A stretch of DNA of 64,000 nucleotides, taken from the NCBI GenBank assembly GCA_002118135.1, contig BDIU01000256.1, positions 2,773 through 66,772 on the forward strand, written 5' to 3'. The DNA comes from Trebouxia sp. TZW2008 (Eukaryota; Chlorophyta; Trebouxiophyceae; Trebouxiales; Trebouxiaceae). The notes beneath the pieces are model-generated. The model saw only the letters and a list, made by a program, of their open reading frames with translations. It was not told where the DNA came from and did not search any database. Within the stretch, counting starts at the first letter, position 1; the number at the start of each line of letters is the position of its first letter. Below are positions 1 to 64,000 of the stretch, piece by piece. The position numbers were made by a program, and so were the translations under genes.

Positions 1-2140
1 TTTGACCACTGTCAAGTGGCAGTATGCTATATAAACTTTTTTAGGCATGTTCTACCTTTATGACAGATTGTAGATTTGTCACTTGCACTTGACAGCCTAC
101 ATGATGATTGCCCTCTTGACATGTTATCAGAAAGGAGCCGATTTGGCGATTAACATCACATTTTCTGACACATAATATTTTGCTGGGTGACTAGCCTCAG
201 CCATCCTGTGCAACAGCCTCAGCTATCCTGTGCAACAGCCTCAGCTTGGGATTACTGTTGGGGCCGTTGCACGGTGACATAGTCCATGAGCGAAATCTGC
301 AAAAGCATACTCGTTCGAATTGGAAGGCTACAACGCCTTGTCTCGGATTCAGGCCCCTTCCAAGCCCTGCTGCATCTTGGGAGAGGTCCTGGATATCATC
401 ATTCAAACGCCTTGTTTGCATGGAATGGACCTACTTATGCAGCAGGACGTTTTGATTGCTTCATCTAACAACGATCAGGGCATGCGCAAGAAGACAACCC
501 ACTCCTAGTCATCTTTGGTGCCCCCAAAATGTATCAACAATCGACTGCACAGTCTCCAACTAAAAAGGGACCACTCAATGCTGAATGATTCCGCTACATG
601 AGCAAGCATCAAGTAAGGGCTGAAGAAGAAAGAATATTACATGGATCTGCCATCCCTGCTTCAAGCTTGTACATGCTGCCTTACCTTAGCTCACATCGTG
701 TTGTGATCCTTTGCCGCACGTGGATTCATGTTCTGGTGATTTATGAAGGGGTCTCGGAAGCGAAATTGAAAAACCTCCGATGACCTTTGACCTCTAGGAA
801 ATTTACTTTGACCTCTACAGACCTCCAATCCAAAAGACCCGGATAGTAGCTCCAACAGCAGCTGACTAAAACCCTGTCATGTGACAGACTTTTGGTCATG
901 CCGACAGCTGGACAATCATCACACAGCGCTTCTTTGCAACAGCAAGAGGCATGCTGCAATTTCTTGGGGCAGCTATGCGCAGCATTCAGGCAGACATTTT
1001 GCGGGCAGGCATTGCGATGGTCATTTCAACCTGCCAAGCATGTTGCCAGAACCCAAAAGACAGCGCTTGCCGACACCAGCGTTGAGCCACACCACAACCC
1101 TACAGCGCATGAACTTGTTGCAACAGGTTGTGAATGGCAAACGGGATGTTGCAGACTTGTCAGAATTTGACTAAGATAGTCAGTGTAGACAAATTGAGCA
1201 GTTTGCTGATGATGTAACAGATGTGTTGTGACAGAAGCAGTTTGTTTTGTGCACAACTTGTTGTTCTACTTTGTCACGAGGTTGTCAGCCACTCTCAGGT
1301 GCCAGCAGACAGACAGTGCTCACACCGTTTGTTGGGATCGTCTCTACATTCATGACTGTGTCTCTAGGCATAGCTGTATGGCTCCAAGCAGCGTTTTGCT
1401 GTCTCTTGGTGCAAACAGTCTTTATCTGACACAACAGCAGTTGCAAAGCTGTCAACGTCCAGCAGGAAGATTGCTGCATAGCGTAATGCCTCCGTGCGAC
1501 CCCTTCAAGTCTGATCCTGGTTTTGTGCGGTGGCTACATGGCGCCCAGAACTTAGCCAGAACGGTGTTTTACATTCAATGCTCCCTCCTCTTTTCTTTAA
1601 CTGACTTCTTCTTGAAGGGACCCATGTGCAATTGCCTGTGCAGATTTTGTTTCATGCCAGCAAAAGGAAGCCAACACCCTGCCTTACTTGGTGTCGTACA
1701 CCCTACTGAGGTGATTGCTTGCTGCAAGAGTCTGTCCTTTGCGCTGGAAACAAGCTCTTTTAGAGAAGTTGTGCGTGTAATGCCATATTATCATGACTTG
1801 CCAAACGCAAGCATTAACATTCCTGTCAGTGTGGCTGCGCAATGCCAAGACTCACAAGGAAGCTCGTGCAACGTCCTCAAATTCAGTGTATGCCACGATC
1901 AACCTCGTTTCTATCAGTGATCTACATAACTAGGGATCTTGATCTCATTGTTGATCTCACACGATGCCTCACCTGTTCAGTCAGGTTTGCTGCATTCATT
2001 CAACCATATCAATTCATTCTACTCCTGCAAGACTCTTGAGCAGTCAGGCCATACAGTAACCCTTGAAGCTTGCCATGCTTTAGTCATGCCATGGGCCTAT
2101 TTTGGGCGTTTTCCATTGCAGGACTTGCATCTCACAAAGA
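1..2140. other. Region 3' of the PWD gene, no gene recognised
   Basis: Short open frames occur on both strands, the longest about 230 codons on the + strand at 1228-1920, but none shows a recognisable motif, convincing splice structure or a good coding pattern. Part of the right side should be the 3' UTR of the minus-strand PWD gene, whose stop codon is at 2141-2143. No RNA gene or mobile element was seen. Confidence 0.5.
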
Positions 2141-5100
2141 TCACAAGGGCTGAGGGCGTGTTTGAACAATGTAGACCTCCTGTCCTACAAGTGCCCCTTC
2201 AACATCCTGTGGTGCGCCGAATGCTTCTTCCAACATTACTGCAACTTTACTCAGCTGCTGCCCAACCTGGCATGGACACAAAACCTGTCTAAACATCATT
2301 CAAAGACTAAAATAAGATTGTTGTTTTTCTGATGGTTAGTAACTGCCAACAATAGGTCACTTAAACAACCTGATGCCGGTAGGTTGCTGCGTGTTGATTT
2401 AATTGCATGATGGATAGTGCGCAGATTGCCATTTGTCTCGAATCAATCTGTGCATCAAGCAAAGCAGCATGCATGGCACAGGCCATTGCAGTCTGTTGTG
2501 TGCAATATGTGCGTTAGCATGCTATATCAAGCATGTGATGCACAAAGAGGCGTCAGCTGCCACAAAGCTCTTTTATGGGGTTTTGAACTGCAACTGTCCA
2601 GAATGACCACAGATTGCTGAACTGCGGTGCCACATGGCATGGTAATACATCCACTTGCTCACCTTCTCTCGTGCGTCAGTGCTTGTGGAGAGTTCCTGCT
2701 GGCTGTAATCCAAAACTGCAGTGCTCTTCTTGCTAGACGTGCCTGTCCTGGCTTCAGTGCTGCGTAGAGCTGAGCCAAAGTTGGCAAATGCCAAAACCTC
2801 CACTTTGCCTACAGAAAGAAGCACGTTTCCCCATTGTGGTTCAGGATACCAAGTTTCTGCTTTGTGATTGTGCACTACACTGACGATCATATCTGAAGTT
2901 GGCGAAATAGTTTGTGGCTTAAATGATCAAATGTGTCACCAAGACAAAGGGTTTACAAGCAAGCAAGCAAGTCATGTTATCATATCAACGAAGCAGCAAG
3001 CATCTTGATGCACTTGCTGATTTGTTGACAGCAAGCGAGCAGGAAAATGTGTGCGCCGTTTTCTCCTGTCTTATTGACAGCGAGCAGTCAAGTTATTGGA
3101 CGACTTTGTCAAAGGTTGTGCACCTGTTGATTTGTTGACAGCAAGCCTCCAGGGTGAGCCCCTGGTACCAGAGGCCAGGGTCTCGCCCAGCCCTACTGCC
3201 AGCTCAGCATACATGGTGTCCTTGTCAGCATCGAGGGGGCTGACTGTGTGCAACACAAATGACAAATCTGGGCTGAGCTGCTGCTGAACCAAGACGGCCA
3301 TGGCCGCATCTGCCTGCTTCACGCCTGCAACGACAACAATGCTACAATGTTGCTGCACAGCTGGGTGTCGATGTCAGTAACACACTTGCTGAGGAAGTTC
3401 CAAAACCCTGCTCAATACATGGTGTTGTTGTCAGCATTGAGGGGGCTGATTTTGTGCAGTACAAATGACAGATGTGGGCTGAGCTGCTGCTGAACTGACA
3501 CTGCCATTGCAGGATCTGCCTGCTTCACACCTGCAGTGCCAGGCACAGTCTGCACGAACGGCCTTGCTCACAATATGTGGCTCAGAAGACACAACTGTGT
3601 GCACAATGAACGACAGATCTGGGCTGAGCTGCTGCTAAAGCAAGACTGCCATGGCCGCATCTGCACAACTGCAGCAACACATGTGCAATGTGTTGTGTAT
3701 GACGCCCTGACTGTGGACGTTATCTTCTTTGCCTGCTGCTGCTGCTGCTGCTGTTACTATCCATCTGCGGCTGTGCAGTCGCTTGAGAGCTATTCAGCCT
3801 GCCTTGTAAGGCAATGCAAGTGCCTTATAAGAACGCTTTCTGACGTGTTTGCCGAGCAAGACACCGCCACAACAAATGCTACTACCCCAGACAAACCCAA
3901 TTTTCTCATACATCAATTGGGTATTATCTGCAGGTTAGTTTGAATGAAGTAGTTACTGCAAGACAAGCTCCTAACATGACAGTGTGGGTACATCATGGCA
4001 CACAAAGCTTGTTTGTTGAGTGTCTGCTGCTCAACTCATCAGCTGTTTCTGAATCATTGCATGAATAGCTGATATGTTTGTGCATGGACTGCTTGACTTA
4101 CAAAGTGCCCTCCTTGCGTCACACACAAAACTGAGGTGTTGGTGTGCATACTGCTTGACTTACCAGCTGCCCTTCTGCTGAGAACAGCCCTTCTTGTGAA
4201 GAGTGATGCCCACACGCCAGCCAGGGCCTTGTCAAATGCCCCAGAGTTGTTGAGGGCAACGTTGGGGATGCTGTCGTACAGCCCTGCCCCTGACATGCCG
4301 GCCAAGTCCTCCACATTCGCTGTGCTGCGCACTATCACAGTTGCACTGCTGCCTAGCGCTTTGCCTGCAAATAACTGCTGTTTCAGAACGTGGGCAGTCA
4401 AAGATAAACATATCACTGGCTATGCTGCATCTTTGTCCTATTGCCTAGCCTAGCTTGTACACAATTGTTCTTGTGGAAAGCTGCGCACTACCACAATTGC
4501 ACTGCTGCCTAGCGCCTTCCCTGCATAGCATCATCATCATCATCACCATCATCATCATCGTCATGACTGTCAATGTGATCAGCACTCCCATGCTTGCTAG
4601 TGGGAGTTACATGCCACTGTCACATGCAACTCCACAGCTGCATTGCTGCCTGGCGCCTTGCCTGCACACGACTATATGTACAGAAACAGTGCTCGTAGCA
4701 TTGGAGTTTTGCTGTCTTGCTTGTACATTGGCTATCAGTTGCGCTGCTGCCCATGGCGTTGCCTGTTTACACACTGGCATTCACAAGACTGTGTATGCAG
4801 TTTGTTGTGGACGAGGCAGGATCTTCTAGGGCCAACTTGTTGTCTGAGGTGCTCTGCTTGCCCCTTGCTTATGCCCCTAGTGTATGCCATGGCTGTTTGA
4901 TTTGCCTCGACTCGGCCAACATACAGATGCACTTGAGCTAGCAATGTACACAGCAGCATGCTCTGATAACGCATACAAGCAGTGCTGTCAGCGCTCATCA
5001 ACATCTTTGCTGAGTTGGGGTGGGTTGGACAGCCCCTTTGCAAGCTGCTGCAGCTGTTGGCAGGCCTCAGCCTTGTCATACAGTGACTGTGCTTGGGTGG

Positions 5101-6020
5101 CGACTAATCAGCTAGTTTTGGTGGAGTGGATGCTCTGGAGGGTGCTCAAGTGCAGATGAGCACACCGCCTACATGGGATGCTGGAGCCAAGTCCATGCAT
5201 CAACCGTCCTTATCGTGACGCCCAGAACAAGCCAGCCTGGCAGGAAAGGACTTGGGCCACACACACCTAACACATGCGCTGGGAAGTGTTACCATTTATT
5301 AATATTTCTCAAGTCCATGCATGCAACAACGTTTGTGATGCTAACCAACATCTTTGCTTAGTTGGGGTGGGATGAATAGCCCCTCAATCAAATGCTGCAG
5401 CTGTTGGCAGACCTCAGCCTTCTGATCAGCGACTGTGCTTGGCTGGCGACTTCATCAGCTGATTTAGGTACATTAGGAGCTATCAGGAAGTGCAGGCAAG
5501 CAGACTTGCAAGTCAATATGCGTGACTTAACACATGCATGAAAAAGATTTGCAATCAACCACAGTGCTCACCAATATCTGTACTGATGTTCGCCGGAATG
5601 GAGAGCCCTTGCACCAGCTGCTGCAGCTGTTGACAGGCTTTGTCCGGGGCACCACCCTCCAGCTGTTCTTACATTGACATTGACATGAGTTGCAAAGCTC
5701 ACTTTGGCACAACATGATGTCATTGGGGAAGCTCACCAACATCTTTGCTGATTTGGGAAGGGATGGAGAGCCCTTGCACCAGCTGCTGCAGCTGTTGACA
5801 GGCTTTGTCCAGGGCACCACCCTCCAGCTGTGCCTGCTCAATGTCCTCCAGCAGTGCCTCGAAAGCATTAGACTCTCCAGCATCCTGTGTGACAACCATT
5901 GCAGAGATGATCATATTGGCAACAACAGTCAGCATGAACATAGCATTCAGGTGACTATCAATGAGAAGCCTAGCAATTGGACCTTAATATTGATTGAGCT
6001 TACAGTGCATCTCAATACTA

Positions 6021-6066
<46 letters not shown>

Positions 6067-9000
6067 ACGGTGTTGGTTTCAAGCTGGCAAACAGGTCCTC
6101 GCTCTCTTTGCTTGAGACCTGTTACATTTTTGGTGCACAATGAAATGTAACAAAAATATCTATCGTCAAATAATCATACCTAACAGGGTAAAAGAAGAGA
6201 GGAAAAAACTACAAGATCCTGCCTAGATGCAGCCGAAGGGCAGGCAAACCCTAGGGGCTGAGCTGACACTGCCGGTCTTGTTGCTCTGTTGGTGACAAGC
6301 CGGCATTTACGTTCTTGCTGCAGTGTGCGACCTACCTTGATGACAGCTTCCATGCAGCCAAAGGGCAGGCACACCCCCTGAGCTGTCCCAAAGCTGCTGT
6401 TCTTCTTGCTCTTCTCAGCCAGGGTGGCCAGCTCAGCACAGGCAGCTGCCTTGGCACCACAGCTAGCAGCGGTGGCCTTGCTGAGCGGCACCACCATTAC
6501 CTTCTTGACCTACGGAAGCAGCATGATTGCTGTTGATGTGCTTGCTAGTCAGGTGCAACACCTCAGATAGATGTACTCACGAAGCAGGAAAATTGCCGTC
6601 AACACTACACTGTGCAAAGCCAGCTCAGCATAGGTGGCTGCCTTGGCATCACAGCTAGCGCTGATGGCTTTGCTCAATGGCACCAGCGTTACCTTGTTCA
6701 CCTGCAAAGACGTCATGACTATAATTTCACGTGCTTGCTATCCAAATTCCTCATCTGTGTTAGGTGCAGCAGTGAAGTGCTTACAAACAGTCCTGTGCAG
6801 AGTCAACACAACAGTTTGGACCAACACAAAGTGGCTGTCAGATAAGTCAAATGGCTGCAGCAGCAAGTTGGTCTGGACTGTCCCGCCCTATTGCCAATGT
6901 GTCCAACATTCGTCAGGTGGTTGTTTGCCATGATGCGCCTTCAACAATGGTATCAGATGCAGTTCAAGGCTCTGAGCTGGTGCTGGCATGGGTTCAATCC
7001 TTTGCTGATTTTTCCAATTTGTGAAGTTGATGATGGCTTTGTGAGTCTGTTGATCATAAAGACAGGTCCAGAGTCGCTCAGTTAAAAGAGAAGATGTTCA
7101 AGTTCCTTTTTTTTGATACTGTATGATCATCCATTACCTTCTCTATCTTGCCAGGCTGTGTTGCCTGAGCAGACTGCTGGGAAGAGCCCTGGGCAGGGCT
7201 GGAGGCCTGAGGGGCTGAGTCTGAGGCAGGGGAAAACGAAACGCCCTCCAGGCTGGCTTGCAGCTGGATGCGCTGCCCTGCACCACACACCAAAGTATAT
7301 AATAAAGGTTATTGTGACTGTTACCAGCAACCCTTCCAAGAAGCAACACTGTGATTGCAATTGGTGCCCATCGCTCGAGAAGCAACAAGTGCAAAGCTGA
7401 TGATTGGTGGCAAATTTGGGTCATTCATAATACTGGTCCCATACCCTGTCGGTGTTGCAGCTGAATGCGCTGGCCTGCAACAAACAACATAGCACTGCCG
7501 CACGTCCTTTAACAAGCACCTAGCCCACTGTCAAGCCAACATGCACCGATTGCAATTGACTGTCAATGCTACAAGACTGCCAATGCACAGCAGTATCATC
7601 ACTTGCTGCTAATGTCTTGTGAGCAAACAAAGCAGTACCAGACAAGCTTGTGGCTTTCTATGCTGTGCATGCATACATGATCAGGGGCGTACATGCTGTA
7701 CGCAGTACAGTCATTTCAGTGAGTATCATGCCGCTCAGTTGCCCCTGATATAATTTGTCGTCTTTTGGCATCAGGGCTTAGGGTTCAGGGGGAGGACTCC
7801 ATGAGCTTCTGACATGCCCAGTCAGGTCACCCAAATTTTGAGGGCTTACCAGGCTACAGACATGAAATGGAGCGCAATGCTAGTTTTATCATGCCAGAAA
7901 CCATAGCGGCGTCCCTTCTGCTCAAGGTCAGCTTGAATGCTCACCTATGAGGGGTTTGACTGTGCCTGAGACAGTGTCGGCATCTTCACAAGTCACAAAA
8001 ACCATTTTCTCCTGCCTGGCCCTGACCCCCAGGTGGCTCAGGTGGGGTAGGGAGTGGGCCAAGATGACCCCCTTCAGAGGCACTCCTGTCGCGCTAACTT
8101 CTTCATCTCCTGAGGCCTCGTGGACTAGCAGGATCACATCCTCGCCAACTTCACTCTTGACTGCGCCTGGCTCAATGCGCTGAACCTCAATCAACTTGCC
8201 AGTGACAGTGCCTACAACAGCGCCATGCTAACTGGTTTGAATCGATACAAAGCTTGATATGCACTCATGACTGCTCTGAGCTCAATATGCTACACCTCAA
8301 GCAGCTTGCCGTTCGCACTTCCTGCATCTCAACAATGGTTGTAGTTGGATGTCGTGCAAACATCAAGCCTGAATTGAGAAAGAGGAGGGACACTGCAGCT
8401 GCGAAGGTGGATATGCGCTGATGTGTGCTGATAGCATGGTTGCAAGTCACGATGATGCCACAGTGAAGGCAGTGCCAGGGATATCAGCTGCGCATCAAGG
8501 GCTATGAATGGTTCAATCCTATGTAGAGACGTGATGCAAGCACACCGTACAATGATCTTGCACAAAGTAGTGTTGCAAATTTGCAGGAGCTGAAATATTG
8601 CAGAGCCTAGAGGCATGCTGTTGTCTGAGACAAATGTATACATCAAGCTTATAAAAACCACAACTTGCAAGCACTTCAATTCTGCAGAAGTAAGCACAAA
8701 AGGCATGCGTACACCTAAGGCACCAGCACGCTATCAAGTTCATATGGCGGGTTTGGTGCAACCAGTCACCTGCAAGCCCTGTGACACTCAAGAGTTTTGC
8801 CTGTGATCCACTTCATACGGAGAGGTGATGCAAGCAGTCACTGAAGCATGTCAGAGGAATGCGCACACCTGAGACCAGAGCGTCCCATGCAGCGGCTCCT
8901 GTGGCAAGGCGGGTGGCCTTGAGCAGGAAGCTGCACAGCTTGCTGACCTGGAACACCAGGCTGGCACGCACCTCTGCCTCTGTGAACACCTGCAACGGTG

Positions 9001-12000
9001 ACGGCAACAGGTGATCCTTATAAAGTCAAGATGTATGAAGGCAGCTATAGGCAACTTTTTTAGAACAAGATTGCAGTGAAAGCAGGCTATGGCTAGGTAA
9101 GACGCAAACAGCCGCACTAATAAGATCGGCATTGGCATAGCAACTGACATTGAAAGTGTGTGCAGCGACGAACAATGTATGGCCTCAATGTGAGGTTTGT
9201 TGAAGTCTGTGGACTCCTGCAAAGATCAAAGACCAGCATTGCAGATGACTTCAGTGCCATCGGCAGAAGAACTCATGAATCTGTCTCAAGATTTCTTTGA
9301 TAGCTGGCATGCGTCTTTGCTACTACAAAGACTTTTAAAACTAAACAGTCACGCTCTGACATACCTGCAGGTAGATTCAAACCATGAGGACTGCAGCAGA
9401 GTGTTACTTGACAACAAGGCTAAGAAGATCTGGAGTTTAGGAGGGCTGATACTGAGGCAAAGAATTGCCATGCCGCAGTAATTGAACAGAAGCGCACCTT
9501 AAGGCGGTTATCATCCATAGCAAGGCCCTTGCCCAGGGCCTGCACGCGTTCAGGGAATACTGCCAGCAGCTGCTCAGTGTAGCCGTGTGCCAGGCGCTGC
9601 ACCCGCTCCAGGGTCGCCTTCAGCCTGCAGCAGCAACCCTGAACTCAGAACTCAGAATGCCATGCTTGTACTGCTGCTGCTAATATAGTAGATGCTGAAC
9701 TGGGCTTGCCATAGCTACACCTGTAGCGAAGAGCCCACAGAGAACAGAGTGAGCAAAGCAAGCAATGGAGACAATGGGAAGAGCGTTCTGCATTGAGTAT
9801 ACAGATAAAGCCCTTGATGCCAAGATACGTGCAGTTGCCTGAAGGCAAAGGGCGGTGGCCTTGAAATTGCCCTGCTGCTGCCAAGCAGTCAGCTCGTTGC
9901 CCAGAGCTGCACACTCACAGGCCTCATGAGCCTCACTGAGCCTGGTCAGACAGCATCAAAATGCACTGGTAGCAACAAGCCGACTTCAATTTTGACATGG
10001 CTTTGGGGCTTGCCTCAGAGCAGTGGCAGTGGCCTTGAAGTCGCCCTGCTGCTGCCAAGCAGTCAACTCGTTCTCCAGAGCTGCACACTCTGGGGCTTCA
10101 TAGCCACTGAGGCCCATGTGGCGCACCCCCAAAACAACTGCCCCAAGGGGCAGATCCCAGCCGCTGTCTGCCTGCCCTGCCAGCCCTTCTGCCCCGCCCT
10201 GGGTCAAGTCAACACTTCTTGAACCAACGCTGGTTGGAGAGTATGCATGCTATGTATGCATGCGTGCTTGGGGTGCAACTGAAGTCTTGTCTTGAAAGGT
10301 CAGTTTGCATTGAGCACGGTAGTAGCAATTGAGCAAGCGTCATTGCATGTCGTATCTTCACAACTGTCCACAAGGACAGGTCAAAGGTCCAGGTTGTTGC
10401 AACAACCAACACAGCACAGCTGTCCACAGTCTCTACAAAACGCCTCCCTTCTTGCAGACAGTATGCTTCACACAAAAGCAACTTGATATTGCAGGAAGCC
10501 AGAAAGAATGGAGCTGGAAATACCGACAGCATACGCTCACAATGTGCCTCTCACACAAAGCCAAAACAAGCTAAACGCTGGCTATGAAACAATCTCAAAC
10601 AACCACAACCTGGTAAGATGGGCAGTGCAAGCAGTAAGCACAAATGCAAGGGTGCAAGGTTGTATGGATGGACGGATTCATGCACAAACGATGTTGCAGG
10701 ATTGCCTGACTCTTTTTGTCACTGAGTTCCTTGAGGAAGAAGCTGGAGAGAACACATGCATATTGCTCAGCCTGATCACATAAATGCAAGCATGAATAAA
10801 CCCTGTTGCTGAACAGATGAGTCAACACACCTTATCATTGAGCTGGTTGAGGAAGGAGCTGAACAGCACAAATGCATAGTCCTCAGCCCGGATCTCAGCC
10901 AGCCTCCACCGCTGCCTCATGGCCATGTTGGCATCTGGTGCATCATTTCTCAGCCCTGCATGACGTCATATGCAGTTGCTGTGCTAGCCCCATCGACTGC
11001 ACACCTTTGGGTAACAAAATAAGCCTGCTGTATGGCCTACAGGAACAGGGTGAAGCATACCTGCTACCTACCTTGTTTGCACGGGCACAGGCGTCAAAAG
11101 AATTGATTAATTATGACATGATGGAAAGTTGTGTCCACAACTCCAATCAGCCATCCCCTGGCAAAGAGCATTGCCCATGCATATGATGTCACATTCTTGA
11201 GCCCTGCAAATCTTTGACGGATCAAGCCAAATGGGGATACTCAAGTGTCAAGATTTCAGTGCCATGCTGTACTAGGCATATGCCATTTGTGAAACCTAGT
11301 GACTGGCATATCATGCATTGCTCCTCAGCCTGCATTGAGAGGGATGTGCAGGTCATCACCGCAAGCAATCAACATAATGGTGCCAAGAGGTTTTCGCCTC
11401 GTTGTTTGTTCTGTGCAGACTGGTGAGCATAACCAGGCACCTGAAAGCTGCAAGCTAATGCTGCTGAGGCCTGTGACCAAATTGGCTATGACAGTGGTCA
11501 AAGCATGCAGAGCATCCATGCTCACAAACTCAGTCCTATGCTGTCTAATTCAGTACTGAGTCAAACAGTACAGCTGAGCCAATGGCTGAAATACACCCCT
11601 GCTGAGGCCTGCAGCAGGACTGGCTCTGACTGAGGTAAGGGGCCATAAAGCCTCTATCACATCATACGCATTGCAATGCAAGTGCATCGACGCAAGTAAA
11701 CAACACAACTTTCTTCATCAGCATAATCAACAGATGTAGTAGCACAGGGACGTACCCCTGCTGAGGCCTGCAGCAAGTTCGTCTCTGATTTTGGTCAGCA
11801 CGTGCAGAGCCTTCTTCACATTATACAGCTGTGCAGTTTAACCAGCACAGTTGAAATCCATGGCCGCTGATTGGGACATCATAACAGGGGCTTACCACTG
11901 CTAAGGCCTGCGGCAAGGTTGGCTCTGACTGTGGTCAAGGCATGCAGAGCCTCCATCACGTCATTGAGGGGCGGGCTGGCATTGCCGTCCAGCTTGCCCT

Positions 12001-15000
12001 TGGACTGCAGGAACTTGTCTACAGCCTGCAGTAAGTCATGATAAGCATATAAGAAATGCGTAGTAGTTGAGTGTTGCCGATAGGCAACAAACTTACTCAA
12101 GGCGCTTGAAACATTTGCGGAACATCAGCGGAACATCAGCCCCACCGTTCTCTAATGAACCCACAAATGTTTCTTACCACTGCAAGACCAGGGTCATGTA
12201 ATTGTGGGACTGCCTGCAATCAGGCCAAGTGACTGCCTCTTACCTTTGCAAGCTCAGAGCGATGCCATCTTTGTGATCAAATCATGAAAATAGTCAGTGG
12301 TCCACATGAGTTGACTGCTGTCGGCAGTGGCAATGGGCAAGGTAGTGAGTGACTACATGTGGCAAGCGCAGTAAGCAAAAGATGCACAGGCCCAAAACAC
12401 CAGGTGGATGTGCATAGTGCCCAAGCTAGCACTAGGCTGCTGACTCAAGCAGGAATGGATACAGGGCACTGAGCATGCCAGTAAGTAAGTCAGCGCTGCA
12501 GCTGTGCCTCATGAAACCCATGGTCTAAGGAGGCACAAAATGTCTGCAAGATCCTAATCGTGTTGCTGAGTAACAGACTCAGCCATGCTGTCCAAGTCAT
12601 GCATAGCATTCTGTAAGACCCTGACCTGAGTGGCTGACTCATCAAGGGAGGGGCGCAGGGCACCAAGCATGTCTGCAAAGGAGCCCGCATTGAAGAAGTC
12701 CCGCAGCTCAGCTGTGAACACCTTGAATTCCTCCACAAAAGCATGGGAGTAGTCTGCTCCAGGGGCTGTGATGCGCTTCAGCACCGCCTCTGTGGCCTGC
12801 AGATCTTCTGGCCCAGCATTCCTGTGCAGCTTGTTCTGCACACAAAAGCACTGAGTCATTTTGTGTCATAGCGGGAGTCTCTGTGGGTAGAAGTCAGCAT
12901 GAGATTGGTATGCAACAACATCATGCTTTGGTGCATGTTTGTCATTGTTCTGGAATGTCTCACAAATTCCACTGATGCTATTTACTGGCCCTGATGCATG
13001 TTTGCAGGCAGGATAGTTTTGGAGACTGTGTTGTGACCCTGTGATGTCTGTTGCAAACAATGACACAGATGGGTATGGCTCATTTGTGTGAAGAAAGCTG
13101 AGCATTCTATGTATTGCAAAATGCACTGTGCAAGCTGGCAACGTTATGCAGCTTGCCATAGGCAATCAATGAGTCATGGAAGCTGCCTGTCACAATGGTG
13201 CATGTCAAGCTGTGTGTGTTTGCACAAACAAAATGCGCTGCATCATCTAAATCTTGAAAATGCAATGCATTGAACTGGTGGAGCTGACTCTGCCATCATC
13301 TTTCTGTCTGTGCTTGCTTGGTAGGCTATGTCATCCTGCTAGATCTATGCAAAAGCTTTGAATTGCCTATACACTGTCTCCGACTTGCCAACTTCAAAAA
13401 ATTGTCAAAACAGTCCAAAATGGCCACAAACACACATATGAGTACATGATTCCGCTGTGCCTAGCAAAGCAATCCAGTGACTGCACAGGATGCCTTGCCA
13501 ATTTGCAGAAAGCATTGGACCAATTAAGGAGGGCAAAGGATACCTGGATTGTGTGCTTGAGCTCCTGCTTGAGGTCGTGAGGGATGTCATTGCGGTGAGC
13601 AATGTCCCTGATGCGTGTCAGAGGCACACTGGATGTAAAAGCCTCAGTAAAGCTTGGCAGCCTGTGCAGAACAGACATGACATACTCAGGACCAGCAAAC
13701 GGGTTTGACACACATCAGATGGTTCTTATGCAAGCTTCTTCGATGCATGGGAGCGTGTCTTTGTGAAAGAACATACTCAGCACTAGCCGTTGCCGCCCTT
13801 CCAGGATTTTGTGCAGGATTTTGGTGGTGGACCTTGCATGTTATGTAAATGAGTGGATGCAGGGAAATTGGCTGCAGTGATGAGTGTTGCCGACACATGT
13901 TGCGACTCTTCCACTGACAGCTTCCGTCAGACTAACAAGGCTCAGCAGCATAGCACTCTTGGCATCATCAAAGAAAGCCAAAACACTTGGAGTTGAACAC
14001 ATATACTGGCAGATATATAGACTGGCAGATGGACAGACAGACAGCCTGACAGGCATGTGTGTAAGATGGACAGACAGACAGACGGTCAATCAGAAAGGCA
14101 GACAGACAGACAGTTGTCCAACAAAACAGATAGACAGACAGACAATGGATCAAAAAGACAGACAGGCAGGCATACTTTGTGTGCATTCTCCTGGCCACCA
14201 GCTTAGCGTCCTTGCTACTGGCTTCATCACCAATCACCCACTCCAGAGATCTGAAGATGATTTTGGACAGCTCAGCATGCCTGTTGGGCCTGAAGTGCCC
14301 TCCGCCTTCAACACAAGGAATTGCCCCTGTGCTGATCCACTGTGACACAAGGAGGAAAATGTTTGCAAACTTTTTGTCCAAGCGCTCGCTGCACACAAGC
14401 AACACGACTGCCTGCATGACTTTGATGAACATGCAAGGCCTGTGTATTGAGATCTCTGCCCACTAGACAGGCGGTAACAGCTTGCAATCAGCACAAATCA
14501 TTGGCAGGCTTCTTTCAGGACAGGCAACAGCTGCTCTCAGCATCAGCACAAGAGGTAGTGCTGCTCTATTGCAAGATCACTCATGTATTCAGGACAGCAC
14601 AGAACGTTTCCATGTGTTGACTTCCAGGAAGGTGAGACACCCATATACATGTTGCCTGATGTCTACGCAAAAAAGATACAGCATGTGAACCTTTTCATCA
14701 TCTTGCAGCTGATATCTGATACATCTGATACATCTGACATCGCTATCAGCAAATGACATGTACACCACTGAGCTGCAAGCAGATGTCTTCCCTGGTCTTT
14801 GCAACACAGCAAATGTGATACAATTGCACAGGTGCACAAAACCCGGCACAGCTGCGGTTGTAGGCGTGCTTCAGGCAAATTGACATTACACGCCACTTGC
14901 ATTCAGTGATGAATAGTGATACTTTACCTGCTGATTTGTCAGTACAGCGGCACACCTGGAGGTAGCTGTTGACAATCATCACAGTTCATTTTCTGATATG

Positions 15001-18000
15001 TCAAAACAGCAGCCCACCTAGAGATGAAACTTTATAAAGATAAACATCAGAGCGTACAAATAATGATGCGTTGCATTTTGTCATCTGGCGTATCAGAACA
15101 ACAGAACACGGAAGATAGTCGTTCACGGGCGCTTGAACTTCAGCTTGTGACTGGTCCATTCATATGCTGGGATGTCAAAGGACCAGTCACGTTCCACAGG
15201 TCCATCCAGTGGAATGCAACTGGTCCAGCAGCAGCACACCTGCAGGTAGATGTAGGCGCAGGCCAGTGCGTCCAGGTCTGGGCGGGCTTTGTCAGCCTTG
15301 TCCACCAGCAGCTCCTTCACTACCTGGATCTTGCCCAGCCAACTGCACAGCCATGTCGATGTCTCTCATTCACGCATTTGTTCATTTTGTTCTGAATGTG
15401 TGCTAGACAGGCTCAACAGACCCAGCTAGATATGTACTGGGTGAATCAACTGTCTCCGATCAATTCCCTCCTGTGCTATCCTGAACCAATTGGAAGACAG
15501 TCTCATTGACACGCAACTGACCTGTTTGTCCGCCAGCAAGTCCTACATTACCTGAACCTTGCCCAGCCAACTGCACAGCCATGCTGACAAAATCTGACTT
15601 GTTCTATGCTACATCTCTGCTGTGTTGTGGTGCTGTCACTGGTAGGCTCCCACTGTTACTGATAGAGCTTAGGCCCAAAACACTGTCTTGGTGCAAATTG
15701 ACCCTTCATCAGCAACATGGCCCATGCAAGTTGCGTGAAAGGCTTGAGCACAGATATGATTTGTAAGATTTGTTTTTGTTTGTTTGGAAAGAAAAAAGAA
15801 GTAGAGCAGCAAACTCAGAGTACAAAGGCAAGCTTTCAGAAAGTTTGTCATGCCTGCCGTTCTTCTCATCCCCTTGCACAAGGTGCAGGGCTGCACCATC
15901 CAGCCCTTCAGGATGCCAAGAGCCCTTCCTGTCCTTGCTGTGCTGGTTGCTACGCATGAAGGCTACTTCTTGCCCCTGCCACTGATCTGTTGGCAATCGG
16001 CCATCATGAGAGTGCCCACTGGATGAATGCGCCTACAACAGCACACAAGACGTTCATCATTACATTGGTCTAGTCAAAAACGCATGCTAGGCAGGCTTGG
16101 GGGCCCCAGATATGTACATCCAGGAGTAATCAACTGTCTCCACAAGACATTAGCTCTATGCTTATGTGTATCGAGGTATACCACATGACGCAAGATGCTG
16201 GCTTGACATACAAAAGTACGTAAGACATCAGGGCTTGTGGCAAAGCCGCTTAAGGCAGCAGAAAGGTGGATTCTGTACTGCAATTAGCTGGGAGGGTGGT
16301 GGGAAGAAAATTGGTGTTGAGGGTGTGCTGGTGATGGACCAGGAGTGGCGGAAAGACCAAATGTGCACGTATGCAAAGCATGTTTGAGTGCCGAAACTCT
16401 GTCGGGCAGCTGTTGAGGCATATGCAAAAGAGCATTCTGCAGCTAGTGCTGAAAAGCATGACGTTCTTGCAGTGCAGGTGTTGCAAGTCGGCACGACAGC
16501 ATGACAATGACAGGAAGTTCAACAGTGAACTGCTGTAATTTGCTTCTTGCATCAATGACAGAAAGTTCAACAATGAACTGCTGTAGGATGCTTCTTGCAT
16601 TGCTGTGCTGGCTCGTAGGCGTCAAGGTACGCCAAAGGCAGGAAGCAGGGGAACTGGCACACAAGGGGCGAAGCTTTGTCTTGTGTGTCATCCAACTGTT
16701 GAATATCAGACATCCTTATCATGATGCTCAAGACAAGCCGGCCTAGCAAGACAGGAACTGTGCCACACACACCTAGCAATGTATGCTGCAAGGTCAACTA
16801 ATCTTTGTACAAATTACTTTTTGATAATTCAATAATTGTCGAAAGGCAAAGTCTTGAGGCAGCACGCTCAGCAAGATACCTGAGGCTGGTGTTGCTGGTG
16901 CTGGTGCTGTTGGTGGTTGTTGTTGTGTTGAGGGGTCTGTTGCTGGCCAGCACCACTATTGACTGACACATCCTGCTTGCCCCACTCAAAGCCTACCTGT
17001 GCCTGTCCAGATGGCACCTGGAAAATAGGACAAGGTTGGGTTCAGCAGCTGTGACAACCTTGCTTGATGCATGTCAATGCACCATCCATCTTGCCTGAAG
17101 CATGTCATTGTCATGCAATGGATTGTCAGGTGAGGTGGTATTTGTGGTGGCCATGAGCTGAGCTGACAGTGGTCCCCAGCAAATTGTCGCAGCTTCTAGT
17201 GAAGCTGTACTGTCTGATCCGCTTGTTAAGTGATACAGGTCACGGGACAAAAGTGATACGCCTGTGATTTTTTCATGAACTCCAATACTTTGCACCAACT
17301 GCTTGTGCATGTGTTGACTGCATACACTTGTCAGAAGGGTCAGCGGGTCAGCAGCATGTCCACCAATCCAGTGCAAGAGGCAAGTTTGGTATAGGGTGTC
17401 ACCTTGAGCACATGATTCTGACAACCCTCCCACTCTGCATCACTGTTGGCCACCTTCACACACTGCAGTCAGCATGTGTGCTCAGTCAGCATGCAGCCTT
17501 GGCTGCTTGAGATATAACAAAGTTCGCATAGCCTCAGACGGCGCAAACTAGCAGCAGCTGTTGCAGCAGGACCATGTGGTGCAGTCGTCAACCAGAAGTG
17601 GAACACTAGGTGCTGCGGTTGCTGAACTCTGAGCTTGCAAACGCTGCTTTGATCAGCAAGTCCAAGTTTCTGATGCTGTGAGGCACAACAAGAGTGGATT
17701 TGTTGTTGCACCTTGAATTCAACATCACTGCCTTCAGGCAGGTCCACGTCAAGTGTCCATACATTGCCATCATTCCATTTCATTTGTGGAGCTCTGCCTA
17801 CATCCCAGTCACCAAGGGATGGATGACCACCAACTACCTTGTGGCTCTCTCCAAAAGACACCTGAAATGCATACGGCACTGAAGTACAACACTGGTGTGG
17901 TGTGCAGGTTGTGTGCCACGGCTCACGTGAGTGCAGGCAGTGTTGTCAGACACTTTAGCTATAATCAAACAGTCAGTAAACAAGCTAGGGAGGACATGCC

Positions 18001-18258
18001 AAACCTCTCTTTGTGTGGAGAATCGCACGGATGCATTGGCAGCCCAGCACTGCATTTGCACCAGCTCAGATTTCAGACACAGCTGAAGTTGCATTTGACA
18101 ACTCAAATAGAAAAACACCAAGACAGTAGCAGTTCATCTTGCACTGCATGCTAATAGGCTCTCCAACTGCTCACCTGAAGGCTACCTCGGTGTCTAGGCA
18201 ATGCTCTGACTCGAAACGGCCTTTTGTGACCTGCAATTGTTGCGGATGACGCGTTCAT
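2141..18258 (-). CDS. PWD: Phosphoglucan, water dikinase (PWD/GWD3), 21 exons, about 1063 aa
   Basis: Transfers the beta-phosphate of ATP through a phospho-histidine to glucosyl residues of already phosphorylated starch, opening granules for degradation; plastid stroma expected. Exons in 5' order: 18186-18258, 17712-17878, 16880-17017, 15854-15981, 15240-15342, 14176-14339, 13544-13661, 12626-12835, 11896-12025, 10831-10955, 10014-10198, 9498-9624, 8869-8989, 7945-8211, 7138-7277, 6336-6509, 5737-5884, 4164-4364, 3124-3324, 2663-2808, 2141-2266. They sum to 3192 nt with consistent phases. Residues about 25-95 form a CBM20 starch-binding domain ([12 protein letters not shown]), followed by a Gln/His-rich linker. 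Family signatures are [20 protein letters not shown], the catalytic-His segment [12 protein letters not shown] (His about 656), [25 protein letters not shown] and the C-terminal QDVEG...VQTRPQPL. Two introns appear to have GC donors (after exons 4 and 11). The first exon join and the start codon are the least certain; the N-terminus looks like a short transit peptide. Plant PWDs are somewhat longer. Confidence 0.93.
3425..3675 (-). repeat. Two decayed copies of the 5' edge of PWD exon 19
   Basis: Exon 19 begins at 3324. The same acceptor and exon start recur at about 3430-3540 and 3570-3670. The nearer copy keeps an acceptor (CTGCAG) and the reading frame for about 38 codons, still spelling GVKQAD and VQQQLSP, before a TGA. 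The farther copy has an early TAG. Both are pseudo-exons inside intron 18. Confidence 0.85.
3732..3756. repeat. Short (CTG)n tract
   Basis: Run of about seven CTG/TGC triplets in the intron between PWD exons 18 and 19. Not coding in the gene model. Confidence 0.8.
4080..4112 (-). repeat. Copy of the 3' edge (donor) of PWD exon 18
   Basis: The stretch around 4083-4110 resembles 4151-4178, the donor side of exon 18, including the GTAAGTCAAGCAG intron start. It is a single degenerate copy downstream of the true donor at 4158-4163. Confidence 0.6.
4478..4772 (-). repeat. Three successive copies of the 5' edge of PWD exon 18
   Basis: The acceptor side of exon 18 (about 4325-4370) is repeated at about 4482-4535, 4621-4675 and 4736-4768, all in the same orientation and increasingly diverged with distance. 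The core shared on the + strand is TTGCACTGCTGCCTAGCGC. A CAT/ATC microsatellite (4527-4563) lies between copies. Confidence 0.8.
4527..4563. repeat. (CAT)n microsatellite
   Basis: About twelve imperfect CAT triplets in a PWD intron, next to an exon-18 echo. Confidence 0.85.
4985..5655 (-). repeat. Three downstream copies of the 3' edge of PWD exon 17
   Basis: The true donor side of exon 17 (5737-5825) recurs at about 5566-5655, 5340-5425 and 4988-5072. The copies preserve the segment encoding KACQQLQQL...SK followed by a donor position: GTGAGC in the nearest copy, weakened to GTTAGC in the next and lost (ATGAGC) in the farthest. They lie inside the intron before exon 18. Confidence 0.85.
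6022..6063. repeat. (CTG)n microsatellite, about 14 units
   Basis: Uninterrupted CTG triplets in the intron upstream of PWD exon 17. On the PWD sense strand it reads CAG. Confidence 0.95.
6205..6300 (-). repeat. Downstream copy of the 3' edge of PWD exon 16
   Basis: Read on the minus strand it repeats the exon 16 end encoding LPFG(C), diverged and without the donor. The exon 16 donor itself is at 6330-6335. Confidence 0.7.
6600..6722 (-). repeat. Upstream copy of the 5' edge of PWD exon 16
   Basis: About 100 bp repeating 6420-6520 at roughly 80% identity by eye, including an acceptor (CTTTGCAG) and the segment that encodes [12 protein letters not shown] in the true exon. Confidence 0.8.
7440..7492 (-). 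repeat. Upstream copy of the 5' edge of PWD exon 15
   Basis: The acceptor and first codons of exon 15 (7245-7300) are repeated here; the shared + strand core is TTGCAGCTG.ATGCGCTG.CCTGCA. Confidence 0.7.
8270..8338 (-). repeat. Upstream copy of the 5' edge of PWD exon 14
   Basis: Repeats 8166-8225 (acceptor and codons for [11 protein letters not shown]) with several substitutions. Confidence 0.7.
9840..9932 (-). repeat. Downstream copy of the 3' edge of PWD exon 11
   Basis: About 85 bp repeat of 10018-10110 at above 80% identity by eye. It still encodes [14 protein letters not shown] and ends at a GC dinucleotide where the true exon uses a GC donor. Confidence 0.85.
10718..10790 (-). repeat. 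Downstream copy of the 3' edge of PWD exon 10
   Basis: Diverged repeat of 10834-10905, which encodes [14 protein letters not shown] in the true exon. A shorter, weaker copy of the exon's acceptor side may lie near 11180-11215. Confidence 0.6.
11037..11130 (+). repeat. Dispersed repeat R2, copy 1
   Basis: Shares the block AAGCCTGCTGTATGGCCTAC and the following 70 bp with 46045-46150 (+), and the core CCTGTTACCTAC...CACAGGTGTCAAATCAACT with the minus strand of 21262-21348. It lies in a PWD intron, antisense to the gene. No coding capacity is evident. Confidence 0.75.
11459..11825 (-). repeat. Three downstream copies of the 3' edge of PWD exon 9
   Basis: The donor side of exon 9 (11890-11965, encoding [18 protein letters not shown]) recurs at about 11757-11822, 11597-11670 and 11459-11523. 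With the exon that makes four units spaced about 140-160 bp. All share CTGCTGAGGCCTG on the + strand. Confidence 0.88.
12436..12487 (-). repeat. Downstream copy of the 3' edge of PWD exon 8
   Basis: Diverged repeat of 12629-12675 (TGACTCATCAAGGGA..GGGCGCAGGGCACCAAGCATG side) located beyond the true donor. Confidence 0.55.
14028..14172. repeat. (GACA)n-type microsatellite
   Basis: Imperfect GACA/CAGA tetranucleotide repeat about 140 bp long. It ends within a few bases of the exon 6 donor of PWD at 14170-14175. Confidence 0.9.
15403..15475 (+). repeat. Dispersed repeat R1, copy 1
   Basis: Contains TGCTAGACAGGCTCAACAG, CCCAGCTAG and AATCAACTGTCTCCGA, shared with copies near 16083-16146, 31570-31665 and 45307-45385, all on the + strand. 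It lies in a PWD intron. Confidence 0.75.
15522..15590 (-). repeat. Upstream copy of the 5' edge of PWD exon 5
   Basis: Fifty-nine aligned bases match 15301-15359 with about nine mismatches (about 85%). They include the complete acceptor region GGCTGTGCAG and the first codons. In the true frame the copy hits TAG after about ten codons, so it is not a usable exon. Confidence 0.9.
16083..16146 (+). repeat. Dispersed repeat R1, copy 2 (decayed)
   Basis: Keeps GCTAGGCAGGCT, CCCCAGATATGTAC and AATCAACTGTCTCC of repeat R1. Confidence 0.55.
16702..16796 (+). repeat. Dispersed repeat R3
   Basis: Matches 5208-5292 over about 85 bp: CCTTATC.TGA.GC then ACAAGCC.GCCT.GCA and GCCACACACACCTA. A truncated third copy is near 32945-32985. 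Confidence 0.6.
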
Positions 18259-18793
18259 GACAGGAACGCAAATAGACGAGATCTTGCGCACAGGGATTTG
18301 CCAAGCGATCTACCTGGACGCCTGAAGCCTCCTATCGGTGTCAAGCTGCCTGATCTCAAGACACATGCATTCTGCATGACCTTGCTCTGGACTGAAGACT
18401 GCTTTGCAGCTCTTGCGCTTGCGAGTCGTTATCTGGGACACAAAGTTAAAACTACAGGTGCGGTCGTGCAGATTGCAGCCGAGCTGCTTTTCGGCTCCAG
18501 GTGCTGCACAAGGTCAGCTGTCTCGATCACCAAATCACACTTATGTTACTCGCGCAGGGTCGAATGAGGTGACAGGAAGGCCAACCAGCAAGCACTAGTC
18601 AGCGGTGCTCGCAACACAGCTTCGATAAAAGGGATACTCAAAAGCCCCGAGTGCTTGAGTTCGAGATTTGGCGATATTGCTACCAAGTCAACGAAGCGCA
18701 GCAGAACGAACAGCATAAACCCAGCGCTGAGCGTGAGACGAAATTCTAGGTGTTTGCCAGTTGAGACGCTAAACAGAGTTTGATCATAATAAG
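18259..18793. promoter_or_regulatory. Divergent intergenic region between PWD and the next gene
   Basis: Separates the PWD start (minus) from the proposed start of the 18794 gene (plus), so both promoters should lie here. No canonical TATA box or other element stands out. Short open frames on both strands look fortuitous. Confidence 0.4.
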
Positions 18794-20875
18794 ATGCAGG
18801 CAGGATGTTTGCAGAGTCCTGCGTGCTTGCATCGATCACTGCAGCCAACCACACCGCCACATGCTTCCCGTGGATGCAAACGAGTCCGCACTACTACAGC
18901 TACGTATCAGAACACCAATGGTCCTGCCTCGCCATACCGACCGCATTCTCAAGCAACGCGCGTGAACACAGCACCTCCACCACAATATAGTACGACCTCG
19001 GCGGCAGGTCGGCCTCTGTCGTTCAAGTGGCATTGCCTTCGGTTTGAGCCCATTGCCCTGCACTCACAAATCTTCTTCGCTGAGGCGGGATTGCCGACGA
19101 TGCAGACTCAGTCACGGGCCCTCGTTTAAGCCAGTGGCTCAGGAGCCCTTTCGATGTACTTGCCTTGTGCCCCAGAGCATCACTGGGAGCGTTGCTGAAC
19201 GCAACTGAGCTCGCACAAGCACTGTGAGTGTCCTTTAGCATCTTTTGCAAGCACCTATGGGAAGCTGTTGCAAGCTTAGCTCTAACTGTGTGAGCATGCA
19301 GGCCCAGTGAGATAGAGAAGCTGCAAATGCTTGCCCAGGATCCACGGCCTCTGCAGGAGAAACAGACAATCCTTGCTCAGGTGCTGCATCACCCAACACA
19401 AGATCTGCCGTTTGCCTCGCTTGCTAAAAGATAGCAGACATTTACACCCGCAATCATGCACCACATGGCTCTCACACAATAAATTAGAATTGCTCAGCAT
19501 GAGATCAGCCATCGTAGTGCAATGTGCGGCTTGTGCTTTTTCGCCTAATTCCCAAGCAGCATGAGCCAGCATATATGTGCATCAGTTGGCGCTAACGCAT
19601 CAGTCAGCAGCTTGAGTCTCATCTGTTGCAGGAATTTGAAACATCCCTTGCCGGTTTGGTGGAGCGTGGGGTGGTTGCTGAGTCAGAGATTGTTGCATCA
19701 CTGAAGCAAGTACTGCCAGAGCAGTTCCAGACCCTCATCCCACAGGAGATCAGGAATGCTGCTCCTCAGAGCCCAGCAGTCACGCAACAGCAGGCGCAAG
19801 AAGCCTTCTATGAAGAACCTCCCTTGTCTGCAGAACAGCTGTCCATCAGTCAGTCTGGTATGCAGACATTGACAACGCAACCATGTCCAGATGGCAGGTC
19901 ACCATTTGTTGTCAATTTGTCGAGGCCACAGTGTCCATTTTTTCATGCAATGTGGCATGCACCGATTCTGCACACGTTGACAAAACAATCATGCTGGAGA
20001 GCAGACTGTTTGTGTCGGTTTGCCCATGCCAGAGTTTGCATCCTGCCATGCATCTGCATCTTTGCTGCTCCTGCAATGCTTGAGGCAGACACACTTTGCC
20101 CACAAAGGCTCCTTGATCCTGAATAGGCACCACTGTACTTGGTTAAGCAGTTTCTGATACATGGGCAGATCTGCTGACGATTGTTCTGATCCAGTTGACA
20201 CATGCACTATAACAAGTGGCCCTCCAAGCAATTGCATGCTGGAAGCTGGCCCATATGCACCACAGCCACAGCTGTATGTTCAAGTCAGAGGACATTGTCA
20301 TGCACACTGTGTTTGCAAGAGGGGGAACCTTGAATGCTTTTGTTTGCAGCTGAAGAGCTTTCAGAGCTGAAAGCTGCGGTGCAAGGCGTCAGAGAAGCAT
20401 TGGCTGATCTGAGATCAAATGTTGAGCCCTCACGGTCAACTGTGCTCAAGGTCAATGTGCGCGATGCCCGAGACAGCTTGCGACGACGCATCAATCAGCT
20501 CAGCCCAGAGACTTCATCCATTCAGGTGTGGTGCAAGCTCAAAATAGTTGCGGCAGCATCTTGCTGTCGTTTGCAGCGCAAAGCATGACTTGCTTGCTAC
20601 ACTGCTTAAAACCACTGGTGGGTCTTTTTCAAGTAAAGGACAAAGCAGTTTGGACATGTGCTTGTGTGCAGAATGTTCTTGTTATTGCACAACTGCTGCA
20701 AGAGCTGTCTCGTCATTCAATTTGACTGTTGATGGCCGTGTAGAGAGCCAACATGACATGTTGACAAAGTTGACATTGACTGACATTGCGCCTCTGCAAG
20801 TTGCAGGGGGCACCTGTTTCTGCAGCAACTTTGGAAGCCAATAGCCTTCTGGCTGAGGTGGATGCTGTCCTCTGA
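18794..20875 (+). CDS. Conserved-looking protein of unknown function, six exons
   Basis: I do not recognise this protein. Exons 2-6 join in phase: 19085-19223, 19302-19380, 19632-19857, 20350-20525 and 20807-20875, with good GT-AG borders and a stop at 20873-20875. The first exon is uncertain. The ATG at 18794 opens a Ser/Thr/Arg-rich stretch resembling a plastid transit peptide and can leave in the required phase at two or three donors before 19000. The mature part is acidic and helical (SEIEKLQMLAQDP, EFETSLAGLVERGVV, AEELSELKAAVQGVREALAD), with a Gln-rich middle and a helical C-terminus ending in EVDAVL. No membrane segment is seen. A soluble, possibly plastid protein is the best guess; the exon joins are more secure than any function. 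Confidence 0.6.
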
Positions 20876-21669
20876 ACCTAGGACCAAGGACAACAAACGG
20901 TTTATGGTACTGGAGTCACATTAAGTGCTGGTCAATCCAGCAGCAGCAGCGATAACAGCAACAACGTTGAGTTCTGTCAAAGTTCTGCCAAATTCAAATG
21001 ACAGCTGAAAGGCTATTGAGTGACAGCTCAAATTGTGTTTGTCAATGCTGTAAAATTCAAAACCATTTCAGCAGGGCGACGTCAATACTGTTGCCATGTT
21101 TGCCGTTCAAGCCAGGCCCCTCTAGATCTATGCCTGAAATGACATGCAAGTCGTAAGAGCTTCAATGTGCCAGTCCCTGCAGCCTGCTCTGTCACAAGCC
21201 TGAATGAAGCTAAAATGCGCAAAATGTGGTGCTGTAACGTCTCTTGTAACCGGCTCAGCAGCAGCTGCCAAATTGGTTGAGTTGATTTGACACCTGTGCC
21301 CACATGACGCCGAGGTAGGTAACAGGGATAGCAGCCAGCAGCCAAATGATCATCAAGTAAAGCCGAGGATCACGCAGCTGACCAAATTGATGATGGTGTC
21401 GCCATTGCCTCAGTCTTGACGAGTTGACGTTCACCTGTCGTGCTCAGCCAGGCTGCAAAAGCGTAACTGGAGGATCGTAGCAAACAAAATCCAATCGTGG
21501 CATCGTAATGAGGTGAAGTGCGAGCAGCGCATCATGTAAGACAGCATTTTCAAGTATGGCTCGAAAAGGTTTGCAGGGAGCGTTCTCAAAGTAGTGACCA
21601 AATCTGTAGACAGCATTTCCCAAGGATGGCGAAGAAATGTTTGTGTGCAGCATTTGGGCCAAAAAATCC
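20876..21669. other. Intergenic region with a minus-strand R2 repeat
   Basis: No gene recognised. The 21262-21348 stretch, read on the minus strand, is a third copy of dispersed repeat R2 (CCCTGTTACCTAC...CACAGGTGTCAAATCAACT). Confidence 0.55.
21661..21667 (-). terminator. Pol III T-run terminator of tRNA-Ser
   Basis: Immediately 3' of the tRNA on the minus strand the sequence reads GGATTTTTTGG, a T6 run suitable for Pol III termination. Confidence 0.8.
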
Positions 21670-21749
21670 GTGAATAGTAGGACTTGAACCTACGCGGGTT
21701 TCCCCAATAGATTTCTAGTCTATCCCCTTAACCGCTCGGGCATATTCAC
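21670..21749 (-). tRNA. tRNA-Ser (anticodon AGA)
   Basis: Eighty nucleotides with a perfect 7-bp acceptor stem (GTGAATA/TATTCAC), a D-arm GCCCGAGCGGTTAAGGGG, an anticodon stem ATAGA/TCTAT around loop CTAGAAA (anticodon AGA), a long class-II variable arm (TGGGGAAACCCGCG) and a T-arm GTAGGTTCAAGTCCTAC. The long variable arm and AGA anticodon give serine. It has no intron and the CCA is not encoded. Nuclear origin is supported by the adjacent Pol III T-run and nuclear neighbours. Confidence 0.95.
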
Positions 21750-22146
21750 ATTGATTGGTTGCAGTTGCCTTTTCTACAGATTATATTACGCAAACTCGGA
21801 CTGCAAATTTTTTAGAGATTGTCCCATGGGCATCACGTGCGCTGTGACCTGTAATTCCTTCCCAGCGTGCCTTCCTTGGCCGAACGCAGGGCATCTTGTG
21901 ACTGGCCGTCTACAGCAAACGCATGCGCTGATCCGACCTTGCAAAGATAGCTTGCACGCGGCCAGGCAGCGTTCATGCTTGCTAAACGTTCGGGATTATA
22001 TCGCTGGCCTCGTCTAAGATCAAGATCGTCCAACCTTATAGGGCTGCTGGGCCTCAGGTAGTGGCTTAAGCAGCGCAAAAGACAGGCATTCCGACACACA
22101 ATCAGCGCAGGCTCATTCAGCGTATCAGTGAACGTGCGCGGCTGCC

Positions 22147-23674
22147 ATGCCAACGTCGTCTGAGGCTTCTGGCGAGGATGAAGAGTTTGAGGGACCAACA
22201 GACGTGGAAAGGTAACGCTTGGGGGCTAGCGTTGATTGTGTATGGAGTACGTCGTGCGCAACTCTCACACGGCACAGTACACTGCAGGGCTGACCAGTCT
22301 GAGTCGCAGCAGCTGTTGCTGGGATGGAGAAGGCCAAACAAAATGCCCTCACTGCCAGAGGTCCATGCTTCTATACCAGTGCCAAGCCCTCAAGCTCCTT
22401 GGACCAGGAAGTTTGGTGCGTTTGTGGGAGTTGGCTTCATGATCAGCGTTGGCTATATAGACCCTGGTAACTGGGCCACAGACCTGACAGGAGGAGCAAG
22501 CTTTGGCTACACACTGCTGATAGTGGTTCTCCTATCCAACTTCATGGCCATATTTCTCCAGGCGCTCTGCATCAAGCTGGGAGTCATATCAGAGCGAGAT
22601 CTTGCGCAGGCGTGCCGTGACGCATATCCGAAATGGGTCTGCTATATCCTGTGGTTCCTAGCCGAAGTTGCAATCGCAGCAACAGATCTAGCAGAAGTTA
22701 TTGGGTCAGCCACTGCGTTATACCTTCTGTCAAATGGTCACCTTCCCTTGTGGGCAGGCATCATCATCACATCAGTAGACGTGCTGTTCATTCTGGTCTT
22801 TGGTACCAAGAACTTCAGGTCTTTGGAGATGTTCGTGTTTGTGCTGTGCGCCCTGATCTCTGGCTGCTTCGTCTATGAGCTTGCAGCTGTGAAGCCAAAT
22901 TGGGGTGATGTGGGGAAAGGCTTCATTCCAAAGGGCAAAATCATCACTGATTCAGCCATTCTGTACAATGCAATAGGCATCTTGGGTGCTACAGTCATGC
23001 CTCACAATCTGTACCTACATTCCAGCATCATTCAAACTCGCGCATATCCTAGGTCAGTGCCAGGCAAACGCATGGCCATCAAGTATGGGGCGATTGATTC
23101 AACCCTGTCACTATTGCTAGCTTTCTTTGTGAATGCTGCCATCTTGATTTTGGCAGGCGCAGCGTTCCATTACGGCTCAAATCCAAAGCAGGATGTTGCT
23201 AGCCTGACAGAAGCATATAGGTTGCTTTCACCAGCTGTAGGCCAAATTGCTGCTAAGTATCTGTTTGCAATTGCTCTGCTTGCTAGTGGTCAGAACAGTA
23301 CAGTGACAGGCACATTGTCTGGCCAAGTAGTCATGGAAGGGTTTTTGCATATCAGCTTGCCGCCTTGGGTCAGGAGATTGATCACGCGAGGTATAGCAAT
23401 GATTCCAGCAGCTATCGTGGCTGGAGTCAGCGGCAATGAAGGCGCAGGAAAGCTTTTAGTGCTCAGTCAAGTCATTTTGTCTCTTCAGCTTCCATTTGCA
23501 GTGATCCCTCTTGTGCACTTCACTAGCTCAAGAAAGAAGATGGGACGCTTTGTCAACAACTGGACTATCTTTATCATTGCCGCTTTGGTGGCCTTGCTGA
23601 TAGTGGTTTTGAACATGTATTTGATTGTGTCAAGTATCATCAACAATGAGTTTGGTGATGCTGGTGATGTCTAG
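22147..23674 (+). CDS. NRAMP-family divalent metal (Mn/Fe) transporter, bacterial-type
   Basis: Proton-coupled importer of Mn2+/Fe2+ across a membrane. Two exons, 22147-22211 and 22288-23674, separated by a 76-bp GT-AG intron, give 483 aa. The family signatures are DPGNW in TM1 (about 80-84) and MPHNLYLHS in TM6 (Met about 259), the residues that bind metal in the family. About 11 hydrophobic segments follow an acidic, soluble N-terminus. The sequence after DPGN (WATDLTGGASFGYTLL, SERDLAQACRDAYPKW) is closer in character to bacterial MntH-type proteins than to the plant and animal types, which usually read DPGN(L/I)E. Nearly intronless beside genes with up to 21 exons, it may derive from bacterial transfer; this is inference. 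Whether it works at the plasma membrane or an organelle cannot be told. Confidence 0.93.
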
Positions 23675-25479
23675 TCTGTTTGAGTCCTGCAGCGGCATTC
23701 AGTTTTGTCTGGCATGCTAGTCTGTACCCTTACTGCCATAGATTGTTCATTTCAACAAGCCAGGACTGCAGTGACTGCAAGTAAATAGCTTGACTCTCAA
23801 TAACGCTTTTTCTGACGCCTGCAGATTTGCCATGCAAACATCTTGCTGACTTTGTTATGATGATGAATGATTGAGCTCAGCATTGTAAGCATACTTTTTC
23901 TCTCATCAGATGCCTTGTAAGCTCGCCAATGGAGCAGCGCTTTGCAAGGACGCATCCATCGCCTAAAGTATCTCGGCCTTAATGGTGCAGCCATCCGGAT
24001 GCAGTAACGATGCAAATGTTTTCTGAATGCAAATGCTTCGAGATGTTGTGTGTGTCTGCTGATGACGGTCAAAAACACCAAGCCTGTATCAGTGCCTGCA
24101 ATACTGCATCAAGAGACAGGATAGCATTGCTATCAAAGCCGATACGAGCAAAAGACTGCGGTGTCCTTGAGATCTGCATGATGCAAGTGCTGCTCAAGCT
24201 GTCGCAGCGTACTCTCAGCACAATCAAGCCCTCTAGGACTGAAGTTGCTGACAGAGAGACCTTTGCTTGATCTGCTTTGTCGAAAATTTTTAAGCCCAGA
24301 TAGGGCACATGCCTTTTATAGCACACAGCATTGCAGATCTTTCACAGACAGCCATACACAATGCGGCAGCATGACTACAGACCCTAACAAAGGGTCTGAT
24401 ACGCTGGCTAGTGGCACCAAGCAGACTCAGCAATCAGCAGCAGGCAGGTGACAATACCCCTTGCACAAATTGCTGGCACAAGACAGCTGCTTGCAATGGG
24501 CTACACTTTGACATGCTGCTTTACAGCCTGTGCATTCACCTGACTCATATCCCCTGGCGCAATGCTTGCTGTAGACTGCACAGGACACTGAACTGCTCTT
24601 CGACACAAGGGGCACGAGCAGATTAAGTGCACTGTGCTTTTCTTGCTGCCAGCTCTGTGCGCGTTGTGCTTGGTGCCACGTTGTCACTGAGTCAAAGCAG
24701 AAGATTTGATACATGGGATTGACAGTCAGCAATGCACTTATGCATCAGTGTTGACAAGTGCTGTATTATGGCATCTGCCAACTCCACAACTTGCTCATGC
24801 AAGCTCTGTTTGGGTGATGCTCAAGACACCAAGAAACAGCAAAACAACACAGTTTGCTCATGCAAGCTCTGTTGATGTGATGCTTGACACACCATGAAAC
24901 AACAAGAGCTGCTGAGATATATGTGCATACGCGCAATAGCACATTACACAGCAAGATCTGTACAGCTTCATCACAGCACATCCCTGTGAATAAAAAGCTG
25001 TTCTGCTTGTATACATTATTTACCTAGCAAAGAGGCCACATTTCTACTGTATGCTGTTTGCTGCCTTGGATTCATGTGACTTACAATAGGGCACAGGAAC
25101 AGCTGTGTTGGCAGTACAAACAACAAAGTTTCAGACTTCACAATTTCAATTTTTAAGTTGAAATCAATTCAAAACAACTGCAAGGACTCCATGCCTTTAA
25201 GGAAGCACCAACACTGTCTACCCACCGTGTTTATTGTCCATTGTGCACCTCAAACAAGGTGCTGCACACATTCCAAAAAGCTGACAGTAGTCAGTGTTGC
25301 AGCAAAGCTTCCAAGACTTTGCGTGACAGTCCCCGCAACCTGACTCTTTGCCATCATCAAATAGGTCTTGAGCCTGTTTCTCAGTATCTTCCGTTCCCCA
25401 TTAGCATGCACATGGGCAAACGATTTGTCTGTGATTTCAATCATGACCCCTCAAACTGCGTTGTTGCAGCTTGTTGAGA
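23675..25479. other. Intergenic region with a short tandem duplication
   Basis: No supported gene. A direct duplication of about 55 bp lies at 24793-24843 and 24854-24903 (shared GCTCATGCAAGCTCTGTT then GTGATGCT and AAACA), twice reading TTGCTCATGCAAGCTCTG. The rest is unique sequence without a clear coding pattern. Confidence 0.5.
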
Positions 25480-27659
25480 TCATGAGCTAGAGCTATCGGC
25501 TGGGGGGCTGCTGTCTGACCCCCCTGCATCTGGGGACGGGCTGCTGTCTGATCCCCCGGCGTCAGGAGAAGGTGAGGGTGAGTTGCCCGAGTCAGGAGAA
25601 GGTGAAGGAGAGTCACCGCCACCATCTGGTGAGCCTGATGGTCTATTACTACCCCCTGGTGTGTCAGCAGGTGCGTCACTGCTGTCACCAGACGTGCCGA
25701 CTGGGATCAAATCCATGGGAATTGACATAATACCCTCATCAGGGGGAGCAGATGCTGCAGCAGCTGCTGTGGCACTTGCACCTGTGTGGCAACACAAGCT
25801 TGTTAATGACAAGCTTGCTTCAGGGTGTGGCTGTTGTTACCAAGCCAATTGCAAAACCTGCTGAGCATTCAGCGTCTCTAGTGTGCAAAGCGCAAACAGA
25901 AACTTGTGTGAACAGCTCAAGCTTGTTGAGCTGCACAAGGATGTGTGCAACAGTAAACAAAAGCTTGGCATGCATACATAGCATTTTGTCCAGCTAGTAT
26001 GCTGCTGGCATGATGTTGCTTGAGAACATGATGCTAGCCTTTTCCTGTCCAGACCAGCAAGCATTGCAGTTTTACGCAACGCTACACAGCTCAGACGCAG
26101 AGCAGCTCATGGTCGCAAGCCAAGCACCTACAAATGCAAAGACAGAGGTGCAATGCTTTGCAGCTCCAGCTGCAGGTCTTTGTCCTATGCATAAAAACAT
26201 GACAAACAGGAAACGGGCTTGGACTGGACAACCCTATGCTGCTCATCTAGCACACAAACAGAAATGAAATGATGCGCGCTGTACAGAAGCATGCATGCCC
26301 CCCACAGGACACGTGTGTGTGCTAGTTAGCCAAGAGCTACAGCTTTTGAGTTGCAAGTAGTTGCATACCTGCTTGTGCAGCATCAGCTGCAGCTTGCGCA
26401 GCCCTTACTGAGGCAGAGGCTGATGCAGAAGCAGAATTGGCAGCCGCTGTCGCAGCAGCAGCAGCAGCTGAGGCGCCAGCTGCACTTGCAGCCGCTGCAG
26501 CAGCTGTGGCTCCATTGGCAGCAGCGGTGGCAGCTGCAGTTGCGGCTGCTACACTTGCCCCTGCATCATCACCATTGTTTGGTGCTGGCATTTGGCTTGA
26601 CAACAGACCTTGGATTCACTGAGAGTTGCCTTTTGTTGCCTGCCTTTGGCAGCTCTGTACCTGTCTGTCGGCCAGGATGCACTGCATGGCGCAAGTCAAA
26701 AAGCGCATCTTGTGTCGGCTGTCAGTAGCGTACGTACTTGCTGCACACACATGTGCATGTTGGCGTTTGGCATGGCAGCTGCTGTTCAGCTGTCAGCTAA
26801 CTTTGCACAGAGCAAGCTCATATCACTACACTCTCTGTCTAAGCAGCTGAACAAGCCTTGCAGGTTTTACAAATACAGCTGCAGGCCTGCAGGGCCTATG
26901 CGCATCAATGTTGGGGATATGCATTGCAATAGAGAGATGCCGCGTAGGGTAGCAGCAGCAGCAGCGGCAGCATTGCCAGCGACAGCAGCAGTAGCTGATG
27001 CAACACGGCAGTAGCCAGCCGCAGCAGCTGCAGTGGCAGCCTTCGAAGCACTCTGGCTTGCTGACACAGCGCGGTTCGCTGCATTGATGCGATTTTGCCG
27101 ACCCTCTGCACGTATGAACGAACAAAGAACGTTAGCTGAACGTGCTGACAGTGTGCTACAAAATGCAAGGATCGAGTTTGTGGCGACCTCACGCAAGCTG
27201 GGGAGCAAGTGCTTCCACTCACTTGCAGTGGCGCAAGCCGTTGCCGCGGTTGCTGCTGCGGTGGCAGCGGAAGCTGCAGCGGCGGGTGGACTGGAGGACT
27301 GAAGGATCTTTCTGTTGGCAGCGTCCGACGCATAGAGGTCGTCACATAGAGCCCCTGTAACATCATGCAAGGTGGAAACATCACTCAGGCTGAGCACTGC
27401 AGCGTGTTACAATGAGGCCTGCCGCTGCGCGGCTGTAAACTTTGGGCGACCGCCAAATTAATCGCACAAGCTCGCTTGCAAGCAAGGACAAGGACTGTGC
27501 ACACTGATGCACAGAATCGTGACACGACAACCCCGCTGCATGCAGCACTTGTGACAGGAACACTGACAGGAACAGGCACATGCTTGGCAATTCACGCGCA
27601 CGACCGTTACCTGACGCAAGCAAAGTGACCACCAGCAGGCTTATGACACGGATATGCAT
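25480..27659 (-). CDS. Secreted Ala-rich / Ser-Pro-rich protein (cell-wall-like)
   Basis: I do not recognise a specific family. Exon 1 (27611-27659) encodes a signal peptide, MHIRVISLLVVTLLASG. Exon 2 (27223-27354) and the exon starting at 27060 continue in phase with an extremely Ala/Thr/Ser-rich chain. An exon at about 26369-26573 is again Ala-rich, and the last exon (25480-25781, stop 25480-25482) ends in repeated SPSPSPD and AGGSDSSP units. The junction between the third and fourth exons (26600-26960) is unresolved, and a further small exon is possible. Ser-Pro repeats behind a signal peptide resemble algal hydroxyproline-rich or arabinogalactan-type wall glycoproteins. No GPI signal or membrane anchor is seen at the C-terminus. 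An unrelated low-complexity secreted protein is the alternative. Confidence 0.6.
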
Positions 27660-28340
27660 GGTCGCCTTAATATTGGCGCGCTGGCAGCTCTGTGATTTCG
27701 GCAGCGCTGTGCAGCGCCCTTTCTACAGTGAATGTCACTGCTCTAGACGGCTTGCTGAGTAGCTGTAGTAGGTCCTGCAACGTGACGAATCTTGGATGGT
27801 ACAATGCGACAACTACCAGTGATTGCAAGTAGAGGTCAAGAGCCTGATGATGTAATCTTGTCTGCAGTCTCCATCGTTGTCCAAAATCACAGGACGTGGC
27901 AGTGACCCTGGGCAAGACATCCATGCCATGCACTTGCATCAACACAAATGTCCCGCCCTGATGCAGAGCTGTCCATCCCATGGCTGCTTCCTATGAAGCT
28001 ATGTGCACGCACTCGCCCGTATAGTTCTGTGCACATGTCTGCCCATGCGGGATGCATACATGCAGTTGCTTGCTTTGCACAAGAGCAATCTTGAGCTTGC
28101 CACATTTTGCAAGGCTTCCTAGCGTTAAGTCTTGTCTGCATCGGCAGGCCCAGCATACACATGGCACAGAGGGCACAACACAAAACACATCAAATGTATT
28201 TAAAAGTAAAAAGAAGCCAGCTCTGCTTTCAGCAGACATAAGCTTATACACTCTCATGGAATTGTTGCACCTTTGCAGTTCATACACAATCTGGACGTCT
28301 GCTACTTGTGTGGACACAACTGCCCCTTCTCCTCTGCCTT
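27660..28340. other. Intergenic region
   Basis: Upstream region of the minus-strand secreted-protein gene. A 104-codon minus-strand open frame (27667-27981) has no recognisable features and may be 5' UTR. Nothing else is supported. Confidence 0.4.
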
Positions 28341-28344
28341 GCAT

Positions 28345-29235
28345 GTCACCCTGGGCCAGAGTGTCTTGAGCCTGCTGACAGCTGCTTGGCAAAATTGCCT
28401 CTGGCATATAGCGCTTGCTGTTGCGCCTGCAATACCATTGGTGGCAGCAGAAAGCCCCTGTTTTCTATCTTGCGTGCAGCCTGAGCTCATCGGCAACTGC
28501 TTGCTGCCCAGTGCAGATGGGACGCAGACTGTGTCAGCCCACAGTGGCTTCTGAGCAGTGGCTTCGGAGCTGACAGCTGCACATCTATTGTTTGCGGCAT
28601 GCTTTGATTCCCTTGCTGCTGATGATGGCTCTGCCAGCTGCTCTTGGGACCTGAGTTGGAAGCTACAGCACCCATCGATGCAGCATGCTTTCTGTTCCTT
28701 GCTGCTTGGCAAAGACCCCATGGAGGCGCTGTTGCTAAGATGGAGGCGGTGTGACATGCAGTTGTTGCCGTACACTCAACGTGGACATGCTATCACTTCC
28801 TTGCTCTTTGGCAAGGATCCCATCCAGATGCTGTTCCCGAGGCACAGATGCTCTGATCTCAGGTCAGGTCTGCAATGCACCTTTTTGCCCTGCATATTGG
28901 TTACGCCTAGCATCTGACGACCACTCCCTTGAAAGGCTTTTGTTGACACAAAGGCGCCCTGAGTTGAGATCCAAGCTGCAGCTAGACCTTGCCCAGCGTG
29001 CTAGCAAACTCCTTGATGCTTAGCAAAACAGCAGCTATGTGAGTCCTTCCTTTGAGCATGCTCATCTGATGGCAAACGCTTGCCCAGCATGTTGGCAACT
29101 GCTCGCTGCTTGACAAAGTCTCCTGGGGGCGCTGTTGCTGGGGCAATTTGAGCTAGCTTGAAGCTGCCATTAGACTTTGCCAAGCATGTTGGCAACTGCT
29201 TTGCGCTAGACACAAGGTGCCGTCCAACGCTGCTG
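28345..29235 (-). repeat. Array of decayed copies of the last Kir exon edge
   Basis: The 3' edge of the terminal Kir exon (29278-29335, with CATGCTTGGCAAGG on the minus strand) is repeated downstream about seven to nine times. The clearest copies are at 29160-29220, 29040-29140 and 28973-29032. Weaker ones lie near 28800-28830, 28690-28740, 28590-28635 and 28480-28520. The 28973-29032 copy even keeps the following GTCTAGCTGCAGC. Confidence 0.75.
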
Positions 29236-29277
29236 CTGCCAAACCCGAGCTGTTACCGCTCAGCATCAAGGCTGCAG

Positions 29278-32200
29278 CTAGACCTTGCCAAGCATGTTGG
29301 CCACTCCTTGATGCTTAGCGAAGAAGGGCAGCCAGGTGCGCTCCTTCTTGTGGGCGTGCTCATCTGATGGCAAAGCCCGGGAAGCACGGAAGGAGCCTGG
29401 GCGCCAGCTGTGTGGGAGGGAATGCACGGTCTGCTCTGCAGAGTATGGTATGGTCGTGGCGCTCTGACTTGACGCTGCATGCCAAAAACAAGTTGCTCAG
29501 CAAGGCAAAAAATTGAAAATTGAGCATCACTAAGCGACAAACTTAGTAGAATCAACATCAAAACAATCATCAAAGCGATCAATGTACAAAACCCTTCTTT
29601 GTTGTTGAAGCAAAAGCTGGGACACAAGCAGAGCATTTGTGACCTGTTGAATATCAGGCAACCCTACCAATTGAGATACAATGCGCCCTGACAAAGACCA
29701 TGTCTGCATGCAATGCATGGCCGTAGAGCCTGACTTCAGACCCTGAATGAGTTGTACCTGAAGTGCGCCACAGCCCCATCAGGTTATCCAGATGGCTAGA
29801 ATGGTTTCTGCTCAGCGGCTCCACAGGCACAGTGACATGAAAGCCTGTCCAGTCCACTCGGGGCTTTCTGTCTGTGGGTGTCGGCGCAGACACAATCGGC
29901 TGGAAGACGTGGTTAGGCTGAATGTTCTGGTGTGTGTGAAAGAAGCCCATGCGGATGTCCTTCTTCTGGTCATTGCCAGCATACTTGTAGCCCTCCAGCT
30001 GCAGATGAATGCCAGTCAATCAAATGTTTTGTCAGTATACATACAGAGCAGGCAAAGTTGAGTCAGCAGTTTCAAGGGTCTTATCAAGAGCAAGCCATGT
30101 GACTAGCAAAGGTGGGGCTGGCTTTCATGTTGTGCCAGATGTGACACAGGCCAATGTTACACGTGTGCCACATCAATCATGTACGCATGGCCTCAAGCAC
30201 CAATGAGTCGTATAGTACAGCAAAACATGCACCACAAAAGAGCCCGACACTCAGTCAGTGAACCTGAGGCACAATAAACGGGTTGATTCAGCAGCAGCAT
30301 TGATCGTTGACACATTGGGCAGCTTCTGTGATGTGGCTTCAAGTTCACGTTGACCTAATCTTTCATTCCCATTTAAAATTTCTTACAGGCAATGTGTCAC
30401 GTGCCGCCAAGTTCCAAGACAAATACTACACAGTCTGTACAGCACGCCATGTGACTAAAGCATGCATCACGCAGGATGCAAAAGCGTTGAACAATAACCA
30501 TCACAACTTTCATTCAGGCCTTGAAAGCTTCCTGCATGAGGCTATGCTGCATGGTGTAGCCTTTGGGATCAAGAGTCTTACCATCACAACAATGGTAGTG
30601 TCTGCATCTTTCAGAGCATCCTCTGGCTCTGACTTCCAATTACATAGCGGTGAGTCATCATCAATCACATGGGTGATAGTCATGGGCAGCCACAGCAGCA
30701 GCCGATCTTCTCCTGTACGGAAGCCCACATCAAGCGTCTGAGCTCGGTAGTCCTACACACATCAACAGCACAGTCACGATGACATATAAAACTGTTGCAG
30801 ACAAGTTGGTGGTCGATGATACAACACACGGCAATAGTAAGGCCAGCCTGACAAGTATCATTGCTACGGACAAGACCTGTCAGATACTGCAAGCAATTGT
30901 GTCTTTGGAGCGCCATCAACTGTCAAAACCATGTCAAACAACGTTTTTAAGATAGGCAATGACTAGCCTCGAAAACACACCAAGCTAATCACACAGAAGG
31001 TGCAAACATGCTGCAGGCACTATATGAGTAGCTGGCATGCAATACTGTTGGGTTTGCAACAGCACTTGCAGGGCAAATGATGCGCAGGCAGCCTTGCAAA
31101 ATCCCTAATTGTAGCAAAGGCCATTTTGCTTTGTGGTGCAGGGCGCTGTGGTACAAGGCATGATGGTGCAGGACACTGAGGTACGGACTTCTGGAAAACA
31201 CCTGACATTATGACTCATCGGGTTCTGAGTTTGATCATAGAAAGCAAAAAACACCTGAAAACCGTGGTCCCTACAACCTAAGCAACTTCCTGAACAAAAT
31301 AAGTCAATTTTTGTACCTAGGGGTTTTCCAACCCTAGCGCCCAAAGCCCAATGACTGGAACGTCAGGCCTGTAGTACAGGACACAATGCCACAGGGCATT
31401 AGGGCCCAGAGCATACAAAACTGACCTGTGGCACTCCAGAAGCGTCCCGATCCAGCCAACGATAGATCTGCACACGCACTGTGATGCCCACATGCTGATT
31501 GGGGTAGGTATCCCTGCAGGGCATTCACACCTGATGAATTCTATGCCAAGTCATGTCACTTCCATTCATTCTAGACGTATGCTAGACAAGCTCAACAGGC
31601 TCAGCAGGCCCAGCTAGGTACATGCTGAAGCAATCAACTGTCTCCGACCAGTTTGGTCCTGTGCTATTCTAAACCTCTTTGCTAAGTGACCACCCAAAAT
31701 AGCTGCAGTGCAAGCATGAACAGCAGGATGTTGTTCCACTGCAATGCTGACAAGCCTGTGATGGCACCTGTTTGGCAAAAAGCTGTGTGACAAAGAACTT
31801 CACGTGAAATTGCCCTTCTGCCAGCTTGCAGCAAGGCAGCAAGTTGCCTGATCTGCTGTGAAGATTGCGCCAATGCTGGGTAAAAGACAAGATGACAGGA
31901 GGGACATGAGGCAACGGAGCAAGCAAGGTCCATCACATGAGATGAAACGGGCAGGGGAGGGCAAGACTCAGCAGTGCAGGATGGGGCAGGGGGATTCAGG
32001 GCAGGGAAACTTAGGGAAGAGGAAGTCAGGGGAAGGAAATCAGGACAGGACAGATCAGGGCAGGGCAGGGCAGATCAAGGTGGGGCAGGGCAAAATTTAG
32101 GAAGGCAGGGGAGACTGAACGTACCCGACTCTGAACTGCAGCCTGGGATGCTCTTTGCCTGAGCCGTGATTGAGCACCAAGCTGCTGCTGATGACAAAGG

Positions 32201-35200
32201 TGTTCTCGTTCAGCAAGGGGTATGGGATGCTGTCAGGGCTGGCGTGCAGGGTTTGATAGCATGCCTGGCTCTGATTCAAGCCCTCAAAGCCAATCAATGG
32301 CGTCACCTCATGAAACCTGCATACAGCAGAAGCCGAATGTCAGTGTTGAAAGACACCAGCATTCTTGAATGTTAACCTGGCGCCGAACTGGAGTGTATGA
32401 GCAGCTTGCTTAGACTTGATGACTTCCAACCCCTTTGGTACTGCAGTGATAGCAAGTCCAATAACAGCTGCACAATTTGGCTGAAATAAGGACAGACGCA
32501 TGCAAGACAGCATCTGCAACACATGACATCAACTGATGAACTTGACCCGTAGAAGTCAATTGCGCCCGTCACAAGACATTCAGGCAGTCCAACATTCTGC
32601 AATGCATGACGCAGAGAGAGACTTGCCCTAAAGAGTCAATGGTGTGTTGCCAGAAGTAGCAAGACCCAGGATTTCCAGCAGCAGCTGTTAAACTCGCTGA
32701 AACAAGAGCCCAGTGATGACACACAGTGTGTACAGTGCACAAAAGAAACAAAGGAACTTACCCTGAGAAGTCAATGGTGTACTGTGTCTTGCCAGGAGCA
32801 GGGTGACCCAACATGTCCTTGAAACAGTGTCCCCACCGCAGCTCATTCGGCAGGTAAGACTGTCGGGCCATGAAGTCATTGCCAAACTCTGTTGTGCCCT
32901 CAAAGGTGATGATGATCTCTGCATTCACCTGCGTCAACACAAGTAAAACTCAGACAAGCTGGCCTGGCAAGACAAGCCTCGCATAGCTGGTGCCTGTGCT
33001 ACAGTGTTTGAAAAAGACTTTCACAAATCTGGATTTGCAATGTATTGATGTCAGGGTAACCTGGTCATGTGTGTCTTGGAGAAATCAGCTGAGATGAGGT
33101 GATCATAAGCCAAACCTTTGATGCAATGAAGGATTCTGCAGCATGAGCCAGAACAAGCTAATAGATGAAACAGGGCAATGTGCAAAGGTGCAATATTGTC
33201 TGACTTACCCTGAATCATGGAAAGCCATCATTGTCTTGATGTGGCAAGAGCAGCTGCACAGCAGAAAGCAACATGGTGCACTACATCTGCTGAGACAACA
33301 CAAAGTTCACAGTTGAAGGCAGGCAAGACTGTCATAGACCAATTCTAGCTAGACAAACCATGTATACACCGAGTGCAGGAATGTCTGCATCAGCCAGTCA
33401 TCACGTACCGCCATCAGGGATTCATGTGAGTGGCTGCACAGGGGGCTACGCTCATCAATCATGTGTTCCTCCACTAGCGGCAGCAGCAGCATGCCGTCAA
33501 TGTAGCCAATGTCCAAGTCCTCAATCTTGGCAGGAATGCGGTCCCCCTCAGCTGTGTAGCGGGGCTTGCCCCAAGTGTACAGATAAGCTTTGACCCTGGG
33601 CGCTATCACCTGTATATGACAGCAGCAGCATGCGGTCAATGTGCCCAATGTCTGAGTCCTCAATCATGGCGAGAATGCAAACATTCTCAGCTGTGGGCAG
33701 TCCCTTTGTGCACATGAAACTTTTTGCTCTAGGAGCTGTCATGTACGTCATAGCGGGTATGTATACAACATGCATTTGAAGCCTGAAAAAGAGGCCATGC
33801 ATGTGTATGCACATGCAGCATTGCGACAAAGAGCTAGATAAAGTCGCACTCAGCACAGAACTGATTCTGCAGAAAGCCTACAAAATACATGACCATGATA
33901 CATGAATGGTATTATTGCTTACTGACCTGTGTTTGCCGGATGTCCGCAATCCTGAACATGAATTTGAGAAGGCCGTCTCGCCGGGCAATGACAGCAGAGT
34001 CGGAGATGGCTATGGTGCGGCCTCGCTGCTGAGGGTATGAAACCCTAGAGAAGATGATACCCACGGTCACAGCATTCAGGATCATGCCCATAATCTGATG
34101 GACAATGAGCAGCCAAGCGCCTTGCCAGCATTCATTGGGGTATGTGTTGCCATAGCCTGCATGGCAAAACAGGATGTGAGCCGCACGCACCTGATACTTG
34201 TGCAAAACCTGCAAATGATGATGGTAGACACTAACACATCCTGCATTTTGCATTGCGCTTGAGCAAGAAGGCAGGCAACTAATTGATCAACCAGAAATTC
34301 AGGGCCATCAGAAATGTCAGCAACTTCAGGAGCCATCAAACTTATGAGACACATACGCCTCCGTAGCATGACAGGAGGGGCCGCAACAAGATCACAGGAG
34401 GCTCTATAATACTGCAACTGAACTTGGAAACAGGAAGGCCAGGACTGACATGGCTGACAGCAGGTCAGAACAGCTGGATGACTGCAAAGAATTGCTCATG
34501 TAGTTGCATGATGCAGCATTACATCTGATGAGCACTCTCACCTATAGTCTGCACAGTTATGACAGAGAAGATGTAACCTGCCACAAAGCCATACTCATTT
34601 GACCCGTTCTGTACACAGTTGTTGTCCTCCCTGCATGTAAATCAGAGGGCTGACTGTCAACACAGCACATGCATCCTGTTCTTGTCTTGCAACACTGAGC
34701 AGGGTGCTTGCTGAACGCACTGCATCTGCTCAAAGAATGATTGTCTGTGAAGCAAGCGAAGCTGAATGCAAGCGGCTGACACCAAACGAAACCAAATGCT
34801 AGTACTGCGGGAGAGTTTGATTGCAGGCAAACTGTCGCAACAACTACTCCAGGCTACATGCGAGGCACTGTGACAACACAGACTGTCATACATTGAACAG
34901 GCAGGTGACGATCTGCACTTCAGGATTGATTGACAGTCAAGATGCTTGTGTAGTCAGGCAGAGGGGACTTACGCAAGCTCTGCCCACCACAGCACCCCAA
35001 AGAGGAAAAAGGTAGCTGTATAGACTAGGCAGATGAAAGCTACCACTATTGCAAAGTGGGTGTTGAGCGAGCTGTGAAAGAAGTCTGCATACCATAACCC
35101 TCATGTTACTCAGCAGCAGTCTGGTTATGGTCTCAAAGTGAAAGTATGATGATGAGCAGACCCCACCGGATGCAAAATTGCACAGCAGCATACCTTTGCT

Positions 35201-35806
35201 CCATTCATGTACGACTAGTGAGTAGTGTTGCATGAATTGTATCCTTGAGCGCCCTGCATGTCTGCAGTCAGCAGCAAATGCTTGCACACCAAGGAGACAA
35301 CAGCTTGTTAAGCCAAACAATCATTGCATTGACAGTTGCATTGTGAGCATGAGTCGCGTTGGATGCTGCCACAGCAAAGGAAACCGGGGATACAAGCAAT
35401 GTCACAAGCATCTGGATGCCTGCATGCGGCTCAATGCCTTTCGCAGGATACATACTTGCCAGTAGCCACAAGCGCAGGCTCTTTTGTTTTCATGCGGTAG
35501 GCCTCATTCTGCTCTGAACCTTTGTCTGGGCTCCAGCCTAAACTCAAAGGCAGGCAACACAGGCTCATTTGGCACACCAGAAAAAGCTTGTATGTTCAAT
35601 GTAAGCCAAGGCACAAGCTGACCTCTGCCCTTGTGATAGATGGAAACCACGAAGCCCTTCAGCCAAATTGGTATTCTTGGGTGAGGCATAGACTGTAGCC
35701 TTTTGGTCGAGGGAAAGACATTTGTGACGCCAGAGCCGGCAAACTCTACGGTGGCTTTGCTGTTGAGTAAGGATTCCTTGAACTTTCGAGAGAAGTAGCT
35801 GGTCAT
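29278..35806 (-). CDS. Inward-rectifier K+ channel with two tandem Kir cytoplasmic domains, about 640 aa
   Basis: A K+-selective channel subunit; family members are tetrameric. Twelve exons: 35623-35806, 35456-35519, 34973-35071, 34542-34630, 33927-34156, 33409-33609, 32762-32928, 32125-32316, 31426-31513, 30582-30752, 29758-29998 and 29278-29474, totalling 1923 nt in phase. TM1 lies at about 86-108, the pore helix and filter VQTIGYG end at about 148, and TM2 is LIVHQIMGMILNAVTVGIIF. Cytoplasmic domain 1 (about 177-350) contains SDSAVIARRDG, FMFRIAD, FEGTTEFGNDF and TIDFSGFHEV. A second Kir cytoplasmic domain (about 370-565) follows: LQFRVGD, LDVGFRTGEDRLLLWLP, THVIDDDSPL, LEGYKYAGND and VDWTGFHV. 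The order of motifs is the same in both. The tail (576-640) is unique and ends at a TAG right after GKV; reading through a donor there would extend it. Membrane location is unknown. Confidence 0.88.
31570..31668 (+). repeat. Dispersed repeat R1, copy 3
   Basis: The best-preserved R1 copy: TTCCATTCATT, CTCAACAGGCTCAGCAGGCC, CAGCTAGGTA and CAATCAACTGTCTCCGACCA. It lies in a Kir intron. Confidence 0.8.
31950..32105. repeat. GGGCAG/GGACAGG low-complexity tract
   Basis: Purine-rich, G-rich degenerate repeat on the + strand in a Kir intron, ending 20 bp before the exon at 32125. G-runs are mostly three to four long. Confidence 0.8.
32536..32678 (-). repeat. Two downstream copies of the donor edge of a Kir exon
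   Basis: The exon 32762-32928 ends with ATTGACTTCTCAGG and the donor GTAAGT. Similar sequence recurs near 32618-32675 and 32538-32595, with the donor altered. Confidence 0.7.
33614..33748 (-). repeat. Upstream copy of most of Kir exon 33409-33609
   Basis: About 125 bp repeating 33482-33612 at around 75-80% identity by eye. It covers the acceptor side and the codons for RVKAYLYTWGKPRYTAEGDR through DLDIGYIDGMLLLP. The copy retains the order but carries substitutions; whether it is spliced cannot be judged. Confidence 0.85.
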
Positions 35807-36496
35807 TGTGAGTGCAAAACTTAGTACTCACGGAGCACAACCTTACAAGATCACTAGGCAGCTCGACAAATCACGAACAGATGCAACGCGAAATGCCCTG
35901 AGGCACGAGCTGTACAGGGCCTGAAATAGACCAAGACGGAATTGACTTCCAGGCCTCGTAAGCGCGGGTTGACTTTCCTTTCGAAGTGGTCCATTTCGTC
36001 AACTGTTGCAACAAAACCAGAGATTTAGATTCCACACAACTGCTCTTGCAGCTGCGCCTAGGTCTTGCATCGCATGCATTCGCAGTTGCATGCAATCACA
36101 GCACGCGTGATGGACATCTACCATATAGCTTTTGAAAGAACTACGACCCAAGCTTGACCACATCTGTTGGCACGCAGTTGTGATGAAGTACAAATGCATG
36201 CATGCATGCATCAAGTTGACCACATTTTGAGAGCAACTCCCTGTCTCTGGGCCTTTGCTTGCAACATATGATTGTCTAGTGCCAATAGGATGGTCCTGAT
36301 CAATGAACTCTGCACAAATTTCGAGTACCCTGAAAACTAATGTCCACAGAATGAGCTGATGGTGAAATTTTTGAAGCTTGAAGCTTGAAGTAAGCGCAGT
36401 CCAATCTACTCATTTGAATGCACTACATAGGCCAGCAAACAGGTCAGTAAGGCACATGACAACTTGAAACGTAAGTTGCAAGCTTGCATCCATGTG
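35807..36496. other. Intergenic region between Kir 5' end and PEX7 3' end
   Basis: Both flanking genes are on the minus strand, so this holds the Kir promoter and the PEX7 3' UTR. It has a short GCATGCATGCATGCATG run near 36195-36211 and AAGCTTGAAGCTTGAAG near 36375. No gene recognised. Confidence 0.45.
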
Positions 36497-39013
36497 CTAC
36501 CTTGCATTACCATTTTGGTTCCAGAAATAAGTTATTTCATCCCACCCAGTGCTAGCAAGCATGCCTTCAGACAGCGAGCTGAAATCCAATCCAACAGCAA
36601 ATTCTGTGTGATGGTCCCAGACACGCAGTTGACTGTCTTCTGGAGCTGCAGTGTCCCATAACCTCACTGTCATGTCATAGCTGCAAGATGCCAGAATGGT
36701 CTCTGCATGCGGTGAGTAGACAACTTTCCTCACAGCATACCTGCGTGCCACATAGCAAAGGTAAACTGATGCTTCCTTCTTCTTTGAGCTTGAAGTGATA
36801 GTTGCGCCAATATGTACGTATTGCAGTCATGGAATGGAACGCTGAAGCCTTGCTTGCTCATCACTTGCCTACTCACAACTACCGGGTATAAGGAACATGA
36901 ACAAACAAAGCAGATATGACAATCACCATCAGGCTACAATGGAGACTTAGCAAGCTGGCAGTGTCAATTCTGCATTTGCTTGTCTGACTGACACTCAGTG
37001 ACCTACAAAGATGTATGGACCCGGACACGATGCAGCAGGTACTTACCCATGACCAAAGAGCGTCAACAGCTCCTGACCAGGATTTCGCAGATCCCAGATC
37101 TTGATGCTCTTGTCAACTGATCCGGTGGCAATGATGCAGTCGTTGTATTTGCACCAGTCGGCTGTCAGAATCTCATTTTGATGGGCAGCAATGGTCATTG
37201 AGGAGACGGGCTTTCTGGCATCCCAGATCTTGAGCGCATGATCACCTGATGCTGACAGGAAGATGTCTGCACTAGCGGGATTCCTGCACGGCAGAAAAAA
37301 GACAGGAGTCAGCTCTGATGATGCAACATGCCTCGTATCATCATCCATTTCGAGATGCTTGCTAGTATGGTTTCATGCCCCTGACAAGGCTGCACATGCT
37401 GAGTGCCTTCCTGGCTCTTCACATGCCACATGTTGAGTGCTTCAGACTTAGCGGCCTCGTTTTCAGGAGCAGCAACTTGCTCAGCTGCATTTGACGTCAG
37501 CATGGCAACCATGCCCACTCAGCATGCATTGATGCCAGCAAATACTGGCTTGCGTGTTATGCCAAGAAGGATGGTTCATTTGCTTGGACGTTGAATGCAA
37601 GGCTGAGGGAGCTTTCTCAGCAAGAGACCAGCAATACACAGACCCCAATGTGAGCAGCTGTGGGTTTTGCTGGATGCATGAGCAATATGCTTGTTTGACC
37701 AGTGCTGTTGTGATGGGCCAATCAGCCATTGACATTCCTTTTGTAGCCAAGCTGACCTGATCTGTGTGAACAACAGATTGCATGCTGCAATATTGTCTAG
37801 TATGGCATGCTTCTTGCAGGGCGCAAAAGCTTCTTTGTTGTTGCAATGCAGAAGAATCATGTGGGCTCACCAATTGGCAGCATACACACAGTAAGTGTGC
37901 TCAGCAAATGTGGCAACTGACTCAGGCCGCTGTATGTCCCAAAGCTTGATTGTGTCATCCCAGCTACCGCTCAGAAACAGATTCCTGTGCGACATATTCC
38001 AGTTCAAGGCATACACCTGCAACCAGGCACTGCTTTCAGGCACAACGTTGCACAGAGCCTTCGGGTGAAAGTTGCCATGTATCTCTTGCCTGCATATGCT
38101 AGAATTACTCCTGCATACTGCGTGAATATTGTATGTCTGGATGCAGAAGTTGAGCAAGAGAGCATGCAAATATCCTGCCTTGTGAGTGGCTGCACCTCTG
38201 GGTACTATGGCACTATTTGGAGTAAGCAGTATGCTATGTTCGCTGTGCATGCAGCCCTTGTTGCAGCATACATGCATAGAGTTTGATGCAGGACCTCTCT
38301 TGTGTGTTCCTCTAAGCTTCTGAGCGGGTTGGCCTGTGGTGGCGCTGCCAGATCCCAGATTTTGATGCTGCCGTCCCCGCTGGCTGACGCAAGGATGTTT
38401 TCATTGTCCTGCAGGCAAGAATCACCATCAACAGCAGCAGCAGCAGCGACAGCAGCAGCTTTCTGTGATTGTGGCGGAGCTTTACAAACCTGCTAGGTGC
38501 ATCCGGAAGCGACAGGCGGCATGCAGGCATATACAAGGCTTCCATGCATTGCATGTTGAGCACAGCAGGGCGTGGGATGCAGCCAAACCTTGGTCAATGC
38601 ATGCATCAACTGTTGTATTTGTCCTCAACTTCTGTGCATCATGTCAAGTACCAGTGATGCATATTCAGCTTTGGATGCAGCATGATCAGCTGCACAGCAG
38701 AGGCAGCCGAACATACGCACGGTGCATGTCTCTGGAATGCATACCTCACTCCATGCACAATCATATAGTCCATCCTTGGTGTCAAACATGGCGACCTGTA
38801 CCAGGCCTTGTTGTGTAGCCTGCAATATCCAAGATGACTCATATGCATGCTTACACATGGTGGTGCAAGCAGCACTTGAAACTGTACCTGCAATACATAC
38901 TGCCTGCCGTTGCCGATTATACCAAAGTTCTGGGATGTTGCAACAGCCAATCTTCCATCCTCGAACGGCGAAAACTTGACAGCATAGCCGTTAAAGTCTG
39001 TCTTGAATAGCAT
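36497..39013 (-). CDS. PEX7: Peroxin 7, PTS2 import receptor (WD40), 313 aa
   Basis: Cytosolic receptor that binds PTS2 signals (R-L-x5-H-L type) and carries matrix enzymes to peroxisomes with PEX5. Six exons: 38888-39013, 38745-38819, 38295-38408, 37871-38016, 37047-37283 and 36497-36740, totalling 942 nt in phase. The protein is a WD40 propeller: GYAVKFSPFEDGRLAVATSQ at the N-terminus, then SASGDGSIKIWD, SGSWDDTIKLWD, SASGDHALKIWD, TGSVDKSIKIWDLRN and ASCSYDMTVRLWD, and the family's HHTEFAVGLDFS near the end. The length agrees with plant PEX7 (about 317 aa). The gene lies head to head with IPMS. Confidence 0.96.
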
Positions 39014-39501
39014 CTTTCAGGGCCAGTCACTGAGAGGTGAGCAGGCCATCAACAGCGCATATCGGACGACACGCCATCACAGACATGCCGACATGGACAG
39101 TTCACGCTGCAAGAACTAAGGAAGCGTCTAATGTGGAAGATTTTGACAAGGTCTGTGCTGAAATCGGTATTGATGCGCTAGATCAGTCTGCACGTCAAGA
39201 CAGACGAGCAGGATCCGAAATGCACTACAAGCCTGCGATGGAGCTGATGCGGCCAAATGCAGCTGTTCAGGCACAGCGAACGACAACGACGGGCTCACGG
39301 TTTGGCATGCCGCTACTGCCAAGGCAGAAACAACACAAAGCTTCTCGCACTCGAAGAAGAGCATTGCAGCGGTTTAAACGTTGTGAGCAGAGCTCGACGG
39401 TTCGTATGGCGTTGAGCTCGACTGCGCCCTGCCCGGTTGGCAGAAGGTCACACAAAAATCATCTGCAAACTCCGCATTAGGGCCTAGCGGCAAATTCAAA
39501 C
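39014..39501. promoter_or_regulatory. Bidirectional promoter region PEX7 / IPMS
   Basis: 488 bp separate the two divergent start codons. The + strand stays open from 39037 to 39480 (an ATG at 39085 would give about 130 codons) but shows no known motif; it may be a uORF, leader or chance. No TATA box or CAAT-like element is clear. Confidence 0.45.
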
Positions 39502-42500
39502 ATGCCGTGTGCAGCACAGATAGGCAAAAGCCTGCATGCCTCTCTGTTGGCCGCCAAGTCACCTAACTTGTCAGCAAAGCTATCTGCACCAGTTGGAAAA
39601 AGCTACCGTAGGAGAGCCGTGCGCATAAGGTCCTCGGCCCTAGGTGCAGTCGAGCAGGCGCAGGCACAAAGCAAAGTACGACCGCAATACGTACCAGGCA
39701 GGATCGATGACCCCAACTATGTCAGAATCTTCGACACCACTTTGAGGGATGGCGAGCAATCTCCAGGTGTTGCATTCAGGCTCCGGTTGTGAGGTCACGC
39801 CCCATCAAAGTGACGAACTTGCCTTCGACACTGAAAATATACATTACTGGCAGGAGCCACTCTTACCAGCAAGGAGAAGCTAGACATAGCCAGGCAGCTT
39901 TCCAAGCTTGGAGTTGACATCATTGAAGCAGGCTTTCCAGTGGCATCTCCAGATGATTTTGAAGCAGTCAGAAGCATTGCACAGGATGTTGGAAACGCAG
40001 TAGATGAGGATGGCTACGTGCCCGTGATCTGTGGCCTCTCCAGGTGTGTCTGGGCGCTTGCCTCATATTCAATTGCTTCTTGTCCCGCTTGATGTTCCCC
40101 TGCATCATGCTCTTCTTGTTGACAGACAGCAAGGCTGTCTGCTGCGCCCAAAAATCTGTATAGTCAAGACAAATTGCCATGTCTTTGCAAATAATATTAT
40201 GTGCACCAAGTTCAAGACCTGTTCAGGCTTCTTGCAAACAAGCGCATTGCTGCAGCCAGGCTTGAATGGCAATGAAATGATGTTGCTTGCGTGAAACCTG
40301 TCTGCACCCTTTCTAGATCTTTTCATGTCCACTGCAGGACAAAGCAAAGGGACCTGGACGCGGCATGGGATGCAGTCAAGCATGCCAAGCGGCCACGAGT
40401 CCACGTATTCATCGCAACTTCCCCCATTCACATGCAGTACAAGCTCAAAATGACACCAGACCAAGTCGTCGAGAACGCTGTCAATGCCATCAAGCATCTC
40501 AAAGCACGAGGCTGCCATGACATTGAGTTCAGTCCTGAAGACGCTTCCAGATCAGACCCAGACTTCCTCTATCGCATTCTGTCAGAAGTCATCATAGCTG
40601 GCGCAACCACACTTAACATACCAGACACCACTGGTTGGGCACTGCCACATGAGTTTGCCAACCTCATAGCAAAGATCAAAGCCCAAACCCCAGGCGCAGA
40701 AAACGTGGTGATCTCAACCCACTGTCAGAATGACCTAGGGTTGGCTACAGCCAACAGCCTTGCTGGTGCTGCTGCTGGAGCAAGGCAACTTGAATGCACA
40801 ATCAATGGCATTGGCGAGCGGGCAGGCAATGCTTCTCTTGAAGAGATTGTGATGGCCATCGACTTGAGAGGGTATGCTCACAGAAGACAGCCTTAACAGC
40901 TTGTTCTTCATATGCTTGCCCTGGCAAATGCTGAGGCACAGCTGTCGTAACGACTGCGTCTGCAGAATCATAGCCTGTGCTTGCGACTGCGTGCATTATT
41001 ACAAAGCATGCACCATGAGTGTTGCTGTCCCTGTGTTACTATGCAAGCCAGCCATATAGCTGCGTTCTGTGTTGCAACTGCTCGGCAGAAACTTGCCAGG
41101 TGTTGCATTATCTGCAGTCCTACTTGCGTCTTATCTGCAAGAGCACTTGGTGCTGTTTCATAGCAACTCCATCTCCTTCTGCAGCATCCGCCGCATGTTG
41201 TAATCATGCTTGTCGCTACAAATATGGTGACTTCAGTGCATATTGTGCATGCCGCCTTCAGCGCTGGCTGGGGAATCATTGGGCATTAGAAATCTTGTGA
41301 TTTAGCTGCTGATTGTGTTGATATGTGTAGGGGTGACCAAATGAACGGTCTGCGGACGGGAATCCGGCCCGTACACATTGCCTCTGCCAGCAAGATGGTC
41401 ACCGACTTCAGTGGCATGCCTATACAACCGCACAAGGTCAGCGCTGCATTCAGCTGACTGCAGCCCTGAAAGACGTGCACGACCTTCAGCTTTTTGCTTG
41501 CTGAAAGAGTGTAGTGAACAGCAATATGTCAAAAGAGTTGATAGTATGGGTAGTCAATTGGCCTGCTGGTCTCGTGTCTGTTGTGTGTATACTATGGGTT
41601 TGTCTGCCCATGCTTTCAGTGTTGAGATATTTAGTGGGTGCCTTTTGCATGTGTCTGTACATATGACGCTATCAATGGCAAGCTTGAGATGCAGTATGGC
41701 AAGTCTCATGTTGCGTTGCTGCACAGGCTATTGTTGGAGCAAATGCATTCCAGCATGCCAGTGGGGTGCATCAGGATGGCATGATGAAGAACAAGTCAAC
41801 CTATGAGATCATGTCCCCTGAGTACATAGGCCTCACAAGAGCTGATGAATCTGGCATTGTGCTAGGTGAGCAAATGTACGTGTTGTGAGTGTGGTGTCAG
41901 GCAGGTGTTTGATTTGGTATTGACTTGAGAGAGCTGTATCTTACTGCTGAGCATTCCCAAGATGTATGTGCCTTGAGTCTGGCAGCATTCAGACTCCCAA
42001 TACCTAGCCATCTAGCTTGTATTGTCTTGACCTCTGACCTTCACTGCATGCCTTGCATCTCCATGGACGCACGTCCTGCTTGTGCTCGCTTTTTACATTC
42101 ATAGAAGCTGTAAGCAGCAAACATGGCAGGGTTGCATATATGATGTGATTGTTGTTGCTGTCAAGGATGACCGCACAAGCGCATTGCGTTCCAGTGACTG
42201 ACCTACTGATTAACTGACTGAATGCTGTATTGTGCTGCAGGCAAGCTTAGTGGGCAGGCAGCAGTGCTGTCCCGCCTGAAGGCCTTGGGCTACAACCTCA
42301 CCAAGGAACAGATGGCAGACGTCTTTGTGCGCTTCAAGGTCAGCCTGCTCAGCTGTCGTGAAATGTGACTGTTTGGTTGCTGCTTCGGTGCTGCAAACCA
42401 ATGTGTTGCTGTTTTGTTTGCAGCTTCCACTGCCTGTGAGCATGCCCAGTGGTACAGAAACTGCCAGAAGCGTTTTGGCTCAGCTAGTTTAGCATCACAC

Positions 42501-44286
42501 TGTGTGCTGTTTCCGCACCATGACTCATGCCAAGCTTGCTGATATTGAGCATCACAATACAGACGTTTGCTGACTCTCACAGCTAAAGTGTCCAGATCTC
42601 GAACGACTGTGATCATGCTGTAGCCTTGTTCTGGTTGTATCAGGATGTGGCTGACAAGAAGAAGGAAATAACAGATGAGGACCTGCTTGCTCTGATCACT
42701 GATGAGGTCAACCAGCCAGCAACCCTATGGAGCCTGCTAGACCTGCAGGTGACAATTTTAATGATAGATGTTTGCAGTTGAGACGCTAGCTGCAAACAGT
42801 GGCACTAGTCATACCGTCACTGCGCAGTGTCTCCTTGCCCTCAATGACTCCTGGTCCGTCTGGGTTTATTTGTGCTGCTGCATGCTACATGTGACTTGAT
42901 CCTACTGCTGTGCACACTTGCTGCATGGTGTGACGCAGATAATTGGTGCTGCAGTATGTCACAAGATGTGATATCACAACTTGCAGCCACTGCAAAACAG
43001 CCAGAAGCGCCCTTGCATTGCTTTCACACAGCGTCAGAAGGCGTCATAGCACATGTGCGATTGCACACTGTCAAGTGCATGATTGAAAAGCGCATGCTCA
43101 TGCACATATCAAATCTGACACTGTGCGTGTTGAGACGGTGCATAAAGCTATTTGCTGGCCTGCAGGTGCTGGTTGCATGCATCAAAATCATCTGCATGTA
43201 TACGCTTTGAAAAGTAACAGCTTGGTGGTTTCAGGTGGTGTGTGGGACAATGGGCTTGCCCACAGCTACTGTGCGCCTAAAGGGCCCTGATGGGCAGGAG
43301 TCCCTGGGCATTGGCATGGGCACAGGGCCGGTTGACGCTGCTTACAAAGCTATAGACAGTGTCGTCAAAGTACAGGTGAGCATCAACAGCTTTCAGAATA
43401 AGAACACAGTTCTAGGCGGCATGTGACCTGGTGAAGATTGAGATGACAGTTGACTGTTGTGATTTGGTTGTACGGTGCAGCCACGTGTCAAGCTGCATGT
43501 GGTTATTATTCAGTATGTTGAGGAGAAACATGTGGTAGATGAATGCTTCACTTTGTCTCACAAAATGGCCATGCTTCAAGCCTTGTGTCTGTCACAGGTG
43601 GAGTTGAAAGACTACGGCATGAACAGTGTGACACAAGGCATTGATGCCATTGCAATCGTCCGAGTAGTGATCAAGCCTGTGGGAGAGGTGAAGCCAGGCA
43701 TCACACCACAGGTATTTCCTGCAGTTCAAAATGCTGCCCATTGCATCCGCCTGCGCAAGTACATCCTGCGGATTGAAAGCACCGCCTTGCCTCTGGCTCT
43801 GTTGCAATTCCCAATCATTGAGAGTGAGGGCGATATTACACATGCCATGTTGCACCGCAGATTGCAATTGCAAGCCTTGGTTGCTGCTGCTGCTGCTGTG
43901 CATGCAGTGCTATCTTGGCATCTGCAGCATGTTGTTCTTGGTGTGACTGTCCATCAGAGCACGCGTCGCCCCAAAGTATAGTACACCCAAAAGGTTGGGG
44001 AACTCAAGCTGTTGGCACTGGCTTGCTAGCTGTGGCTTCAAATGCAGCATAGGCTATCCCCTGCACATTGCGCACTGTTTCATCATAGCAAGGTTTGCTG
44101 TAGGGGAGGAAGTTTGAGAGAGTGTTCTCTGGCAACGGTGCTGACGAGGACGTCGTGGTGGGCAGTGCAAGAGCGTACGTCAGTGCTCTGAACAAGCTCA
44201 TCTCGTATCAGAGTGCCAGCAAACAGGTGTCTGCTGGGCAGGGAGCCGGCAACGGCGTCCCTCAGCAGCAGCAAGTTCCAGCATGA
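39502..44286 (+). CDS. IPMS: 2-isopropylmalate synthase, 624 aa
   Basis: Condenses acetyl-CoA with 2-oxoisovalerate, the first committed step of leucine synthesis, in plastids of plants and algae. Ten exons: 39502-39766, 39854-40043, 40338-40871, 41331-41436, 41727-41865, 42241-42338, 42644-42748, 43235-43375, 43598-43711 and 44104-44286, totalling 1875 nt in phase. Residues 1-60 are Ser/Arg/Ala-rich like a transit peptide. The catalytic TIM barrel has [12 protein letters not shown] (78-89), [38 protein letters not shown] (about 278-291) and [16 protein letters not shown] linker with QPHK.IVGANAF.HASG.HQDGM leads to the C-terminal LeuA dimer/regulatory domain (about 480-610; [31 protein letters not shown]), where leucine feedback occurs in the family. 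The start was chosen as the first ATG giving a leader of plausible length. Confidence 0.96.
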
Positions 44287-44892
44287 AAATGAGAACTTGC
44301 TCATGCGACCATGTACACTTACCACAGGCTTCCTGCGTTTACACAGTTTGAATTTGATGCATGTTTGACTTCTGTAGACAGGCAGCATGCTATGCCCACA
44401 TACGTAGTTGGTTTATCAGCCAAGCATGAGCAGGCGGCCTGTGCAACATGCTGTTTGCCTTGTACACATAGTGCACAGGAACGCGCGTATTGCACAGCAT
44501 TGCGCAAACAAAGCCACTCGCAAATGCTGCCTCAATACTGATGTCTCGACCAGCTGCATCTGCAACTGCTGCTCTTTAGTCAAAGCCGGTTCAATTGACT
44601 GACGACGTTGTCAAATCTGTTGGCAGATGCAGCAGACAACGCTTGTTGAAGTGCGGGTCACCGCGACCTCGCTGCAAAGCAGCAGATTCATTCTTCACCA
44701 ATCGGACTCACAAGCTACTCGTATCGCTCCCGTCAGACTGGCCCTGAGTTGCAAAGCCATGCAGTGCCTGCTCTCGCCTCATACTTGTCTGCCCGTGAGG
44801 ACGTTCAGTCAGCCTGACAGACTCAAGGGTGAGGCTTGGAATACCTTCAACACAGATCTAATTGCTGTTCAACTCCATGTGCGCGAAATGTC
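44287..44892. other. Intergenic region between IPMS and the M24 peptidase
   Basis: Same-strand genes. It should hold the IPMS 3' UTR and the promoter of the next gene. No further gene or repeat supported. Confidence 0.4.
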
Positions 44893-47800
44893 ATGTTGAC
44901 GCGCTCGGCCGACAGACTACGATCGGCAAAGTGGCCCTTACGTATCGGTGTAGGTCTGCGGCCAGCTTCCAGGACTTCAAGAGCGATAGCCAAAGCGGCC
45001 GTCACCGATGCTCCTTCTGTGAGTCAGGGCCTCCTCGATGCTCGCAAGGTCGCAATCGACTTGTTCGCGTCGATCGAGTCAAAAGGTGAGTCTCAGTCTC
45101 AAGTCCTCAGGACTGTTGCGATGCCTTGGTCCGCAGCACTGCAAAAGCATGCCAAGTCAGTGACAATCAGTACCTAGTGCGAGCCCAGCTGCTCGAAGCT
45201 ATGGCACATGTCCTTTCTTGCCAGGATAGCTTGCAACATAAGGCTCAATATCGCTGAAACTTGCTTGTTGCATCCATCCATTCATCCATCTGTTCCTCCA
45301 TTCATTCATGATGCATGCTCAACAGGCTCAGCAGGCCCAGCTAGGTTTCAACTGGAGCAATCAGCTGTTTCGACCAGTTGCTGTGCTTGTTGCTGTGCAG
45401 GCCTCCTGAAACCAGGAGCCACTGAGACTGACATTGACAAGCAAGTATTTAACCTGGCAGCATCAGACTATGGCACCAGAAAACACTGGCACCAGAGGTT
45501 GCCTCGCATTGGGCAGAACACAATCCACCCTATCTATGAGAAGGTGCCAGATTTGGCACTCAAGCAAGATGACATTTTATACCTTGACTTGGGACCTGTT
45601 TTTGGAGACATGGAGGCTGATTTTGGCCGAACTTACGTGCTTGGTAAGCTAATTGCCCCTTCTTGCTTTAGCTGCACCATCTTGTGAATCTTGCATCAAA
45701 CATCAGCGCTGCTGCCTGACACCTGCATAAGATGTTTGTTCACCAACAAGTCTCGTCAGGCTCGCATGTCCATGCATGTCATGCTGTTAACAAGCGTGAT
45801 CGAACACTGATGATATGATGGATATAAGACACCATACTGCTATCAGAAACAGCATGCTCATAAAGCCTTCAGGCAGTATTTTGCCCGCTCGCATGCAATC
45901 TCTTTCCGCATTCACATGCGCCATGCCATTGCATGATCACAACCTAGGTATGATGGTGTTTGAGATCAGAATGACTGGGTGTAAGGAGATTCTGCATGAG
46001 TTTCTGCTCTGACAGGCGTTTGCTGTACACATGCTGTACTGATAACCTAAGCCTGCTGTATGGCCTACAGGAATGGGGATGAGGCATACCTGTTACCTAC
46101 GTCGCCTTCGCGCAGGCATAGGTGTCAAATCAACTGATCAATCACAATGCTGTACTGAAAAGCAGTCACATTGCCAAGCATAGTCTTGTCACATCAATGT
46201 GTTGGCTGACCTGTTCTAATTTGAGCATCTGGCTGTATGCTCGCAGGCAATGACGAGCAGAAACACAAGTTGAACCAAGCTCTGGAAGATGTTTTCGCAG
46301 CATGCAAGCAGCATTACCTGTCCAACCCAAGCATCACTGGCGCTGACTTCTTTGAGTTTGTACGCAAGTAAGTAAAACATACTATTGGATTTGACCTTTC
46401 ACATTTGACTTTAAAGCGGTTCTGCACCTTGTGCGCATGTTTCCAGTTTGTTCATGCTAAACTGCTCTTCAGCCTAACAGTGACAGTGAGGATTTGCAAA
46501 TATCTCAGATGTGTCAGCTGCCATGCAAATGCAAAGTGCCATCACTTGCATCAAACTGTGAGTATGTATCTTGAGCCTATTCTCTGCAGAGCGAAACAGA
46601 AGACAGTATACAATGTAAAATTGGAGCTTCTGGCTGCATGACTTTTACAACGCATGACTACAATCATTCTGTCTTTCGTGATGTCCTATGGCAGACAAAA
46701 TAACGTGACCCCTGAACAAAATCTACGTTCTTCACAGCAAACAATGCAGACATCAATCTTTGGCTGCAGGACTTCAACAGAGCATGGCTATGAGTATGCC
46801 AACCCAAATCACAATGCACACCTCATGAGCAAGTGCCTGCATGACATGGACTCTGACCAGAATATTGTGGCACATCACACAATGCGAATCTGAGTCTTTG
46901 GCTGCAGGACTTCAACAGACCATGGCTATGAGTATGCCAACCCAAATTACTGCGCACATCTAGTGGGCAAGTTCTCGCATGACAAGGAGTTTGGCGATGA
47001 CCCTCAACACTACGCTTGCCCAGAGTGCAGCACGCCTATGAATGCACCAGGCCCAAATGGGCAGGAGCGCATGTGGATTCTGGAAATCCATCTGTTACAG
47101 GATCCTAGCGTTGGCAAGTGAGTGCCGCTTCTCCACTCATTTCATGCCTCATCTGATGCACCTGTGACAAAGTTGACAACCTCTGAGCTCAGTTTGAAGT
47201 AGGCAGGCCTGGACGTGGATCCTGGATGTCCAGCTGTCATAGGATCCAATCATCGGCAAGCGAGTGACATCTCTGAGTTTGTTGCAAGCCTCTGATTGAC
47301 ACCTCAGTCATTTGACAAATTCTGAACCCAATGGGAGGTGGGCAGAAGCACATGTGGATCTTGGAACACGCATCTGTTGCAGGAAAACAGTACTCGCAAG
47401 TGAGCGACCTTTCAGCATGTGTCTGGAAGTTCATCTCATTGTGTCTGCAGTGTGATGACATGAATGTCCATATTCTAGACCAGGGTGTTGAAGATAAGCT
47501 TGATAGCTGTAGTAGTATTGATTACAAAAGTAATGATCATTACACCACCCAGCAAGATTCTGGAAATGGTACTGTTTCAGCAATTCTTCTAGGCTGTGTG
47601 GCATGACTATGCTATGCCAGCTGTGTATTGCATGTGTGCGTGCCGTGCAAGTCAAAGCAACTTAGAATGCATGCTGAGAGGCAGTGAGCTGCCTTTGACA
47701 AGCTTGGTATGCGCCATGCTTTGCTGTGCTATGCTATGCCATCCCATGCTATGCTATGCCATGCTATGCTATGCTATGCTGCTTGCATCTCACAGTGCTG

Positions 47801-47979
47801 ACTGTCCAACTTTGTTGTGGCGATGCTTGACAGGGCTTTGGATCTGATCAATGCATGCCCCCATATGCCACCTGCATTCAGCATTTCACTTCGTGTTCAT
47901 TCAGCAAGCTTACTGATACTGCTTGCCTTGTCTCAGGTACGGCGGGTTCTACGAAGACCTTCTGAACCTACCAACCTGA
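44893..47979 (+). CDS. M24-family (Xaa-Pro) metallopeptidase, 269 aa
   Basis: A 'pita-bread' metallopeptidase acting on N-terminal Xaa-Pro bonds or a close relative. Five exons: 44893-45085, 45401-45643, 46247-46367, 46908-47117 and 47937-47979, totalling 810 nt in phase. The N-terminus (MLTRSADRLRSAKWPLR) is basic and could be an organellar targeting peptide. Candidate metal ligands are D127 (YLDLGP), D138 (ADFGRTYVLG), H203 (CAHLVGKF.HD), E245 (MWILEIHL) and E262 (GGFYEDLL). The pattern W.LEIH...GGF.E.LL is that of a bacterial-type subfamily. It lacks the extra N-terminal creatinase domain of aminopeptidase P. An insertion with C223 and C226 (CPEC) followed by a Pro/Asn loop sits just before the first Glu ligand. 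The exact substrate is unknown. Confidence 0.88.
45290..45388 (+). repeat. Dispersed repeat R1, copy 4
   Basis: TCCATTCATTCAT, CTCAACAGGCTCAGCAGGCC, CAGCTAGGT and CAATCAGCTGTTTCGACCAG match R1. It ends just before the acceptor of M24 exon 2 at 45400. Confidence 0.8.
46040..46152 (+). repeat. Dispersed repeat R2, copy 2
   Basis: Same orientation as the copy at 11037-11130, with roughly 75% identity by eye. It lies in M24 intron 2. Confidence 0.75.
46618..46890 (+). repeat. Two tandem upstream copies of the 5' edge of M24 exon 4
   Basis: Exon 4 starts at 46908. The unit TCTTTGGCTGCAGGACTTCA, followed by CATGGCTATGAGTATGCCAA, is repeated at 46756-46870 (about 85% identical, with intact acceptor). 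A more decayed copy starts near 46626. Unit spacing is about 130-135 bp. Confidence 0.92.
47195..47412 (+). repeat. Two downstream copies of the 3' edge of M24 exon 4
   Basis: The donor side of exon 4 (47068-47125) recurs near 47205-47265 and 47335-47405. It keeps GGATC.TGGA and GGCAAG.GAGTG or CGCAAGTGAGCG at the donor position. Spacing is about 140 bp, matching the upstream series. Confidence 0.8.
47714..47784. repeat. (ATGCT)n / (CTATG)n pentanucleotide repeat
   Basis: Imperfect pentanucleotide tract of about 65 bp in the last M24 intron. Confidence 0.9.
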
Positions 47980-49049
47980 TGCCGCTAAGCAACAGCTTAC
48001 AACTCTGCAGTCTCTGTCAAAGCAGCACAGCCAGTACACGTTCCTCTGCCATCAATCCGACAAAACTGCTCCACTTCATCCAAATCAAGCAAGCTCTGCA
48101 CCGAGAAGTGTAGGCTGCATATTGTGACTGCAACACGCAGCTCATGGACTTTCACATGTATATCAGTGAAAATATTATGTTGTGTACCAGCAACCCCTCT
48201 GGGGCGTCGGTTGTGACATGACTGATGTCAATGCTTGTGTGAGCTTGTTCTGTAGATAATGTGTGTATGTTCTTAGGCTATTCAATCTTTCATTGCTGAA
48301 GCTGATCAAATACAAATATGATTTGCCTGACAATGAATCAGCTTTGTCAGTGGTTGATAAATCTAGCAAGTAGGATCTTCTTCTTTCGGTGTTAAAGTTG
48401 ACTGGGCAGCTTGTATAAAGAGCTGTTTGATTTGTTGTGTCACAGCCCTGCACGACTAACTGTAAAGTCGTATGACTGCACACTACTGTGTACCAGCTAG
48501 AAGCATTATATTAGCCAACAATTTGCGTCAATTGATCAATTGTTGAAACACTATGAGCTCTGCAAGATTGACTGTCCAACGCCCTTGAGCAGACATATCA
48601 AAACTAAGTGCATGTAAGCAAGATTGCTCAGTTGTGGCACAAGAATAATCAGCACCTCTGTAAACAAAGCTTGAGAAGCCCTTCAACACCCTTGAGCTGA
48701 AACTCCACTTGACGCACTGGGCTCAAAGCAACAGAGGAGCAGCAGCTGCCTGTTAGAAACCATACGACGTGTGGTGCTGCAACAGAATGAAATCATGCCT
48801 GCACCTGTGAGAAACCTGCTCCAGCGTTTGCTGAGACACCTGCTAATGGCACATATGACTTCATTATATAATAATATGTTGGACTGTCAACACAATGGCA
48901 AAAGTCCTTTCTGCATGACACAGTCAATATGTCTATAGCAATCAAATCACGCTATACTAACTTCATTACAGTCAGTGCTGCTCAGCCATGCAGTGCATAT
49001 TGCTGGGCGTAAATACAGCTCACCCTACACCCAACAGCACTCTGTTACA
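47980..49049. other. Intergenic region between convergent M24 and BTB genes
   Basis: Contains the two 3' UTRs. AT-richer than its surroundings (for example around 48860-48900). No gene, RNA or repeat supported. Confidence 0.45.
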
Positions 49050-50357
49050 TCAAGCTTGTATGGGCTTCAATACCAGCCTCCATACATTCTTGCCACGATA
49101 ACTGCTTGCGCTTAAGGGAGGGGGACCATCAGAAATATACAGGGACAGTCCGCGCTTCTTCATTTCTTGCTTGAACAGCCCAAAATAGGAGCAGATTGTT
49201 TTTCTGAAGGCGGTCCCAGGCATGCCAGCTATTTCCTCCATGGGAATAATTCCTGGGATCCCATATTCATTTTGGGTTGGCAACTCCCAAGGGCTGCCCC
49301 ACTGTTTTGAGCTGACAAAAGTGCAAACCCTCTCTGAGTGTCCTAGGTTCCAGACTGACATGATATCATCGTTGGGAGCTGACTCATCGCCAGCACCTTG
49401 TCCCCTATCGCCAAAGTACAGTCGCATCAAAGCTGCGCACACTCTGCGTACTTTGGCAGGTCCAATACAATTTGTCACATGGCTCATTACTAAAGCCTCG
49501 GCTTCCTCTAAGTTACTGTTGCCAATATCCTCATAGATATAGCTGCAACTGCTGCTGCTGTCTGCATGGCTGAGTCCTGTTGCCATCATTTCTTGCAGGT
49601 CTTGTAGCTGTAGAGAGAACACAGTCAAGTCAAGCCAAGCCAAGCCAAGTCAAATCAAGTCAAGTCAAGCCAAGTCAAATCAAGTCAAGTCAAGTCAAGT
49701 CAAATCAAGTCCAGTCAAGTCAAGCCAAGTCAAGTCAAGGTGCTGCTTGCATTCTGTCATGACTGAAATGCAATGTGCAAACCCCTGCAGAGCCCTGCTG
49801 CAAATGCGGATGTATTTGCCCAGATTTGACATGAAGCAGTTGGAATACAATGCAAAGCAGTCAGAGTGTGTCTGATTGGGGTTGTTGTGCGAGCCGGCGA
49901 GCTGCAGCGCACGCTGGCTCCTGAAAGGCTTGGTTTGTGCACTAGTGGGCAAAGCTTGACAGGTGCCCAGAGAGACAGATGCCACGTCGTGCACTTGTGG
50001 CGATAGCAGAGGAGGCTGATTGGATGCTGAGCAGACCTGATAGAAGGCAGCATCTGCAGCGAGAGCTGCTCTTTCCTTGACGCTCGCAGGGATCTCGACT
50101 AGTTCCCCGCGCAGAAAGGCCAGTATGGTTACAAACCTAGACCCGTCTCGGTCAATGAAGAAGCGGCCGCTGCTGTCTTTTTGGCTTGGCGGCAACTCCC
50201 CCGAGAACATCTTCGCCAGCATACTGTCGCCGTCTTTACACAAGGTAGCCCTCGTTGTGGTGAAACACTGCTGGCCGACCCGCAGCTCGACTACTTGCGA
50301 CCTGAGGCTCTGCTGCTCGAAGACTGATGCATCGTCCGATACATCGTCCACATCCAT
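49050..50357 (-). CDS. BTB/POZ (T1/KCTD-type) domain protein, 292 aa
   Basis: Two exons, 50037-50357 and 49050-49607, join in phase (879 nt). Residues about 20-107 are a T1-type BTB domain: VELRVGQQCFTTTRATL, then MLAKMFSGELPP, a FFIDRDGSRFVTILAFLRG block and ALAADAAFYQLQDL. This form is typical of KCTD-like proteins, which oligomerise and often act as Cullin-3 adaptors; no K+ channel part is present. The C-terminal 185 residues (LEEAEALVMSHVTNCIGPAK and a segment ending in YRGKNVWRLVLKPIQ) belong to no family I can name. The single intron is filled by a CAAGT repeat beginning about 10 bp from the acceptor. The start was chosen as the first ATG of the open frame. Confidence 0.85.
49620..49740. 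repeat. (CAAGT)n pentanucleotide minisatellite
   Basis: About 23 units of CAAGT/CAAGC/CAAAT in the intron of the BTB gene. On the gene's sense strand it reads ACTTG and makes a pyrimidine-rich stretch close to the acceptor. Confidence 0.95.
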
Positions 50358-51538
50358 CGTCCGACAGTCTAGCTTCGACTGCAGTTGTGCTGTTCAAGAG
50401 CTGGCCTGAGTGTCTGATCTTCGGCAAACGCTACATTTCTGGCACCGATGTCAATGCTACAGGCTCGCGCGCTTGTAATCTTCCATCAAACAGGTAGCGA
50501 ACATCGCAAGCCTTGCGCGCGACGGCTTTGCGCGAACTTCGCATTGCAGACACAGCTCTCGTAGGACGCGGCTTGCAGTAACGTTGCTCCGTAACCAGAC
50601 GATACCAAATTTGAAATTCGAGCACAGGAAGCCACTGAAATGAGTCACAAGTTGCTTGAAAGGATCCGAAAAGAGATGTGAAATGCATCATCCGCATGTT
50701 GGCAAGGCAAAGCAGCGTTAAACAGCTCTCACAACTAGCCAAAGCTCGTGCATGTACTGTTTGTGTGCTCATGAAAACGAAAAAAGAAAAGTCTACGCCA
50801 TTAGGCGTCACAGCGGGAGCTTCTGTCTAAAGAGGCAGCCCGGGATGTGTGCCCATGTACTAGCCGCAAGTCACTGCTCAACAGCCAGCCAGGGTAAGGC
50901 ATGCAAACGCCAGGGTAAGGCATGCAAACGCACATGAAGTTTATGATGGCGTCGTGCACTTGTACAATCCAGTTCAAGAATGTAACTCTTCAAAGCGCTT
51001 ACAAGTCCACTTGCGCTCAATCGCAAGGAGGAATGTGGTGATATCAATTGATTGATATTACAGCTTTTCGCTCCCGCCATCTCAACTTCTGCTTCAAACA
51101 GCAAGCTTCACTGACAGTACTCACGTCTTCAAGTTCACTGCCTCACAACAACACAGCTGAATCACAGAATCTGGTCACAAAACAGCTGCAACGTCAACAT
51201 GAAAAGATATCAGCTGTAAAAATGTCAGTGCAAGTATTAGTCAGTCAATCAGTGTGTAGTCATAAGGACCTAAGCCATGCTCAAATGACACAATAACAGC
51301 TCTTACTGACACTGGTGCTGTACATCACAGGAGGCGTGACATGTGTTAAGACTGTACACACAATGTACCAAAATGCTGAAGCACACTTTCCACAGGAAGT
51401 CTGCTTGAGCAAAAGCAAAATCAGGTTGTCAGTCGTTTGCAACTGTCAACACCAGTATACATCCGAGACCAGAAAAGAGAGGAACAATGGCGCCATGCAA
51501 AGGCTGACATCCGGCTCCAAAGTTTGCAATCTGACCAG
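50358..51538. other. Intergenic region with a 20-bp tandem duplication
   Basis: Upstream of the BTB gene and 3' of the eight-cysteine gene, both minus strand. A perfect tandem repeat of CAGGGTAAGGCATGCAAACG lies at 50892-50931. Open frames here (for example 50431-50811, minus) show no family signal. Confidence 0.45.
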
Positions 51539-54361
51539 TCACACAAGGGAAGCATTGGATTTTGAATTCATCACATGTGCCCATAGCGGCGAGATGATCA
51601 TGCGCTCATTTTGTGGAGCGTATGCTGACGCTGACTCAATCAACGGAGCCTTGAGATCGGAGGGTGAGTCATCCTCATTCTGCTGCTGTTTTGCGACACA
51701 GCAAGACCATACCAAATGGACAATGCCAAAAACAGCGCACAAAACCAACTCCGCAACCAATGCCACTCTGATAAGTTCCTTGTGGTGACACAGCCATCTA
51801 TAGGTTTGTCTGATGAAGCACTTATGCCTGGGACCCATGTGCTGGTGACTCATGTGGTGTGAGTTATGTGCTGATGACTCATCAAGATCAATCATGGCAT
51901 AGTCGCTGGCAGCTGAGATCATGCTGTCTCTGAGCGGACTCAGATCCTGAGCTGATCTCCGCTGAGTCATGCCACTGAATTCTGGGGCCTGCAGCACAAA
52001 TCAAACACATCAGACCTTGTATTGAGCAGGGACAACATAGGCTGGAATTACTGCTCAACATATGCATCTTTACACGCTGGCAAGCAAAGTCAGCAAGTCA
52101 GACATGCATGATGGCAACTACACACATCCTGCCTGAAGCAAGTGCTGTTGGAGCAGAGATGCCACCAATGTTCAAAAGGAGTCCTTTTATAGTCACTCAG
52201 CATCCACATGGCAGATCAAGCAACTCACCGCCAAATCAAACTCGTATGTGATTTCAACATCCATGTCGTCATTGGCGCCGAGGCCGTTCAAAGTTCCGGC
52301 CATTTGCGAGATGACCTCAGCCACATGTGCTGTGATAGCTGTCATTTGACCGGACTTTTCAAAGTTTGCAAGATCGCCGAAAGGGTCACTGTTGTCATCA
52401 ACCATGGTTGCAACCCATTCAGTGACGCCTTGCAAAATCTGTTTGATTTCATTGCCTACAAAACAACAAATACCAACTCAGTCATGCCTTGCGAATCTGT
52501 TTGATTTCAGTGCCTGCATCACAACAAACGGCGTGCAGAAACCCCTTGCAACATCTGTTTGATATCGTCGCTTGCGTCAAAATAGATGTCATGCAGTGAC
52601 ACCCCTTGCTACATCTGCTGCAACTCATCGCATGAATAAAGCAAATGCCACATGATGCCACCTGGCAGACGCCACATAAATCTTCACCAAATGTGAGCAA
52701 CAAGAAGTGAACAGCAAAAGCGCCAAACTCAACTCCACATGACGCGACCAAGACAATTGACTTACGCGAATGGCACAATGTAAACGCAAGCCTTGCACAT
52801 ATGGCATGGTAACCGATTGATATGCAGACATAGGCATGGCCAACGCTGTCAAGCATACCATTTACTTCAAAGTCAAGTCTTGTCTTCAAATTAGCATAGA
52901 CCCTGCACGTTGTCTGACTAGCCTGCAAGCGGGTTGATTTCAGCTCACCTGAGACGTCTGGCCCAACTTCAAAATCAACCTCAGCTGTCAAATCAGCAAC
53001 TGAGCTGCCAAAGTCTGAGGCCCCAATTGTGACCCCTCGCCTGACCACCCTGTCACCCCCATAGGGTCCCACATCAACAGTCAGATCCAGGGTGATGCTG
53101 GAATCTAGATCTAGATTGCTGGAATCTGAATCTGCGTAGTGACTCATCAGCATGTCCGTGAGTAGGTTCGCCTCAGCAGCAGGCATTTGATCCTGCTGTA
53201 CTGTGCTGAGCTTGTTGTTGGAACCCTGGAACAAGACGCCCTGAGGGTCGACAAAGGCCTTCCCGGGGGTGCCCTCAGCCAGCCACAAGGCCGCTGCAGG
53301 AGCACAAAAAATGTTCAATCATCATAACCAACTTTGAAAGTGTGCCAGATGACATGACCTGATGATGATGACAGTAGCGCTTAGCACTCGGCACCCAGCA
53401 CCCAGCTTGTTGTGCACTCTTGCAGTACAGCATGATGCCCATGAGCACGAGCATCCGACAAACAATGAGCACAGTGCAACCAGCATCACCTTATAACAGT
53501 GACAGTAATCGTAGCAGTCTCTAGCATACGTTGCTAGGTGTGTGTTGCACAAGTCAGCAGCAGGTATTGATATGAGCACAGTACAAGATGCATCGAACTT
53601 TGAGCAGTGCAAGCTTACTTTCTTGACTGCATGTGACGGGGGTACTGATATGGCCCTCCCCGGGGCACTGCAGAATAGCTTGCCTGACATCTGGAGTCAC
53701 CATGGCCTGAGCCCTTTCACTAAATGCAGGGTTGCTGCAAACCACAAAAACCAGTCAGCAGGAGGGGCCGTGAGTACAGAGTGCTTAGTACAGAACCTTT
53801 CTGACCTTGTTTCACACAAGTTTCATATGAAACAGCACTTGTCACGCAGATGATTGGGAACCATGAAAACAGGCAATGCTGCAAAAACAGTGAGCAGCAG
53901 TGCCGCTGGCAGCACTGATAGCAGACCAGGGTCCATCCAAAGGATGGGCAGCTAATGCAGTCATGCTGTTGCAGGTAAAAAGTGGCAGCATGCATTGTGT
54001 TAGCTGCATGCAAGATGCATTGCCAAAGCACAGCTCCAATGGACAATGTCAACAATGCTGATGCATACAGTGTTGAGCATAGCATTGCTGCACAAAAGTC
54101 ATGGATGTGCTTGTAGGACTGCCCAGAAGAGGCCACCACCACTCACCAAAAGCAGTTGAAGGTCTTGAGGACTGAGTAGGGGGTGCAGCAGGTTGCTGCA
54201 AGCTTGTCATCTTGTGAAGTGGAGTTGCACTGGGCAAACACGTCAAGGGCTATGCTGCATGAGGTTCCAACAACATCGTCTGCTGTAGGGACTGCTGCCC
54301 ATGCTGAGCTGACTGCTACTGCTGCCAAGCACAAAAGCACAGCGGGCTTGCTGACGCCCAT
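51539..54361 (-). CDS. Type I membrane protein with eight-cysteine (LTP-like) ectodomain, 450 aa
   Basis: Five exons: 54147-54361, 53619-53734, 52949-53293, 52229-52455 and 51539-51988, totalling 1353 nt in phase. An N-terminal signal peptide (about 1-22) is followed by cysteines at 35, 45, 58, 59, 70, 72, 95 and 107. The spacing is C-9-C-12-CC-10-C-1-C-22-C-11-C, which fits the plant lipid-transfer/2S-albumin eight-cysteine motif. A long acidic middle with few cysteines follows (LDLDSSITLDLTVDVG, DVEITYEFDLA). A single transmembrane helix lies at about 374-398 (VALVAELVLCAVFGIVHLVW), and about 50 cytoplasmic residues end the protein. The start used is the Met at 54361, since it opens the signal peptide; 15 more codons are possible upstream. 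Lipid binding is only suggested by the cysteine spacing. A different disulfide-rich fold is possible. Confidence 0.75.
52482..52645 (-). repeat. Three upstream copies of the 5' edge of an exon of the eight-cysteine gene
   Basis: The exon starting at 52455 (acceptor and codons for EIKQILQGV) is echoed at about 52484-52530, 52540-52585 and 52598-52640, spaced about 55-58 bp. The + strand core is CCTTGC.A.ATCTGTTTGAT. Divergence rises with distance. Confidence 0.85.
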
Positions 54362-55390
54362 ATGAGTAACCTGCAAACGGCGCACGGAAAAGCCATCCCT
54401 ACGCATGCTGAGGTTGAGTACGCGCAGGTTGTTTCTTTAAATTTGACGTCACTCACAACAACTGCGAAAGGGGATGCTGGCAGCTTCGCTCGGCAGACTG
54501 CAAAAGCTGCGAACGTACGGCAATTGAAGTGCAGGCAGACGTGCGCTCAAGCAGTGACATGAGGGCCAGCAAAGAGCGACCCGGAAACAATGCATTAGCA
54601 GTCGACAGGTCGCTCGTGCGGTGACAGTGTGTGATCTGGCAAAGACGGCGATACCTGTGGCAAATTCGGCAAGAATCAGCAGCCTTCACAGAAGGGGCGC
54701 CGGCTCAATGAACGCTTCTGCCTTTTAAGACGCTGTTCCGCGAACACTGCTCCGCCGAGAATCACCGCAGACGCTCTGACGTCGATGTACCGTTGCTGCT
54801 GGCAAGGGTCAACAAGGCAGCGTCGCACGCAGCGTGGCACCCAGAGCAAGCAATGTGCGCCTGGATCGCTGGTGGACGAGCCAAGCCCTTCTGCTGCAAA
54901 GCGTTGGCTGTCGAGCCTCGGTTTTCACGTCCGCGGGCCTGATGACCTATCTGACTGTCGCAAGTCCGCGTCGTGACGAGGACGCACTGTCGTAGCCAGC
55001 GTCTCGATTCCGTGCAACCCACGTGCTCATCGGAGCCCGTGCTAAAAGGACTGAATTTGTCATTTGTCCAATCATGCATCAGGCGCGCGGGAACTTCCGA
55101 TCTTTTCTGCGTCATGCTGAGCTGTGTGACCGTTGCCGCGCTCAGATCGTGCTATCAATTCTTGGCCCTGGACGTCACAGCATGGCAGAAATGGCAATCA
55201 TGTCGATGCACATTTCGTGTGCAGCACTTTGTGACAACAGCATGTAGCGGTCACTTTTTGAGCTGAGACCTGGACAATTGATCACTTGGGTTGATGCAAC
55301 GGCTGTGAAGTTTTAACATTTGCACAACAAGCCTTGAAGTGAGCTCACTTGCAAATTGAGAGCAAGCCACATAAGTAAAAGCACACTGCT
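54362..55390. other. Intergenic region, GC-richer, with unassigned open frames
   Basis: Lies 5' of the eight-cysteine gene. The + strand frame 55023-55247 encodes AELCDRCRAQIVLSILGPG, faintly like the middle of a MADS box, but no gene structure can be built. Nothing else supported. Confidence 0.35.
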
Positions 55391-55599
55391 TGTCTAGCAC
55401 GACTCCTGAAACTCTAAAAGAAAAAAAAATGTTTCACACAGCAGCAATGTGCACCTACATTGTTCAACACGGCACCACCAACGCTGATGACATTTGTGCA
55501 GCCTTGCAGCCAAGCACAGTAATCAGACACATCTGTAACAAAAGAAAAGATCTTTGCGAAAGACGTCAGGCAGCTGCTGTTGTGAACTTGTGCACCAAT

Positions 55600-56026
55600 G
55601 TACAGTCCTTAGACAGACTCTTTGACACAAAAATCATCTGTGCAAACTGCAGGCAGCTGTACATGTTGCGGTGAAATTGTACAGCAACGCAGTCATCAGA
55701 CAGAGTCTTCAAACACAGGACGCATCTGCACAATTTGCAGGATGAATGAATTAGGACAGCAACGCAGTCATCAGACAGAGTCTTTAAACACAGGACGCAT
55801 CTGCACAATTTGCAGGAAGAATCAATTAGGACAGCAACGCAGTCATCAGACAGAGTCTTTGAACACAGGACGCATCTGCGCAATTTGCAGGCAGCAACGA
55901 ATTAGGACAGCAACGAAGGCATCAGACGGAGACTTTGGCACAAAATTGATCTGTGCAGTTGCAGGCAACTGCTGCCATCAACTCATACAGCAATCAACTA
56001 GGCGCGGTCTATATATGGCACAGGAA
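55600..56026. repeat. 75-bp minisatellite downstream of the coiled-coil gene
   Basis: Units starting ACAGCAACGCAGTCATCAGA occur at 55681, 55756, 55831 and 55906 with an exact 75-bp period. Decayed units flank them (55606 and 55986). On the minus strand the unit contains CCTGCAAATTGTGCAGATG, similar to CCTGCAAGCTTGCACAGATG at the end of the last coiled-coil exon, so it may have grown from that exon edge. Confidence 0.9.
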
Positions 56027-59000
56027 TCATCTGTGCAAGCTTGCAGGCAATTGCTGCAAAGGTGATGCTCTGTCAGACATCTTCAACACTTTCTGTGCGC
56101 TTAAGCAGCTCCCATGCCTTTCGCTTCTGACCTCAAAGTGCTCTTCTTGATAGCCGGGCGCTTGATCAAACAATGAGTTGAAATGCATGTGCTGCAAAGG
56201 GGTCCTGCCTTGGCTGCTGTCTGAGGTCTGCCTCCTGAAGTGCTGCTGTGCAGGGGCTTGATGCAACCTGCAAATGCGCTGTCATGTCTGTTGCCTTGGA
56301 AATTGCCACCTGCCAGCCACAATGCAGGGGTACAAATTTGATCGGTAGCTGGTCATTCCCTGACGCTCACAGCCATCACGTGTGTAGTCATGTTGGGCAG
56401 ACCAAAATTCTCAGATATTCTTGGAGCTAGAAATCTGATAGGCAGCAGATCATGCTCACATGACCAAAAACCTGTGTAAACCCTTTCTGGCCGTGGTGTA
56501 TCATTTCACCTTGCTGGTGACTGATTCTCCTGATCTGAAAAGGCTCTTCCAGTACTGCCCTCAGGGCTATCTGGCGCAGCCCTTGGGGGTCCCCTTCCAA
56601 CCCCAGAGGCCCCAGTGAGGGGTGCCAGGTCACTGCTGCAGCTTGACATGGCCCCAGGGCTGATAGACCCCACACTGCCCATGCCAAAGGTCAGAGGCAG
56701 GGTCGCTGCCATCTGCCCTGCGGACCCAGGCCTGCATCACAGAGCACGTGTCATACGCAAAGATCACAACAGTCCATCATTATATCTCCTACTCAACACA
56801 CACTATATAACACAGCTCACACTGCTTATGCCTGGATCCAAAGGGACGGCCGCTGCGATCTGCCCTGCTGGCCCAGACCTGAAGCACAGAGAATTTGTCA
56901 TGCGCTCAAGTTAGACAAAGGGTCACCATTTGTCACCCTCAACACGTACTCCACAACAGAGCTCACACTGCCTATGCCTGGGGTCAGAGAGAGGGCTGCT
57001 GCTATTTGCCCTGTTGGCCGTAGCCTGCATCAGAGTGCATATGTCATGCCCATAGATATTGGGCAGGAGAGGCTCTGAGACACAACTCATGCCAAGCTGA
57101 GCAGACAGCATTGATTGTGTGCAAACAAGCAGGCAGGGTGACTATAGTACAGGAAACACTGGACAGTTACCTCGTCACAGTGTCATCATCGCTGGCCATA
57201 GCATCTTGACCTTTTGCGATGGTGACTAGACCCTGCACACCCATGTTGGGAGACACAGACCCCACACTGCCCATGCCAGGGGTCATGAGCAGAGCCTGCC
57301 GGGCATGGGGGTGCAGCCTGGGCAGGGGTGAGGGTCTGGGGCCCCCCTGGGGTGGCAGGGGGGTGACGCCCCTGCCTGGGGTGGGACCCCCTGGGAGCGG
57401 CTGTGGGGTGGGCCCCCTGCCTGGGGTGGGGTCCTGATGATGCAGCTGACTCAGCAGAGCAGCAGCCTGCTCCTGTAGATCAAAAGAGCACTGTTATGAT
57501 GGTCATCGCCATCTACATGTTTTGCACCTGAAGAGTCATTGATTGCCATTACTGTTTAGATCCTTGCCAGTGCAGCTCCCTTGCTCTGCGGGATGCATAC
57601 AGAGGCAGTGTCACACCAGTTTTGGGCTTTGGCCGAAAGCAGTTGCAGCCAAAATGAGGTAATCTAACAGGGAATGTCATGTCCTAGTCATTGCCGCAGC
57701 ATTGAATAACAGGATAGGCGAGACCTGGGCATCCGCCTTGCAGATAGCCAAGATGTCTTGACTCAGCTGGGGATTGCAATCAAGGCATAGCGGAATCAAT
57801 ATCAAAACTCAAATGCAGCAGAAAAGGACAAATGTCAAGGGAACCTGGGAAAGGCAGAAGCCTGGAACAGAGGGAAGCATAACAAGACACGAGTGGTGGA
57901 GAAGATAAGACAAACTTTGAGGAAGAAAGGGTAAAACATCAAGCGCTGATGACTCACCTGGGCTGCAGCCTGGGATGCATAGTGTGCAGCAATGTACTGC
58001 TCAACAGCCTCCTCGGCTTGAGCGCGCCGAGCTGACTCAGCTGCAATCTGAGCAGCTGCTTCTTCTTCACACCTCACCAGCGCCTCCTGCAAGGAAGCTG
58101 CTTCTGCGACTGCTGACTCCTGCAGACCAAACACAGGGCTCTGGTGCATGGCTTGTGCAACAGCTGTGGTTGCTGCTTGGGGTGGTGTTCATGGCCGCAA
58201 AGACTGTTGATGCTGCTACTCAGCTTTGTTTGCCCGTAGCAAACTGCCTTGCTGCCTTGTTGGCTGCAGTACCATTTCAGCTGATCAACTGCAACTCTGG
58301 AAGGAAGCATCAAGAGTGTCCCAGGTGACAAAAAAGGACAAGTACATGGCCACTACTGCTGATCAGGGACAGCTTGCTACAAGCTTGGACGTCATCAGAG
58401 CGCAGGCGTAACCGATACTATGATATGGGCGCTGTTAATCCGAATTAGCCAAAAATGCTGACGATGATTAACTTGTGCTCCAGGTGACCTTTGCAAGCAA
58501 CTTCATAGCTACACCATCAGCAGCAGCTGTGCATTTGTCTTGCAGCAGACTCTGACCTTGCAAGGTCGTACAGCAGCAACAACAGCAGAATTCAAGCAGC
58601 TACAATTAAGACGATCAGCACCAACTGGTATATGCGTCTGCAGGGCAGTGCGCTTGTGCAAAACAGTCATCAACGTATGGCGCATTCTGACATGGCAGAC
58701 GCAACTATGCTATGCAATAGGCGCTCACTTTGGCCTGTTGTGCTTGTTGCAATGCGGCGGCTAGGGTCTGAACCCTCTCCAGAGAGCGCTGGCATGACTC
58801 ATCAAAGGCTGACAAGCGGCCATTAGTCACAGCCACCTCCCTCTGCAGGGCCGCATGCTCCAGCTTCAAACTTGAAAGCTCCTGCTGGGCATGCTGAGAC
58901 TGCTGCTGTGCATGCTGAGCCTCTACCAGAGCCTTGCTGGTTGCCTGATGACTATGGACCTGTTCCTGCTTGCAAGCAACAGGCTTGTGATGTTGTGAAT

Positions 59001-62000
59001 TGAGCTTGACGTGATGGAGATCACTAAATACAGACAGCATCAGAGCTTCTTGGCTGTATGCTTTTAATCCCACAGGGCTAGTGTTGCATTTGAAAGCTCC
59101 TGCTGGGCATGCTGAGACCGCTGCTGCGTGTGCTGACCCTCTGCCAGGGCTTTGTTGGATGCCTCATGACTCTGGACCTGATCCTGCTTGCACAAACGCT
59201 ATCTAGTGATGTTGCGATCTGAACATAACACCATGGTGAGGACTGTCCAGGGACAGCATTGCAGCTGCTTGGCTGAGTTCATCAAACACAGGAACATTTG
59301 TGTGACGAACCTGAACAGCCACAACAGAGGCCAGCAAAAAAGTCAACAAAACGCGGCACCAGATGTAAACTTGAGCAACATCAATGTTTTCCTTTCAGCT
59401 GCATTTGAAGCTGCCGCTTGTGCTTTTGAGTCTGTGTGAAGGTCTGAAGCTGTCGCATATACTTGTGGAGTTCTCTGATGTCAGTGTGACCTCAAGATTG
59501 CAAGTGAGCGGTACACAATGCGTCTTCTAACAGCATTGCTGATATACGTGCATCTGCTGCTCAAGCGGCTGCAGACGGGTCTTCTGCCCCTGTGAGAACG
59601 TCTGAACCTCCTTCAGAGTCAATGGTCCCTTATATTGATGGTCGTATCAGTCAGGCAACGGTGCAAAGCAAGTCTGTGCGCCATCGTTGTTTCTACAGAG
59701 CCATTGCATACATCAATGCATTACTTTACATGATACCTGCAGTTGCTGCTGAAGTTGCTGCAGCTTAGCCTCCTGGTCCTGTGAGAATGTCTGCAGCTCC
59801 TCAAGCATGTCCTGGCAGTCCCTCAGAGCTCTCTGATGGGACTCAGACTCAATCTGCACCTCCTCAAGCATTGCATCCAACTCAGCAATCTCCTGCTGCT
59901 TGGCCGACGCTTCATTGCGCATTTCCTGCATTTGCAAGGGTGTACAGGTTGAGGATTTACTGTGTAGGGTTGGGGTTTTGACTAAAAGTTAATCAGTGCG
60001 TCAAACATGATTATTGGCACAGGCTGTATGGTTGCCATCTGGTTCTTGACTTTCCTGCCTGGGCCATAGCATACTGCAGAGCTTCTCTACATTGTCTGCC
60101 TTCTAAGTGTTTGAGCTGAACTTGTGAACAATGCAGAGTATGCAGTTGACTGTGAGGTTTGGCTTTGCCGTTAAATGAGCAAAACACAACGGCACAATGA
60201 AGGCATGAACAGTAGGGGTGCAAGCTCTCACAAGATGTACATCAAGAGCTTTGCAAAGCACTCGTGCAAGGAATGGCTGGGGATTGCTCATACACGCAAA
60301 GATGTCCCCCATGCAGATGCACGCGCTGCGGCAATCATTTACAAGCGTTGATCATTCATTTGACGCACCTGCATCTGATTCTGAAGGTCACTGTGATGAG
60401 CGCTGCCTTCCACATGCTTGGCACGCAAAGCATCAATCTGTGCCTTGAGACTGTGCTGAACTTGTTGGAACTCTAGCTGAAGATTGATCAGCTTGACTGC
60501 ATGCAGCTGCTCAGCAGCTTCAGCCTCTTCCCTGACATGACAAATCATTGCTTCATGCTGTGCAGACAGCTGAGTGAGCTCAGCGCTGTGCTCAGCGTAA
60601 GTCAGTTGCAGGCGTTCCTGCCATTGACTGATTGTATCAGTCAGGGATGAGTCATGCTGCAAGGACAGCTCCAACAGCTGCTGCTTGTGCAGCTGCTGCT
60701 GGTCTGTCTGTACGTCTGTCCAGCGCAACTCAGCTGAGGCCAGGGTGCTTGCATGCTCCTCTGAGAGCTGCTCAAGTGCCTGAGTCAGGTGACTCAGCGA
60801 CTCATCCTGGTCTCGCTTGCGCTGAAGAGCAACTTCTGCCAAGTGCCCTTCATGGTTAGCTCTCAGCTGATCAAGCTCAGCAGTGTGATCAGCCAACTGG
60901 CACTGAGCTTTGAGCTCTGAGTCTTGAGCTGCTAGCTCGATCGCATCAGTCATGGCCTGCCTGTGAGCTGCTGCTGCCTCGCTCAGCTCAGAGTCATGCT
61001 GTGCTTGCACGCTTTGCACAGCCACAGCGTGATCATCTGCTGCTTGCCAGAGCCTCAAATCAGCTGCTGCCTGGTGCATTGCAAGCTCACAGCTGTGAAG
61101 ATCATCGTGCGCCAGTGTCAACTCTGAGTGCTGATTCAGCATGCTCTGAGCTGAAGCAGCATTGCTTGCTAAGCTGTTCTGCAGTGACTCAAGGCTGTTG
61201 TTACTCAGCTGAGTCTGAACTGCATCGAGCTGCTGCTCATGATGAGTCATCAAGCTGCTGATCTCAGCCTCGTGAGCTGAGTTGAGTCCAAACACTCTGT
61301 CATCTTTCTCCCAAGCAAGGAAGGTAGCAATCTGTGCCAGCTGTATCCGGTGCTCTTCTTCAGCCTCTGCAAGCTCAGCTGTATGTTGCTCACTGAGAGC
61401 GACCTCAGCATCTCTGAGCTGCTGTTGTGAGCAGCTCAACTCATCCTGCTGCTGTGACCTCAGCAGAGCCAGCTCAGCTGAGTACTGAGCCTGCAATGAG
61501 CTGAGCTGCAAGATCTGAGCTGACTGCTGGTGCGCTGCTGAGTCTTTGAGTTGCGAGGCCTCCACTGCCAGTTGAGACACATGCTCAGCATGTTGCTGCT
61601 GCTGAGCATCCGTCTCCACCTACAACACATGCAGGATGATCAAATTTACCAAGCATGACACATGACAAATCTGTATGGCTTGGGATGATGGGAATCAAGA
61701 CAGGCAGTGGACTTACAGCATGATGCACTATATTTGCAAGTCAATGTGTGATTGCTATTGTGGGTCAGTTACGGGTCCATGTGAGCCTTGTATTGTAGAG
61801 CATCCAAGGGAACTATGCCAGCTCTCTGCATGCATAACAACAAGGGCAAGGAAAAGAGGTCGGTGTGGACAGGGAGGAGGGGTGGAGCAGAGGGTCCAGG
61901 AGCATCCCACCTGATGATGTGCAAGCATTGCTGCAATGTCTTGTTCATGACTGATATTCACACCCTGCAGCTGCCCACGCAACTCCGTTGCTTGATGTTG

Positions 62001-64000
62001 CAGGGCCTCAATCTCAGCTTGATGAGTCAGCTGCCTTTGCGACAGCTGAGCTTCAGATTCTGACTGTATCTGTGCCAATGCAGCTTGCTGATGCTTAGTC
62101 ACTTGGTCCAGCATTAGCTCATGCTGTTGAATCAAGCTCTGAGTCAGCTCACACTCTGCCTGAGTGCGCTCACCCAGCATTTGCTGCAGCGCTTGTTGAT
62201 GCGATGACTGCAGATCATCCTGGGCTCTGTTGTGCTCAGCTCTGAGATGATCCAGGACCTGAGCTGACTCAGCTGCAGCCTGAGCCAGCTTTTGCTGATG
62301 CTGCTGACTCAAGCTCAACATCTGTGACTCAAGCTGAGTCTGGTGTTGTGATGATGCCTCAGACAGCATTTGCTGATGCAGCTGTCTCACAGAATGCAAC
62401 TCAGTCTCGAACTCCGACTGCTGCTGTTGCTGCTGTGCCTGGTGCTCTGTATTCAAACTTGCCATTGCAGCTGTCAGCTGTTGATGCTGCTGTTCAAGCA
62501 CAGCAGCATGCTCTGCTTGCTCAGTGGCTGTTTGTGCTGCTGCTGCTTCTAGTGCTGATGCATGCTCCAACTCCACAGCGGCAAACGCCTCCTGGTGCTG
62601 CTCTTCCTATAGAGCAGAAGCTTCAGCTTTTGTCACCATGTCATCAAGGGTGTTTGATTGATTGCCCACACCTCCACGGCTGGTTGCTCACTATTGTTGG
62701 GCTAGTAACTGGACAAGACGGAAACAAAGAATGTAGTGTCCAGATCATCAGACATAACGCGGGGCCTGCAAGTATACATTCAACACAACAAGGGATAGGT
62801 ATGCAAGAGGCAAGCATATCAGTAAGCCTGCAACTGAGGTGGCATGCAGTTACGGTCACAGTGCTCTCATAATGCCTCTAATGAGCATATAAACTGAGTA
62901 CATAGCTCAGCAGAAAGAGCATCGATTTCTAGCCGCAACCTTGAGTTTACACCGAGACAGGGCAAATTATGCTTGCTTGTTGTGCAGGTCAGATGACATT
63001 GCACATTTATCCCACCTCAGCTTCCATCTGGTCCTCAAGCTCATTCAATTGCTGCTGCAATTTTGAAACCTGACCCTGTAGGCCATTCTCAACCAAATGA
63101 CTGTCACCCAACTGCTGCTGCAACTTTGAAACCTGATCCTGTAGACCTGTCTCAACCAAATGACTGTCACCCAGCTTGCTCTGCAGCTCTGAGACCTGAT
63201 TCTGTAGGCTTGCCTCACTCAAATGACTGCCACCCAGCTTGCTTTGCAGCTCTGAGACCTGATCCTGCTGTGTTGCCTCGACCAGTTGACTGTCACTTAG
63301 CTTGCTATGAAGCTCTGCAATCTGTGCGTTCAGGCTTGCCACATTCTGGTGCTGTGCATCAGTGAGTGCTTGGAGCTCCTGCTTGTGCTGTGACGCCTCT
63401 TGAGATGCGGAGTGCTTGATGGCGTGCAGCTCTGACGCATACTCATCCTGATACTGAAACAGCTGTTGCACAGCGTCTTGCTGCTGCTCACTTAGCTCCT
63501 GCAACAAGGGAGACAACACCAGGTCAAGAGATAGTAGGAACCATACAGAGGGCTGCTGTGTCGTGAAGTGAAATGATTCACAGCGTGTTGCTGCTGTTCA
63601 ATCAGCTTTTGCAGCAGGGCAGACAGGAATGGGCTGGGATGCAGACAAGCATACGAAGGGGTGCTGTGCTCTTGATGACCTGCAGATCTGAGGTATACTC
63701 TGCTTGATGCTGAGCCAGACAAACAAAGCCAAGAGAACTCTCCAAAAATGCCACTTTCAACAACTGGTTGCATTTGATCTTGCCTAGCATGCATGTCAAG
63801 ATAGATGTTGTGAAGACTGAGTTTTTACCCAATATGGACTGTTCAGCTTGTAAATATTGCAGCAATGTCCAAGCTGTGACGTGTTAAGAATCTGTGCCTG
63901 TCCTTAGTTGGCAATACACTGGCAACAAAGCATGTGCAAGCGGAACAAATTTGTTATCTACAAACAGGGCTTCATCAGTCACCTCTTGAGCCTTTTGAAG
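56027..64000 (-). CDS. Giant coiled-coil protein, 3' part (5' end outside the window)
   Basis: Partial, more than 1250 residues visible. Exons in 5' order: 63983 to beyond the edge, 63016-63498, 61911-62606, 60369-61619 (417 codons), 59737-59925, 58729-58965, 57958-58119, 57171-57472, 56510-56731 and 56027-56267. Phases agree between neighbours. Nearly the whole length is Gln/Ala/Glu/His-rich heptad coiled coil (for example AEVALSEQHTAELAEAEEEH). The exon 63016-63498 contains 21-residue repeats (DQVSELQSKLGDSHL type, 63-bp DNA period), exactly three heptads. After the coils come a Pro/Gly-rich segment (TPGRGPTPQPLPGG) and two GMGSVGS motifs (TPGMGSVGSVSP, FGMGSVGSISPG). The last exon join, using a donor at 56504-56509, is tentative; otherwise the protein stops at 56506. 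A Golgi, centrosomal, flagellar or motor-associated scaffold is possible, but no diagnostic domain is in view. Confidence 0.8.
56812..57058 (-). repeat. Two upstream copies of the 5' edge of coiled-coil exon 56510-56731
   Basis: Acceptor plus codons of GQMAATLPLTFGMGS are echoed near 56822-56905 and 56960-57055. Spacing is about 140-150 bp. Confidence 0.82.
57300..57440. repeat. G-rich coding tract (possible G-quadruplex on + strand)
   Basis: Runs of three to six G occur repeatedly on the + strand (for example CTGGGGTGGCAGGGGGGTG). They are template to the Pro/Gly-rich coding part of the minus-strand coiled-coil gene. Confidence 0.7.
59093..59192 (-). repeat. Upstream copy of the 5' edge of coiled-coil exon 58729-58965
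   Basis: About 97 bp matching 58879-58976 at around 87% by eye, including the acceptor side and codons for EQVHSHQATSKAL. It is one of the least decayed echoes. Confidence 0.92.
59435..59620 (-). repeat. Downstream copies of the donor edge of coiled-coil exon 59737-59925
   Basis: 59545-59615 repeats 59740-59815 (shared TGTGAGAA.GTCTG.A.CTCCT). A shorter, weaker copy lies near 59440-59475. Confidence 0.75.
63062..63310 (-). repeat. 63-bp coding tandem repeat (21-aa coiled-coil unit)
   Basis: Four to five units, starting near 63062, 63125 and 63188 and onward. Each encodes a DQVS.LQ..LGDSHLVE-type block of three heptads. Confidence 0.9.
63576..63722 (-). repeat. Upstream copy of the 5' part of coiled-coil exon 63016-63498
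   Basis: 63578-63635 repeats 63458-63512 (acceptor and codons of SEQQQDAVQ). Interrupted similarity continues to about 63710, matching the codons for YASELHAIK. Confidence 0.75.

What the first reader, a model, noticed from the sequence alone, without database searches (positions are those of the whole stretch)
29278..35806. Kir channel subunit with two tandem Kir cytoplasmic domains
After one TM1-pore-TM2 unit with the TIGYG filter, the hand-spliced frame runs through a full Kir cytoplasmic domain and then a second one with the same order of motifs: FRIAD/FRVGD, LDIGY/LDVGF, IDERSPL/IDDDSPL, FEGTTEFGND/LEGYKYAGND and IDFSGFHEV/VDWTGFHV. The second copy keeps the more canonical GEDRLLLWLP...THVIDDDSPL block. 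A tetramer would carry eight such domains, perhaps as a double cytoplasmic ring. I know of no characterised Kir with this layout. The twelve exons close to 1923 nt in phase, which argues against a pseudogene.
Basis: partly seen in the sequence, partly recalled or inferred. Interest (0 to 1): 0.88.

Follow-up and report, generated by a model that had tools for sequence, protein, structure and literature searches.

The report
Potassium channel with doubled cytoplasmic domain
A green alga carries a potassium channel gene whose protein has one pore but two copies of the domain that normally hangs below the pore, and because many other green algae have the same layout it is a conserved variant of a familiar channel family, not a quirk of this genome.

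The parts
35623..35806 (-). exon 1: start codon, N-terminal cytoplasmic tail
   Evidence: ATG at 35806, donor GTCAGC; aligned to P0001
   Evidence: gapless match to GWTPDKGS...LVSTG of orthologs; phases 1 and 2; AG acceptor, GT donor
35194..35261 (-). exon 3: N-terminal segment KHAGRSRIQFMQHY and approach to TM1
   Evidence: acceptor at 35261, not 35253; family consensus TGxHAGRSRV
34973..35084 (-). exon 4: slide-helix region and TM1
   Evidence: TM profile hit 35097-34978, E 1.8e-9
34542..34630 (-). exon 5: pore helix, first pore cysteine and start of the filter (TIG)
   Evidence: TM profile hit 34635-34540, E 4.6e-7
33927..34156 (-). exon 6: rest of filter (YG), second pore cysteine, TM2, start of CTD1
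   Evidence: TM profile 34166-34026, E 7.2e-20; first-copy profile 34031-33921, E 9.9e-18
33409..33609 (-). exon 7: CTD1 (LDIGYIDGMLLLPL, HMIDERSPL)
   Evidence: first-copy profile, E 9.1e-33
32762..32928 (-). exon 8: CTD1 (FEGTTEFGND, ARQSYLPNELRWGH, IDFSG)
   Evidence: first-copy profile, E 1.1e-23
32125..32316 (-). exon 9: end of CTD1, linker, first strand of CTD2 (ENTFVISSSLVL, FRVG)
   Evidence: second-copy profile 32207-32124, E 2.7e-4; aligned to orthologs
31426..31513 (-). exon 10: CTD2 (GDTYPNQHVGITVRVQIYRW)
   Evidence: second-copy profile, E 1.9e-7
30582..30752 (-). exon 11: CTD2 (LDVGFRTGEDRLLLWLP, HVIDDDSPL)
   Evidence: second-copy profile, E 2.1e-21
29758..29998 (-). exon 12: CTD2 (LEGYKYAGND, VDWTGFH) and start of the tail
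   Evidence: second-copy profile, E 4.6e-14
29278..29474 (-). exon 13: C-terminal tail and stop codon
   Evidence: tail alignable to P0001-P0003; stop TAG

Best explanation
This gene encodes the subunit of a Kir-type potassium channel of green algae in which the cytoplasmic domain was duplicated once, long ago, inside the same protein. Shown by sequence and prediction: one Kir pore, a complete first cytoplasmic domain (CTD1) joined directly to TM2, a linker of some tens of residues, and a second cytoplasmic domain (CTD2) with the same predicted fold; recurrence of the layout across green algae; different residues kept in the two copies. Inferred: four subunits assemble as in other Kirs; CTD1 forms the usual ring under the membrane and drives the gate; CTD2 forms a second tier or collar further into the cytoplasm, lengthens the ion vestibule with more acidic residues, and serves as an added regulatory layer (ligand, partner or rectification), much as RCK2 adds a layer to RCK1 in Slo and GsuK channels. 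My odds: two-CTD Kir subunit 0.97; works as a K+ channel 0.85; CTD2 stacked as a second ring rather than hanging at the side about 0.5.
Against: No tetramer model, no contact data, no electrophysiology, no transcript of this gene. The short hairpin is not peculiar to CTD1: a short single-CTD Kir (P0103) also has 4 residues, 13 of 61 second copies have 4 or fewer, and the early-branching P0073 and also P0047 keep a long one in CTD1. The E224-like acid is A in CTD1 and G in CTD2 of this gene, and the TM2 'rectification controller' is N here although D or E in about 78% of 70 relatives, so strong rectification is doubtful for this paralog. The filter-flanking salt bridge described as conserved in Kirs is absent here. 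A related group keeps only one CTD (P0107-P0112), so CTD2 is dispensable there. In the smaller tree first-copy monophyly is weak (58). A second model (P0073) was of low confidence (pLDDT 63.4, pTM 0.43), and its 50 listed matches all began upstream of or in CTD1, so it does not test CTD2.
Confidence: 0.55

Rival explanations
1. CTD2 is a peripheral lobe: it keeps the Kir CTD fold but does not form a ring. It hangs beside or below CTD1 and binds a partner or small molecule, or acts as a scaffold.
For: CTD2 has lost the E303- and R312-like residues that in Kirs lie near the G-loop and subunit contacts (recalled), and E299 is kept in only 21 of 61 second copies; the linker length would allow other placements.
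Against: H and S of the HxIDxxSPL motif are in 61 of 61 second copies, the D of FRVGD in 56 of 61, and an acid at the E224-like, pore-facing position in 45 of 61, which is easier to understand if CTD2 also lines an axis.
Confidence: 0.35
2. Two neighbouring genes or a gene-prediction fusion: CTD2 belongs to another mRNA.
Against: No pore exon between CTD1 and CTD2; the linker exon 9 itself spans the end of CTD1 and the first strand of CTD2; same order in 96 of 104 relatives, in two paralogs on other contigs, and in continuous ORFs such as P0003 (571 aa, longest contig 2929 nt, against about 6.5 kb for this gene) and the MMETSP entry P0057.
Confidence: 0.02
3. Pseudogene or decaying copy.
For: A decayed extra copy of exon 7 lies in intron 6 (33781-33614, E 0.006), and degenerate repeats of the last exon follow the stop.
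Against: All 13 exons are open and in phase with usable splice sites; 76.9% identity to the ortholog over nearly the whole length.
Confidence: 0.03

Closest known systems
Animal Kir channels (Kir2.2, Kir3.2/GIRK2, Kir6.2)
   Different: They have one CTD per subunit. Here there are two; CTD1 lacks the D255-D259 hairpin; the filter salt bridge and the acidic rectification controller are absent in this paralog.
KirBac channels
   Different: One CTD; lies outside the clade formed by both algal copies (98; P0103 and P0104 taken as KirBac-like from their length only).
Tandem-RCK channels (Slo/BK, GsuK)
   Same: Principle only: a pore followed by two copies of one cytoplasmic regulatory domain per subunit, eight per tetramer; RCK2 carries ligand sites in GsuK (PMC3510474, passages).
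   Different: The domain is a Kir CTD, not the Rossmann-type RCK; not homologous as a module; octamer not shown here.
Other green-algal proteins of the same layout (e.g. P0001 Trebouxia, P0019 Chlorella variabilis, P0068 Volvox carteri, P0073 Pseudoscourfieldia)
   Same: Same order pore-CTD1-CTD2.
   Different: Mostly listed as hypothetical protein, E set domain-containing or generic Kir names; variable tails.

Membership tests
Kir channel superfamily | Two TM helices with a K+ filter (TIGYG) between them | tested here: met
   PF01007 E 1.6e-12; filter in alignment
Kir channel superfamily | Kir-type beta-rich cytoplasmic domain directly after TM2 | tested here: met
   PF17655; model of ortholog on Kir3.2
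Kir channel superfamily | Cysteine pair flanking the filter in eukaryotic Kirs | tested here: met
   70 of 70 pores at both columns, window included
Kir channel superfamily | K+ current with inward rectification, PIP2 dependence | not testable with these tools
   needs expression and patch clamp
Canonical Kir subunit (one CTD) | A single CTD per subunit, as in the Kir structures matched here | tested here: not met
   two IRK_C domains
Green-algal tandem-CTD Kir group (this work) | Pore + first-type CTD + second-type CTD, each falling in its own clade | tested here: met
   win_N among 64 first copies, win_C among 61 second copies
Tandem-RCK channels (BK, GsuK) | Two RCK (Rossmann-fold) domains after the pore | tested here: not met
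   both domains are IRK_C; no RCK (TrkA) family was listed for this protein by Pfam

The most novel reading that the evidence does not exclude
Green-algal Kirs are double-decker channels: four subunits make two stacked Kir cytoplasmic rings, eight CTDs in all. After an internal duplication near the base of the green algae the duties were split, CTD1 keeping the membrane-side gating contacts and CTD2 the cytoplasmic mouth of the vestibule plus a new sensing surface: a Kir counterpart of the tandem-RCK gating ring.
Probability: 0.45. Interest if true: 0.82.

Novelty: new variant of a known kind. Interest (0 to 1): 0.62.

Why it matters
The Kir structures matched here have one cytoplasmic domain per subunit. 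A natural, old and widespread family with two offers a ready comparison for how the cytoplasmic vestibule controls gating and block, and suggests that stacking a regulatory domain after a pore was adopted by Kir-type channels as well as by RCK channels. It also gives green algae, including the lichen partner Trebouxia and the colourless Prototheca and Helicosporidium (recalled as non-photosynthetic), a K+ channel family that these genomes list under generic names; the layout is kept in those colourless lineages, so its role is probably not tied to photosynthesis (inference).

Tried and rejected
One search was a first splice with two donor sites set one base off; discarded.

Two genes or a fusion: rejected (linker exon 9, relatives). 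Pseudogene: rejected.

Simple equal intron positions in the two CTDs as a trace of exon-block duplication: by eye the intron before LEGYKYAGND in CTD2 falls some residues away from the matching intron in CTD1; not pursued.

Second fold job (P0073): low confidence, listed rows do not test CTD2; not used as support. A pattern search for repeats of the end of exon 8 in intron 8 found only the exon itself within 3 mismatches, so that impression was dropped.

Limits of the surveys: the protein search only considers relatives of similar length that share exact words, so short single-CTD green-algal Kirs are under-sampled and the 96 of 104 figure leans towards double ones. A third search (8 new proteins) found 6 single-CTD relatives (P0107-P0112) and 2 with a degraded second CTD (P0105, P0106); over all 112 proteins that is 96 with two, 2 with a degraded second, 14 with one (of which 5 are short or partial entries: P0071, P0080, P0082, P0090, P0093). 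For the tree I took 151 CTD segments from 83 or fewer source proteins and dropped those of 17 proteins (fragments, near-duplicates, three divergent ones), then added Kir3.2, giving 129 rows. The tree used 61 rows chosen by hand.

Literature: searches looked for algal or tandem Kirs; two searches were for the lower ring and for RCK channels. I saw only the top listed papers of each (for example 20 of 173, 10 of 4,979); none of those listed described it. Subscription journals are largely not held. Passages only were seen of PMC4145359, PMC8619664, PMC12332018, PMC3510474, PMC11092101, PMC6652019 and PMC11060664. Pegan et al. 2005 on the Kir2.1 distal aspartates is recalled; its look-up failed. 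Kir2.1 residue numbers were mapped onto the alignment from memory of the Kir2.1 sequence; the roles of D172, E224, E299, D255 and D259 are from PMC4145359, those of E303, R312 and the E138/R148 numbering are recalled.

Full report
What is there. The window lies in a 68.5 Mb assembly (G000, contig C244). On the minus strand between 35806 and 29278 a gene of 13 exons encodes 673 aa. The closest protein is from Trebouxia sp. C0006 (P0001): 74% for the first splice, 76.9% over residues 14-672 for the corrected one. So the source is most likely a Trebouxia or a near relative (inference).

Two cytoplasmic domains. Pfam gives the Kir transmembrane family once (E 1.6e-12) and the Kir C-terminal domain in two stretches (E 1.1e-47 for the corrected protein); CTD2 on its own reaches E 2.7e-15. 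CTD1 and CTD2 share 28% identity over 178 columns, and a first-copy profile scores CTD2 63.4 bits against 6.4 for the best of 1000 shuffles. A six-frame scan of the whole window shows one pore set in exons 3-6, first-copy hits in exons 6-8 and second-copy hits in exons 9-12, with no pore between.

How widespread. Two protein searches gave 104 proteins; 96 have two CTDs, 77 of them with a pore in the same sequence. Named sources among the two-CTD proteins include Trebouxia, Coccomyxa, Apatococcus, Symbiochloris, Elliptochloris, Myrmecia, Chlorella, Micractinium, Parachlorella, Auxenochlorella, Helicosporidium, Prototheca, Picochlorum, Nannochloris, Chlamydomonas incerta and C. schloesseri, Edaphochlamys, Volvox, Gonium, Pleodorina, Haematococcus, Tetradesmus and Pseudoscourfieldia. 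The eight with one CTD are five short or partial entries, one insect Kir (Nesidiocoris, P0102) and two of 303 and 314 aa. A third search added six relatives with only one CTD and a TIGWG filter (P0107-P0112) and two with a degraded second CTD (P0105, P0106). The searches are limited by length and exact words, so single-CTD forms are under-sampled. Pfam confirmed two IRK_C stretches in 7 of 7 tandem proteins tried and one in 3 of 3 of the P0107 type.

Own genome. IRK_C matches fall on four contigs. Besides the window gene, contigs C322 and C359 carry pore, CTD1 and CTD2 in order, with exon identities up to 100% to P0005 and up to 94% to P0013 respectively; contig C211 has a divergent Kir with one CTD. 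So the same alga has both types.

History. In a tree of 129 CTD segments 61 of 61 second copies form a clade (95) and 64 of 64 first copies another (100), with Kir3.2, the insect Kir, P0103 and C211 outside (rows dropped are told under Tried and rejected). In a smaller tree (61 rows) first and second copies together are separated from those outgroups with support 98, second copies hold at 89, but the first-copy group, now including P0107-type proteins, only at 58. The simplest reading is one internal duplication before the spread of the lineages sampled, and later loss or decay of CTD2 in the P0081/P0105-P0112 group.

Division of labour. Numbers, first copies (64) against second copies (61). 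Distal hairpin (Kir2.1 D255-D259, the 'lower ring' close to the cytoplasmic entrance according to PMC4145359, passages): 4 residues or fewer in 62 of 64, against 7 or more in 48 of 61. D259-like acid: 1 of 64 against 47 of 61. E299-like acid of the 'upper ring': E in 60 of 64 against 21 of 61. E224-like acid: 42 of 64 against 45 of 61. E303- and R312-like residues: 62 and 60 of 64 against at most 4 and 2 of 61. H and S of HxIDxxSPL: all of both sets. Against this: P0103 and 13 of 61 second copies also have short hairpins, and P0073 and P0047 keep long ones in CTD1. The pattern fits CTD1 as the membrane-side, gate-coupled domain and CTD2 as the new cytoplasmic mouth, but it is indirect.

Pore. 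In 70 aligned pores both filter cysteines are always present and the filter positions are 94-100% conserved; the TM2 rectification position is D in about 50% and E in about 28%, but N in this gene; the filter salt bridge is absent in this gene (its conservation in Kirs from PMC4145359). So this paralog may rectify weakly; that is inference.

Mechanism. I take it to be a K+-selective, Kir-like tetramer in which CTD1 plays the usual part and CTD2 adds a second cytoplasmic tier. The nearest precedent in principle is the tandem RCK domain of Slo and GsuK channels, where four subunits give a ring of eight domains and RCK2 carries ligand sites (PMC3510474, passages). No homology of the modules is implied. 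Stacking, ligand and physiology are not shown.

Literature. Eight searches for algal or tandem Kirs listed no paper describing this layout; the lists show only part of the matches and the library lacks most subscription journals. One genome paper counts two inward rectifier K+ channels in Picochlorum without comment on domains in the passage seen (PMC11092101).

Verdict. Observation right apart from the exon model; interpretation right; novelty that of a new variant of a known kind, widespread rather than singular. Interest 0.62: surprising to a channel specialist and directly testable, but the mechanism of the second domain remains inference.

Noticed in passing
window 33781-33614 (-), intron 6: A weak hit (E 0.006) of the first-copy CTD profile: a decayed partial extra copy of exon 7 (MIEDSDIGHIDRMLLLSY next to KIEDLDIGYIDGMLLLPL).
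   Followed up: partly
window 28975-29309: Four degenerate copies, 91-108 bp apart and 62-85% alike, of the end of the last coding exon, three of them lying beyond the stop codon.
   Followed up: partly
L012 (own genome C359, minus strand), about 4695-3834: In the C359 paralog the exon for the CTD1-CTD2 linker and first CTD2 strand is in a tandem array, 4.9 copies of about 175 bp, 83% matches: alternative or dead exons. A CTD1 exon is also duplicated (5567-5391 and 5364-5203, the second degraded).
   Followed up: partly
L013 (own genome C322), 3816-3709: A second partial copy of a CTD2 exon, beside the intact one at 4030-3836.
   Followed up: partly
L014 (own genome C211), 3258-4660 and downstream: A divergent Kir with one CTD and TIGYG filter; its last exon (VVRRASDGMLAV...) recurs further downstream.
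   Followed up: partly
L016 (own genome C359), 3757-3834 (+): Isolated weak CTD hit (E 7.7e-4) about 5 kb from the C359 gene on the other strand; possibly a fragment.
   Followed up: no
P0107-P0112: Kir relatives with one CTD, long inserts and a TIGWG instead of TIGYG filter, next to proteins with a degraded second CTD (P0081, P0105, P0106) in the tree.
   Followed up: partly
window 36500-37372 (-): Next gene upstream on the same strand has WD40 repeats; it looks like a PEX7-type receptor (recalled, not tested).
   Followed up: partly
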